Source: Pseudozyma flocculosa PF-1 (Eukaryota; Basidiomycota; Ustilaginomycetes; Ustilaginales; Ustilaginaceae). Taken from it: a stretch of 64,000 nucleotides of DNA. Shown here piece by piece: positions 1 to 64,000 of this stretch; position 1 is the first letter of the stretch, and the number at the start of each line of letters is the position of its first letter. The translations under genes and the position numbers were made by a program. Where the stretch lies: NCBI RefSeq assembly GCF_000417875.1, contig NW_006920897.1, positions 1 to 64,000 on the forward strand. The letters are read 5' to 3'. The notes under the pieces were generated by a model, which was not told the DNA's origin, ran no database searches, and saw only the letters and a program-made list of their open reading frames with translations.

Positions 1-170
1 CACCCACCTGGCCCAGCCGGCCAGCCAGCCAGCCGTCAGTCCAGCGCAGCCACCCGCCAGCCTAGTTCAGCCGCCCGGGCCAGCCAGCACCTGCCAGCCA
101 CTCGCCAGCCCAGCCCAGCCAGTCACCCAGTGAGCTGCCAGCCACCGCTGCTTCCGCCCCGCTGCCGCCG

Positions 171-221
171 TCAATCATCGGAGACGCCGGAGGAGACCTC
201 TCCGAAGTCTCCGATGATTGA
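171..221. repeat. 51-bp palindromic hairpin, copy 1
   Basis: TCAATCATCGGAGAC is followed by a short GGAG...CTCC inner stem and then the reverse complement GTCTCCGATGATTGA, making a near-perfect hairpin. The same palindrome sits in the other large elements at 3830-3880 and 4503-4553, so it is a conserved internal part of the element. Confidence 0.85.
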
Positions 222-681
222 GACCACTGATGGCCTTGCTTCCACTCCACCTGCACCTGCACAGCTCACCTTACCGTTGTCTGCTGGTCTGCTGCCGCTC
301 TGGTGAGTTGACTGTTGCTGCTTTGTCCTTCTGCTGCTCTGCCGCGCGCCCTTGCTAACTCCTTTGTTCCCCTCTACTTGCCTGCTCCTCCCTCATCCCC
401 TTGCTTTGCTGCTGCTGCCCTGTCGCTGCCGCTGCTGCCGCCCTGTTGCCGCATGCAACCACCTGCCTTCCTGCTTTCTTGCCCCGCCACCCACCAATGC
501 TGTTGCTGTGCCACCGCACATCAGTGTAACTAGATTTTGCAATACAATGCCGGTAGAATACATACGGCTGTGGGTGCGAGGGAGGGCCTACGGTAAGCAG
601 GCTGTAGGATGCCTACGGCCAAAAATGCCGTAGGTGGCCTACGGCATCCCAGTGCCGTAGGGGATTAACGATCTCCTACGG

Positions 682-886
682 TGACGCGGGCCCGAAGCCT
701 GGGCCACGCCGACCCTGACGCGTTTTCTTCTCTCGGCTGAGACGGCCTTTTTTGCCTGCCAGCTGGCAGAGCTTTTTGCCGCGCGCGCGCACGACCATCT
801 CCCTTCCCTTCCTACCATCATAGTCTCCAGCCAAAAGTGGCCCTCCCATCCATCTCCTGCTTTGCGTGCTTTGTCCGTTTCAACGG
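682..886. mobile_element. Possible 205-bp insertion inside element A
   Basis: Compared with element C (around 4050-4075, read in reverse), element A is interrupted here. C reads CTCCTACGGCACTGCAC without a break. A carries about 205 extra bases flanked by ACGG on both sides (678-681 and 883-886), consistent with a 4-bp target duplication. The ends show only weak inverted similarity (TGACGCGG against TGAAACGG). It has no coding capacity. The alternative is that C lost this segment by deletion between short repeats. Confidence 0.4.
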
Positions 887-951
887 CACTGCACTTTTGT
901 AGATCATCTCTGATTCCCGAAATCGTAGGAAAATTTCTGCCCCTAGCTATG

Positions 952-1462
952 CTTGCTGGCAGCTGGCGGCTGGCGGCTGGCGGCTGGCACTTGGCAGGTG
1001 GCTGGCTGACGGCTGGCTGGGTGGCTGGCTTGGGTGGCTGGCTTGGGTGGCTGGCTGGCGGGTGGTGGCGGCTGGCAGGTGGTGGCAGCTGAGGGCTGGC
1101 GTCAGGTGGTGGTGGTGGTGGGATGGCAGGAGAGACAAATGGGCGGCGGATGGATTTTGCAAAGGGCCAGGTGGCAAAGGGCCGGGTGGCAAAGGGGCCA
1201 ACGTGCGCGCGCAAGGCCTCCTGAGCTGACATAAGCAGAGCCATTTTCTCGGCCGTACAAAGCCTGCGGCTGAAAGCAGCGCAAATGGCCTCCGATTCCT
1301 GGCCGTAGGTGTCTTTTGGCCTTTTTGGGCTGCAGGAGTCCTCCGAAATCCGGCCAAAGGACCACGGCGGCCCAAAAAAGCCAAAGGATACTCCCAAATC
1401 CGGAGTTCAGGGCCAAAGGACCTCTACGGCCCAAATCGTACTTACCTTTGACGCTAGCTATG
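952..1462. mobile_element. Element B: right-hand part of a CATAGCTAG-family element
   Basis: This runs from the end of nested element A through a GGCTGGC-type minisatellite (about 955-1120), a block shared with the other elements (GAGCTGACATAAGCAGA near 1222) and a subterminal array of CCTACGGC/GGCCAAAGGA motifs. It ends at the terminus GACGCTAGCTATG at 1462, followed by ACT (1463-1465) as the presumed target duplication. Its last 20 bases are the exact inverse of the first 20 bases of the element at 2924. The intervening 1463-2923 is therefore bracketed by inverted element ends. The left end is off the window. Confidence 0.75.
955..1120. repeat. GGCTGGC minisatellite core
   Basis: Tandem GGCTGGC/GGCGGCT/TGGGTGGC units of 7-12 bases fill the centre of the element. 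The same unit occurs in the opposite orientation (CCAGCC) at about 3290-3780 and in the same orientation at about 4640-5150. It is the common core of the family. Confidence 0.85.
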
Positions 1463-3515
1463 ACTTCTTGGCGCTTGTCTTCTTTCTGGGAGCCAGCTTG
1501 CTGGTGCCGCTCTCCTTTGCGATCTGAGAGAGCTTGTCGTAGGCCTCAAACAGCGATGCAGCCATGCATGTGTACTCGAGTTGGACCTTCTTGTTGTCCC
1601 TGGCGAGCGTGGCCGAGTCTGTAAGGAAGGCATGGACCTCAAGCAGCTTGTCCAGAGCTCTAACCTTGGCTGTCAAGTTCCTAGGGCCGGTTGAGCAGGG
1701 CTTGCCAAGGAAGGAGCAGTAGTCGCACTTTGACTTCTTGCCTTCTTCGGTCCTTGACTTGCCGGCAAAGTTGAAGCCATTGCTGCGCCTGCAGACGACA
1801 CCGTGCAGTTGGCACTTCTTGCAAGCCGGATCCTGGAGGACAAATATGGGCTCCAATGTGAGCATGGTCTTGGGGAAGTGCGCTTCCAGGCGCCTGTTGT
1901 TGCGCGCATCCGCCGGCAGATGGAAGAAGGAAGGCTACCTCAACAGGATCCTTGCACTTGATGTGCACATGGCCTTTGTGGCCTGCCCTCAACTTGCGTG
2001 GTGTTGGCTTGCGTGCCAGCGTTGAGGAGGCAGGCAGCGGAGCGAGCTTGATCTTGGAAGTGGAGGCAACCGCTTTGCCTTCAGAGGACTGGTAGTCGTC
2101 GTCGTCATCGTCTTGTTCTCCTTCTCCTTCTTCTTCTTCTCCAGAGGACTGGACCTCTTCCTGGTCCTCCTGACTGGCCTCTGAGGCGGGGTCCTCACGC
2201 TTGCTGTTGCCCTCAGACGCGGTGAACTTGGCTTCAGGCTCATGGTAGGGGATTTCCTTGGGGATCTCGACAAGTGGGGAGCGGTTGCAATGCCTAGAGG
2301 ACTGGATGTGCGTCTAGTCCTCTTGATCGTCCTTGACATTGGAGTCCTCACCTTTGCTGGTGGGGTCCACAATGATCTTGCCAGCGCAGATGAGCGCGTC
2401 GAGTTCTGTAGCGGGCTTGAGCAGGTGGGCGCGCTTGCTTCTGCCCTTGCCCTTGCCCTTGCTCTTGGCCTTGGCCTTCCCCTTGTGCTTGCGGACGGGC
2501 TCCTCAGGCGGAGGACTGCTTCTTGCAGCTTCAGGACTCTGGACCGTCCTCTCGACCTCTGTGTTGGCGACTTGGCAGGCAGAGCCGCTGGCCTGGCCCT
2601 GGTCCTGGTCCTCAACGCTGGAGTCGGCTTCTTCCTTGCTTGAGCTGTAGATGTACGCCTGCTTGTGCACCCTGCGTGGCTCTTCCACCTTGCGTTGAAG
2701 TTGCGTCTGGCGCATCTGCTCTTGCACAACTGCAAGTCAGCGTTGGACCTCCTGCTGCTTGTGATGCAGTTGCTCGATCTTGAGCTGGCGTCGCATCTCC
2801 TGGGCCTCGCGCTTCGCCTGCTCTAGTTCGGCGTCCAGCTCCATGTCAATGTCATCCTCGCCTTGGGAGGAGGAGGCATCAACTACTTGCTGGTCAGCGG
2901 GCGTGTTGTGGCTTGCTGGCTCTCATAGCTAGCGTCAAAGGTACCTACGATTTAGGCCGTAGGGGTCCTTCGGCCCTAGACTCGGAATTCGGGAGTGTCC
3001 TTCAGCCTTTTTGGGCTGCCAGAGTCCTTTGGCCGGAAATCGGAGGTCTCCTGCGACTTTTTTGAGCTGCACAGGCTATACGCTTGGGAATTGGCAGGGT
3101 CCCGCGCTGTTTTGCAACGCAGCACTGGTACGGCCGAAAGTACGACTTTTTCTGCTTACGTCAGCTCAGGGGCGCCCTGCTGTTGCGCGCGCGCTGGCCT
3201 GCCACCCGGCCGTTTGCCACCCGGCCCTTTGCCAAAATCCATCCGCCACCCACCTGTCTCTCCTGCCCTCCTACCACCACCACCCAACGCCAGCCGCCAC
3301 CACCCGACGCCAGCTGCCACCACCCACCAGCCAGCCGCCAGCCCTGCCAGCGCCCAGCACAGTCACATGGCCCTGCGACTCACCCAGCCACCCGCCACCC
3401 GCCAGCCACCACCCGCCACCCGCCAGCCACCAGCCAACAGCCAGCCGCCAGCGGGGCCCCACCAGCCAGCAAGATGCCAGCCAGCTCTCAACAAAGCCCA
3501 GCCAGCCGACCGACC

Positions 3516-3556
<41 letters not shown>

Positions 3557-3829
3557 GTCAGTCCAGCGCAGCCATCCGCCTGGCCCAGCCACCCGCCAGC
3601 CGGCCGTCAGCCAGCCGCCAGCCGCCAGTCAGCCGCCAGCCGCCAGCCGCCAGCGAGGCCCAGCAAGGCCCAGCCAGCAAGCCGTCCAGCCACCCGCGCG
3701 GCCCAGCCAGCTGCCAACTCAGCACAGCCGCCTGGCCCAACTGCAAGCTGCCAGCCGGCCCAGCCAGCCACCCGGTGAGCTGCGAGCTGCTGCTGCTCTG
3801 CACCGCTTGCTTCCACCCTGCTGCCCTCT

Positions 3830-3880
3830 TCAATCATTGGAAATGTCAGAGAGGCCCTCTCCGGCATCTCCGATGATTGA
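3830..3880. repeat. 51-bp palindromic hairpin, copy 2
   Basis: The left arm is TCAATCATTGGAAATG and the right arm is CATCTCCGATGATTGA, so the stem has a few mismatches. It belongs to element B' and is equivalent to the hairpins at 171-221 and 4503-4553. Confidence 0.8.
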
Positions 3881-3990
3881 AGGCCTTGCTTCCGCTCCGC
3901 TCTGCTCCGCTCCGCTCCGACTGCCTGCACAGATCACCTTGCCGCTGCCTGCAGGTCTGCTGCCGCTCATGTGAGTTTGCTGTTGCCGAT

Positions 3991-5500
3991 CATAGCTAGG
4001 GGCAGGCTTTGGCCTACAATTTCGGAAATCGGAGATCATCTACAAAAGTGCAGTGCCGTAGGAGATCGTTAATCCCCTACGGCACTGGGATGCCGTAGAC
4101 CACCTACAGCATTTTTGGCTGTAGGCATCCTACGGCCTGCCTACCGTAGGCCCTCCACTGCCGTATGTATTCTATGGACATTGTATTGCAAAATCTAGCT
4201 ACACTGACGTGCGGCGACACAGCGACAGCATTGGTGGGTGGCGGGGCAAGGAGGCAGGAAGGCAGGTGGTTGCGTGCGGCAACAGGGCGGCAGCAGCAGC
4301 GGCGGCAGAGCGTCAGCAGCAAAGCAAGGGGATGAGGGAGGAGCAGGCAAGTAGAGGGGAACAAAGGAGTCAGCAATGGCGTGCAGCAGAGCAGCAGCAA
4401 GCGGAAACAGTCGACTCACCAGAGCAGCAGCAGACCGGCAGGCAACGGCAAGCAAAGGCGAGCTGTGCATGCATGCAGAGCGGAAGCAAGCGGTCAGTGG
4501 TCTCAATCATTGGAGACGCCGGAGAGGGCCTCTCCGACGTCTCCGATGATTGACGGAGGCAGGCAGAAGCGGGCAGAAGCGGTGATGAGGCAGCTGGGCA
4601 GATGCAAGCAGCGAGGCAGCTGCGCTTTGCTGGCAGCAGCGGCAGCTGGCTGGACTGGCAAATGGCGGGCTGGACTGGCGGCTGGCTGGTTGGACTGGCG
4701 GCTCCGGGAAGCTGGCTTGAGCGGCGGCTGGCTGGCTGGCTGGGCCTTGCGGGGTCTCGCTGGCGGCTGACGGCTGCGCTGGACGGTCGGCTGGCTGGCT
4801 GTTGGCTGGCTGGCTGGGCTTGCGGCTTGGGTGGCTGGCTGGCTGGGCCTCTCGCTGGGCCTCGCTGGCTGGCTGGCTGGCTGGCTCGGGTGGCGGCTGA
4901 CTGGGCCTCGCTGGCGGCTGGCGGCTGGCTGGCAGGTGCTGGCTGAGCCGGGCGGCTGGACTAGGCTGGCGGGTGGCTGCGCTGGACTGACGGCTGGCTG
5001 ACGGCTGGCTGGCGGGTGGTGGCGGCTGGCAACTGGCAGCTGGCGGCTGTTGGCTGGCTGGCGGCTGGCTGACGGCTGGCTGGGCTGGGCCAGGCAGGTG
5101 GCGGCTGCGCTGCGCTGAAGGCTGGCAGGTGGCTGGCGGGCGGCTGGCAGGTGGCGTCGTGTGGTGGTGGTTGGAGGGCAGGAGATGGTACGGGCGGGTG
5201 GACGGAATTGGCAAAGGGCCGGGTGGCCGCGCGCGCGCACCAGCAGGCCCCTGAGCTGACGTAAGCAGAAAGGGCCATTTTTCTGCGCAGGGTGGGGTCG
5301 GCCCAGTGCCGTAGGAGGCCTACGGCCAAAAATGACGTAGCTGCCCCTCAGAAAATGGCCGTAGGTAGCCCTACAGCCCCGATTTTCCGGCCGTAGGTGG
5401 CCCTACGGCCATTTTTAGCGTAGATGACCCCCGATTTCCCGATTTTCTGCCGTAGGCTGGCGTACGGCCAAAAACCACCTGCCCTTTGACACTAGCTATG
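3991..5500. mobile_element. Element C: complete CATAGCTAG-family element nested in B' (1510 bp)
   Basis: The left terminus is CATAGCTAGGGGCAGGC and the right terminus, in reverse complement, is CATAGCTAGTGTCAAAGGG. Direct GAT repeats flank it at 3988-3990 and 5501-5503. An unoccupied site supports the insertion. Without C, the B' sequence reads through GTTGCTG...CTTGTTCTTCT into CTCTGCCGCGCGCC, matching the uninterrupted stretch at about 301-360 of the left-hand copy. Clusters of CCGTAGG/CCTACGG palindromes sit just inside both ends (about 4060-4165 and 5310-5465). The interior carries the hairpin (4503-4553) and a GGCTGGC minisatellite. It has no transposase. Confidence 0.88.
4503..4553. repeat. 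51-bp palindromic hairpin, copy 3
   Basis: TCAATCATTGGAGACG pairs with CGTCTCCGATGATTGA around a GGAGAG...CTCTCC inner stem. It is the internal palindrome of element C. Confidence 0.85.
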
Positions 5501-6884
5501 GATCTTGTTCTTCTACCACTCTGCCGCGCGCCGTTGCTGACTCCTTTGCTCCCCTCTACTTGCCTGCTCCTCCCTCACCGCCTTACTTTGCTGCTGACAA
5601 TGCTCTGCCGCTGTTGCTGCTGCCGCTCTGCTGCCACCTTGCTGCTGTTGCTGCTGTCCTTGTAGGTACCGTATCAGTATTGCAATTGAATGGTTGTGCA
5701 GAAGATACGGCTGTGGGGCGTACTGTGCCTACGGTGTGGGAGCGATGCTGTCCTGCGGCCCAGCGGAGCGTAGGGGTCCTACGGCCCAAAGGCTGAAGTG
5801 GTAGACCGGCTGGCTACGGCCCTGGGGTAGCGAAGGAGATCTCCACCTCCCGAGGCCGTAGCTAAATCCTTGCCGCTAGCTATGTCTGGAGGGGCGAGTC
5901 GATGCCGCTTTGACCATCAAGCTGGCTGTTGGCCTCCTGCTGCTCCTCAGACGTCATCCCGACATCTTCTTGCTCTTCCAGAGTGCTGGAGTGGGCTTGA
6001 GGAGACCTTCCAACGCCTTCAGGTGCCTGCAAATGGGCTGATTGGGCAGCGGTGCTTGCTGCGAGCTGCTCGGGTGTGGTGGCGCGCATGGCCTCTTTCA
6101 AAATGGAGGCATGCTTGGAAGCAGCCTGTTTGTCCTTTTTGGCCGTGGCGCGTCCCTCTGCCTCGCCAGTGGCCTCCTCTGGCTGGTTGGTGGTGGTGGT
6201 GTTGTTGTCAGCGCCCTAGTTGGCATTGTCAGTGTTGGTGCTGCTGGCCTGAGTGGATCCAGAGCCCTGGAGCAACGTCTTGGGCTCTTGGTTGCTGCCT
6301 TTGGCCTCTTGTGTTGGCTCCTTGGCCTTCGAGTTGGCCCTGGCGCGCTTGTTGGTGGTGTGGTCGGCGCTGTCCTTGCGCTTGCTTGCGGTCTGCACGA
6401 TCGGCATGACCTGGAGCGTTGTGGCCTTCCTGGCGCGGGTGGACTTGCGCAGCATGGTGTTGGCAGCGTCGGTCATTGTGCTGGCGTTGGTGGTGTAGAT
6501 GACTGGTTGTTGGTGCCGGTGGATGGATGGCAGGTGCTTGCTGTTGGAGGAGCGAGTTGGGAGCAGTATGAGGGTGGAAATGGTGGTAGTGGGAAGGAGA
6601 GTTGGAGGGTGGCGTGGCCATTGCCCTTTGTTGGTCTTGATTGATGCCCTTGGAAAGTTAGCCGTGTGGAGGTAGAGTAAAGGGCGGAAGCGGAAATTGG
6701 GGTCCTGATTGACTTGCCAGAAGTCAATCCTAGAATGGTAAAGGCTTTGATGCAACTGTGGTGATTGAAGCTTGTTTGTAGGTAGGGAAGGAAGATTGAC
6801 GAAGTTTATGGTTTGTTCGTGGGGTAGGTCCGTGCAGGTCACAAAATGACAGTGTATAGCTCGGGGCGGAGGCCCGGCTTATTA

Positions 6885-9668
6885 GTTGGCAAAGTAGGGC
6901 TCTAGAACAGAGAGCCAGTCTCTGTTCTTCGCAAGCGTGACTTGGTCAAGCAGCTTGGTGAACATGTCAGCAAGCTGATCATGTGTAGATGTCTGGACAA
7001 CCGAAATGGTGTTGAGAGCTTGCTGCTCGCGTACAAAGTGGTATTTGATGTTGATATGCTTTGTGCGGTTGTGGAATTTCGGGTCTTTGGCTAGCTGGAT
7101 TGCTGCCTGGTTGTTGGCATGGAGCCGTGTAGGGCTCTAGACTAGCAGTCCAATGTTCTGGAGTAGTCTCCTGCAGGACCCACATGATTTCTTTCGTCGC
7201 TTCTTGCATTGCGACGTACTCGGCAAACGTGGTGGAGTCGGTGATAAGGCCTTGACGCTTGGAGTACCAGCTGTACGGCATGTCTTGTATGGTGTTGGCG
7301 ATTTCAGATGTAGACTTTCAACTCTGAGTGTCTCCCCCAAAGTCTGCATCGGAATATGTCGCCATTGCATTGGCCCAGTCCGTTGGGTCGACATCCAGTT
7401 GTCTGTATGCATGTTTCCGAGTGCCTTTCAAGTAGCGTAGAAGGTGCTTTGCCGCCACAAGAGCGCTAGTGGTCGGTTCTTGGAGGAAGCAGCTGAGGTG
7501 TTGGATGGCAAAGGCGATGTCTGGCCGAGTGCAAGTAGACATATAGAGTACCAAGCCTACCATTGTGCGGTACATCGAGTGCTCAATTTGCGAAAGCGGC
7601 TCGCCAATGGTCAGGTCAGAGCTTGATTTCATTGGTGTGTGGACAATATTGGCATCGCTGAGGCCAAAGTGGAAAAGGAGTCGGTCAATGTATGCCATTT
7701 GGGAGAGATGGAAAGAGTCCGTGGTCGACTGCACTTGGATTCCGAGGATGTATTGAAGCGGGTCACCTCCAGTCATCTGGAAGTGACTGCAGAGCTCTTG
7801 TTTAACCTTCTCGGCATCTTCAGGTCGTTGCGCAAAGATAACGATGTCATTCAACGTACAGCATCAGGATCACCGGTGGGGCATTCTTGACCGTTCAAAG
7901 GAATAGAGCAGGGTCATAGTCAGACTGCTCAAAGTCCATCTTGTCAAAGACATCACTGGCCTTTTCATACCAAGTGCGTCCTGCTTGCTTGAGGCCGTAG
8001 AGCGCCTTGTTGAGTTGACATACTTTGTCGTCTCTAGAGCTCTGGCCTAGCGCTTGGTGCATGAAAAGTTTGCAATTGATGTCGCCGTTGAGGAAAGCAG
8101 TGACTACATCCATTGGGATGACAGTCATCTTGAGCTGTAGAGCGATGATGAGGAGAAGGCGAAGTGTTGACATTTTGACAACTGGCGCAAACGTTTCTTT
8201 GTAGTCGATGCTGTGACGTTGCGTATAGCCTTGCACGACCAATCTAGCCTTATATTTGTCGATTGAGCCATCTGCTTTACACTTGGTCTTGAACACGCAT
8301 CAACTTCCGATGATGTTGCGCCCTCTAAGCCTATGGACCAGCGTCCAGGTATTGTTGTCATCGTGCGCTTTCAGCTCTTTATTGATTGGTTCCTCCCAGA
8401 GCGGCCAATTGGCACGACATCGAGCTTCTTCAAACGTGTTTGGTTCATTGTCAATCGATGATGGTGCTTGAGCTGAGTCTTCAGGCATCGAGGTGTCCTC
8501 CCTATCCATTGGATTTGATGTCTTGAGCTCTGGAACATCCGGCACGTCAGCAACGTGAAACGCTCGCAGTGGCTTGCTGTCTGTTGGCGTGCGGATGCCA
8601 TTGTCGCGTTCTGTGGCGGTCGCAATGGGAGCACCCAGTGGTGAGTCAGGCATGTTATTGTAGTGCTCTGGAACGACGGTTAGAGTGCAGGTCTTGTCGG
8701 TCGGTCCTTGCTCTTCCTTGCTTGGCTCAGCATTGGCCAGGGTTGATGCAACCTGGTTGCTCAGCTTGCTGTTTCCAAAGAGCGTGAGCATCATCTTGGT
8801 CTTGAATGGGAAGACATCTTCATCGAAGACGGCATGTCTGGTGACCAATGTAGTCCTTGAGATTGGGTCGTATAGCTTGTATCCCTTTGTGTCGACCGCA
8901 ATTCCCAAGAAGATGGTCCTAATTGCGCATTTGTCCAGTCATAGCTAGCAGCAAAAGTAATTCCCGATTTTCCTTATCGCACAGGCTGTGCGATCCAGGA
9001 TTTGAGAGTCGTTATACAAGTGCGATCTAAGATCCTGGCCACTATGAGTGGATTTCAGATCGCAGGCAGGAAAAATTCAGGATCTCAGATCGCAGCTGAT
9101 CGCATGCCTGCTGCAATCTGAGAAATCGCACAAGCTGGCTGCAGCTGGAATTTCAAATCTTTATACAAGTGCGTTTTTTTTTTGACCAGATCCTGCTGCT
9201 AGCTATGAGTTTGATGCGCCTTTCTTCGGGGACATGGGCCCAAGCTGCGCATCCAAATACCCTCAGGATGCAAATGTCTGGTTTGTTGCCGCACATTGCC
9301 TTGTAGGGAGTCATTCCGTGAAGTGACTTGGTCGGTAGGTGATTCTGGAGGTAAACTGCATGCAGGAGCGCTTCTCCCCACATGATGTTTGGAGCGCCGC
9401 TTTCAAACAGTAGAGCTCTAGTCTTGTCAAATAGAGTCCTGTTCATGCGGTCGGCAACACCATTCTGTTGCAGGGTGTAAGGAGCGCTTGTCTCGTGGAT
9501 GATACCACAGTTTTCGAGGTGACTCTTGAACTCATGTCCGGTGTATTCTCCTCTGTTGTTGGATCTGAATCTCTTGATGGTCTGACCGGTCTGGTTCTCC
9601 ATGAACAGCTTGTACTTGATGAAATAGGCGTATACTTCGCTCTTCTGCTCCATAAGGAAGACAACAGT
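6885..9668 (-). pseudogene. Ty1/copia retrotransposon pol remnant (integrase, reverse transcriptase, RNase H)
   Basis: The minus strand carries, in order: the C-terminal half of the integrase core (9668-9211), element D, the post-integrase KGYKLYDP motif (about 8880), a variable linker, reverse transcriptase (about 8300-7860; KARLVVQGYTQ, ETFAPVVKMSTLR, VVTAFLNGDI) and RNase H with the copia tail (about 7380-6885; SDADFGGD, TDSTTFAEYVA, HINIKYHFVRE, DQLADMFTK). The integrase SDNGGEY box reads SNNRGEY and the catalytic Glu motif reads VADRMNRT. The reverse transcriptase YVDD box is broken by a one-base shift and reads as YV/ND. In-frame stops lie near 8301 and 7319, with further shifts near 7150. 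The gag, protease and integrase N-terminus are absent, cut off by element E, and I could not delimit LTRs. It is non-functional. Confidence 0.9.
8940..9207. mobile_element. Element D: 268-bp MITE-like CATAGCTAG element inside copia integrase
   Basis: The termini CATAGCTAGCAGCA and its exact inverse (TGCTGCTAGCTATG) form a 14-bp perfect terminal inverted repeat. Direct AGT repeats flank it at 8937-8939 and 9208-9210. On the copia coding strand the duplication is ACT; removing the element and one copy restores an unbroken frame across the conserved region between the integrase core and the KGY motif. Subterminal repeats here are GATCGCA/TGCGATC palindromes rather than the CCGTAGG motif of B, B' and C. 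This is a separate subfamily with shared ends. Confidence 0.9.
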
Positions 9669-9860
9669 CATAGCTAGCAGCAGGGTTGGGCCCGGTTTTG
9701 GTCGTAGGCAGGCTACGATCTGAAATCGGGCATCGACCCCTGTCTACGATTTTTCCGATGCGCAGCCTGCCTACGATCTCAAATCGGGCATCGATGCCTG
9801 TGTACGATTTTTTTTGGGCGCGCAGCCTACCTACGATCTAGCTACGATCCAAAATTGTAG
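9669..9860. mobile_element. Element E: truncated CATAGCTAG-family element
   Basis: The left terminus CATAGCTAGCAGCAGGG starts at 9669 directly after AGT (9666-9668). It shares the AGCAGCA extension with D. The subterminal motif is CTACGATC/GATCGTAG, repeated with CGATTTGAGATC-like variants, a third motif set. No right terminus followed by AGT is present; the sequence fades into a (CCTG)n tract. The element cuts off the 5' part of the copia pol remnant. Confidence 0.7.
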
Positions 9861-9900
<40 letters not shown>

Positions 9901-9901
9901 C
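9861..9901. repeat. (CCTG)n tetranucleotide repeat
   Basis: About ten uninterrupted CCTG units lie at the junction between the transposon island and the gene-rich arm. Confidence 0.95.
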
Positions 9902-9960
9902 GGGACGGTGGGCGAGGAACGAGGTGACGTGTCGAAGTTGTGCCCGACGACGAGGGCAAC

Positions 9961-12900
9961 TCAAGCGGGTGCCTCATCTGGGCGCTTGTGTGCGCGTCCA
10001 TAGGCGACGCGCGGGTCGATGTCGGAGTCTTCCTCTCGATGGTGCGTATCTTCAAAGACAAGGCGGGAGCGATTTGTGCCCAGAAGGACGTACGCATCGT
10101 CGATCGCACCATCATCACCCAGTCGCCGCAGCAATTCGCCGAAAGCGTCTTCGATGCCGATGGTCTGGAGCTCGTGAGCACGCGTCTTGCCTCGGTGGTG
10201 GCACGAGTACGAGACAGCCTCGCGCCCTCGCCTCGGGACCGCCTTGAGCTGCATGAAGATCGAGAGGTACTCGAGGGGCTCGGACGCCTTTCCTTTGGCA
10301 CCAGCAGCGCCGTGCGATGAACGGTCGGATGGCTCAGCGACGACCTTGGGTGGATCGATCCCGATCTGGCCCAACGGCACGAGTGTGCTCCTGTTCTTCA
10401 CCTGAATGACGACAAAGGAGAACTTGGCGATGTCGATAATGGTGCTGGGGCCGTTCCAGTCCTCATCAAGGTAGACCGGGATGAGCAGATCCCAGCTCTC
10501 CTGGCCCGCGGCGCCGAAGATGGCGACGTGCTCCGCGAACCATTCCGACAGCTGCCGCTTGCTGACGGTGCGGATGTTGTTGGGCAGCTGGGCAAAGTGC
10601 GTGAACGTGATCGTGGCCGAACGGGCGAACCTCTCAAAGTCCGACTTGGCTCCCTTGCTCCGCGCCGCGCTCGACGACCCCTCTGGCATGCTAAACGCCG
10701 TGGCTCGGACAATCTGATCGCCAAGCAACGCGACGAGCCATGCCCACACCGTCAGAGGCTCTAGTGTTATGCCCTCGCGCCAGAGCTCGAGCCTTGCCTC
10801 CGTCATGTTCCCGGCAACGCCCTCCGCTACGGCCTTGCTCCTGTCGAGGGCAATGCGTTCGGCGGCAAGGTTGAGCTCGTTGACAGAGGCAATGTCGGTG
10901 GCCATCGTCAGAAGCAGTCGAGCCATCTCCTCGTCATCGAGGCCCATTGTGAAGCCATAGAACGACCTGAAATGCCGGATGATCCTGATCGAATCTCGCA
11001 AGCGATGCCTTACGCCGTGCGTAGGGTCTCCTAGTTGCTTCCGGAAGAGATCCGCAGCAGCGAGGCTCAGCAATGGCTCGGACGGGGTGCTCGTGATGAC
11101 GCATGAGGTGCTCGGTTCGATGTCGATGATGGTCCGAAAGTGCGTGCTGACCTGACGTTGCAGGAAGAGCTCGATAGCGACGTTCCCTGGCAAACCGATG
11201 AACAGCAGCGGAACGCGCTGGCTCAGCGCCGCCAAGTACCGGTCCATGGCATCCAGGGACAGTTCGTCTTCATCGATGGCGCGGATGTCGGGAAGCAGGA
11301 GAACGTCGGCATTGAAGATCAGCTTGGCCTGCAGTTTGGCCAACGAAACGTCACCAACCAAGGGGAGCAGCTGCGTCCTGGAAGGATCGTGTCCACTCGA
11401 GAACTTGACGTGCCTGTTGCTGAGGAGCGGCCGGCCCATGAGTGACAGCTGATGAAGGAGACTTGTCCAATCCTTGCCCTGCTTGTCCTGCTTCTCGAAT
11501 GGGAGCGCCTCGTAGCCAACGTCGAGCGGAAGCTTGTAATGCCGCAGGCAGTTCCAGCCGGAACGTTGCCAAGCGTCCAGACCGTTTCAGCGCTCCTTTG
11601 CCGACCAAGTGGTGTACATTGGAGTTGGTGTCCAGCAAGATAAGAAAGATGCGGTCCGCGTCGTAGGGCGCCTCGCCGATTCGTTGCCAGAGCCGCCGAA
11701 TAATGGGCAAGAGATCGCCAAAACCCATGGCCTCGTCAAGAGCCAGCAGAAAGACTCCCTCGTCGCGCCGAGGGCCGGCGGGATAAGCGGCTACTACCGC
11801 CGCCTGCAGACGAGCGAAAGCCTGCGCGCAAGGACCCGCTTCAAACGCCTCTGCAGACGAGTCGTCCAGGGGGCTGAGCTTCGGTAAATTGGTCTTGTAG
11901 CGACGGGCGATGGCACCCAGGAGATCCTGTCGACGTGAGGAAGGGACACGTCTACCTCTGCTCTTGGGATCTGTGGGACTCGAAGGCGACTCCAGCTGCA
12001 GATGCTCGTAGAACTCCTCGACAAACGAGGGCCGACCTTCAGACGGCGGGCTGGGCTCGTACGAAGCCTTGGCCTCGGAGATCTCTTCAGCAAAGACGTG
12101 CGCGAAGGCCTCGAACCAGGCCAATACGCGATGGCGATTGTTACGCTCGACGAGCTGAGCATCCTCGCGGGCCTGTTCAGCTAGGATGCGAGCCTGTTCC
12201 GCACTCTGGTCGTCTCTCTTAGCGAGAGTCTCTTGTTGTTCTGCCGTTTCCTTCTCTTCGGCGAGAACGTCTTCCATCGGCATCGCAGGCTTGTCTTGCC
12301 TCTTCTTCTCAGTCAGGGGTGTGCAGAGGATGTCGGCCGCGGCATGATCGCGGGCTGGGATGGAGACGATATCGCTTGCGCCGCGGAAGCAGATCATGAT
12401 GCCGAGGTGGTGCTTGCGAATCACCTGGTCGACGGTTCGCGACTTGCCGGAGCCGGAAGACTGAATGATCGGCAAAATGCGACCGTAATGCTTCGCTTTA
12501 TCGAATGTCACGCGGAGCGTCTCGATATGACGACAAAGAGCTAGATGGCCGTCGCCGTGGAAGTCAGATTAAAAGTCACGCTCGACCAGGTTGCCAGGGA
12601 ATAAGATGTTCGGGGGGGGGGGGGGGGGGGGGAGGCGCTCTGCGAAGGAGGAGGTGAAAGGACCGTTGCCGGGCTGAGGTCAGCTGCAAAGAGTCGTGGT
12701 GACCGAAAGCATGAAAAGGTGCAGGGCAGACTCACGTGTGGCAGCCTCGACGAGCAGCCGCAAGAGCAGCGACAAGGTGCCGGCACGTCGATCGCTCTCC
12801 AGCCTGCCGGACAGGTGAGGCAGCACGATTCTGTAGATTTCATTGGCGTCCTCAGTCAGGCGGCGGACGCCAGTCGAGAGAAGGAGCGGGCGAAGGGAGC

Positions 12901-13190
12901 TGGGCAGGTGCGCTTCGACATCGGGCGACAGGCAAGAGCGGACCCAGTTTCGAAAGGTCCGACGGAGCACAGCTTTGGCGAGGCAAAGATCGTCCAAATC
13001 TACCACGCGTGGTCGTCCAAACGAAGATGAGCTTGTCTGTGACGCTGTTGGTGTGCGGAGCCACATGCTGCGAGACGAAGTTTGTCAGGTCTTGCAGCCT
13101 TTGACGCTCGAGTGTCGAAGGGTCCGGCGCAGAGACTTCGATTGCACTGTGTATGGGTTCGTCGGCGGATGAATGCGCGAGGTCGGCCAT
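9961..13190 (-). pseudogene. Crinkler/CR-type P-loop NTPase with PD-(D/E)xK nuclease domain, frameshifted
   Basis: Minus-strand segments in different frames join into one protein. The N-terminal part starts MADLAHSSADEPIHS at 13190, shifts frame near 13025, and continues DLDDLCLAKAVLRRTF to about 12705. A probable intron follows (3' end near 12542, containing a G21/C21 homopolymer). Next comes the NTPase part with Walker A (SSGSGKSRTVDQV, about 12470) and Walker B-like GVFLLALDEAMG (about 11760). The frame changes again between about 11560 and 11520 and then runs to the stop at 9961. The C-terminal part has the nuclease-like pattern IPVYLD...STIIDIAKFSFVVIQVKNR (about 10500-10400). This arrangement is typical of fungal CR-type proteins, an expanded family linked with transposons and host-directed effectors. 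I assign the family by motif order only. The shifts suggest a decayed gene, but an unrecognised intron could explain one of them. Confidence 0.6.
12612..12632. repeat. G21 homopolymer
   Basis: Twenty-one consecutive G residues on the plus strand lie inside the probable intron of the NTPase gene. This is a likely source of length error or variation. Confidence 0.95.
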
Positions 13191-13710
13191 GACCCGGGAT
13201 CGGGCCCGGCGCTCGAAGAGAGCGGGGGCGAGGCAGGCAAAGAGTCGAGGGCTGCCGATCTATGCTGATCCCGCCGTGCAGCGACGATGGTGCATTGACC
13301 GGCGAGTGATGATGAGCGACATGATGCGGTGGTATGCAGGAGAGGCGGAGGAGCCTAGTGGGCAACGCGATCCGACGGTCGTGGTAAGGAGGGAACCAGT
13401 GAGGAGTCTGAAGCCGGATGAAAGGGGCGTCTGGCATTTCAAAATCTCGGCAGTCGGCCATCGCTCGGAGCAAGGCGAAAGCTGCAGGGTGCACCGCGAG
13501 ATGCAGACTCAAAGCAGAAAAAACAAGCAAGCTTCCTGAGTAAGGTGACCAAGGTGCTCGACCAAGTTGATCTTGGTGCTCACCTTGGGCCATTCTTGCT
13601 AGGCTTGTGTGAGAATTGTAACCTCAAGTTCCCGCCTGGACGCGGCTTTCGTATGAACGAATCTTTTGTAAGCGTTCATATTTAACATAATACGCTGACC
13701 TTCCAAGTAA
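13191..13710. other. Intergenic region upstream of the NTPase remnant
   Basis: I see no supported gene here. The last 40 bases (about 13670-13710) are AT-richer than the surroundings (ATATTTAACATAATACG) and immediately precede the tRNA-like gene. Confidence 0.5.
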
Positions 13711-13814
13711 GGCCTCTTAGCTCAGTAGTAGAGCGACAGGTCCCGGTTCTGGTAGTGCACGATCACTAATCGTCCGATTCCTGTAGGTCGCGGGTTCAAT
13801 CCCCGTAGGGGTCT
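13711..13814 (+). tRNA. tRNA gene with an intron of about 32 nt, anticodon uncertain
   Basis: The acceptor strands GGCCTCT and AGGGGTC pair fully, counting G-U. The D-arm is GCTC/GAGC with A-box TAGCTCAGTAG. The T-arm is GCGGG-TTCAATC-CCCGT with B-box GGTTCAATCCC. A five-pair anticodon stem (ACAGG/CCTGT) encloses 39 bases, which implies an intron of about 32 bases in the loop. A T-rich run follows from 13815, suitable as a Pol III terminator. The residue after the 5' stem is T then C, so the invariant U33 is not where expected. With a canonical intron position the anticodon would read CCG, which I do not trust. The intron holds its own small hairpin (ACGAT/ATCGT). Confidence 0.75.
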
Positions 13815-14216
13815 TCTTTTTTGCTTTCTTTTTCGCCTCTCACTGCGCCTTGGAGGAATTGGCGCAAGTTCGGCCGAGGGGACGCGGGCGAGCCTGTTGG
13901 CCGGTGATGTTCCTTATCGCCTGGCCGGCCACTTCCTAGCTGCAGATAAGATCGAACGCGAGTCCAGGCATCCTGGCATGGGACCGGCGTTCTTCCGAGC
14001 CCACCTCGGTCGCTATTCGTACGTACGTAGTGCAGCCGACGGTGCCAACCGCTTCTCCGAGGGGCGTGTGGGGCACCCGAGCGGGCGAGCGAGCGGGCGG
14101 GGTCGTGCTTGGTGCTAGATAAGGAGGAAGGATCCGCGAGCCTGTCCTCGGCCCACTCTACGAGGACTTCTCGAAGCGGCAACTTTGGCTGCGGGGTCCC
14201 ATAAGGGTGGGATGGG

Positions 14217-14223
14217 TATATAG
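14217..14223 (+). promoter_or_regulatory. TATA box of the MFS permease gene
   Basis: TATATAG lies about 100 bases upstream of the chosen ATG at 14322, the expected distance for a core promoter with a short leader. Confidence 0.5.
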
Positions 14224-14321
14224 AGGGCGCCGGATGCTCCTTTCCTGCCGTATCGCCGGACGCTCTTACCCGTGCTACCGCATCGACGACGCTCTAACAC
14301 CGACACCGGGATCAAAACGAC

Positions 14322-15988
14322 ATGGCCATGGATCTGGTTGACAAGCGAGTCGACGTCCTGGCCAAGATGCCCGAGGATGTCGACAAAATCGGCGGCAAGC
14401 CCCGGATCCTGCCGGTCGTAACGCTGCAGGACGGCTTGGAAGACTGCGACGAGGATCTCGCCATCGACGCCGAGGTCGAGAGACGCCTCGTCCGCAAGAT
14501 CGACCGACACATTCTCCCGTGGATCTGCGTGGTGAGTATTGTCTTAGCGTGCCGCCTGCTGCGACAGGCAGGCCGACGTTGTCCGACGACACTCAAGTCC
14601 GACGGGCCCCTCATGCCTAGCTTCTGCCTGCCCTCGCCACCGATCGCCACCAGGCCTACCTCTGCAACTACCTTGACCGCGCCAACCTGGGCAACGCCAA
14701 AACGCTCAGCAACGACGTCCCGGGCGCGTCGCTCTCGTCGCGCATCGACCTCGGCGGCACGCGCTACTCGACGCTGGTCGCCCTCTTCTTTGTCCCCTAC
14801 GCGCTCATGGAGGCACCGTCCAACTTCTTCCTCAAGCGCTTCACGCCGTCGAAATGGATCGCGAGGATCATGGTGAGCTGGGGCATCGTCACGGCGTGCC
14901 AGGCGGCCGTGGTCAACTACGCCGGCCTGGTGGCGTGCCGCCTGATGCTCGGCCTCGCCGAGGCCGGATTCTACCCGGGGTGCATCTTCTACCTCACCTT
15001 CTGGTACCGGCCCGAGGAGCGTGGACAGCGCATGGCCATCTTTGCCGCCTCAGTCGCCGTGTCCGGTGCGTTCAGCGGACTCCTCGCCACCGCCATCTCC
15101 TTCCTCAACGGCAAGGGCAGCCTGTTTGCGTGGCAATGGCTCTTCATCCTGGAGGCGATTCCAGCCGTTGTCGTTGGCGTCCTCGCCTTTTTCTGGATGC
15201 CCGACTACCCGTCCACGGCGCGCTTCCTGACGCCAGAAGAGCGCCGGATCGCCGAGGCCAGGCTGGGTCGGCATGCGCCCAAGGGCTCCGATCGCACCGT
15301 CGACTGGCGCGTGCTGCGGGCGACGGTGGTCGACGTCGACTTCTGGCTGTTTGCCGTGGCCTACTTCTGCATGACCAATTCGCTCAACGCCGTTGGGTTT
15401 TTCCTGCCCAGCCTCGTTGCTAGCCTGGGATTCTCTGGCTGGCGCGGGCAGGCCATGACGGTGCCTCCCAACGTGTTTGGCGCCATCATCATCCTCGTCA
15501 ACGCCGTCTGGTCCGACCGGCGCAAGGAGCGCTGCGTCCACGCCCTCGGCGGCCTCGTCGTTGTCGGCGTCGGCTACATCCTCTTGGCGTCGACCTCGTC
15601 CGTCGCCCCTCGCTTGGTTGGTGTCTTTTTCATTTCGGCCACCAATGCCGCCGTCATCCCCTTTCTTGCCTTCCGGCTGTCGACCATTAGCGGCAGCACC
15701 GCCACGGCTATCGCCTCGGGCGCCACCATCGCCTTTGCCAACATCGGCGGCATCACGGCGCCCTACCTGTTCAAGGCCGACGAGGCGCCCTTTTACCCGA
15801 CGGCCAACTACGCCATCTTTGCCATGCAGGTGCTCGCCGCCCTCATCATCCTCGTCCTGTGGTACCGCCTCGGCAGCTCGGCGCTGTACCGGGTCAAAGG
15901 CTGTCGTGCAGAGGAGGGCGGCGGCAGGGGTGGCGACAGCGACGGCAATGGAATGTCAGGAAAAGGGACCGGTCAGCTAGCACCATAA
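14322..15988 (+). CDS. MFS permease, allantoate/anion:cation symporter (Dal5-like) family
   Basis: This is a plasma-membrane transporter of the major facilitator superfamily, likely importing an organic anion such as a vitamin, ureide or nicotinate-type substrate; the substrate cannot be read from the sequence. Exon 1 is 14322-14531 and exon 2 is 14654-15988, with a GTGAGT donor and CAG acceptor in phase, giving about 514 residues. The N-terminal cytosolic segment is acidic (KMPEDVDKIGG, then ERRLVRKIDRHILPW), the usual lead-in to TM1 in this family. After the intron comes LCNYLDRANLGNAK. Other family marks are the RLMLGLAEAGFYPG segment with FWYRPEERGQRMAIF, and WMPDYPSTARFLTPEERRIAEARL at the start of the central loop. 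Hydrophobic segments are consistent with 12 TM helices. The start was chosen for context and the upstream TATA box; a second ATG lies two codons on. Confidence 0.88.
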
Positions 15989-16476
15989 TGCGCCCCCTGT
16001 GAGGCTCGAACCCGCCCAAGGCGATGAGCGAGCGCCTCATGGGCCAGGTTGTACCATAGCTCATCCCTTGCCTGCGCGCCCAGGCGGCAATCGTGCACAC
16101 GAAAGACTGGCAAAGCACGGTATCGCCGGCTGCTTCTATTAAGAGCCGCGGGTTCGGGCTCGCCGTCGTAGACTGAGCAACGGGCATACACGAGGGAGAA
16201 GGCGCATCAACGAGGCCAGGGATTGCGAAAGGGTCGAATCGCGGAGAAAGAGGACGGGAACAGCGGATTTCTTCTTTGTCTTTTTCTTTTTCTTTTTTTC
16301 TGTTCTTGTTGTTGTTGTTTGTCGTTGTCGAGGTCAAAGCTTTTCGCCACGGATCGCATCGTCGGATCACATCATCAGGGAAAACGAGTCGGCGCATCGG
16401 GTCGGAACGGATCGAGGGCATGCACGCCGAGGATGGCGGGGCTAAACGAGTGACGAACGGGGGGGCCAGGAGGGCA
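15989..16476. other. Intergenic region between convergent MFS and Argonaute genes
   Basis: I see no supported protein gene. It contains a pyrimidine-rich tract near 16270-16310 and a T-arm-like GGGTTCGAGCC on the minus strand near 16007, discussed under rejected items. Confidence 0.5.
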
Positions 16477-19400
16477 TCACATGAACCACATGGTCTCGGT
16501 GAAGATCTGACTCCTCCTGAGCTTGCCCATGGTGGCCTCGGCGTCGATGTCTTCGATGCTCTTGGCCTCCCTGCCCTCGGAGCTGACGACGGTCGACGTG
16601 TCGCCGCTGGTGTCGGGCCAGACGAGCGCCTTGGCCTTGGTGGCCAGCTGGTGGGCGTAGTACGCGGGGGGCACGAGCGAGACGGATCGCGTGGCGCGGG
16701 CGTACGAGTAGCAGAGCGAGTTGATGGTCCTCTGCAGGCTGTCCGAGCTGAAGCGGTTCTCGTCCATCAGCACCACGTAGTGGGCGGGGATGGTGGTGCC
16801 GACCAGGCCGGCCTGCGACTGGAGGTAAAAGTCAAAGGCGTACGGCGAGGTGATGTCGCGGTCGACGACGGTGCCGGCGAGCAGGTTGCCGGAGCGACCG
16901 TCGGTGCCTTGGCCCCTCTCGGAAAAGATGCGGACGTGGTGGCGCTTGCCGCAGATGACGTACGTCACCTTGACCTCGCCCTTGGGCTCGACCTGCCTGA
17001 CGGCCTTCTTGAGCGCGTAGACCTCGTGGTCCAGCACGCTCTGGTACTGTCCCTCGGACACACCGTCGCGGAAGACGACGACAGAGGCGGGCAGGCGGTT
17101 GGCGCGCTTCTTCCAGCGCTGGAGGTGGCCGGCAAACATCGACTGGGCGTGCATCAGCACCTCCTGGGCCTGGCCGCCCTTACGGCTGCGCGGGTTGAGC
17201 TGCGCCCGGATCTCGGAAGAGTAGCGGCTGCGGTTGCCGTCGACGGTGGCCACCGAGCAGGCAATCGACGGCAGATCGGTGCCGGGCGCGGGGTGGGTGA
17301 CGTCGACGCCCATCAGCATCGTGTGCGGGGTCAGCCCGGGCAGGTCCTGGCCGTCGACCGAGTGGGTGGTGCCGCCGAGCTTGATGGCCACCTTCATGGC
17401 CACGTTGGCCAGGTACTGCGGCTGTCCGCGGTCGCTGAAGGCCTTCTTGGTGTTGACCACCTGCGAGGCGACGGGCGAGTTGAGCTTGAGCGCCGACGCA
17501 CGCTTGATCTCGTCGTAAAAGGGCGTGTCGACGCGGTCCATGATGCAGAAAAAGAGCTGCGGCAGGACCGCCTGCCCGCCCTTGGTGATCTGCTTGCCCT
17601 GCGCGTACGCCGCGCGGCCGGCATCGTTGAGCGTGCGCATGATCTGGCCCGGGTCGGTGCTTGCCTGCTCAAAGTACGGCGGCTCGGTGTTGATGACCCT
17701 GACGCCGAGCTCCTGCAACTTGCCCATCTGGGCGCCGACGAAGCGCTTGACGAGGTTCTCGGGCTGGCGCGAAAAGTTGACGACCGCCCACACGATGAGG
17801 GGGTCGCCACCGCTGATGAACCTGGCGTTGACGAGGTTCCAGGAGCCGTTCTGGATGCGCGGACGCTGGCCGCCGGGCGAGTACTGCACCGTGGGGGGCT
17901 GCAGCTGGCGAGCGGGAGCGCGCATCAGCTGCGGGCTGATGCGGACGCCCCACTCCTGGATGCGACGGTCGTCCTCGTAGCTCAGCTGGCGGCGGATCTC
18001 GTCGATGCGGCGCATCTTGACGTCGGGACGCTGCGCGCACTCCCTGATCATGTCCTGCACCTGCATCGGGTTGAGGCGCTGCGGAGGGAGGGGAGCGCTG
18101 CCGGGGACGAGGGCGCACACCTCCATGGGGACGAAGCTCTTGCCGTCGCCGAGGATGACGCAGGGAAGCTCCGGGTAGCGCACGGTGTAGTTGAACTTGG
18201 ACTTGAAGTAGGAGAGGATCGTGTGCTCGGTACCGTCCTTCAGCGTAAACTTCATCTCGCGCGCCGTCTTGGGAGTGAACCCCTTGAAGAGCTCGACCTT
18301 GTTGGTGGGGCGGTGGGTCACGCGGACCTGGCTTCCTTTGAGCCTCCTGCGCAGCTCCTGGAGCTGGTTCGGCAGGAGGCGGTCGATGGCGGGAGCCGGA
18401 CCCGACGGGCCTCCTCCGTAGCCGCCGCCGCCGCCGCCGCCGTAGCCTCCGCGGCCCGGGGGTCCACCTCGGAAACCTCCACGGCCACCTCGACCGCCGC
18501 CGCCACCGCCGCGACCACCGCCACCGCCGCCACCGCCGCTAGGGATGATGTTGAGGATCTTGCCGGCAACCGTGACGAGGTCGCCGCTGCCCAGGAAAGC
18601 CGAAAAGGCGGCGTCGATGTTGACGACCAGGCCGCTCATGGTAGGGCGCACCGACTGGAAGAATCCGCGCCACACTTCGGCGCCGCCAAAGATGGGCAGG
18701 GTGTTGTTGCCGTCGAAGTAGCGGTGGCGTCCGGCGCCCTGGATGCGGTACTTCTTGGCGGGCTCGTTGGCGAGCAGGATGTCGAGGGCCTGGAGGCCGT
18801 CAAAGACCTGGCCGAGCACGTTGGCATTTCCCGAAGCCATGGCGATCTGGCGGTCGCCGCTGCAGTAGGCGGCCAGGCGCGACAGGTCAACCTCGCGCAC
18901 CTTCTTGACCCTCATGCGGAATCGACGGTCGCTGTCGCGGCGACGGGTCGGGGCCGGACCGCCGACGGTGGCGCCAAGGGTGCCGGGGATGGCGGGCAGG
19001 TTCTCTCTGGGAGGCAGGCCGACCTCGAGGGTGATGTCCTCGAAGGGCAGAGGGCGGTTGGCAAAGGCGTTCTTGCGGCCATCAAAAGTGAGGCCGTCGA
19101 CGATGCCGGTGGTGAGGCCGTGGTCGCCCGCGCGAGCCGCTTCGGCGAAGGCGTGCTCGAAGATCGAGAACTGAAGGTTCGGCGGCAGGCCACGTTCCGA
19201 GGCACGGCCCGGGGCGCTGCAAGGGAACGAGAAGAGGCCACCAAGATCCGCCAGGGCGAAGGGCAGAGAGTATCGTCAGCGTCTGCAAAGAAGGGGACAG
19301 ACGAGGTCGGACTCGGATGGTTCCAAGCGACAGCCGCAGCTATGGCAAGGAGCCAGATCCACTCACGGTGCGCGGCCCTTCTCGTAGATGGGCTCGATCT

Positions 19401-19731
19401 TGACGTCGAGCTGCCACACGACGTTGTTCCTGGGCGTGCCGACGTCCATCTTGAAGGCGTTGATGAGGACGTTGATCTGGTTGCCTTGGCTTCCGCCCTT
19501 GTCGGGACGCCTGGCAACGTCTGTAAGGACAGTCCGAGTGCGGCAAGGGGCAGGTCAGCAGGCATGTAGGCGGTGGCATGGAAGGAAGCAGCAGCGCGCC
19601 ACCAGGTTGCGAGCGAGACACTCACTGAGAAGAGTGGTGCTCTGCATGAGCTGCAGGCGGACCTGTTCCGGGTCCGGCGCGACACCGCTGGCAGCGGTAG
19701 CCACGGCAGGAGCGGCCTCGGCGGTGGCCAT
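16477..19731 (-). CDS. Argonaute, RNA-silencing effector
   Basis: Argonaute binds small RNA guides and directs silencing of complementary RNA. Three exons join in phase: 19731-19626, 19520-19367 and 19216-16477, about 999 residues. The N-domain has QINVLINAFKMDVG and VVWQLDVKIEPIY. The linker region has RRFRMRVKKVREVDL. The PAZ region begins near residue 290 (VVNIDAAFSAFL) and is interrupted by a Gly-rich insertion of about 45 residues (about 18545-18410). The PIWI domain shows the slicer Asp in GVDVTHP (about residue 726), a second Asp in FRDGVSEGQ (about 805) and the final His in PAHYVVL (about 900), so the catalytic set looks intact. The QTI-type glutamate finger was not pinned down. The protein ends MWFM, close to the usual MYFA-like terminus. 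A GGGA microsatellite lies in the 5' leader. With the RdRP at 58-63 kb it suggests an active RNAi pathway. Confidence 0.95.
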
Positions 19732-19756
19732 CGTGCCCCGGGTCGTTGAAGGAAGG

Positions 19757-19806
19757 AGGGAGGGAGGGAGGGAGGGAGGGAGGGAGGGAGGGAGGGAGGG
19801 AGGGAG
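19757..19806. repeat. (GGGA)n microsatellite
   Basis: About twelve GGGA units lie in the leader region just upstream of the Argonaute start codon at 19731. On the transcript it would read (TCCC)n. Confidence 0.95.
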
Positions 19807-21413
19807 GAGAACGAGGGCGCGCTCAGGTAGGTCGACGGACGGTAGGGTCAAGGCGGTCGATGGGTGCGCAGTCGATATGCGAACGGGATAGGGAGGCAGT
19901 GCGGGTGGTGTGAGGTGGGCGTTGGGAGTGTAGGGGAACAGAGGAAGCAGGGGTAAAGATGTGTGCAGGTCTTATAGGCGATGGGGGTCAGGGACGGCGC
20001 TGCTCTATCTTGCTTGTTGTGTAGCCGTTCCTCCCAGGCAGATCCGTGCTTTTTTTTCTTCTTCCTCCTCTTGCCGGCCTTTTCTTGCAGAAGGAGCGGG
20101 GCTGAGACGAGATGAGAGGAGATGCGCGGCGCGGGCAAGGAGAGGGGATGGCGCGTGAGGCGCGAACGGCACACTAGATAGACTGAGCGGGCCGGCTTGC
20201 GCGGGCGGGGCGCAGGAAGCGAGCGCGCAGACGGCGGCGGGTGAAGAGAAGACGGGGGGCTGAGGGGGGGCAGGGGGCAGGAATACGAGGCGAGGCAGGG
20301 TACGGTCGGAGAGAGCCAAGAAGGTTTATGAGGTTCCGTGCCGAAACGGGTCCGTGGTGGTGCTGGTGGTGGTGGTGGCGTTGGTGGTGGTGGTGGGAAG
20401 GGGCGCTGAAACGCAGGCAGCCCCATGGCGCAGCGCACTCTGAGCTGCAGGTCAGCTGCACACCCTGCGCCGGGCTCCAAGAAAAAAGGCAGGCAGGCAG
20501 GTGGCCGGCGGCCAGCCTCGAGCTGGCAGTGCGGGTGCTCGGGCCACGACGGCCTGCCCAGCAAGCCAAGGGTCGATCGAGGCGGCAGGGCAGCGTCGTT
20601 CATCACGGTCCAGGCCGGCCTGGCCTGGCCTGGCCTGGCCTGCTCTTCAACCCCTTGAGCTGCTGCCCACTCTGCCGGCCATGGCCGCCTGCCTGTCGTC
20701 GATCTGCTCTCTCTCTCTGGCTCGCCGCGAGCCCCAATGAAGAGGACCTCATGGCGCCATTCCGAGCCTTGTTGCTGCCCATCACAGCGACAATTGTCGA
20801 GCGCAATCCAGGCCCTACATCGCCTTGGACTGGTCAGAGCCTGGCTGGCATCGTCCGTGTGCAACCTCGCGAGGCAGCCAGGCCCGGCCTAGGATGGGAC
20901 AGGCGGTCCGGCCGCCGTGCATGCTACGGCTCGTCGCCAGCTTGCCAGCCCAGCAAGAACAAGCTAAGGTTGCGCACGCTGCTCGCCGTCACCTCATTTC
21001 GAGGCCCGAGCAACCCGCTCCCGGACGCCCCGACCGCCCAGCGCCTCCTCGCCATGCGGTCCAGACGTATGTAAGCCTCAAGGCGTCCTGGCTCGTCCGC
21101 GGTGCCATGTCCTCACACAGGCCCACGCGACTACCGCGCCAGTCAATCGGCCGAAATCGACCGACGACGCAATCAGACATCCCGCTCCAGCACCGCCACT
21201 TCCACACCACAAGAATCGAAGCCCTTCTCTCTTACCGGTATCCAGGCGCATCCGCAGCGCGTCCGGACCACGTCTGATCTGGTGCCAACGAAGCGCCGCC
21301 CGGTAGGGCATGTACCTCCTGCCGGCGGACCGAAAGACGGGCTCGAGCCTGCTGGTGTGATCAAGATGTCGATGCCGTGTCGTTTCGTGTTACAGGTGGG
21401 AGCCCATCCTCGC
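19807..21413. other. Intergenic region between Argonaute and Pre1
   Basis: No gene could be supported in these 1.6 kb on either strand. Open frames here are low-complexity Pro/Arg/Trp-rich translations without recognisable motifs. A GGT-rich stretch (20345-20400) and TGGCC repeats (20612-20640) are present. It probably holds the Argonaute promoter and the Pre1 3' end. Confidence 0.5.
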
Positions 21414-22127
21414 TCAGAGCTGCACCGTCCGTGCCCCCTCGCGGTCAACCACCCGCACGGTAAAGGTGCCCAGGTCGACAATGAAGCGCGTCTTGAGCTC
21501 GTTGATGCAGCGCCTCAGCAGGTCCAGCCCTTCGTCGAGGCTCATGTCGGGTCGGTGGTACCGGTCCAGCGTGCTCAGCGCAAAGTAGGCGCCGTAGCCG
21601 TGCGCCGCAAACGGGACCGTCGCCATCGTGCCCAGGTAGTCGACCCAGTACAGCGCCGGCTCCGACGTCGGCAGGTCAAAGCCGCCCAGCATCAAGTTGA
21701 CCTGGTACGGCTTGCGCGAACGCAGCGACTCGGCCAGCTCCTTGCGCACGTACGACGCCGCCGCCCGCGGTCGAAGCTCGACGTGGTTGCTGGAAGGGGC
21801 AGGGGGTGGGTTAGGGGGGATTCGACAAGCGATGAGCGTCGTCAGCGCCGGTTTGCAGCAGCGTGATGGGGCAGATCGGCGGAGCCGCCCAGGTCAAACG
21901 GCGGGCGCGCTCACTCACCGAATGCCATAGAGCCGCAGGTTCCTCTCGATGTACTCGGAAAACTGGAGCGTGTCTCCGGACTCGCCCGAATAGGTCATGA
22001 CGAGGTGGTCGCTCAGCACCTTTTGCTTGTCTTCGTTGGTCTTCATCTTGACAATCGAGCGCGCGGCGTTCGAGTCCGAGGCGATGATGGTGTAACCCTT
22101 GCCGGTGATGCCAAACGAGCACTCCAT
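21414..22127 (-). CDS. PRE1: 20S proteasome subunit beta-4 (Pre1/PSMB2 type)
   Basis: This is a non-catalytic beta-ring subunit of the 20S core particle, which degrades ubiquitinated proteins in cytosol and nucleus. Exon 1 is 22127-21919 and exon 2 is 21789-21414, with GTGAGT/CAG splice sites joining in phase to about 194 residues, the normal size for Pre1. Family marks in order are MECSFGITGKGYTIIASDSNAARS, in which the residue before GI is not the catalytic Thr of active subunits, SGESGDTLQFSEYIERN, VRKELAESLRSRKPYQVN, LYWVDYLGTMATVPFAAHGYG and YHRPDMSLDEGLDLLRRCI. It is divergent from the MIS12 gene with about 750 bases between starts. Confidence 0.95.
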
Positions 22128-22877
22128 CTTGGGCTATGGTCGTGGACGAGGGAAGCGGTGAAGCGGTGAAGCGGTGAAGCGGTGAAGCGGTGAAGCGGGG
22201 AATGCGTGAGGCGGGCGGGCGGGCGGGCGAGTGAGGCGGGCGGGCGGGCGGGCGATGGCAGAGGAGCGAGGGCGAGAGAGTTGATGTGGGCGCTTGCGTG
22301 TGTGGTGCGGTCGAATGCGCTCGATTCGGGGTGCAAACCGGCGACTGCGCTGGTCGAGACGTGCGGATGTGATGCCAAGGGCGAGAGACGAACGATGGAA
22401 GGCGTGCAGCGATGATGAGGTTGCAGTCGAGGTGCCAGAGGGAGTGTCGAGGTCGGTAGGTGGTGTAGTTCGAGCAAGCAGGCAAGGTCGAAGGGGCGCC
22501 GGGTTGGGTTGGGTGCGTTGTTGCGTGGCCTCTGCGCTTCCACCCTCCGCTGCCTCTCCACTTTGGACGAAGCCGGTGATCGAAGCCAAAGAGGAGATGC
22601 TCGGGAATCGGCTTGCTCGACACTGGCCAGGCACGCGCCCACCAAAAACCCGACGCGACACACCAGGCTGCAGGCAGGCAGGCAGGCGCGGGGCGCGTGT
22701 GTTGGTTGTCGAGGGACCTCGACCTTGCGGGGGGCCTTGTCCAAGCCCTCTTATCCACTTCTCCCCCTCTCTCTCATCATCTCTCGCTCTCTTGCTCTCG
22801 CACGCATACACACAGCACACTTCGATCGCGCTCGCTCGACAGCCAGAGTCATCCGCTGCACCGTTTAGCAAGCATCC
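22128..22877. promoter_or_regulatory. Divergent promoter region between PRE1 and MIS12
   Basis: These 750 bases separate two divergent starts. Near the PRE1 side are a GAAGCGGT tandem repeat (22151-22198) and two GGGC tracts (about 22210-22254). Near the MIS12 side is a CT-rich leader (about 22760-22800). I see no gene in it. Confidence 0.6.
22151..22198. repeat. GAAGCGGT tandem repeat
   Basis: About six units of the 8-mer GAAGCGGT lie about 25 bases upstream of the PRE1 start codon. Confidence 0.9.
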
Positions 22878-24413
22878 ATGCCATCGACCAGGAGGGCCTC
22901 GGCCCAGGCGGCTGCCGAGGTGCCGAGTGAGGCCGCCGCCGCAACAGAGCAAAGGCTGTCGTCGCCATCCAGCAGCCAAAACCCTGCCACCAAGCCAGCG
23001 CCGAGATCGTCCAAGTCAAAGGCATCCGCGGCAGATCAGGGCCCGGCCGCTTCCGACAGCGTCGCCCGGCCCTCGGACCACGCCGACAGGGACGAGCCCT
23101 CGACCGACGCCCACATCGCGCTGCTCACCGAGCACTTCGGCTTCAGCCCCAAGGCCTTCGTCGAGGCGCTCGTCTACCTCTCCAACGAGCATTTGTATAA
23201 GCTGGCCGAGCAGTTTGAGCTCACGGCGCTCGAGCAGCTGCAGGACTTTGACGGCGGCGACCTCGAGGCCGAGCAGGGCGTGCACGCCGTGCTGACGCTC
23301 CTCGAAAACGCCCTCGACCACACCCTCGACACGTTTGAGCTTTACTGCCTACGCTCAGTCTTTGGCATCAAGGCGCGGCAGGCGCGGCTCATGACGCTCG
23401 ACCACCACCGCGGTCTAGACCTGCGACCCAGGGGCTCGGCATTGCCAACCTCGTCCAAGGTCGCCAGGTCGCGCAAGAGCCTCGCAACGACGGCGGCTGC
23501 GACGAGCGCAAACGAGCGGAGCCACATGCTGGGCGCCGAAGAGGACACGCTGAAGCGGAAGCTGGCAGCGGTGAGTGGCGTCTGCACGAGGAGCCTCTTG
23601 CCTCGGTGCTGCGGAGCCGCGTGCACGACCCCGCAAGCTGACCTCTGAGACTTGACATTGTCTCCGGGTCGTTCCCGTCGCATCTGCCAGGCTCGCTCGG
23701 TCCAGCACGATCTGCTCCTGGGAAAGCAGGCTGCAGAAGCTCGCCTTGCGCAGACCGACCTCTTGCACCAGCGCTTCTCGGCCATCCTCTCGGATTCCCA
23801 GGTGGCGGGCGATGACGGCAATGATGGACCGCATCCGGATGGCGGCCCCGCGGTGACCGCTGTGCTGGGTCAGCATGCACGGAAGCTGTGCGTCGACGCC
23901 GAGCTGCTGCTGAGGAATCTCGGGGAGCTGCGGAGCCAAGATCCGCTGGGTCGGGCGCTTTTGCCGGCGGTGGGCGATGGTCGGGCGCGCAAAGGATCTG
24001 CCTCGGGCGAAGAAGACGCCGCCAACGACGAGCCGCGGGTGTGGGAGCGCGGGCGGGAGGCCTACCTCAACTGGGAGGCAGAGCGGATGGTGGCCAAGGT
24101 CAAGGGTGGTGGCGACGATGGCGGGGCCGTTGGCGACGAGACGCTGGACGCGGCCGAGGCGACGTTGGCAGAGGAGGGCAAGACGCCCAAGCGGCGCAAG
24201 GGGGCGCTGTCGGCGCCTGCGTCGAGCAAGCGGCGAGCGGCCAACGGCAGCCGGAACCGGAAGCAGCCCGCGGATAGCGGCATCGCGATCGACCATGGCG
24301 GCGATGGCGACGGCGACGGCGACGGTACGATGACGCACGCACCCCTGCAAGCCGTGGGCGACGCGGCCGAACTGGACCGGGTGGCCTCTGCACTGCGTCA
24401 GCGGCAAGCGTGA
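22878..24413 (+). CDS. MIS12: Kinetochore protein Mis12/Mtw1
   Basis: This is a subunit of the MIND/Mis12 complex that links the centromere to the outer kinetochore. Exon 1 is 22878-23570 and exon 2 is 23691-24413, GTGAGT/CAG in phase, about 471 residues. The N-terminal 75 residues are Ala/Ser-rich and probably disordered. The Mis12 domain follows at about residues 78-165. It opens HIALLTEHFGFSPKAFVEAL with VYLSNEHLYKLAEQFE, and continues with LEAEQGVHAVLTLLENALDHTLDTFELYCLRSVFGI, the typical heptad region with the conserved FELY.LR..F. The helical second half continues through TLKRKL, a QHDLLLGKQAAEARLAQTDL coiled coil and WERGREAYLNWEAERM. The C-terminus is Lys/Arg-rich and low-complexity. 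It is longer than yeast Mtw1 (about 290 residues), mainly from these tails. Confidence 0.85.
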
Positions 24414-25441
24414 CCGAGACGATGCCGTATCCAAGCACCTCACTACTGTTGCGCCTGCTGTCCATGTTGCATCGTGCCGTGTCGTGTTGGCCTTGGTGCC
24501 CCAGCACGCAGCTATGCGGGCCTGTGCCTGCCTCTGTCTAGGCTGTCTCTCTGCCTCTCTCCAGGCTGTCTCTCCTCTCTGCCTCTCTCACGCCTCTCTG
24601 TCGCCCCTCTGGCCACCTCTGGCTGCCTCGCTGGTCAGCGTGTATTTCTAGCTGTAAGATTAGTCGTCGTTTGGCCCTGCGCAAGGCCATCACGATCCCG
24701 CATTGCCGGTCGCCCGTGTGAGGGCATCTGTATGTGTGTCTTTGTGGGTGCGGCGGTGCAGCCGTGCGCGAAAAATGGCCAAGGAAAATGCGCACGAAAA
24801 TCGGAGGTGAGGCGCGTGGGGCCTGACGGAAGGCGAGGGCATCATCGGGCTGTCTTTTGCATTTTTGGCTCACCAAAGCAGCGGCGGGGCCAACCTTGTT
24901 TTACATATTTTCTCTCGGGCAGAGTGGCGCACGAGAGGTGCAGGCGGGCGGGCCGGCTTGTCTCCTTGGCTGTGAGTCGACGGGGCGGAAGCGTCTCGAG
25001 AGAGAGAGAGAGGAGAGGCGCAGACGGGACAGAGGCTGAGCCGACTCAGAAGCCGACTGTAGGCTGCCTGGCGACACCTCCTCCACCCAAGCCCAAACGC
25101 CTTCTGCCCCTATGGCCGACGGGCGCACATCCACCACCATCATCATCCCAACCCTATCCACGCGTACCTTGCTCGTCGCTCCTCCCCCTCATCTCTCCCT
25201 CTCTCTCTACCGCTCTTCTTGCCCAGCACCATGCCATTTACAATGATGAACACCGCCCAGTAACGAGGCCCCCTTGATCCCCTTGCAGCCAGCCAGCCAG
25301 CCAGCCAGGCCGCCGCCTCTGCCTCGGCTTTTGGCCCCACCGCGACGGACGGTGGCCATCAATCGACCCAAGACCCAAGTCGATCTCTCCCCGCAGCTCG
25401 TGCTGTCCACTCATCTCGCTCGCTGCGCATCACCCGCAACC
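24414..25441. other. Intergenic region between MIS12 and the EST1/SMG7-like gene
   Basis: I see no supported gene. It contains CTCTCTGCC-rich repeats (about 24535-24610) and a CT-rich leader (about 25180-25230) upstream of the next start codon. Confidence 0.5.
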
Positions 25442-28400
25442 ATGGCCACCGCCGGCTACAACTTGCGCGATGCAAAGGCCGCCAACCTGCGTGCCCAGGC
25501 GAGGTCCCAGAAGCTCGAGCTCGATGCCCTCATCAAGCGATCCCTCGCCGCCGCATCCACCACCCGCTCCGCTGCGCAGCCCGGCCGCGGCGGCCGCGGC
25601 GGTGCAGCCCAACATCACCAAAGGGCATCCAAGCTGCTCAACGCCGACATCGAGTTCAACCGCAAGAACCTGCGCAACACCTACCTCACCCTCCTCTTCA
25701 CCTTCACCTTCAACCGCCTCGCCCACGGCGTCGACAACCTCCTGTGGACCGACACCACCTACTGCCTCATATCGGCCTTCCGCACCCTCATCTCGACCCA
25801 GCAAAAGGCCCTCGCCGCCGCCACCGCCGCCCCGACCACGGGCAACGCCAGGGCCAAGCTGGCCAACGACGTGGCGCGCACCCAGACCGAGCTCCGCAAG
25901 CTGCTCCACGACGACGAGTCTTTCTGGCGCGAGCTGGCCGCCAGCATCGTCCGCATCTTTACCCTCGACGAGGCCAGAGCCAATCTCGAGGCGCTCGGCA
26001 TCGCCTGCGACAGCGACGGCGACACCACCGTCGGCACCCCTTCCCAGGCCTCCGACACGCTCGCATCGTCCCTCGGCCGACACCAGCCGCCCAGCGAAGC
26101 CCTCTCGCAGGCTGCGCTGCTCCCCGCCAACCGCACCCACCTGCTCGAGGCGGTCCAAAAGGCCCTCATCTTCTGCGGCGACCTCGCACGCTACCGCGAG
26201 CTCCACTGCCCGCAGCCCAGCGACGCCGCCCCTTCTGTCCTCGAGACCGAAGATCGCGGCCCACCGCACAGAGGCGCCCGCGGAGGAGCTCGCGGGGGCC
26301 GCCCTGCGCACGCGCATGCAAACGTCGCCACCGCCACGGGCCCTCACAAGGCCGCAGCGCCAGCAGATGACGCGGCCACGTACAAGCAGGACTTCGGCAG
26401 AGCACTGGCCTTCTACGAGCAGGCTCGGCTCTTGCTTCCCGACAACGGCAACCCTTCCAACCAGCTGGCCGTGATCGCCACGTACAACGCCGACCCGCTG
26501 CTGTCCATCTATCACTGCTACCGCGCCCTCTGCGTCCGGCTCCCCTTCGAAAAGGCCAAGATCAACCTCGACAAGACGCTCGCCAAGCCGATCGAGGCCT
26601 GGCTCGAGTCGGGTGGCATGGACGATGCGAGGTCCTGGGACGATTCCGACGAGCGTAGGATGCGCTCCTCCGGCACCGTCGAGCGCCTTTCGACCAACCT
26701 GCCCGACAGCGAGGCGGCGTTCAGGAAGTGGATCGGAGACGTCGTGGTGCTGCACGGCCTCTTCTTCCAGCGCGTGCAGTGAGTGCTCAGCCGCGGCGAT
26801 ACCTTCCTCGATGCGGCGCCAGCGATTCGGGGCATATCACCTGGCTGACAAATGTCGCGTCGTTTTACCCCGACGGTCGTTTTCATCCTGCCACTGCGCT
26901 GCGCTGCACGCCCCCCGACAGCCTCGATTGCATCATGCCGCTCTCTCACTCGGTACTGGCTCAGTTCTCGTCGCTTGTGCGCGCCCGGGCCGTCCCGGCC
27001 GACCTGGTCGTCCGCGTTGTGGTCACCGGACTTTGCGCCTCCTGGACCACGCGGCTCTGGCGCAACACGCCATCGTCGTTTTCGTCGTCAAACGGCCAGC
27101 GGGCTCGAGGCAATGCCGCGCGTTCGCGTTCCGGCACCATTCGCTCTTCGGGCAAGGGATCTTCGGTCGACCTGGATCCCGCCAGCCGGCTCTGCATCGA
27201 GCACCAGATCCTGGCCCACGTGCTCGGCGTCTTCCGGGAGCTGGCCGAGGTGGTCGTCGACGAGACGCAGCAGGCCATCCAGTCCAACCGGCAGAACCCG
27301 CCTTCGGCGCCCGCAGGTGGCGCAGCAGGTTCTGCCGCGGTGCGTCACCTCACCGCCGTGGTGCGGCGCACCCTGCCGGCACTCCGCGTCGCGACCAAGT
27401 GGATGAAGACGCATCTCGAGTACATCCAGCGATCGGGCGAGCGCGCCGCCGCCTCGAGCCAGGCTTCGGACGTGTCGCTGCTGCAGCCGTCGCTGAACCC
27501 GACGCTCGAGGCGATCCCCAACGAGGAAGAGCTGCGAGAGGCGCAGGTGCGGGTGCGGGCCGATGCCGACGCTGCCGAGGCGATTGAGGGCTTCTGGAGG
27601 AGCTACGTGGCTATGATCAACGTCCTTCGGTACGCCTTTCCCTTTGAGACGCTGCCCAACATCGGCAAGGCGGGACCCGTCGGCGCCCCGGCGCTCTGCC
27701 TCGAGGAAGACTCGGACATGCGCGGCCTGACGCCGACAAAGAAGGCGATGCAGCTCACCGCTCCCGGCATCGGCGGTGGCAGCGTCGTCGTCAACCTAGG
27801 CATGGGCGAGGCCTGCTCGCACGCCAACGCGGTCCGCCCGAGCCAGGTCCATCCCAACGAGGAGCAACTGATGCGCGTTGCCGACCTGCTCATCGACGCC
27901 AAGGTGGTCGCCGAGTCCGATGCGAGTCCAATCCGCTACGAGGATGGCCAGAATATCTTTGTCTTCGACGGCGAAACAAGCGCCGCTGGCGCATCACAGA
28001 CCCGTGCGGCACCTTCCCAGCTCGAGGCGCGCGCATCGCCCGCCCGCGTGTCGCCCTCGTCGACCGGGGCTGCCAAGCCCGACGCCGACCGGGGCGAAAG
28101 GAACGAGAGACAGGATGAGGCGTCGTCCGAGGGCTTCTCCGAGATGACCGACGACCCGGTCGAGCTGGCCATGCGGGCCGTAGACGGACGCAGGACCGGC
28201 GAAAGCAGCCTCATGGACGGCATGGAGGAGTCGATGCGCGACGTGCGCGTCGACGACGATCAGCACCGGGACGAAGAGAGCAGAGAGCGCATTCTCGTCC
28301 CCTCGCAGATCCGCTACGATAGCCGCACAAATGACGACGAAGCCGCTCGCCTCTTTGCGCAGGCCACCAACGCTTCCGGCGGCCAAGAGAGGCCCGCAGC

Positions 28401-29145
28401 GCCCGGCGCGTATCCGGACCCGCGTGCCTCGGGTTCCGACACTCCAAAGACCGCCGCCACGGCTCAGGACCTGCTTCTCCAGATGCTCCAAGGACGCGTG
28501 AGTGGGCCCGCCGGCCCGCCGCCCAGCCAGGTGCTGTCGGCTCAGGCACGCAGCAGCGTCGCTGGCGGGGTGCAGCCGCAGCTGCTCTTTGGCGGCGTCT
28601 CTGGCCCCAACGGCTCACCCGACGGCCACGGCGGCAGGTCGATCTGGAGCTCTGGCCCGTCGGATGCTCGCGTCGGCTCGCCACCGTCTGGCGGCGCTTC
28701 GTTTGGTTCAGCGCTTCCCCCTCCCGCGCCGGCCCCTTTTGGCTGGGGCCAGATGGCGGCGGGCTCGCCCGCACCCCAGCATCTTGCACGCGACCCGTCG
28801 GCGCAGGGAGCCTTCGCAGGGCACAGGACGATGGCGACCAGCTCCCATCCATTTGGCGTCGGCGCTGGGACGGATGTTGGCCTCGGGCAGCCTTCGGGCC
28901 TGCGCGGCGACATGGCCTCGGCGCATTACGCCGAGCAGCACTTCGGCTCGCCCTATGGGCAGGTGCACGCTCAGTACTACGGCGGAGCGGCGTTCGTCGA
29001 TGCGATGCACTCTGCGGATGGCGGCGCTCCTCTGGGCCAGGCTCGACCCGCGAGTGGTGCTGACCCGCGCCTGTTTCATGGGCACATGCACAGCTCTTTC
29101 GGCAGCGGATCGCAGAGCCCATTCGATCCTCACCACCCGCGATGA
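25442..29145 (+). CDS. EST1/SMG7-like protein (telomerase- or NMD-associated)
   Basis: Members of this family act either in telomerase recruitment (Est1) or as 14-3-3-like phospho-Upf1 binders in nonsense-mediated decay (SMG7, yeast Ebs1). Exon 1 is 25442-26778 and exon 2 is 26922-29145, GTGAGT donor and CAG acceptor, about 1186 residues. The N-terminal 14-3-3-like helical region has LNADIEFNRKNLRNTYLTLLFTFTFNRLAHGVDNLLWTDTTYCLI. The central Est1 DNA/RNA-binding region has DFGRALAFYEQARLLLPDNGNPSNQLAVIATYNADPLLSIYHCYRALCVRLPFEKAKINL, a highly characteristic stretch. After the intron come FSSLVRARAVPADLVVRVVV and, later, EEEL-type helices to about residue 760. The remaining 400 residues are low-complexity. 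No PIN domain is visible, which argues against SMG6. The start was chosen for its ACCATGG context. Whether it serves telomeres or NMD cannot be told from sequence. Confidence 0.85.
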
Positions 29146-30996
29146 GCGCCGGCCTGCCCGGAGCGCTTGGATCGGAGTAGCGCGCCGTCTCCATCTTCCT
29201 CCCGTGGGCATGGAGCTCAGTGATCATCCATCTTCCGTATCTGCGGAGCGGCAAGCCACTTGGCTAGGGTAGCCAGAAGAACGCTGGCTGGTCCCACCCT
29301 CCGCAAAGAAACCATCCGTCCCCTGCCCGTTTCGTCGCCGCAGCATCCGAGGGGCGCTCGATGAGCACACAGGAGCTCCCCCACCCGGCATTGGAGCCCG
29401 TCGTGCCCATGGTCGAAGGTCAGCCGCTTGCACGACGATGCTCGGCCAGGCTCATGTCGGCGGATCTGGCTGTGGTCAGGAGGCCAGTCTTTCTTCCCCT
29501 CTCCGTATCCTCCCTGTTGTCCCGGCGCGGATCGCCTGGGAGCCGCTTCGCAAGCCGCGGCGCCCCCGTCTCTCGAGGATGCGATCGGCGGCCATCCTTG
29601 GACCAGGCGATCCGGACCCCAGTCGGCTTAAGCGGTCGGTACGAGTGAGGAGCCCGACTCGTTTCTTCGTCTTTAGACCCCATTGCGGTCAGGCTTCAGC
29701 CACCTCCCACCACGTACTCGTCACCCCGCCTCGTCACCCCGCCTCGCGTAGCGAGCGCCAGGTCGCGGGTGTGCAATCAATTGCAGGCCAGCCTGGGGTT
29801 GCAGCCTCATACCGGTACGATCTCCTGCCGTCGTCTCGCTGCCTGTTTTGACTTGGCCAGTATGAGTGCTAGTCTCCCGGACGGAGGCTCGCGATATCTC
29901 TTGGGCGTCCGGTCGACACGGTATCGTACGCGTGCCACCGTCCGTCCTTGGCGCCGGCGCTCGCTTGCCAAAATGGCGCAGGCCAGGCAGTCCTCCCACC
30001 TCGCGTGGACAGTGGCGCCAAGAAGGTCTAGCTTCCAACTACCGGTAACACGCTCTCTTAGCGCACTCTCGGCTTGCGCGGGCTTTTACAAGTCTACATA
30101 CAGTGCGGTGCGAAAAAAGACACAGTTACGCTGTAGTTGTGAGTACATACCGCCTGGCCTGTCGCATCGCGTGCGGTATCTCGTGCCGGCCTGCCCTATG
30201 GTAGCTTGCTTCACGCTTGGTGCCGTAGCTTGGCTTGCTTCCTGAGTTGCCGCTTGCACCCTGCAACCCCGGGGCTTCCCCGCACCGGCTTCGAGCCCTC
30301 TCTTCCCCGCGTCCAGCCGTCTTCTTGCCTTTCCTGGCCAGGTCTGGCCGTTGCCGTGCCGTGAGCTCCGTGCATGATGCCATACGCAGAGGGGAAACCT
30401 CGCACGCGCCAGCCCAAGTGGCCACGGTACCGGATCAGGCGCACGCGATGCCAGCTCCCGCCCACCTCGCCTGGCTTGGTCCTTGCTCGCCGCGCGCCGC
30501 CGGACTTGACAGCGCGGTGCCACGGTACTGGTACCACGGTACCAAGACTGTACATACCGGTATCTACCGAAACATCTTCCTGGACGGCCTGTTCTTTGCA
30601 ACCACTAGCGGGCTGGTCAGCAAGTCGGCCTTCACAGCTCTTATCTTCTTCCCACGGATCCGTGCAGTAATGGACAGCATCGACGCTTGAAGAGGCCTGA
30701 AGTGGTTGCACCAAGGTACAGCACCACACTCGCACCATGAGTGTGGCTGGTCGACGGAGCCACGTAGGCAGAGGCGCACAGCGGTCTACAGTCTCGCCGT
30801 GTGTCAGGCAACGAGGCAGACGGTGAGCATCCCACCATGCCGCGCAAGACATATAAGAATGGGGGATCCTCGTCTCGAGATCGACGTGTCAACCGCTCGT
30901 CCTCACATCGATCAATCCCTCGACGACGGACTCCATCAAGCCTACTCTCGCACTTTGACCGTGCCACCCTCTGAACCTGCACCTCCACGCAACGAC
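29146..30996. other. Intergenic region between the EST1/SMG7-like and carboxypeptidase S genes
   Basis: These 1.85 kb hold no gene I can support. ACCGGTA/GGTACC-type short palindromes recur between about 29810 and 30565, for example at 29812, 30041, 30426, 30524-30542 and 30557. A TATA-like element lies at 30851. Confidence 0.5.
30851..30857 (+). promoter_or_regulatory. TATA-like element before carboxypeptidase S
   Basis: ATATAAG is followed only three bases later by an in-frame ATG (30859). A transcript started about 30 bases downstream would begin after that ATG, so this element favours the next in-frame ATG at 30997 as the true start. Confidence 0.45.
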
Positions 30997-32919
30997 ATGC
31001 CGACCAAGAATCACAACGGGCGATGCCCTACCGCGGGCGGGGCTCGACCTCAAGCATGGGTCGCCCGTCGACTGGCCTTCGTCGTCCTCCCTCTCTGCCT
31101 CGGCCTGACTTTCTGGCTGCCCAACATCGGCGGCTGCCAAGCCCTCAATCTTCCCAGGGATGCCGCCGCCGCCGTTGTCGACGACGAGGTGCCAAAGTGC
31201 CCCGTGCAGCCGCCTGCGCGCGCGCCCTCGGTCGTGTGGCAGCCAGAGACCAACTCGACCTGGCTCGACGAGAGCGCCGCGAGGCTGGGTGCGGCGGTCC
31301 GCATCCGGACCGTCAGCTACGACGATATGGACCTGGACCCGACGCGCGAGGAACGATTCAAGCCGCTCGTCGACTTCCACGCCTTCCTGGCCGAGACGTT
31401 CCCCCTCTTCCACTCGGTGGCCAACCTGACCAAGGTCAACACCTACGGACTGCTGTACGAGTGGACCGGAAGCGATCCCTCGCTCAAGCCTGCCCTCTAC
31501 CAGGGACACCAGGACGTCGTGCCCGTGCCCGAAGACACTGTGTCTCGCTGGTCCCACGAGCCGTTCAGCGGCGAGTATGATCGAGAAACGGGCCTGGTCT
31601 GGGGTAGGGGAAGCAGCGACGACAAGAACATGCTCATCTCGATCTTTGAGGCCTTCGAGCAGCTGCAGAGCGAAGGGTTTCGACCCCGCCGCACAATCCT
31701 CTTGTCCAGCGGCTTCGACGAGGAGATTGGAGGCCAGCGGGGCGCGGGCACCCTACTCGTCGAGATGCTGAGGCGCTACGGCAACAGTGGCGAGCGTGGC
31801 AATGGCAACTCGACGACGGACAAGCCGCTCGAGTTTATCATCGACGAAGGAGGCCTGGGCATCGGCACCACGCAGCAGGGTCGCCTCGACGTGGCCCTGC
31901 CGGCCGTGGGCGAGAAAGGGTACGCCGACATGCGCATCGACATCGAGACCGAGGGAGGCCACTCTTCGATTCCCCCGGACCACACGGCCATTGGCATGCT
32001 CTCCGAGATGCTCGTCGATCTCGAAAAGAACCCCTTTGAACCCAGCCTGTCGACGCGCAACCCGGTCCTGACGCACCTCATCTGCCTGGCCGACGCCCTC
32101 GACGAGCAGGAGCTTCGTGGCGGCGGCGGCGCCGACGGCGATGACCAGGCCGAGACGTACGAGGGCTTCGTGCTGGACCGAGCGCTGCGCAAGCAGCTGC
32201 GTCGCCCCGACCAATGGCCTCAGGCTGCGCGTCGCATCGCAAAGGACGGGACGAGGACGGAGCGGTTCGTGATCCAGACGTCGCAGGCGATCGACGTCAT
32301 CACTGGCGGCGTCAAGGCCAACGCGCTTCCCGAGTCGGCCAGCGCCACCATCAACTACCGCGTCTCGGTCGACGCGACCGTGCAGCAGGTTGTCGACAAG
32401 GTCGAGGGCCTCGTCGCCCGCGTTGCGCGCCGCCACAACCTCGAGCTCAGCGTCGACGGTCCAGAAAAGGCCAATTCCTCGGACGCGTCGGAGCCGGCGC
32501 GCCGCGATGCCCCATCCGAGGGCAAACAGGCCAGCGGAGGCAAGGTCAAGCTGACGGTGATACAGTCGACGGAGCCCACGCCCGTCTCGCCCGTCACGTC
32601 TAGCCAGTTTGGCATGCTGGCCTCGACCATCCGGCACGTCTTTCCTGGCCGCGGTCAAGAGGGCCAGAATGGCGCCGACGAAAAGGGCAAGGGCAACGCC
32701 ACCGGTAGCGACCGGATCGTGACGCCTGGCGTCATGGCGGGCAATACCGACCTTCGTCGGTACTCGGACCTCTCGACCAACATTTGGCGCTTCCACCCCA
32801 ACACGTTTATGATGAACAGCGGCAAGCACACGGTCGATGAGAGGATGGACATCCGCGCCCATGCCAAGACGACGCGCTTTATCCATGCCCTCGTGCGCAA
32901 TACCGACGGCCCAATCTGA
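30997..32919 (+). CDS. CPS1: Carboxypeptidase S (M20A metallopeptidase, vacuolar)
   Basis: This zinc-dependent exopeptidase releases C-terminal residues from peptides in the vacuole lumen. It is a single exon of 640 residues. It begins with a short cytosolic tail, one signal-anchor helix (about residues 26-42, LAFVVLPLCLGLTFWLP) and then the lumenal catalytic domain, as in yeast Cps1. Metal and catalytic motifs appear in order: YQGHQDVVPVP (His about 171), WGRGSSDDKN (bridging Asp about 208), GFDEEIGG (Glu-Glu about 242), FIIDEGG, GGHSSIPPDHTAIG in the lid domain and NSGKHTVDERM (last His about 610). Two Gly/Ser-rich inserts (about 385 and 490-515) lengthen it relative to yeast (576 residues). 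The downstream ATG was preferred because a TATA-like element lies just upstream. Confidence 0.93.
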   Translation: MPTKNHNGRCPTAGGARPQAWVARRLAFVVLPLCLGLTFWLPNIGGCQALNLPRDAAAAVVDDEVPKCPVQPPARAPSVVWQPETNSTWLDESAARLGAAVRIRTVSYDDMDLDPTREERFKPLVDFHAFLAETFPLFHSVANLTKVNTYGLLYEWTGSDPSLKPALYQGHQDVVPVPEDTVSRWSHEPFSGEYDRETGLVWGRGSSDDKNMLISIFEAFEQLQSEGFRPRRTILLSSGFDEEIGGQRGAGTLLVEMLRRYGNSGERGNGNSTTDKPLEFIIDEGGLGIGTTQQGRLDVALPAVGEKGYADMRIDIETEGGHSSIPPDHTAIGMLSEMLVDLEKNPFEPSLSTRNPVLTHLICLADALDEQELRGGGGADGDDQAETYEGFVLDRALRKQLRRPDQWPQAARRIAKDGTRTERFVIQTSQAIDVITGGVKANALPESASATINYRVSVDATVQQVVDKVEGLVARVARRHNLELSVDGPEKANSSDASEPARRDAPSEGKQASGGKVKLTVIQSTEPTPVSPVTSSQFGMLASTIRHVFPGRGQEGQNGADEKGKGNATGSDRIVTPGVMAGNTDLRRYSDLSTNIWRFHPNTFMMNSGKHTVDERMDIRAHAKTTRFIHALVRNTDGPI

Positions 32920-33992
32920 GGGCGCGAGGGTGTACGGGGACGGTTGCTCGAGCGCGATGGCGTAGGGGAGCTGGTCTATCCATCCCTCGGTGGGCAGAGT
33001 GAAGCGGTGTGTGGGATTCAGATGCAATTGATTCAGTTGGATTGGGTATGGCGCACAGAAACAGACCGCAAAACAGATAAGAAAAGGCGGACAGCGAGGG
33101 CGACAAAGGGATGGCATGTCTCCCCAGCATAATGACCGCCCCATCTTCTTTAAAAGGCGAGGGACGGTGTCTGAGGGGGAACGACCGCCTTCCCCTCTCG
33201 AAAACATCGACGACGAAGAAGGGCATGACCAAAGGGACCGCCCGACCCGTTGACGATGTCGACCGAGAGGGGAAACTGGCGGATCGCTGGGTCGAAGTCT
33301 ATCCGCCACTAAAAATTGGTGCCGACCATGGAGAGATGGGTCGGAAACAGAGTGTTAGGCGGAAGGTTTGGGGTGTGAGGGGGAGTGGAAGGGGATGGGA
33401 CGGGAGCGGAGGAGGAACAAGGGGTCGATGAGCGAGGACCACAGTCGATAGCGAGATGGGGTCGATGCCGAGGCGCGTCGGGATCGACAGACGGAACCAC
33501 AGGCTCAAAGGGGACGAAGAGAGCTGATGATGATGATGATGACGGTGGTGGTGGTGTCCGAGGCTAAGGCCAAGGCAGGGAGAGTGGTGAAGGAAGAGAG
33601 GAAGGAAGACGACGCCCCGCTCTGTGTTACTGCTTTTCTGCGTTGGACAGACGTCGACCCGGCCTGGCTTGCGAAGAAAAAGAGAGCCGACTGGGAAAAA
33701 GCACAAAGTGGGAGCTCATCTGTCGCCCGAGAAAGAGTAGGTCTGCGCCGGCCCCGCGTGCCGTTGGTGGCCTGCCGTCTGGCCTGACCGTCTGGCGGGC
33801 GGTGGGCGCTTCGGATGACTGAATCCGGCCTGGCCTGGCTCGGGCAGGCTGTGCAGCTGGGGCCAGGGTCAGGGTTAGGGTCAGGGTCAGGGTCTCGTTG
33901 CCGGGCCGCTCGGGTCTGATGAGTACAGTTGCTTAGCTCCTCCGTTCCTCGTCCATCTCACCCGCCTCGTTACCCGCTGCTAGGTACTACCA

Positions 33993-34024
<32 letters not shown>

Positions 34025-34184
34025 GCCACCACACCAATCGCCATCACCAAAGCCATCTTGACCTCCACCCTCGCATTGGCCGCAAAACCGCCCTTGCCGC
34101 GACTCGGACTATCCTCGGCCCACTAACAGCCTCGCTCCAGCCTCCCTCCTTCACGTAACACCACAAGCTTCCACCCTGCCACCC
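32920..34184. other. Intergenic region between carboxypeptidase S and the small Cys-rich gene
   Basis: I see no supported gene. It holds a GAT-rich microsatellite (33526-33542), a telomere-like tract (33865-33894) and a CACCGC repeat (33989-34029). Confidence 0.5.
33865..33894. repeat. Interstitial telomere-like repeat
   Basis: Five consecutive hexamers AGGGTC, AGGGTT, AGGGTC, AGGGTC, AGGGTC match the fungal telomere unit TTAGGG except for one T-to-C change in most units. The tract is short and internal. Confidence 0.8.
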
Positions 34185-34765
34185 ATGGGCGACATCGGCG
34201 GCGGCATCGTCGGAGGTCTCTGCGGCGCACTCTGCGCTGCGGTCGCACAATCACTACAGTGGACCTTTTGCGCCACCTGTAAGTCCCCCCTCGCCACTCT
34301 TTCCGCACACGTGCACGTCGTCAAAGCTCTCCCCGCGTGTCACTCGTCTTCCGCTGTCACACCATCTAACACATCCCGTCATCAACCCATGCCCGACCAC
34401 CGCGCCGCACCCTCGCAGCCCATATCGGTTCCGACTTTTCCTGTTGCGACAAGTGCTGCCGCTGCCGCTGCTGCTACACTGAGGGTGCGCTGCCCGTCGA
34501 AGACTACCCCAACCCCAACTCGCTCGAACACGACCCCAACGGACAGGCGCGGCAGCTCGAAGACGTCACAAAGGACCGAGAGGCCGGCCACATCGACGCG
34601 GCACAGCAACAGCAACAGCAACAGCCGCCGCCAGAGTACCGCCCCACCGAGCAGATGCAGATTGTCTCGCAGGCGCCTGCAGCAGCAGCACCGACGACGA
34701 CGACGACAATGTCGAACCCAGCCTCGACAGCCGCCGCCGCCGCTCCCAGCGCTCCCGCCACCTGA
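34185..34765 (+). CDS. Small Cys-cluster protein with hydrophobic N-terminus
   Basis: Two exons, 34185-34278 and 34419-34765, join in phase through a GTAAGT donor and CAG acceptor to give 146 residues. The first exon encodes a Gly/Ala/Cys-rich hydrophobic segment (MGDIGGGIVGGLCGALCAAVAQ), which could be a membrane or palmitoylated anchor. A tight cysteine cluster opens the second exon (SCCDKCCRCRCCYTEG, residues 39-53). An acidic linker with EDYPNPNSLEHDPN, a Gln run, PPPEYRP and an Ala/Thr/Pro-rich tail follow. PPPEY could recruit a WW or Nedd4-type partner. I do not recognise the family and assign no function. Support comes from clean splice signals, uninterrupted phase and a good start context (CCCATGG). 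Confidence 0.6.
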
Positions 34766-34991
34766 GACGGCCGCCTGTGCAGTCCCTCTGCTCGCTCAGC
34801 TTGCCCACCCGCTCCCCGCCCCTGTGAATACGACTTGGATCTCGCGCACCAGCAGCGCCTATACCCGCTTCCCCGACCCGCGCTGCACCGCTCTACTGGT
34901 TCGCTATTCGTCGCGCCGCCCCTTGTACTGCTACCTCGTGCCCTCGACTGATGCTATAGTGCGATCGACCCGTGGACCCCTGGCTGGACGC

Positions 34992-35546
34992 CTACCCGAC
35001 AAACTTTGTGTGGCTGCCCGTGACGACGACCCTCTCGTCGGTGGACCCGGGCTTCCTTGCTTTGACCTCGACATTGATAAAGGCGAGGCGGGAGCCGACC
35101 TTTTGTGCGGTGCCCTTGATGAGGAGCGTCTCACCCTCTTTTGCGGCGCCGACGTAGGTGACGTGGATGTCGACCGAGACGCCCCTCTTTTGGAAGCGGT
35201 CCGGCGAGGTGGAAGCGATGACGATGCCGCCGATCCAGTCAATGATGGTGGCCGAGGTGCAGCCGTGGAGGATGTTGTGCGAGTTCATGAGGTTGCGGGT
35301 GACGGGCAGCTCGGCCGTGACGACGCCCGGTGCGACCGAGGTGAGCGTCAGCTGCGAGGGTTGTCGAGGGTCAGGAAGCCGGCCTCAACGTCTCTGTGAG
35401 CTGGACAAAGGGGCGGGCCGACTCACGTCGCTGAGGAGAAAGGTGTAGACCGGGTTTGCCTCGAGCACTTTTGCGTGGACGAGGTTGAGCTGCTGGAGGG
35501 TGACTGGCAGCTGCTCGGCAGGCTGCTGCTGCTGTTGAGATGCCAT
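34992..35546 (-). CDS. Hotdog-fold thioesterase (4HBT, ACOT13/THEM2-like)
   Basis: Probably hydrolyses an acyl-CoA thioester; the substrate is unknown. Exon 1 is 35546-35427 and exon 2 is 35351-34992, GTGAGT/CAG in phase, 159 residues, a normal length for a single-domain 4HBT protein. Exon 1 gives a Gln-rich start and the first helix (LNLVHAKVLEANPVYTFLLSD). Exon 2 opens with a strand (LTLTSVAPGVVTAEL), then the active-site segment NSHNILHGCTSATIIDWIGG with His-Gly at about 69-70 and the acidic residue Asp78. The remaining sheet follows (RGVSVDIHVTYVGAAKEGETLLIKGTAQKVGSRLAFINVEV). Divergent from the PX-domain gene with about 470 bases between starts. Confidence 0.85.
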
Positions 35547-36019
35547 GGTGGGTAAGGGTACAGGTCAGGGCAGGGCAATCGTGGGTTGAAGGGAAAGTGC
35601 ACGGCTGCTAGAGCGAGAAGAGACCGTGGTGGATGACAAGCAAAGCGGCGATCAAGAAAGACTGTTGGAAGATTGTTACTGGTATTGCCATCGACGTTGG
35701 GGCCGCGGGGCAACGCAACAAGGGGCAGCCGGACAGGCAGAGGGCCCGTGCGAGACGCGCCATGGACCCAAAGCCACAGGAGCAGGTGGAGGCTTGGCCC
35801 GTTGCCATTAACCACCACCACCACCACCACCACCACGACTACCACCACCACGACGACGGCCATCGCCGCTGCCATCAACCGCTACCGGCCATTTCTAGCA
35901 ACAGCCTGCAGCGTTGCATCATGACAGGCTCACACACCACAAGCATACCAACATAGCACTACTTCCACCATCCCCACCCCCCTTGCCCAACCTCCCCGCG
36001 GCCGCCGCCGTCGCACACC
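35547..36019. promoter_or_regulatory. Divergent promoter region with CCA repeat
   Basis: This sits between the thioesterase (-) and PX-domain (+) start codons. It contains an ACC/CCA trinucleotide tract at 35811-35850. No gene is seen. Confidence 0.55.
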
Positions 36020-38458
36020 ATGGACGACGAGCTGGCCAGGGAGCTCCAGCTGGCCACTTCGGACCTTTTGGACCTCGATGCTCTCCATCTCTCGGCGCCG
36101 TCCCGCCCAACATCCTCGCACAGCCGCACACTACGGCCCTCGATCGACATACCCGCACCCACCTTCTCCCCAGAGTCAAAGTTGGAACCGATATACTCGC
36201 CCTCCGACGTGCGCCCACCCTCCTTCTCCCCCTTTCCGTCCCGCCACGCCAGCCGCGTCCCGCACCCGGGCACGACATCGACCAATCACGATGGAGGCGA
36301 GCCTAGCGATGACCATGAGGACCACCTGCCCCTTAGCGGCCTCTCCTCGACCATGGCCTCGGTCAGGGGAGAGCAGGTGCAGAGCATCATCCTCACCGGG
36401 CCCATACACCAAACCGACACGACAGACGACGATCGCATCCCTCCTTCGTCTCCATCAGCAGGTCCCTCGACCGATCGACCCGCATCGGGCCTTCGATCCC
36501 GCATCGCCTTCGACGACGTCTACCTCAACGAGTTTGGCGAGCGCGTCGTCAATGGCAAAGTCGTAGGCCGCATGAGGGGCGGCAGGAGGCGCATCGACCA
36601 AAAGACCGCCACGCCCGAGCCGCCAGACGGCAGCACGACAGGCGACAGCGCCCAGTCGCGTCCACTCACCTCGCTCGACTCGCCCTTCAAAGCGCCCGCA
36701 GCCGCTGCGCCCGCCGCCGCTGTCGTCGCTTCGCCCATACAGCGGCATGCCGAGACTATGCGGCAGGGGACACCACCGGCCTTTTTCTTGCAATCCTTTC
36801 CCGACGCGCTGCAACCCGGCCGGCGCGCGCCCTCGTCAAAGCCTGGTTTCCAACCTGCTGCGACCGTCACTCCCAGCGCCGATGGCGCCGAAGGCAACCC
36901 CCCGGGCCCAGCGCTTCGAGCACCCAAGCCAACGGCCAGGGCGCTCAACTTTGGCGGTGACGACGGCAGCGATGGACTGTCATCGGACGACGACGACATG
37001 GTCAGCGCCTCCTCGGATGCCGCGTCATCCTCATCGGGCCACCAGGCGAGCGTCGCACCCATGGCAAGCAGGGGTGCGGTCACGGCCGACCTGGCATCCA
37101 GCGCCACCTTGACGGCGCCTGGCCCCACTTTCATCGGCATCGACCGGCCCACCAGCCGCAACAGCGTCGCGAGCACGTCAAGGGGAGGTAATTTGAGGGG
37201 CGGCAAGCTTGAGATCCCGTCCATTTCGCGGCGGGCGACGCCGACCATCGAGGTCAGCGCTACGCAGACGGAGCATCTCACACTTCACGGCAACAAGCTG
37301 CAGGCGCGCCGCTCCGAGAGGGAGCTGGGCCGAGTCGAGGACAAGGTGTCGACCTACCGATCGACAGCGGGGCCGCCGTCGTCGCCCCCGGCAGCACATA
37401 CGCTGGGGAGTCGGATCGAGAGCCTGTTCCACACGCCACTCGTACCCCTCGCGACGGAATCCTCCGCGCAGGCACCAGAAGGCACGTGGGAGGACCCGCC
37501 GCGGTGGTCTTCCCAACGTCACTCTGGCGCGGGGACGAGCATCTCTGCGCCATCAAGCCCGACATTCGAGCCTCGGACGCGAGGTCACGACGACGACGAC
37601 GACGACGAGGGTGGGGACGGAGAGAGGGCCTCTCTCGACTCGCTGCCCGCCTCGCTCCTCTCGCTACCAGTCTCTACCATCACGTCGTCGTCGCATTCCG
37701 CCAGTCTGGCATCGAGTCTCGAACGACGACGCAGCGGCGGCGGTGGATCGATCTCGTCCAATTCGAGGAGGAGAAGGGGTGGGCGTGGGAGGTCCGAAGA
37801 TGCCACCTCTACCGGTGGAAACGGGGAGAGGTTTGCGAGGGATGTAGCAATACGAGGCTGGAAGCAGGTCGGATCCCAGGCGCGAGGCTGGGTCGTATTT
37901 GAGATCCGCATCATTTCCAAACAGGTGAGTCGGCCCGCCCCGCCCTCGCTCAGTCGCCTGTCGCCTGCCTGCACGCAGAAAGTGCAGCATGGAAAACGAG
38001 CTCGGGGCCTTTCGACGACCGACGACAACGAGAGGCTGACCTCGCTCGCTTCCCCCTTGCCATGTACGACGATGCATCCAGGGAACGACGATTACCATTT
38101 TCCGAAGGTTCAGCTCCTTTGTCCGCTTACGACAGGTGCTTTGCAACGAAATCAAGGTGAGAAGACGAGCTCCTCAAGTCGTCAGAGGAAGAGATGCCCC
38201 AGACTGATATCACGCCCTCCCCCTCTCCCCCATCTCGCCACGCACACGACTGTGCTGCGCGGGTCGCGACCCGCGCAGGACCAAGCGAGGTATCTGCCCC
38301 CCCTGCCGTCGAAGCGAAAGGGCCTGCTGCACAAGTACGACCCAAGGTACCTCGAGGCGCGCCGGAAGTCGCTCCAATCCTGGATCCAGATTGTCATGCT
38401 CGACCGCATCTGGGGCGCCAGCGACGGACTGCAACGTTGGGTCCTCGAGGGCGAATGA
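36020..38458 (+). CDS. PX-domain protein with long disordered N-terminus
   Basis: PX domains bind phosphoinositides and place proteins on endosomal or vacuolar membranes. Exons 36020-37924, 38082-38156 and 38279-38458 join in phase to about 719 residues. The first 600 residues are Ser/Pro/Asp-rich and low-complexity, with a short conserved-looking block RIAFDDVYLNEFGERVVNGKVVGRMRGG (about 155-185). The PX domain spans the exon junctions: ARGWVVFEIRII, then GTTITIFRRFSSFVRLRQVL with the phosphoinositide-contacting Arg-Arg-Phe-Ser, then a Pro-rich YLPPLPSKRKG loop, then RYLEARRKSLQSWIQIVM. The 75-base middle exon is easily missed: reading through the first intron gives a longer but non-PX tail. 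The C-terminus falls about 20 residues after the domain. I cannot name an orthologue. Confidence 0.75.
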   Translation: MDDELARELQLATSDLLDLDALHLSAPSRPTSSHSRTLRPSIDIPAPTFSPESKLEPIYSPSDVRPPSFSPFPSRHASRVPHPGTTSTNHDGGEPSDDHEDHLPLSGLSSTMASVRGEQVQSIILTGPIHQTDTTDDDRIPPSSPSAGPSTDRPASGLRSRIAFDDVYLNEFGERVVNGKVVGRMRGGRRRIDQKTATPEPPDGSTTGDSAQSRPLTSLDSPFKAPAAAAPAAAVVASPIQRHAETMRQGTPPAFFLQSFPDALQPGRRAPSSKPGFQPAATVTPSADGAEGNPPGPALRAPKPTARALNFGGDDGSDGLSSDDDDMVSASSDAASSSSGHQASVAPMASRGAVTADLASSATLTAPGPTFIGIDRPTSRNSVASTSRGGNLRGGKLEIPSISRRATPTIEVSATQTEHLTLHGNKLQARRSERELGRVEDKVSTYRSTAGPPSSPPAAHTLGSRIESLFHTPLVPLATESSAQAPEGTWEDPPRWSSQRHSGAGTSISAPSSPTFEPRTRGHDDDDDDEGGDGERASLDSLPASLLSLPVSTITSSSHSASLASSLERRRSGGGGSISSNSRRRRGGRGRSEDATSTGGNGERFARDVAIRGWKQVGSQARGWVVFEIRIISKQVSRPAPPSLSRLSPACTQKVQHGKRARGLSTTDDNERLTSLASPLPCTTMHPGNDDYHFPKVQLLCPLTTGALQRNQGEKTSSSSRQRKRCPRLISRPPPLPHLATHTTVLRGSRPAQDQARYLPPLPSKRKGLLHKYDPRYLEARRKSLQSWIQIVMLDRIWGASDGLQRWVLEGE

Positions 38459-38654
38459 CGCGCCTCGCGCGCGCGCCCGAGTCAGCCCGCCGGCCAACCT
38501 GCCTTCACCGCTTCGCGGACTGGCCTGGCCCGGCCGCCCCATTGACCCGGCCTTTAGACTCTGGCCGGCCCCTTTCGTCGTCCGCCTGGGAATTCACTAG
38601 ACCTGCTTTCCTGCCTTTGCAGTCCCTCACCCCTCTCCATCCCATCGCGTCCCC

Positions 38655-40779
38655 TCACCCGGCCAGGACGACCTTGAGCATCTCGGCGCCAACGACGCTG
38701 GCCTCGTCGAAGCGGTTTTCGAAAAACCTGCGCGTCTCCTCGAATCGGCGCCGGTAGTTGTCAAAGCTGCCAAACTGGACCGCCTGGGCCCAGCCGCGCG
38801 AGGCAATGACAAACTCGGTGTCGTCGGCGCGGAAGTCGTGGTCCCGCGCCGCCGCCCGGCACGCCTGCCGCAGCCGCGTGGGCGAGCGGAAGAGGTACTC
38901 GCACACGCCGATCCACATGCGGAAGACGGGCGTCGCGGCGAGGTCGAGGTGATCGTAGGGGTTGATGCCCAGCGAGTGCCAGCAGTCGACAATGGCCAGC
39001 AGCGAGAGGTGCGAGTTGGGCGGCGACGCGGCCGCCGGCGTCGGACCGGACGTGGCGTCCAAGTGCGCGTCGACGGATGTCCCGCTCGCCGCTGTCGTCG
39101 GGCTCTTTGCTGCCGCCTCGCCTTTGGCAGCGGCCGCCCTGCGCGCGGCAATGTGGAAGCGATCGAGCATCGTGTCGCTCATCAGGATGGGCTTGCGCTC
39201 GACGCGCGACCCGCTGCTCTTTGTCTTGACGCTGGTGCTGTCGTCCTCGTCGTCGTCCCACCCAAAGACGCCGCGGCGCGCGGCAAAGACGCGGCGCGCC
39301 AGGTCGTCTTCGCGCTCGGCCACCATGAGCTTGAAGAGCTCGGTGCAGCTTTTGGCGTACTGCGTCACCTGCGTCTTTGCCGACGGGTTGAGGAGCGCCA
39401 GGCCGGCGTAGACGTGCCACTTTGCCGAGTAGATGCGCAGGCAGATGTTGATCTTGACCGTCTCGATGCCGCCCGGGTACCGCTCGCTCTCCCACGGGTA
39501 CTGGTTCGAGCAGCCCCACGCAGTGCCCATGCTGCACGGAGAGGCGATTCGGAAGAGGCAGCCACGGGGGACGAGACGGGCGGGAGCCACGAAAGCATGA
39601 TCATCATCAGCATCAGACACAGTCGGGGCGAGCACCGATGCAGACCCACAGCAGCGGGCAGGCGGGCCGGCGCACTCACGAGAGAAAGGCGGCGTGGGTG
39701 ACGGCCTGGGTGTTTGCGGTGACGGTGTCGTGCTCCTCGTAGGAGAGGTAGACAAAGTTGGAGCGAAAGGCGGCCATGATGCGCTCGACGAGGCGCATCT
39801 TTTCGTCTGGCGCACGGTGCTGGATCAGGATCTGCGGTGCGGGGTTCGAGGAAGGGGTCAACGCGGGCGGGGAAGCGGGTCTGGTCGGCGGCGGTCAGAG
39901 CGGGTCCGCATCGCCCCAGCTGGTAGACGCTGGCGAAAGCGGGTCGGATGACGCACCAGGGGTTGGCCGGTGGGGTCGACCTTGGGCCCGTGCATCGAGT
40001 GGCACGAGATGATGTAGACGTCGTCGGGGAGGTGCTTTTCAAAAGCGGCCCTCTCGGGTGCCTTTACGGATGTCTGTCCGGCGACGATGGAGCCCATCTT
40101 GGACGCTGTGGGCGAGGAGAGCGACCAGGGATCGGTCAGCGTGCGGGCTTGGGTACTGGCGCAGCGAGCAGCAGCATATTGCAGTGCGGTGCGGTGCAGC
40201 GACAAAGAGCGAGGCGCAACATGGGGCTGAGTGGCCCGTGGCACTCACAGGAGCCGTACTGCTCGACGACGGCATCGATGTAGGCGGCCTCGACCGAGTA
40301 TATGATGTAGTCGCTCCTTCTGGATACGTGGTGGCCATCGGGGTGTACGGTGATGCCAGAATCTGTGCGGGGCAAGGGGGGACGGGAGGGTACCGAAAGG
40401 TGCATGGAGCCTAGGTCAGCTGGCGAGTGACCAGACGAAGGATCGAGGAGGGCGGTGGAGTGGAAGGTGCAGCAGCGTCACCTTTGAATTCTGCGCTGAG
40501 CTTGGCGTAATTTTCTGGCCGATCGCAGACGTTGATCCTGGGGCAGGGGAGAGGCGAGGCGGGGCGGAGGGCCCAAGGAGTGAGGGTGAGGATGGGCGAG
40601 GGACGCGGGAGGGGGAACGGTCTAGGTTGGGCGATGATGGGTGCTCACCGTTTCCAGCCTGCGTCACGAAAGATGCGGGCGTAGAGGCGGCCCATGTCGC
40701 CCATGCCAATGATGCCGATCTCGACGTTGTCCATTTCGTGCTGGGCGGCGCTCGGGGGTGTTGTTGAAGTGGTGGCCAT
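38655..40779 (-). CDS. TYR1: Prephenate dehydrogenase (NADP+), tyrosine biosynthesis
   Basis: Oxidatively decarboxylates prephenate to 4-hydroxyphenylpyruvate in tyrosine synthesis (cytosol). Six exons were assembled from splice signals and all join in phase: 40779-40649, 40537-40482, 40362-40249, 40105-39957, 39831-39680 and 39531-38655, about 492 residues (yeast Tyr1 is 452). Landmarks are the Rossmann loop IGIIGMGDMGRLYARIF, SRRSDYIIYSVEA, GSIVAGQTSVKAPE, IISCHSMHGPKVDPTGQPL, the exon-5 block YLSYEEHDTVTANTQAVTHAAFLS and then KINICLRIYSAKWHVYAGLALLNPSA. The C-terminal helical part has NSHLSLLAIVDCWHSLGINPYDH and ends AEMLKVVLAG. An insertion of about 50 residues, Ala/Thr-rich, separates the KPILMSDTMLDRF and NSHLSLL parts. 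It is convergent with the PX gene. Confidence 0.95.
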
Positions 40780-41696
40780 GTTGGGCGGTGTTTTTGCCTG
40801 GGCGAGGGCGGGAAGCAGGGGCAGTCTGGAAGGAGGTGTGTGAGACGGGGACGAAGAGGAAGAGGAGGGCTGGTTGCTCGGTGATGGCGAGGAGAGGGGA
40901 GTCGAGAAGAGAGGCGAGGACAGGGGAAGCGAGGAGAGGAGAGGAGGGTGGTGGTCGAAGGGATGGAAAAGAGGGCCGTTCCCCCGCCGCCGCTTTGGCC
41001 AAGAGGCAGGGAGAAGAGCCAGCCAAGAAGAAGGTGTGGAGGGCGCGTGGCCTGGGTCTGGCGGCGAGCACAGCCCTAGGCCTAGCCTCTGGCCTGCTGC
41101 CCTGCCGGCGTCGGCCCGCCGCCGAGACCAACACCAAGGCCCCAGCAGTTAGCCAGGTCGGGTTGAGCCCTGGTTGAGCTGGCCTCACTGGCTGCTTTCC
41201 TTCTTGCCACCGGGTCACCCGCGTGCTCTCTCTCTCTCTCTCTCTCTCTCTTGCTCTGGCTCCCTAGCTTCGCCCTCGCCCACCCGCTCCGCCCACTTAA
41301 GCTCAAGCTCCCCCCAGCCGCAATCACGCCCGCCTTCTTGGTCGCCTTGGCTTCCTCGACCGCCCTTGGCACCTTTGGGGCCAAAGTGAGTGTAGTGTTC
41401 AACGGCGGCTGGTTTCTCTTCGTCTTCCTGCTTCCACCCTCTCAATCCGCCTCATCGCCTCTCCTTTTCTTCTCTGCCTCCGCCTCTGCCTCTGTCACAT
41501 CCAGGCCCACGTCATCCCGCCATCCCGAATGCGCGCTCGCCGCACCTGGTCCACCGGCTTGGGCCGCTCCACCGGCTCCACCTAGGCAGTGCCCTCGAGC
41601 CGGACAGCGCTTTCAGCCGCCTCCAGCGCCATCCCAACCGCCACCCAACCCATACCCAATCCCCCTTCGAACCCCCCGGCCAACTCATCCCCAACC
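40780..41696. promoter_or_regulatory. Divergent region between TYR1 and TEL1
   Basis: These 917 bases lie between divergent starts. They contain GAGAGGA-rich purine runs (about 40890-40950) and a CT microsatellite (41226-41251). Open frames here are low-complexity and lack recognisable motifs. Confidence 0.5.
41226..41251. repeat. (CT)n microsatellite
   Basis: About thirteen CT units lie in the TEL1 upstream region. Confidence 0.95.
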
Positions 41697-44600
41697 ATGG
41701 TCGTCTCCCTCCAAGACACCCTCGAGCAGCTCCGCTCCGAAAGGGTAAAGGACCGCCAGAATGCACTCGCAAACCTCGATCAGATCTTCGCCGACCCAGC
41801 CAACGTCGCAAACCTCGATCCGCGCGGCGACGGAAAGCCCTGGCTAAAGACCTTCCAGTCCCTCTTTGCCTGCGTCGTCATCGAAAGGGCCACCTGCCTC
41901 AAAAAGGGCTCCATCGCCAGCGCCCAGCCCATCGCCCTCTCGCGCCTCCGCGACGCCGCATACGCCCTTCGCCAGCTCGTCGAGCGCTCCGTACGCCATC
42001 TCAACCGCAGGGCCATCAAGGCCATCCTCTCGCACATCGTGCAGATGTTTGTCCACAACGGCGCCGTCTTCCAGCCCGTCTCCATGTCCTACCTAAAGGC
42101 CCTCTCGACCATCCTCCAGTTCCCACCCCACGTCGACCACCTCGAGGTCGACGAGTGGTCCATGGTCGCACAGCTATGCTCCAACGTCGTCCTCGGCGAC
42201 GACCCCGACACGCCCCTCGCCCAGCACACGCCCCCCGCCCAGCCCACTAACCGCCCGCTCGGCCTCGAAGACGTCGAGCACATGGTCTGCCTCCACCACC
42301 TCGTCGCGTCGCCCACCGCACCTTTGCGCGGCGACGACAGCTGCGGCCTCAGCCTCTTGGACCGCTACGCCGCCTTCCTCGAACGCCACCCGGTCGAGAC
42401 CTCGAGCCACCTGCCCGCCCTCGCCGGACTCAACAGGCTGCTCAGGGAGCTCGAGCTCAACGAGGCCCTAGACGTCATCCGCTTCTCGAGCCGCGCATCC
42501 AGGACCCTCTTGGCGCTCTGGCACACCAAGAATCGCCAGCTCAAGGAGCAGCTCGTCATCTGCTGGCGCATCCTCGTTCCCGTCGTGTCGAGCTGCCTGA
42601 GCCCCACCTATGAATGCCCCGCGGCCGAGAAGGCCACGCTGCCTGCAGTCCAAGACGATGCCCGCATGACGCTCGTCGACCTGCACCGCTCCATTCTCCG
42701 CGAGCACGAGAGTCGATCCGGGTCGCGGCCCATCACGTTGACCAGCCTCAGGCTCAAACCTTCGGAACCTGCCGATCGACGAAGGCCCTACGAGCTCCTC
42801 ACGCTGCGACAGGGTGCTGCCTTCTCCGAGTCGGATGCCCTGGCGTGGGCCATCCTCGAGCTCAACGCGACCGCCTTGATCGGGCTGCTGCCGCCGCCTC
42901 CGGAACAGCTGCAGCTGCAGCTTCGGCGAAGCGCCGCGACCCAGGACCCAAGCTCGCGCGAGCCCTCGGTGGTGCACGACACGGACGAGTTGCCTCCGAC
43001 GACGGCGACTCAGTCTCCGACCAAACGCAGACGGACCACGCCAGACGCCCCATCTTCGACAAAGAGGCGACGAGCTGGGACCGGCGTGGTCCTGAGCAAG
43101 ACCGGATCGGCCCTGATCGGCGCGCTCTTGAGCGACCTGAGGCGGTCGACGTCGCTGCGCACCGGAAGCAAGGGCCAAGATTCCCTGCTCTGGCAGCTGC
43201 AGCTCGTCCTCTTTGTCATCGACCGCTGGCCGGAGCTGGACGCGGCAGTCCGCAGAGGCCTGACCGAGACCGTCTTGGGCCTTGCCAGCAACGCGGACGC
43301 AGTGATCCAGTCCTGGGCATTTGTCTGCCTTGCCGAGGTTGCCCGGCACTGTCCTGCGGATCGACAGCCCGAAGAGAGCCACGATCAAGCATCGGACGAC
43401 ACCACCGTCGCCGCCGGCGTTGATGCCGCCTTGGCGCAGGCGTGGACGCTGGCCTGCCGACGCTTGCCATCGGCTCCCGTGACGCGTCCGGCCGCTCACC
43501 TGCTCTCGACGCTGCTTCGCTCGTCAAGGATGCCGGAAGCGACGGTGCTGGCGGACCTGCGCTCCATCCTCGCCGAGATCCACGCCCTTGGGCCTTCGGT
43601 GCTGTGCGACTCGAGCTCAGACTTTCTCGTGGCGGCTCTGGATCGGGCTAGCAGAGACGCGCAGCTCTTCTCGCTCAATCTCCGCCCAAAGGTGCTGGAC
43701 TGGCTTCTGGTCATCTGGCGGACGGGCGTCGTGCTCGCCATGAGGCACGTGCCGCCGCGGAGCTCCGACCTCGAGTGGACGGATCTGCTTGCACTCCTCT
43801 CGGCCTGCGTCGACCACGCCGCCCCGGGCCTCGCCTACTCGGCGTTCAACGCGCACACCAGGCATACGGACCTCACGGCCAGCATCGCCGACGAAAAGGA
43901 GCTCGACAGCCTGCGCAACTTTCTGCTTTTCCAGAGGGTGCAGTCGGATCGACGCCCATCAGGCAGCACGACGTCGCCGTTGCCCGACGAGGCGAAGGTC
44001 ACGCCTCCCGGGGACGCGTCGGGAGAATCGACACCGCAGCTGTCGCCGATGAACACCGAGCAGCGCCGCATCTGCAACGCCTTGGAGCGAGGCGTACTCT
44101 GCGCCAATGCGCTTCTGATGCCGTCGGGGGCCGATGCAGCAGCGTCGATGATGCCATCGGCTTCGAGCGAGAAGAGCTTGGCCAAGTCGCTCGAACCCGA
44201 GCAAGCAGCAACACTGCTCGACTTGGCGCTGCTTGCCCTTGCATTCCACGCGGTGCTTGCAGAGAGGCGCATCGCTGCACTGGGCGCGATGGCGAGCGCT
44301 GCCGCCAAGCTCCTCAACCACACCGTCAATCTCGTTCTGGGCCGGCACGACTGGACGCCGGCCGAGCGATTGTCGGTTCTGCAGGCGCTAGCCCCTCTTC
44401 TGCCGCTGCCTCTCGCCGATTCAGCGAGTCCGACGTCGAGCGACGTCCTCCTGGTGCAGCCCGGACCCAGGGCTGGAGTGCGTAACGCTGGATCGTCGAA
44501 AAAGCGGAGCGCGCAAATGCCAGCGCTGAGTGCTGCTGCAAAGCAGGCGCTCGCGACGGGCTTTTGGCGAACGCTGCTCTCGGCGCAGGGCCTGAAGCCT

Positions 44601-47600
44601 TTACTGGAATCTCTCTACAACTCGGTCCACCATGACCTCACCGATGGGACGGTCGACGCCTCGCAGCCGGCATCGCTGAACGCAAGCCTGAGCAGGGGCG
44701 AATCGAGCGGCGGCGATGTCCGCGCCACGATCGACGACGACGATAACGACGACGATTTTATCGGCACGGCGAGGATGGCGTCGCACGATACGTCTCGATC
44801 TCAACGCGAACAGGGGGCGGCCAAGGGCTACTCCCAGGACCTCATCGCGCTGTGCGTGGCCGCTCTGGTCCAGGCGCCGAAGCTGGCCGCGGGGAGCGAT
44901 GAGCCGACCCAAGACGAGCGCCTGGTCAACCTCATGTTTGAAGGGTCCCTCGACTCGCTGGTGAAGCTCGGTCCCAGCCTGGTCGCGGCGGTGTCGAGCG
45001 GATGCCTCTGGCTGACGCTGCGCGACGTCATCGACCTGCTTGACCAGATCGGATCGGATCTGCTGACTTCCTACCACTTTGCGCGCGACCAGAGGGCGAG
45101 ATGTCTGGCCATTGACCTGGTGTCCGCGACGATGCCGATGTGGCTTGGCGGCAAGCGCCTGACGACCGAGCTGCTCGACAAGCTGCGCAAGCTCTGCGTC
45201 TTCTTCACGGAGCAGGTCACCAAGCAAAAGTGGCGTTCCCCCTGGAAGACCCGCCGCCGGGCCGCCGAGTTCATCGCAGACTATATCCAGGCGGACCCCC
45301 AGGAGCGCCTCTGGATCAACGACGACGAGGAGCTGATCAGCCGGTGCCCGCCGTCCGAGGCCGCGCTCCACCTCAACTGCGACGCCGACGTGCGCGTGCG
45401 GGCCTCGGGCGCGACGATCACCGCGGGCCTGTTTGACCACCTCGACCGCGACGACGACGGCTTCGCCGCCCTCTACGAGAAGCTCAAGGAGCGGCTGCCC
45501 CTCGACCATGCCAAGCGCGAAAACGTCGCCACACGCGTCCTCTGCCTCTCCAACGTGACAATCTCGAGCTCGTCGCTGCGCAACGTCTCGCTCTTTCACC
45601 TGCTCGAGATCTTTCTCGCCACCGGCTCGCTCGAGCCCACGCTGAGGCGCGCGTTTGAGGAGATTGCGGCGAGGCTTGGCTTTGCGGGTCCTCGGCAGCT
45701 CTTCAAGTGCTTTGCTGGGCAGATCACGTGGGGCATGGTGGGCAACTCGTACGACCCGCTCAAGGTGCCCTACAAGATCCTCGGCTTCCGCTCGCGCAAG
45801 GAGTGCATCGAGCAGACGTTCCGGGAGAGCGGGGCGATGCTGCTGGCCTCGGACCAAGGGTCCGGCAGGGACTACTTTGCCACCATGGCCCGGACGGCGC
45901 GGAAGACGGTCAAGGAGGGCATCCGCGAGTGCCTGCCCTTTCTGGCTGCCAGCGAGCTCGGTTTCGCAGCCGAGGAAGCGCAGGGTGCGCCGACAAGCTC
46001 CAGGGCAGCGCTGTGGGCGCGCGTCCTCGACACGATCAAGCAGTGGGATCCCGACGTAGGCGCAGACGTAGACGCGGCGCAGATGCTACAGCTGGTCACG
46101 TCCATCGCCGATCAGGTCGTGACCGCTCTTCTCGCCATGTTTTACGAGCCGGCATCGTCGACAGCGTTTCCGGAGAGCCTGCGGATCAAGGACGAAGCTA
46201 CACACCGCAACCTCATCTTCATCGCGCCGACCATCGGGTCTCAGGATCGCCGCATCGCCGCGCACGAGCCCAATCGGCCCTTTTTCGCCGCGACGACGGT
46301 GCACGAGGCAATCCTCGTCCTCGCCGAGTCCGGCGTCGACCCCACCGGCACCGAGGTAGCCTATCACGTGCTGCGGCAGACGTTCTTCCGGATCGGCAAC
46401 GCGCCTTTCGTCAACGACCAGCGACGCTATGTTCAGGCGGTCCAGCTGTACGTTGCCATGTGCGCCGAAGGAGTCAGCTCCAGTCCGCGGCTGTTGGACG
46501 TGCTGCTGCAGGGTATCGGCTTCCTGGTCGATCAGCCATCCGTCCACGAAGCGGCGCTCTCGCTGGCGAGCTGGGCCATCTCGGCGTGTGCCAAGCAGGA
46601 CTGGCTTCAGGCGCGCGTGGCCTCGATCCTTACGGAGTTCGCGCGCACTGCGGCGTTCGGACCGGACGAGGGCCCGGCAGAAATCATGGACACCGCCCGG
46701 GCCACCAGCTCCACCTGCCGGTGGGCCGAGACGACCATCGCTGCGCTGCCGCCGGCATCGGAGGCTGTCCGGCTGGCGTTGCACATGTGGCCCAACGAGA
46801 TCCCTCCGCAGCTCAAGTCGCTCGCGCCGGCCGATGCTAGACCTCGAGACATCGCTGCCGCCCTCCAGCGATGCCCCGATGTGCGCGTGACGGCGGCCGT
46901 GCTGAACCGGCTGCGCGTCAGCCTCAAGGCAGCCTCGGCCGAGGAGCGGCAGGCATTTGCGCGGTCGACGGTCTGGCTGCTCTTTGAGCGCCTCCGGTTG
47001 GACGAGCTTCAAGGCCAGCGGATTGATGAGCTTGCCCAGATGGGGCAGGCGCTTTCGGAGATGCTCAACATCTGCGAGGGCCGCCTCCAGACACCAGGCC
47101 TCGGCGCGATGCAGAGCCTGCCATCGTCCGAAGTGCACGCCGCTCTCGAGTCGACGATGTCGCTCAAGAATCCGAGCCGGGCATTGCAGGCCGTCACGAT
47201 CTTCATCGTCCTCCAGCACCTCCGAGGCCGAAGCATCACGCCGGCGGAGCAAGCCTACGTCGCCCTGCGCGGCATCCTCTCGCTCGCCAAGACGTTGACG
47301 GCCGCGCTGCCCAAGTGGCCCAACCAGGCTTACGAAGAGCTCACGTTCCTCGCCGCATTCGAGGCGCCCGAACCTTCGGCGCCGACACGGTCGGCAAGGG
47401 AGCTGGAGGATCCCACCCTCGTAGCCTCGGCCACGGCGTTCGAGGTCTGGATCCGCAAGATCACTGGCATCATCAGCCACATGCTGATCAAGTCGTCGAC
47501 GAGCACGTTCTTTCACCACATCCAGGGCCTCGTCGAGGGCGAAGCCGAGATTGCGAGCCGGGTGCTGCCCGTTCTGCTGCAGCTCTGCACCGCCGACGAG

Positions 47601-50600
47601 TCGTGCGAGGGCGGCGACGAGGTGATCCGCCACCTCGACGCCTCCAGAGAGGCGATTGCACGCCACTTCCGCGAGGTCCTGACGAGCGATGGCTCCGATC
47701 CACGCGCCTGGTCCGCCATCATCGAGGGCCTGCTGCATGTTCGTAGATGGAGTGTTCTCGAGAGCGACCCGACCTCCTCGGATCTGTGGTTCGACATCGA
47801 CTTTCTCCTCCTTGCCCGCCGCGGCCTGGACTGCAAGATGTACACGGCGGCGTTGCTCTTCGTCGAGCTCTACTTTGAGCACTCGACCGACGCCAGCGAC
47901 GCCGAGGCCAAACAGGGCGCCATCTCGTCGCTTCTCTACGACGCCTACAGCAACGTCGAGGACCCGGACGGCTTCTACGGCGTCGTCAACGCCGATATCC
48001 AAGAGTCGCTCACTCGTCGGCTCCATCACGAAGGCGAGTGGCATCGCGCCCTGCAGCTGCACGCCGCCGCATACGAGGCGTCGGCCACCCTGCTCAAGTC
48101 CGCCGGCAAGGGGATCGGCCAGCTGGTCGCCAAAGACTTCCACATGCTTGGCTTCAACCGCTTGGCCTCGATGCTGCAAGGCCCCGCCACTCCGGCCTCA
48201 AGCGCGCCGGTCCTCGGCGCCGCGGGCCCGCAGTACGGCGGATTCCAGTACGACATGGCGTGGAGGATGGGCTCCTGGGACCTCCCATGCAGCGACCCTT
48301 ATGTCGCAGGCACTAGCCGCGGCACGTACGCTGCACTGAAGGCGCTTCACCGCGACCGCTCGGGCGCATCGATTGATCGAGCAGTGGCCGGAGGATTCGC
48401 ACGGGAGCTAGAGGGGCTCGCCGGCGCCAAGCCGGAGGCGATCAACGATGTCCGGAAGGTCCAGCTCGATCTCTTGAGCCTCCACGAGGTGCGGGAGTGG
48501 CGTCAGCTTGCCTCGCAACTCGGCGCAGAGGAGGCTGTCGCCCACTTGACCGCCTTTTGGGCCGAGCCCCGGCCGACATTCCACATCGAGTGCCACGAGC
48601 GGGTGCTGTCGGTGCGTCAGTCGATCCTGCAGGCCGAGCGGACCCGTGGACAGCTCCACGAGATCGGCAATCTGCTCTCCCCTGCTGCCGAGGAATCGAT
48701 GAGGCTCGAGAGGTCGATGATGATCTGCCTCAGCGCTGCCGCACGCAAGCAGGGCCGAATCCAGGTCTCGATCAATGCCACCTCCGAGGCGCAGCGGCTT
48801 CAGGCGGCGCTGTCGGACAAATCGAACCTCACCGATGAGGAGTTTGCCTCGGTCCTCTGGGCGCAGGGCGAGCATGCGTTCGCGCTCGAGTCGCTCGGCG
48901 CCATCATCGAGGCCTTCCAGGTTGGCGAGAAGTCGGCAGTCCGCTCGAGGTACCGCAAGGCTGTGCTCATGGCGAGGCTGGTGAGTCTTTCCGCTCTGGT
49001 CATCGTCGATCCTGCACGTCGAATGCAGCGCTGACCGTTGACCATGGCCTGACGATGGCGATGGCGTTTAGGGCGAGTGGCGAGCCACGGCGCGATCGCA
49101 GCAGCCGCGGGCCATCGACACGACGCTGTTTAAGCCTGCGCTCGAGCTCATGGTCGCGCAGAGCAGCGGACACGCACAAAGCACCGAGGAGCAGGCCAAG
49201 GTGGCGTACAAATGGGCCAAATTCGCAGACGAGCAGTACCGCGGTGTCGACGCCGAAGAGATTGAGCGGCTCAAGGTGTACATCGACCGCCGCAAGGAGG
49301 AAATCCGCCAGAACCAGGTCGAGAGCGACCGGACGGTCTCGCGGAGCCTCAAGCAGCGGCTGATGCAGTTCCAGCGGCAGGCGGAGAAGATCCTGCGTCA
49401 GGACGAGAACCACCTCAAGGAGCTCGAGTCGGCGCGCACCCTCTTTCTGCAGAGGGCCATTGCCATGTACTCGCGCTCGCTCACCATGTCGGACCGCTAT
49501 GACGATGCCGTCGGCCGCCTCACGTCGCTGTGGTTCGACAACGCGTTTGACGAAAACGCCAACCGCCCGCTCTCGGCGACGCTGCCGCAGATTCCCTCGC
49601 ACAAGTTCATACCGCTCACGCACCAGCTCTCTGCGCGCCTCTCGACCGCCAAGGGATCCGCAGGCAAGGGCTTGTCGACGTTCCAGACCAACCTCTCGGA
49701 TCTGGTGCTGCGCGTGTGCCGCGATCACCCTTTCCACACGCTGTACGCGCTCTTCGCGCTACTCAAGGCGGGCAAGGACGCCAAGGCCAGCGAGCGGCGC
49801 GACGTGTCGGCCTCGCAGGGCGCCGAGTCGTCGCAGCGACAGAGGTCGATGGCGGCCGAATCGATCTGGGTGCGTGTCCGGACGACGGACCGGCTCCGGC
49901 GGCGCCTGCAGGTTTTCGACGAAGTCTGCCAGGCCTATGTCGAGTGGGCCGAAGTCAACCTTGCCCAGCAGTTCAGCCGGTACTTTACGCCCAACGGCGC
50001 GATCAAGCGCGGTCCGCTCCGCATGCCGCCCGCCTCGGAGCTCAGGCTGGTCCGGCTGCGCGACGTCGATGTGCCTGTGGCGACGGCCGAGGTGCCCATC
50101 GACCGGTCGTGCGAGTACCGCGACATTGTCTCGATTGTGCGTTACAGCGAGACGTTCACCACGGCCGGCGGCATCCACCTCCCCAAGATCAACGAGTGCA
50201 TCGGCAGCGACGGCAAGCGGTACAAGCAGCTGGTGAGTGGTGCGCCTGTTGGTAGTGGAGCCGGGCCTGGTCGCCTGCTGGCCTGATGATGATGCCAATC
50301 TCATGCTCGTGCCCCCCTGTCTGATTCGCGCGCATCTTCCTACACCTGCATCGGCCCGCCTACTCCGCCAGTTTAAGCGCGACGACGATCTGCGGCAGGA
50401 CGCCGTCATGCAGCAGGTGTTCCGGCTGGTCAACGGCCTGCTGGATCGCGACCGCAAGGCCAGCCAGCGGCGCCTGACGGTCCGCACGTACGCCGTGATC
50501 CCGCTCGGCCCGCAGTGTGGGCTGCTCGAATTCGTCACCAACACGGTGCCCATCGGCGAGGTGCTGATCCGAATGCACGGCCAGTACGGGCCCAAGGACA

Positions 50601-51616
50601 TGTCGCCGATGGAGGCGCGGACGCGGATCCGCGAGGCCCAGGGCTTGACGGCGAGCCAGAAGCTCGAAGTGTTCCTCGACGTGTGCGAGCGCATGCCGCC
50701 GGCGTTCCGCTTCTTTTTCACCGAGCGCCAAAAGGACCCGCCCAGTTGGTTCGCCATGCGCCTCAACTATACCCGGAGCGCGGCGACGACGTCGATCGTC
50801 GGCCACATCCTCGGACTCGGCGACCGCCACGTGTCCAACATCCTCCTCGACAAGCAGAGCGGAGAGCTGGTCCACATCGACTTTGGCGTGGCCTTTGACC
50901 AGGTGAGATTGCAGAGGCGCGGGACGCCGCGGTCGAGACGGGTGCAGTGTTGACACAGATTGCTCTTGCCCGCCCCCTTCCCCACCTCGCGCGCGCGCTT
51001 GTGGTCTACCCTTCTCGCCGACCGCCTGCTACCACGACGACAGGGCAAGCTGCTGCCGATTCCGGAGCTGGTGCCGTTCCGGCTGACGCGCGACCTGGTC
51101 GACGGCATGGGCCTCTCGGGCATCGAGGGGACGTACCGGCGGTGCTGCGAGGAGACGCTGCGGGTGCTGCGCGACGGCCGCGACGTGGTCAAGACGGTGC
51201 TCGAGGTGTTCAAGCACGATCCGCTGTTTGTATGGACGTCGAACCCGATCAAGGTGCTCAAGGCGCAGGGTGCTGCGGGCGGCGGCGGCGACGACGACGA
51301 CGACGAGACAAACGGCGGTGGCGGGGATGAGAGCGCGGTGGGTATGGGAGCGCGAGGCCGCGGCAGGAGGAGCGACCACGGACGCGGTGCCGCGCCTAGC
51401 GTCGAGCCTACGCCGCCGCCGCCGCCTAATCCCTCTGCCACGTCGCTCATGACGATTGACACGGCGGAGCTGAGCGCCGACCGGGCCATTACGTCGGTCA
51501 TGACCAAGCTCTCGTCGAGCCTGAGCGTCGAGTACACGGTCAACGAGCTCATCCAGCAGGCCATGGACGCCGGTAACCTCTCGGCCATCTTCCAAGGCTG
51601 GCAGGCTGCCCTGTAG
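41697..51616 (+). CDS. TEL1: Tel1/ATM phosphatidylinositol-3-kinase-like protein kinase
   Basis: This nuclear Ser/Thr kinase signals double-strand breaks via Mre11 complexes and maintains telomere length. Exons 41697-48980, 49072-50232, 50372-50902 and 51044-51616 join in phase 0, giving about 3182 residues, in the usual size range for Tel1/ATM. The N-terminal TAN-type motif is LEQLRSERVKDRQNALANLDQIF. A long HEAT-repeat solenoid follows. The FAT region ends near GEWRATARSQQPRAIDTTLFKPALELM. Kinase marks are CIGSDGKRYKQL, FKRDDDLRQDAVMQQVFRLVN (about residue 2816), GDRHVSNILLDKQSGELVHIDFGVAFDQ with catalytic loop and DFG (about 2965-2985) and LLPIPELVPFRLTRDLVDGMG. The FATC end is VNELIQQAMDAGNLSAIFQGWQAAL. 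A low-complexity insert with GGGGDDDDDETNGGGGDE and a Pro run separates kinase core and FATC. The start is the CCATGG at the TAN motif; upstream in-frame codons are low-complexity. Confidence 0.96.
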
Positions 51617-53594
51617 GCCCAGGGAGATGGACCGGACAGCGGGACAGTCGGCACCGCGTCGTCGAGGGTGGCGGTATTTGGATGGAGAAGGAGGTGGATG
51701 AGAGATCGACGGACGATGCGTACCGACGGACCAGGCAGGGAATTGCAGAGCGCCACTTGGTGTTACCGCTTCCGATGATGCGAGCCGGGTGTGTGTCTGC
51801 GTGTCTCGGCGCCGTGTGTGTACACATCGAGCAGGTCCTGCACCTTGATCCGAGAGGCGAGGGTTGGCGATCGCCTGCGCGGCCGGATGAGACGCTGCAA
51901 GTGCAAGACGAGCCACGACCTCGCCTTGGCTGGCCGCACCCGAGTCTTTGACATCGTCTTGGCTTCGACGATCGTTCGGATCTGGCGTTGCAAGTTTCTG
52001 TGGCCTTCAGAGCAGCGGCAGGGTCCATCGCTTTGGTCAACGGGGACGATGGGGCATCGAGGCAGATAGTCGTGAGAACGGGTCGGCGGCTCGTTGTCGA
52101 GGAGCATCGCGGCGGCGGCGCGCGAAGGAAAATTTGGATGGAGCCAAGTTAACCCCTATCCACCGACCGATCGAGGAGATACGGTGGTGCGTGCATGCAT
52201 GCCAACGGTCGCGCCTTGAGTCGAGTGGGCGAGCGTGGCTTGACGGAGAAGACTAGGGTAGGGCCGGGTAGGGTAGGGTAGACGAGCAGCCTACCGAACG
52301 AGTGGCAGGCCAGGCCAGGCTAGGCTAGGGGCCAGCTGGTCTCGCCGAGGCCGAGCGACGCACCGCCCAAGCCTGGTTGCCTGCCTACCTCGTATCGTCG
52401 AGCTCGAGCGACATGATTTGGAGAGGCCGTGCAGGGTGGCCGATGCAGCCACACTCGGACGGACGCTATCACGAGCCAACGCCACCAGGCCAACAAGGGC
52501 AGCCATCGTTCTGCAGCGCACCGTACCGTACCTTTTTTTCCAGGCCGGCTGGCTTCGCTGCGTCAAGCACGCCCTCGACCTGCAGCAGTCGAGCACCGCC
52601 ACACCGACGGCCAAGCAAGGGCCTACAGCGACGTGCTGCCCAGCCAGCCAGCCAGCCAACAGGTATCACGCACCGCCAGGCTGTACGGCTGGCCTCTCGG
52701 CATGCAGGCACTCAAGCGTTTGGCGGGCGCACAGTCGAGCCCCTTGCTGGCTGCATCACCACCACCACCACCACCACCACCACCACCGCCGCCATCAATA
52801 CCACCACCGACCATCGACGTCGAATCGTCCCACACCTCACCCTACTACCACCCCCCTGGAAACTCGCTGCAAAGCGCTGCACCGCGCTGCACCCTTGCTT
52901 GCTTGCTGCTTGCTTGTTTCTGTACCGCCGCTGCTCTGACAGCGACAGCAGCTCAGGCAGGGTATGCACTGCTCTGTCCGATGCCGGGTCGGGTTGTCAC
53001 GTCGGGTACGGATGTCTAGGCCTCGACCTGCCGGCCTGCCAACAAAACCCCACGCACGCCAGGCTAGGCTGAGCTGGGCTGCGCTGGTCGGCGAGGCTTC
53101 CCGGACGGCGTCGGCACCCTTGCTTGCTGCTACCAGCCCGCAGGTTCAAAACCACCGACACGCTCCAAGAGCAGAGCCAGGAGGGTGACGAGCGTCTACG
53201 CTACGCCGAGCACGCCGCCGCATCGTCGCACGACCTTGATCGCCTCTCTCTCTGGCTTTCTCCTTTGCTCTGCTCGACCACCAACCCGCATCTTGGCCAG
53301 ATCGTCGCTCTTGGACCCACCCTTTCCCTGTTCCCCCTTCCCTCTTCTCTTCTTCCACTTGTCCAGTTCCCTCATCGTGCTCGCCTTTCCCAGCCTGACC
53401 CCAACTGTCCCTACCTCGCTCCCCGTCTTGCCGTTCCAGTCCTTCCCTGCTCCCAACCCTGCACACGCCTGCCCGCCTTCTCCACCACGCTCCAGATCAG
53501 CGCTTGCACAGCCTCCATCGATCTCGCACGGCGATTTCTGACACCCATCCTCTGCGCATACACGGCACGGGCTGAACCGCCCCGCACGGGCAAG
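51617..53594. other. Intergenic region between TEL1 and the MIF4G gene
   Basis: These 2 kb hold no gene I can support. They include a GGGTA-type repeat (52253-52282), GCCAGGC/GCTAGGC short repeats (52305-52330), a CCA microsatellite (52756-52787) and a pyrimidine-rich leader before the next start codon. Confidence 0.5.
52756..52787. repeat. (CCA)n microsatellite
   Basis: About ten CCA units, open in all frames as poly-His, poly-Pro or poly-Thr. These explain spurious reading frames in this region. Confidence 0.95.
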
Positions 53595-56500
53595 ATGGAG
53601 GTAGCCAGGGGACCCCTGGACTTCTCTTCCTCGAGTCCGGTCCGCCGCACTACCATCACGCCATCGACCCACACCGGTCGAAGCAAGCTGCCCCTCCTCA
53701 CCAAGACGGCCCATCAGATCAGCTCCAGCCCGCTCCGAGCCTCACACATGGCTCCAGGCCGCCGCGCTAGGCTCGACGAGCATGGCGACGCCAAGCAGAC
53801 TACCGCGCGCGGCCAGGTCGGCGCCGTCACTCCGGCTCGATCCAAGCCTCGACCCTCGCTTCGCAACCTCTTCGTGGCGCCACAAAGACCTCTCACGTCT
53901 GCTGCTCCGCCTCCCATCGCTCCTCTGCCGCATGGAGGTATGCTAGTCGGGCTGCAAGACCCGCTCCAGATCAAGGCCGCCGTGCATTCGGACATTGTGG
54001 ACGTCAAGCCATCACGCATCATCGCACCGGCCCCCACCACTCGCAAGGCGATCCCCCTGTCCTTTCGCTTCAGCAAGGCGAGCAACAGCAAGGCGAGCCG
54101 GGCTGATGGCCCGTCGAATCCTCAGCAGACGCAGCCACAGCCCTCGGACCCCCCCTCAAGCCTGGTGCTCTGCTCATCGGACGACGGACCGACCGAGGCT
54201 GACCGTCACCTAGCTCCAATCTCTCCTCTTCCCCGGATCGACAACGATAGCCAACTCCATCCGCTCCAGTACAGGACCCCGCACCCGCTGGGCGATGCAA
54301 AGGCCGCCGAGGTCCGAGTTCAGCTGCTGGGCGCCAAAGTCGAGTCACGGGACGGTGGAACCCAACCCAAAGGCACACTGACAGGCGACTACACTTCCTC
54401 AGCCCTGCGATACGACAACGTCCGTCACAGCGACGGAGCTGGACAGCTTCGGAACGCCCTAGACCCGGGTGCCTCCTCGCAGCAGGCTGATACCGAGACG
54501 AGAGGCGCGACAGCCGGCACTCTCGACCCGGCATCCCGACCTTCCCCTGCAGGGCAGCACAGCCCGAGCTTCAATGCCGACATTCGACCCTTGAGCCCGC
54601 CGTTGCAAATCAGCCCGCTCATGACCTCAGACGACATCTCCACCACTCTCGAGCTCGCAACTTCATCCTCTTCCGACGACGGCCCCGTCGCTCAAGACAT
54701 CGCTTCACGGCTCTATTCAGGTATGTCGACGTCTCAGCCGCCATACATCGGTCAGTCGACGGTGCAGCATCGCTTACCCTCCCTCTTCTGCCCCTCTGCA
54801 GTCGAAAGCTCCGCCCGAGGACAGACTTTGCCAGCATCGAAGAGCTCCAGCCGTCTTTCGGTGCCGCCTCTGACGAAGGGAGAAATCGACCTTCGCCCTG
54901 GCTCAGCGAGCAAGATCAGCAACTCGGGTTCCCCCTCGCGAACCGCCTGCCTGCCTTCACCAGTGCGGCCCGCTGCCGACAGCCGGAGCTGTTCGTGTCG
55001 GCCACCTATCAGCTTCGGCACCGTCCCGGCCCCTCCGTGCAGCTGCAGAGGCATCAGCATCCCGGCCGCGTCCACAGACCGCATGTTCTGCAGCACTTCG
55101 TCTGTCGTTTTCGGCAGCGACGCAGAGCGACGCGACGAATACCAGATGGTCCGTCGCGACATCCGCCAGGTCTGCGTCCCGAGCATCAGCATCACCCACG
55201 CTCCGCTCGAATCGATCGCTTCCAGCACGGACACGCAACTGCTCCGCCGGGCCTTCTTCGACTTCCAGCCGAAGCTTCTCGAGGATCGCGCAGATGAGGC
55301 GCAGCTACTTCGCCATTTCCCCTCGGCAGCTCTTCCGCGCACGACGCAGGTCGGATCCTCAGAGGCGATGTCTATGGTCGATGAGCCTTCTTCCACCGAC
55401 GTCGAAGCTTCTCAAGGCGAGGAAGCTCCTTTCGGAAGTATGAGCGAGGACGCCGCCAGCGAGTGGGATGAAGGCCTCGCCTTGCTGATCCGGATCCGCA
55501 ACCTACAAGATGCCCGGGCGTTCTTCGAGCTATCGAGGGAGATCGACGATTGTCTCAGCGACTTTCTCAACTTCAAACAGCCTCGCCACCTCGACAAGAC
55601 GTTTGAACGCCTCGTCATGCTCATCACCCTTGCCTCTCGACGCGAGCTCCAAGTGGCAAGCCCCGCTTCCCTTCGTCCCCGCGCGGGCGTGGTAGACATC
55701 TCGGCCATGTCGCCGCCAAGTCTCCGAGGGGAGCAGCTCTTCCTCTCCGAGCCGATGCAGCGAGCGCTGCCCGACGAAGAGCTGCGCGCCCGCAAGGCCT
55801 CGGCAGAGGCTTTCCTGCACCTTCAAGCCGTGGAGAAGCTCTGCGACATCCTCGTCAGTGGGTTCAGCTGCCTTCTCGCCGAGTGAGTAGGACGGCGATG
55901 CGAGACTTTCCGCGTCGTAAGACGACCGCCCACATTGCCAGCAGTGCTGACCCTTTTGCGGCGACGCCGTCTCTCCTTCCCCTCCTCCAGCGTCATGATG
56001 CCGCATCACGGTCCCGCCGCCATGGCGCGACTCTGCGACACGCTTGATAGGCGGCTGGATGCGGCCATCGCCTCGGACGTCAAGGCTAGCCCAGGATCGC
56101 ACGGGACCGGAGTTCAATCATCGCAGCACCCGATGGGCCGCAAGGGCACCTGCGCCTCGGGCATGCCGAAGCCGTCATCAGTCTTGCTCGAAGGCTTGCA
56201 AAACGAGTTCGAAAAGGCACTGGAGCGCGGCTACCTGATCCGCGATCGCGTCAGCCGACTCACCGTCGGATCTGGAGCTCCTCGTCGGAAGCTCAGCGTG
56301 GCTCCCGAGCCAAGCCTGGCCCGGGAGGAGCATCACCTCGACAAGCTACGTCGCATCAGGCAGGATGGCCTGACCAACGAAGAGCGGAGGGACATGGAGT
56401 TCAAGACGGCGGCACGCGGCAGCCCGCGGCACATGTTTATGCCGATCGATACGGTGCGCTTCCTCGGCGAGCTCTACAAGCTGGGCCTGCAGCCTCTGAG

Positions 56501-57206
56501 CAGCGTCCGCGACTGGCTGCAGCGGCTGCTCTACGACACCGCCCGGCCGGAGCTGCCGTCGGTGTGGGAGCTCGAGTGCGCCTGCGCCTTGCTCATCACC
56601 TGCGGTCAGTCGCTCGAGAGCGACAGCAGGACCAAACGCGACGGCCGGCCGGGCCCGCCGATCCAGCTCAGTCCGGCTGATCGCATCCACCTCCGCCTTC
56701 TCCAGACGCCCTCGAAGTCGTCGCTGCCGGTCGAGGGACTCCTCAACAGCGGCCCTTCTGGCCACCCAGTCTCTCCAGGCCGTAAGGACAGCGCGCCCGC
56801 CTCTCACTGGATCCGCTGCCCGCCGACTCCGAGTCCAGGCCGGAAAGCGAGCCTCTTTAGCCCGGAGAAGCGGCACGCAGCCCGTTCAAGCGGTCTCGAT
56901 ATTCGGCGCTCCGGCGTCGATGGCCCCGCCACTACTCCTTCTGCAGCGCAGTCTAGAGCGGTCGGAGATGGCAGGGACGGTGCGCGGCTGCTCCAGCAGG
57001 CCATGGACCGGCTCGAAGAGCTCTGCAAGCGCAACGAGTATGCCCACGAAGTCAAGGAGTGGATCCGCGCCGTCGTCGAGCTGCGCAGGTGCGGATGGCG
57101 TCCTCCGGCCCGTCCGGCAGCCAAGCAGGCCAGCCGCTCGGTTCCACCCGCCAACGCCACCGCCACCACCCTGCCGTCGCAGCGTCAGGAGAAACAACGG
57201 GACTGA
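53595..57206 (+). CDS. MIF4G-domain protein, eIF4G-like
   Basis: MIF4G HEAT domains act as scaffolds in translation initiation, NMD or mRNA decay. Exons 53595-55882 and 55991-57206 (GTGAGT/CAG) join to about 1167 residues. The N-terminal 620 residues are Ser/Pro-rich and mostly disordered. A helical segment (about 625-760) reads EWDEGLALLIRIRNLQDARAFFELSREIDDCLSDFLN and continues to the exon junction; it could be the first MIF4G helices. The clear signature is in exon 2: LTNEERRDMEFKTAARGSPRHMFMPIDTVRFLGELYKLGLQP (about 890-930), LPSVWELECACALLITCGQSLES and, after a low-complexity insert, AMDRLEELCKRNEYAHEVKEWIRAVVELRRCGWRP (to about 1131). That is the order in eIF4G. No eIF4E-binding motif was recognised. 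A further 81-base intron (54721-54801) is possible in phase and would shorten the disordered part by 27 residues. Confidence 0.7.
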
Positions 57207-58134
57207 AGCGGCGATTGCCATGTTCGTCGGAGCGGGCGAGAAAAGAGGGCAGGAGGGGCCAGGAGGGAAGGGACAGACAAGAACATCAGCGCGCGCGATC
57301 CACACTTTGACTTCCATAGAGACGAGACTCGTCACAGACGCCCCTTTGGCCCTCCCCAAAACCCCGCATCGAGTGTCTATAGAGGAGGAAGAGCGGGTTC
57401 CAATTCGATGGCGACACGGACGGCGCCCGACAAAGTCCGGAAACGTGGGCTGCGCGGCGCTGCGCACCTGAAACGAAGTGTCCCCGCTCTGGACGCCGAC
57501 GAGGCCGTCGTGTGCCTTTTCGCGCTCGCCGAAACTGGTTTCGACGCGACGAAGAGCGACGCTTCGACGACCGGTGGGTGGCACGGCACGTAGAGGCATC
57601 CTTGCAGCGCATTGCGCTGCACCCCATTCGGATTCGCAACAGAAAGAGGGGGGAATCATCGTTGCGCCGCCTCGCCTCGATTCCGACTTGGCCCCCATCG
57701 TGGTGCAGCGACGCGTAGCAGAGGGCTGTAGCCCATGCATTGTCAGAGGCACGCCGGGATGTCAGAACGGGGATGGTGTGGCAGCTTGCTAGGACAGAGT
57801 GAGGGGGGAACGATGGAACGTCGATGGTATGGATGCGCATGGCAGGGCGAAATGGGCTCGATGACGGAGTACAGGGCGGTCGTGTACCGCTGTGGCACCC
57901 CGCCTCTGAAGATAGCTGGGTCGAGGGAGGAGGCCTTCCAGTGCTGAAAGGCAGGCGCGACACGGCGTCGTGGCTCGGGCCCGAAACGCCCACGTCGACC
58001 GAGGAATCAAGACGACAAAGGCGATCAAGACGAGCCTAGACGATGGTCGTAACGAAAAGAGGTACGCGGAATCGAGCGTCGGCCGGCACGACGCGACGCG
58101 ATGAGGCCACGTCCGGCGCCGCCGCCGCCGCCGC
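57207..58134. other. Intergenic region between convergent MIF4G and RdRP genes
   Basis: This is the 3' flank of both genes. No motif-bearing open frame was found on either strand. Confidence 0.5.
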
Positions 58135-61100
58135 CTAACGACCCGGGGGTTTCTTGAGTCTACAGTGCAGCCACGCCTCCTTTCTGACGGTGACGGACCT
58201 CCCCGTCTCTTTGGCCTTGAGGACGAGCAAGTCCCTCCATGCGAGCTCAAAGAGGTCGCGGATCTTGTGCGGAGACCAGTTGTACCGCGACAGGCACCAC
58301 GAGTAGGCGTACGAGGCGCGGAGCCGCTGCAGCCGCTCCACCTCTTCGCGGTCCAGCCCGCGCAGGTAGCCCTGCAGCTCGAGCGGCCATGCGTGGAAGA
58401 CCTGTACCAGCTCGTCGATCGTGTCGTATGCCCGTGGCGCCATTGGAGGGACGAAGGCAAAGCTGATCTCCGTCGACGATGACGACCCGTCGGCGAGGCC
58501 GGGGACCGGGGCGAGCTGCGAAGAGACAGAAGAAGAGATGAGGGTGCCTGTTGCGCTCCCGCTCGATACGGCCGCCGTCGATGGCGTCGAAACGGAGGTA
58601 GAGGCGGAGGTCGAGGGAAAGAGGATCGACGTCTCGGGCGTATCGCCCGCCTCGGTCGACGAAGACGACGGCGGAGGGTAGCATCGCGCATCGACAAACT
58701 CGTCGTCGCCATCGCCATCGTCCTCGAGCTCGGCGATGGCCGTCGCGCTAAGGCGGGCGTGGGCTCCGTGTTCGACCTCCTCAATCTTGGCCAGCGCCGA
58801 CGGGTCGCGCAGCAGAGCCTCCCAGCCGTCGTCGCTGCTCTCGAGCGCTTCATCGAACAAAGTTCCGGCATCCGACCGGGTCCTCGTCAGCTTGCCACTG
58901 CCGCCCCTGTGCTCGGCACTCGCGCCGATCTCGTCCCGCTGCGACGAAGGAGGAAAGGGCGCCGACTTGGTCCTCTGCATCGACTTGGCGCCTCGCGCGT
59001 TTCGCTGCTTGGGCTTGCGCCTCACGTCGGCCTTGCCGCCGCGCCCGCCGGCGGCGATGGCAGCCTTGCCCTCCCGCTCGTAATCGCTCGCCAATTGTCG
59101 GTTGGTCAGGCGAACGCTCTCGAGCACAAAGTCGACGTGCCGGCAGATGGCGTCGACCAAGTGTTGCTCGAGGCGGCCCTTCTCCATGGCCTCTTTCCAC
59201 GGCCGCGAAAGCGCGACATCCTCGTCCAGGCGAGCACCTTCCAGGATGTTGAGCCGCAGACGCAGCTGTGCCTTGAGCTCGATGCAGTGCTTCTGTGCCT
59301 GCTCGTGCAGGATGTCGAGGATGCACGGAGGCAGCCGCGCCGCTCTCTTGACGGTCGGCAGCCGGTCGCCATCGTAGATGAACGCATTCCTCTTGCGGAG
59401 GTCCTCGAGGCCATCGTCCTTGACGCCCCAAGGGGGCAGCTGGAGGTTGAAGCGTCTCGAGTCGGCCCGGTAGACGTCCTCCTTGAGCTCGAGGCCCGTC
59501 TTGGACGAGTCCATGCACTGGTTGAAGGTGTGGGCGAGCGAGACGGCCTCTGCGCTGTCGCAGCCGTACCGGTAGCTCGCGACCAGGTGCATGTTGCCGT
59601 AGAAGCCCTTGAGCTGACGGGCGAACAGCGACTTGATCAGCAGCTGGGTCAGCTCGTCGTCTCGCTCCCCGGTCGGCTTGTCCCGGTGGCGATCGAGAAA
59701 GTCGGCGACCGCCACGTTGTTGTCGACGAACCTGGCCTTGAGCTTGGGGGTGAGGTCGGCAAAGTGCTCCGGTGCGTTGCGAAAGGGCTCGACGAGGCGC
59801 GGGTCCCAGAAGCAGCGCACGAGGTCGCCGTCGTAGTCTCCGCCGCTCAGCAGGTCCGCCAGCGGCCGTTTGCCCTTGGTCGAAAAGACGACGACGTCCT
59901 GGAAGACGGCCAGCTCCGGCCTGACCACGGCTCGGACCTTTTGGATGTCGGTGGGTAGGAGGCAGGGGTGGCGAGTCACAAGGACATCGCCCTCGGGCAC
60001 GTGGTGGATCCGCAACTTGGTGTCCGGGTCGACGACGCCTTCGATGCTGAAGCGGAACTGCATCTCGCCCTCCTCCAGCACGCCCGTCGGGTCCGGCATG
60101 CACATTGCCTCGGCGCTGCGCTCCAGGGGGATGGCAAAGTTCCTGAGGACGCGGGTCATCTCCAGATCGGCGATGGAGAAGATCTCGTCGGCAAGGTAGC
60201 GGTTTTCGGTCGGACGGAAGCCGGCCATCAGCAGTTCGTAGGCGCACTCTGCCCGGCGCAGTGGTCGGCTGGACCACAGATGGTAGCCGTCGTGGGAAAA
60301 GAAGCTGTCCTGCCCGTCGGAGCGGCGAGCGTCGTTGCGATCGTCGTCCGTGCGAGAGATGAGGCCGTGTGCGCGCTGGGCCGACATCTCCATCGAGCGC
60401 TTTACGCGGCCGATCGCGACGCCGGCGCAGTCGTCGACCTCCTTGGCAAGGTTGATCAAGACCTCGCCGTCGCCGGCGTCCACGTTGGCGAAGAGTTCGA
60501 CGATGGTGGACAGGTGGTCGCGCTGCAGCGCCATAAAGGTCTCGTTCGGCACCCCGCCGTGACTCATGACCATGAGGATCTGCTGGCTCAGCGTCGAGGG
60601 CAGGGTCGTCTTGGCGTTGGTGAGAAGATCGATCACCTTATGGCAGGGGTCGCAGTCGTCAAAGTTGGGCAGCTTGAGCTTGTTCTGGCTGCTTCGGACG
60701 TGGATGACCCGGGGTGCGTTGGCATCGTAGCGCTGATCCGTATTGGGGACAAGGAACCAGACGCCCTTGGCGCCGGCGACGCGGGCCTGGACTGCCGACG
60801 GTAGCGTCGGATAGTTGAGCCGATCGGCCATTGCCTTGAACACCGAGTACGACGCCGAGGCCGCACCGTCAGTCATGACGCGTCGAGAGCCGCGGCCTTC
60901 GTACACGTCGCCCAGGACGTCATCCTCGTAGACGATCTCGTCGACGAGTACAGCCGGCGTCGAGATGGAGATGGCGAGGAGCATCCTCTGGAGATACTTG
61001 CCCAGCGTGCTGCCGCTGTTTTCCTCCCAAGGGCCGTGGTGATCGTAAAGCGAGAAGACGCTGCGCAGCTCCAGGGGGTAGAATGACGGATACATCTCGT

Positions 61101-62799
61101 CGACCTGCAGCAGCCAGATGGCGCTCTCCTTGACCAGGCAGGGGCGGAAGATGCGGCCGAGGATGTGGAAGGGTCGCAGGAGAAAGTCGCGGAAATCGCG
61201 CTCGGCCTCCTTGCTCGGGTCGTACCGCTGCAGCGACTTGAGCAGCGACGGCGCCACCTTGAGCCGAATGAAACGCTCGCTCCCAAATCGCCTCGTCAGG
61301 CGGCAGCTGGCACCGAGCCGAGGGGGCAAGAGGCGAACTTCGAACTTGACATCCTGCGTAACGGCGGAAGGTTTCCAGCCCTTGTGCTGGGCCCCCTCCG
61401 CCAGCGCCACCTGCGCTTCAAAGTGGACTTTGCCGCCAAACCAGTCATCTCTCGGGTCCGGGCTCGCTCCCACGCCGGCAACCGGGGACCGACGGAGAGC
61501 CTGATTCTCGCGATCGAGCTCGGCGTGCGTGTCGGCCTCTTGCTGCGAAATGGTCTGCCACGCGGGTAGCCATATCTGCTCAGCATCGTCCCACAGCTTG
61601 GCCTGCACTTGACGGTCGTAGAACTGGCGCATCGAAGCAAGGCTCGACTCGGATCGGAGCGCGCCGATGCCGTCGACAATGTTGATGTTGTCCCATGTGA
61701 TCCAGCCATCGGACACGAGGGATGCCAGGAAGAATTGGGTGCCCCACGGCACACCGCTGCGGCCGTCGGACTGCCTTTGCATAATCTTAAGTCGGTGTAA
61801 GGCAGGGACGACGTCGTTGACTGCGGCGGGCATCCTGCAGGTCGGATCGGAAGTCGGTCCTGCGGACGCTCCGGCCTTGTTGAGCGCGGGCATCTTTGTC
61901 GCAGCCACCGGGGCCAACGCGGGCAGCGGCCGCCGCTGCGGCTCCGGCGTGCAGATCTCCGAGTCCGGACCAGGCCTATGAGAGGCTGGATCAACGCGGG
62001 TCGCCGGCGCCTTGGACTGGTCGGAGCGAAGCGATAGCTTGGCAGTGACTCCGGTCAGCGTGTCCTGCGCGCGATCAAGACGCGCTGCAGTGGAAGCCTC
62101 ACCGGCTCGAGTGCGTTGCGGCCTGCCGCGCGCGGCAAACGAGCCGCGGCTGGCTAGGAGGCGAGCAGCGGTTCCGCGCTTGTCGGTCGGCGAAGGAGAG
62201 CGTGCCGGCAAGGTGCGTTGATCAAGGGTGCGGATCCGCTTGCCTGGCGAGACTTCGAGCTCGGAGCCGGGGGACGAATCGTCGTACGGCGTCGACGGCG
62301 AGCGGCGCTTGTTGGAGGCAGAGCTGGCGGTGCAGCTTGTGATTACAGCCGTCGTCGATGTGAGCTTCGATGACGAGCTGGAAGGCGGACTAGGCGTCTT
62401 GGAAGGAGGTGCGCGCGAGGCGTCGATGCGGGAGGCTGCCAGGGAGATGTTTGAGAGTCAAGTTTAGGACACGGCGAGGCTCATGAGTTGTTCAGCTGAA
62501 GATCAGGGACGCTGGGCAAGGCGGGCGACTGTGGCTTGCTACCTACGCTGCTCGTCCAGTCTGGATCGGTACAGGAGGGTCGCGAGGCCGGCATCGAAGC
62601 GCCTGCGCGGAGCGGCCTTTTCCTCGTCGTCGGAGAGCGGTAAGAGGTCCCTCTGGAGGGTTTTGAGGAGAGCGAAGAATTCGTGCTTTGTGGCCTGATC
62701 GTCTCCGGAGAGAAGGGCGAGGAGGGCAGCTTCCCTCGCCGAGGAGATGGCGTGGAACTTCCTGAGCTGATCGAGGGTGGATCGAGGCGTCCTTTGCAT
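58135..62799 (-). CDS. RNA-dependent RNA polymerase (RNA-silencing type)
   Basis: Cellular RdRPs make double-stranded RNA from aberrant or repeat transcripts for Dicer, feeding Argonaute. Exon 1 (62799-62547, starting MQRTPRSTLDQLRKFHA) and exon 2 (62435-58135) join through GTAGGT and CAG in phase, giving about 1517 residues. After a disordered Ser/Pro/Arg-rich segment come a PWGTQFFLASLVSDGWI block and the RdRP fold: FRDFLLRPFHILGRIFRPCLVKESAIWLLQVDEMYPSFYPLE, DGAASASYSVFKAMADRLNYPTLPSAVQARVAGAKGVWFLVP, ILMVMSHGGVPNETFMALQ, the segment LVTRHPCLLPTDIQKVRAVVRPEL and the catalytic loop LLSGGDYDGDLVRCFWD (about residues 943-959). The three Asp of DxDGD are present, with Tyr at the second position. 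The C-terminal 150 residues include a helical block (ELAWRDLLVLKAKETGRSV). With Argonaute it supports a working silencing pathway. Confidence 0.93.
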
Positions 62800-64000
62800 G
62801 ATGATGATGAGAGGCGGTATTGAGGGCAGGGAGAGGGTCGAGGCGGGGCATGCGGTCGAGGTGGTGGCCGAAGGAGACGAGCAGGAGGGGAGCAATGCAG
62901 GGCGGTGCAGGGTATCGTGTCTATGAATGGGATCGAGGCGAGCGTAGTCAGGGGGCAGGGATGATCCGGATCGAGCAGTCGAGGGGTGTCGAGGGTTGCA
63001 TGGGAAGCAGGGCGACGTCGAGCTGCCGGTGCGTAGGGTGTGCAAGGATAGAAGCGGCCGGGTCGTGGTTGTGATGGGACAAGAAGCTCAAAGGTGGATA
63101 TTGAGGCCAAGAGGATAGAAAGGATGAGGGAGGGAGATGTGATGGGTGGTTGACGGCGTGTAGGAGCATGTGCAGATGAGCCAAATAGAACAGCGGATCG
63201 GCTGATGATCGAGGCGCGGCTTGCTGTTGAGATGGAGGGAGTGTCGGTACGGGCGAAAAAGAGTTTTGACAGGTTGGTGCGAGGGAAGAGGCTACATACG
63301 CTTGCTTTCCGTGACTTTGCATGCGCAGGCGGAGGGGCACGAGCTTGAGGCGCAGGGAACGGTGCGGCGCGGCGACTTGAGGTGTCGTCCGTGACGGGCT
63401 GCGCATCGGGGCAGGGAGAGAGACGAATGGACCGAAACGAGGCAGGCTATGTAGGGCCGTGCTGGACGATGAAGAGCGTGGCGCATCGTGGGTGGAGCGG
63501 CGCACCTTGAGATGGCTTAGTGGGGCGGAGCGAGCATGGTGACCGGCGACGAGGATGCGGGTACGGATGTTGCGGATGCGCGGGTGCGCGGGTGCGCGGG
63601 TGCGCGGGTGCGCGGGTGCGGTGAGGCGCGGAGGCAGAGGCGGAGGCAGAGGCAGAGGCAGAGACAGAGGCAGATGCAGAGGCAGAGCCAAAAGAGGGGC
63701 GAGCTGGGCGAGGCACGTTGGATGCGGAGGACCAACAGGCCGACGAGACGGGCCAAATGAACGAGGTCCGAGAGTGATGGGGCGAGCGGGGCTGAGATGG
63801 TGGTCGTACGAAACGAGAGAGGCCGGGCGACGACGAAGAAAAGAGCCAAGAAAGGGTGCATGGCGGACATGGCCCAAGGTGTAGGTAGGCCCGGGCGCTG
63901 CGCCCCGGCGCACAGACAGGCTAGGCCTCGGGGCGCCTATGAATCAGGTGGCCCTCTGTCGCCCGACAGTCCGACCTTGGGCCAGCGAGGCAGACGGCGG
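62800..64000. other. Upstream region of the RdRP gene with short tandem repeats
   Basis: No gene could be supported. The minus-strand open frame over 63913-62948 is a Pro/Leu/His/Arg-rich translation of repeats: an 8-mer GCGCGGGT tract (about 63577-63618) and a GAGGCA hexamer tract (about 63629-63684). Confidence 0.55.

Follow-up and report, generated by a model that had tools for sequence, protein, structure and literature searches.

Here we present a group of transposons with CATAG..CTATG ends, whose copies in the window, the 64-kb stretch of DNA that was analysed, are very probably non-autonomous cut-and-paste elements of the CMC clade, moved by the Tnp2 transposase of relatives of about 20 kb. 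The initial annotation had proposed one CACTA-like family; the CATAG ends with 3-bp duplications were borne out, but the copies divide into at least four subfamilies defined by their ends rather than forming one.

Terminal motif, target-site duplications and elements of the window

The host genome is that of Pseudozyma (Anthracocystis) flocculosa PF-1, a smut-lineage yeast, for which PMC5897528 gives Lefebvre et al. 2013 as the genome paper. An exact scan of the window recovered nine copies of the terminal motif CATAGCTAG, all within 943-9677, against an expectation of 0.11; this number was reached in none of 100 shuffles. The three exact inverted pairs first noted are indeed present (2924-5884, 3991-5500 and 8940-9207), each bracketed by the trinucleotide described for it (TCT/TCT, GAT/GAT and AGT/AGT, respectively), and the three unpaired ends (951, 1462 and 9669) were confirmed. 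In the window, the ends read CATAG..CTATG, not CAC. Because window base 1 is base 1 of contig C29, any left partner of the ends at 951 and 1462 would fall outside the contig; no right end matching the left end at 9669 was found within the window. The features are as follows.

1..951, minus strand: element truncated at the contig start, with an end of type k at 951
952..1462, minus strand: subfamily C terminus, end type e, at 1462
2924-5884, plus strand: subfamily C non-autonomous element with paired ends; TCT duplications at 2921-2923 and 5885-5887
3991-5500, plus strand: subfamily B non-autonomous element with paired ends, 1510 bp, nested inside the C element; GAT duplications at 3988-3990 and 5501-5503
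3991..4290, no strand: subterminal array at the left end of the B element (300 bp), 3 copies of CCTACGGC by motif count
5201..5500, no strand: subterminal array at the right end of the B element (300 bp), 6 copies of CCTACGGC by motif count
6885..9743, minus strand: Copia-type pol relic recognised by RVT_2 and SH3 domains, an insertion target outside the CATAG family
8940-9207, plus strand (8937..9210 with flanks): subfamily A miniature element with paired ends, 268 bp, AGT duplications, five GCGATC motifs
9666..9880 (end approximate), plus strand: subfamily D left end identified by its terminus and flanked by AGT (9666-9668); no right end located

The element ending at 1462 was apparently interrupted by the one preceding it (1..951), whose end type recurs as the right end of the large elements on scaffolds C2 and C13. 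Removal of the nested element and one GAT leaves a window C element of 1448 bp; a complete relative of 1405 bp, flanked by AAG on both sides, lies at C4:716794-718198. The miniature A element was inserted into the Copia pol relic, in which RVT_2 and SH3 domains were detected in four of five scanned pieces. The subterminal motif arrays of the original description are clear in subfamilies B and A and weak in C and D, which hold few motif copies. The 910-bp middle of the window B element contains no CCTACGGC; over six B elements, the two outer 300-bp ends combined carry 5-11 copies per element and the middles none.

Across the genome, CATAGCTAG occurs 194 times versus 112 for a reversed-pattern control, and the longer end CATAGCTAGCAGCAG occurs 70 times versus 0 for its reversed control. 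Since the raw excess is only 1.7-fold, the evidence rests on clustering and on the longer ends. The initial annotation had called for a genome-wide search for the termini with a table of their flanks, and among 45 structurally paired ends (14 clusters) the flanking trinucleotides were equal in 25 and non-matching in 20, compared with a mean of 3.8 and a maximum of 14 in 20,000 shuffles; nor did the ends prove to belong to a larger known repeat. Flanks were equal in nine of ten subfamily B pairs and in only 8 of 19 subfamily A pairs, and were unequal in 7 of 15 size-intact A copies (266-271 bp). The duplications prefer A-N-T, with A first in 21 and T third in 17 of the 25 matching pairs.

Transposase-bearing relatives and classification

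The window copies are non-autonomous, no transposase being visible there, as first observed; a large transposase-bearing copy with the same ends, which the initial annotation proposed to seek, was found elsewhere in the genome in the form of Tnp2-encoding relatives on C2 and C13. The C2 element (526723-546437, ~19.7 kb) has a CGT/CGT duplication and lies inside another CATAG element, of subfamily B. When joined, the B flanks around this insertion align over 1-1422 with 70.8% identity to the window B element and 70.1% to a copy on C5, an empty-site alignment of only ~71% identity in sequence with internal repeats. The C2 element is broken by N gaps of 1713 and 1731 bp, the left end ahead of the gap is only 46 bp, and the right end has 11 CCTACGGC in 577 bp. 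On C13, 407802-418143 is free of N and links a PRP8 piece, the last orphan ORF and a CATAG end without a gap. The right end reads CTAGCTATG, with 13 CTACGGC in the final 500-base bin, and its flank, AGA, is without a proven partner; outside 402995-407801, C13 showed no left end of the matching type. Pairing 393254 with 418143 was dropped, as the end type is the same at both and the flanks differ (AGG/AGA).

A profile search of the genome with PF02992 returned four loci, three above the cut-off, and the transposase matches the Tnp2 domain with an E-value of 7e-15. The proteins P0001-P0003 match Transposase_21, P0003 under the curated cut-off. As for selection, dN/dS between the C2 and C13 transposases is 0.17 over 836 codons; an AlphaFold model was too poor to use (mean pLDDT 31.4). 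Residues D205, D308, C328-C331 (CxxC), H595-H599 (HxxxH) and E619 are invariant in all four proteins compared, of which P0002 and P0003 are near-copies. As judged from the protein sequences, this order, in which the putative catalytic D and E are our own assignment, fits the CMC group, for which the available text of PMC12730594 describes a DDE transposase in which C(2)C and H(3-4)H stand between the second D and the E. The CA..TG termini and 2-5-bp duplications that define CMC/CMCT in the same excerpt were also found.

Among the features of EnSpm/CACTA elements, the Tnp2 / Transposase_21 domain is present and 3-bp duplications are found in the 25 pairs and as CGT at C2. Subterminal repeat arrays are a further CACTA feature, and these occur in the six B elements, the C2 right end and C13. 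The termini are neither CACTA nor CAC..GTG. With Tnp2, duplications and arrays present but CAC absent, we assign the elements to the CMC clade, their ends being CATAG..CTATG; the CACTA (CMC/EnSpm) reading of the initial annotation thus stands except for the terminus. In the part of PMC12730594 consulted, fungal EnSpm termini are CAC..GTG. The rust-fungus EnSpm/CACTA elements in that text resemble ours in the outermost CA..TG, in 3-bp duplications and in a DDE transposase bearing C(2)C and H(3-4)H, but differ in having CAC..GTG; here, moreover, no TET/JBP domain was found among seven scanned ORFs of the C2 element, which instead holds a PRP8 fragment along with three orphan ORFs.

The ends could belong to a Plavaka-type element, itself CMC-related: PlavakaB, according to the excerpt of PMC12730594, has CATCA..TGATG ends and 2-3-bp duplications, and so shares the CAT start and the duplication length, though not CATAG. 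A distant Tilletia homologue, P0004, also gives a weak, sub-threshold match to the Plavaka model (E 0.06) and none to Transposase_21. P0001-P0003, however, fit Transposase_21 (P0003 with the reservation above) and are missed by the Pfam Plavaka model, PF18759, even to E 1, and we consider this assignment improbable. Neither PF18759 nor PF18758 (KDZ) had a match in the genome, but the control genomes were likewise silent, so that these negatives prove little. KDZ membership was rejected on the 3-bp duplications, Zisupton (KDZ) making 8-bp ones, alongside the PF18758 negative with its silent control. PIF/Harbinger elements also make 3-bp duplications, and they or another such superfamily might have mobilised the copies with the Tnp2 genes as bystanders; the genome-wide search covered, as other transposase families, Plavaka and KDZ only. 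Harbinger prefers TWA, whereas the duplications here favour ANT, and the Tnp2 genes sit in elements with CATAG ends and B-type subterminal arrays, which leaves this explanation a slighter chance still. Treating CATAGCTAG as a frequent or structural motif within larger repeats, with flanks equal by chance, would suit its modest genome-wide excess but is scarcely credible beside the window count, the flank shuffles and the end-to-end empty site at the C2 insertion.

For the CMC-clade elements, we propose that a Tnp2-type DDE transposase from the ~20-kb relatives would recognise CATAGCTAG-NNN-CA-(A/G) ends together with subterminal repeats, namely CTACGGC in subfamily B and the C2/C13 elements and GCGATC in the A miniature elements. 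The element would then be excised and inserted through a 3-bp staggered cut, preferably at A-N-T, and the small copies would probably be mobilised by a transposase of the C2/C13 type.

Cargo of the large elements

Three related orphan ORFs are found in each of the two large elements, as is a decayed fragment of the host splicing gene PRP8. The orphan ORFs had no Pfam match above the cut-off, and an AlphaFold model was too poor (mean pLDDT 41.6); they may be helper (TNPA-like) proteins. In plants, the En/Spm (TNPA-TNPD) system pairs a Tnp2 transposase with a second element protein and has subterminal repeat arrays. The P. flocculosa elements share the transposase, the arrays and possibly a second element protein, but their orphan ORFs differ in lacking a Pfam match over the cut-off or shown TNPA similarity.

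The PRP8 piece has three frameshifting indels common to the C2 and C13 copies and two in-frame stops on C13, and its dN/dS of 0.39-0.56, versus 0.17 for the transposase, indicates apparently weaker constraint; a working role is therefore unlikely. Transition bias or host-lineage constraint could account for its dN/dS below 1. A host gene fragment between the ends recalls plant Pack-TYPE / Pack-CACTA elements as described in the available part of PMC8903248, but the fungal carrier also encodes a transposase, and its fragment is decayed.

Clusters as candidate centromeres

Of 182 listed CATAGCTAG sites, 154 fall in 21 clusters, with two clusters on no scaffold: 21 of 33 scaffolds, which are not proven chromosomes, have exactly one cluster of at least three listed sites, and 12 have none. 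On scaffold C19, pairs of sites occur at two locations. Among the matches listed for the 268-bp family, all 39 lie in or beside CATAG clusters. The picture of the family's distribution is amended accordingly: CATAG copies are largely confined to one place per scaffold.

By their placement, the clusters may mark centromeres. That they are short centromeres or pericentromeres, one per chromosome, made mainly of nested CMC transposons and not LTR retrotransposons, is a tentative reading, quite possible but one to which we do not commit. The one-per-scaffold clustering would reflect the landing or survival of copies in centromeric heterochromatin; the few copies outside clusters could mean that the transposase targets that chromatin or that copies elsewhere get removed. 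P. flocculosa has Argonaute- and RdRP-like genes. A Copia-built centromere was rejected: searched at E 1e-4, the 13 other clusters examined yielded nothing corresponding to the window Copia pieces, which rules Copia out as the shared component, and the sole match to a Copia query, 19 residues on C9, is an A-element end included in the query piece. AT-rich cores were also discarded, the low G+C of several clusters being due to N runs.

No description of such a CATAG family in a smut-lineage yeast was recognised in searches of the open-licence literature. With CATAG..CTATG, the CMC clade gains a further type of terminus, and a host PRP8 fragment is carried beside the element's own transposase. 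Furthermore, near-confinement to one place per scaffold provides a testable centromere marker in a biocontrol yeast, and the family lends itself to the question of whether centromeric chromatin is targeted by a DNA transposon or is merely where it survives.

Copies in the window and the ends of the family

Nine exact copies of the shared terminal sequence CATAGCTAG lie in the window, all at 943-9677, against an expectation of 0.11. The initial annotation had paired six of these ends as inverted termini of three elements, and these pairs proved base-exact, with the claimed duplications TCT, GAT and AGT present.

Elements and ends in the window
2924-5884: element of subfamily C, flanked by TCT
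3991-5500: element of subfamily B, flanked by GAT, nested inside 2924-5884
8940-9207: 268-bp element of subfamily A, flanked by AGT, inserted in a Copia pol relic with RVT_2 and SH3 domains
951 and 1462: right ends, whose left partners would fall past the contig edge because the window occupies bases 1-64000 of contig C29

A low-complexity frame (1684-2822 and 5901-6878, minus strand) is apparently split by the C element; its two scanned pieces gave no Pfam match, and its pieces were unmatched in other clusters. By eye, an approximately 50-bp hairpin (tcaatcat.ggagac ... gtctccgatgattga) was seen at about 170-222, 3830-3880 and 4503-4555; it recurs within B and C elements and may be an internal module common to them or a tiny element nested in them. 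Argonaute-like (16477-19275, minus strand) and RdRP-like (58135-62457, minus strand) frames, named from their translations, share the window with the transposon cluster.

Target duplications were analyzed in 14 clusters of ends, taken in whole or part and including the window. Ends were scored with a weight matrix derived from 125 exact ends; the 148 that reached a score of 12 or more were retained and grouped on their first 24 bases into subfamilies A, B, C and D, a grouping set post hoc after the ends had been viewed. Ends were then paired by type and by a distance of less than 9 kb, with flanks ignored, a rule that excludes the long pairs on contig C2. Thirteen of the 14 clusters yielded 45 pairs by this rule; 25 of these pairs had identical flanking trinucleotides, against an average of 3.8 and at most 14 in 20,000 shuffles of the flanks.

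Pairs with matching flanks, by subfamily
A: 8 of 19
B: 9 of 10
C: 2 of 5
D: 6 of 11

The 25 matching trinucleotides prefer A-N-T (first A in 21, last T in 17), and are preceded by C in 15 cases and followed by G in 11. Among normal-size A copies (266-271 bp), 7 of 15 have unequal flanks, whereas B pairs were equal in all but one case. The unequal A flanks could reflect exchange among the clustered copies, which is one guess, or another type of joining reaction.

Examples of A pairs of 266-271 bp
C10, 293393-293659
C17, 627278-627544
C9, 750538-750805

Transposase-bearing elements and their cargo

A genome search with PF02992 (Transposase_21, tnp2) returned four matches, three above the cut-off, on contigs C2, C13 and C33, and a weak one on C8. 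The C2 and C13 frames run without a stop for 1042 and 1046 codons, and their dN/dS of 0.17 over 836 codons suggests that transposase function was kept until recently. One transposase of the genome is 100% identical to PFL1_00837 of Pseudozyma flocculosa PF-1 (residues 280-780 compared). A search of a large protein database, limited by a word filter, returned four proteins, including that of C2 itself. The residues D, D, CxxC, HxxxH and E are invariant among the C2 protein, two P. flocculosa PSFLO_ proteins and one Tilletia indica protein, in the order described for EnSpm, Mirage, Chapaev and Transib in PMC12730594.

The C2 transposase lies between ends at 526723 (left) and 546437 (right), each flanked by CGT, and the whole block is inserted in a B element (525416-546555, ACT on both sides). 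Minus the block and one CGT, the B element measures 1422 bp and aligns over its full length with the window B element (70.8%) and a copy on C5 (70.1%), an empty-site case weakened by two N gaps in the C2 element. Matches on C13 follow the C2 order: transposase, two orphan ORFs, a fragment of spliceosomal PRP8 and a third orphan ORF. The N-free C13 stretch 407802-418143, with 402995-407801 left out, spans the PRP8 piece and the final orphan ORF and closes with a CATAG end; its last 500-base bin contains 13 CTACGGC. The right end on C2 carries 11 copies of CCTACGGC in 577 bp; in six B elements this motif occurs 5-11 times per element over both outer 300-bp ends (2-6 each side), and never in the middles. 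In the four A elements examined, GCGATC occurs 4-5 times per element in its place. The autonomous partner of the A elements may be the C33 lineage, a candidate because of its transposase frame, 67% identical to that of C2 over 461 codons, and the CATAGCTAGCAGCAG ends 4-6 kb from that frame.

The three related orphan ORFs held by each of the C2 and C13 elements make up six of the family's seven matches genome-wide, the seventh being a weak one on C33 (E 1.5e-4, 26% identity), about 4 kb from the transposase there. Beyond PF-1, PSFLO_07775 and the transposase PSFLO_07778 share one 26,081-base contig. No Pfam family matched the orphan ORFs above its cut-off; by place and conservation, we take them for putative helper proteins. 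The PRP8 piece (PRO8NT, E 7e-81; RRM_4, E 1e-40) is 96.5% identical on C2 and 96.6% on C13 to the host gene, a long open frame on C22. Forty-five differences from the host gene are common to both pieces, 88 are found in C2 only and 71 in C13 only. Together with three shared frameshifting indels, the common differences are most simply explained by a single capture before the C2 and C13 copies split, followed by decay.

These elements most likely constitute a CMC-clade cut-and-paste transposon family with CATAG..CTATG ends, comprising large members that encode the transposase and numerous small passengers. The CACTA logic proposed initially holds, in that the family resembles CACTA elements in its working and shows the CMC-clade features tested, but the CAC terminus is absent, and we therefore file the family as a CMC-clade terminus variant rather than a strict CACTA element. 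We recognised no description of it among the open-licence papers listed on fungal CACTA termini, P. flocculosa transposons or centromeres, PRP8 with CACTA, gene capture, Academ elements, U. maydis centromeres, or basidiomycete CACTA or centromeric DNA transposons, and searching for CATAG ends found no paper.

Placement of the clusters on the scaffolds

The genome (23.05 Mb, 33 contigs) holds 194 copies of CATAGCTAG, with positions known for 182. When sites no more than 25 kb apart were linked and at least three sites were required, 154 of these 182 fell into 21 clusters, 19 of them shorter than 10 kb. Twenty-one of the 33 scaffolds carry exactly one cluster and none carries two; the chance of 21 random clusters falling on 21 distinct scaffolds is about 3.5e-5, with scaffold lengths partly interpolated. 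The remaining 28 sites are single or paired and include possible small elements, so that confinement, though strong, has exceptions.

Possible small elements outside clusters
C19, 215,896-216,366
C19, 625,061-626,336
C25, 264,029-264,449

The 268-bp subfamily is stricter: all 39 matches listed, of at least 39, lie inside or adjoining clusters, on 18 scaffolds. On contig C9 (750506-750546), three left ends follow one another every 16 bp, an arrangement that the successive addition of terminal fragments would produce.

The 12 scaffolds without a cluster of at least three listed sites, and the site pairs in two places on C19, argue against a perfect one-per-chromosome rule. With N excluded and C25 left out, 12 of 13 clusters had a G+C content 0.7-7.3 points below that of the remainder of the stretch fetched around them; unlike these, the C2 cluster was higher. 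The window's Copia relic had no counterpart in the 13 other clusters fetched. For the related smut Salmacisia buchloeana, PMC10849329 gives a chromosome number of 22, close to the 21 clusters found here. The centromeres predicted there, on the basis of reduced G+C, sparse genes and LTR elements, span 32-181 kb, far more than most CATAG clusters. The presence of a single cluster on each of 21 scaffolds suggests that the clusters may mark centromeres.
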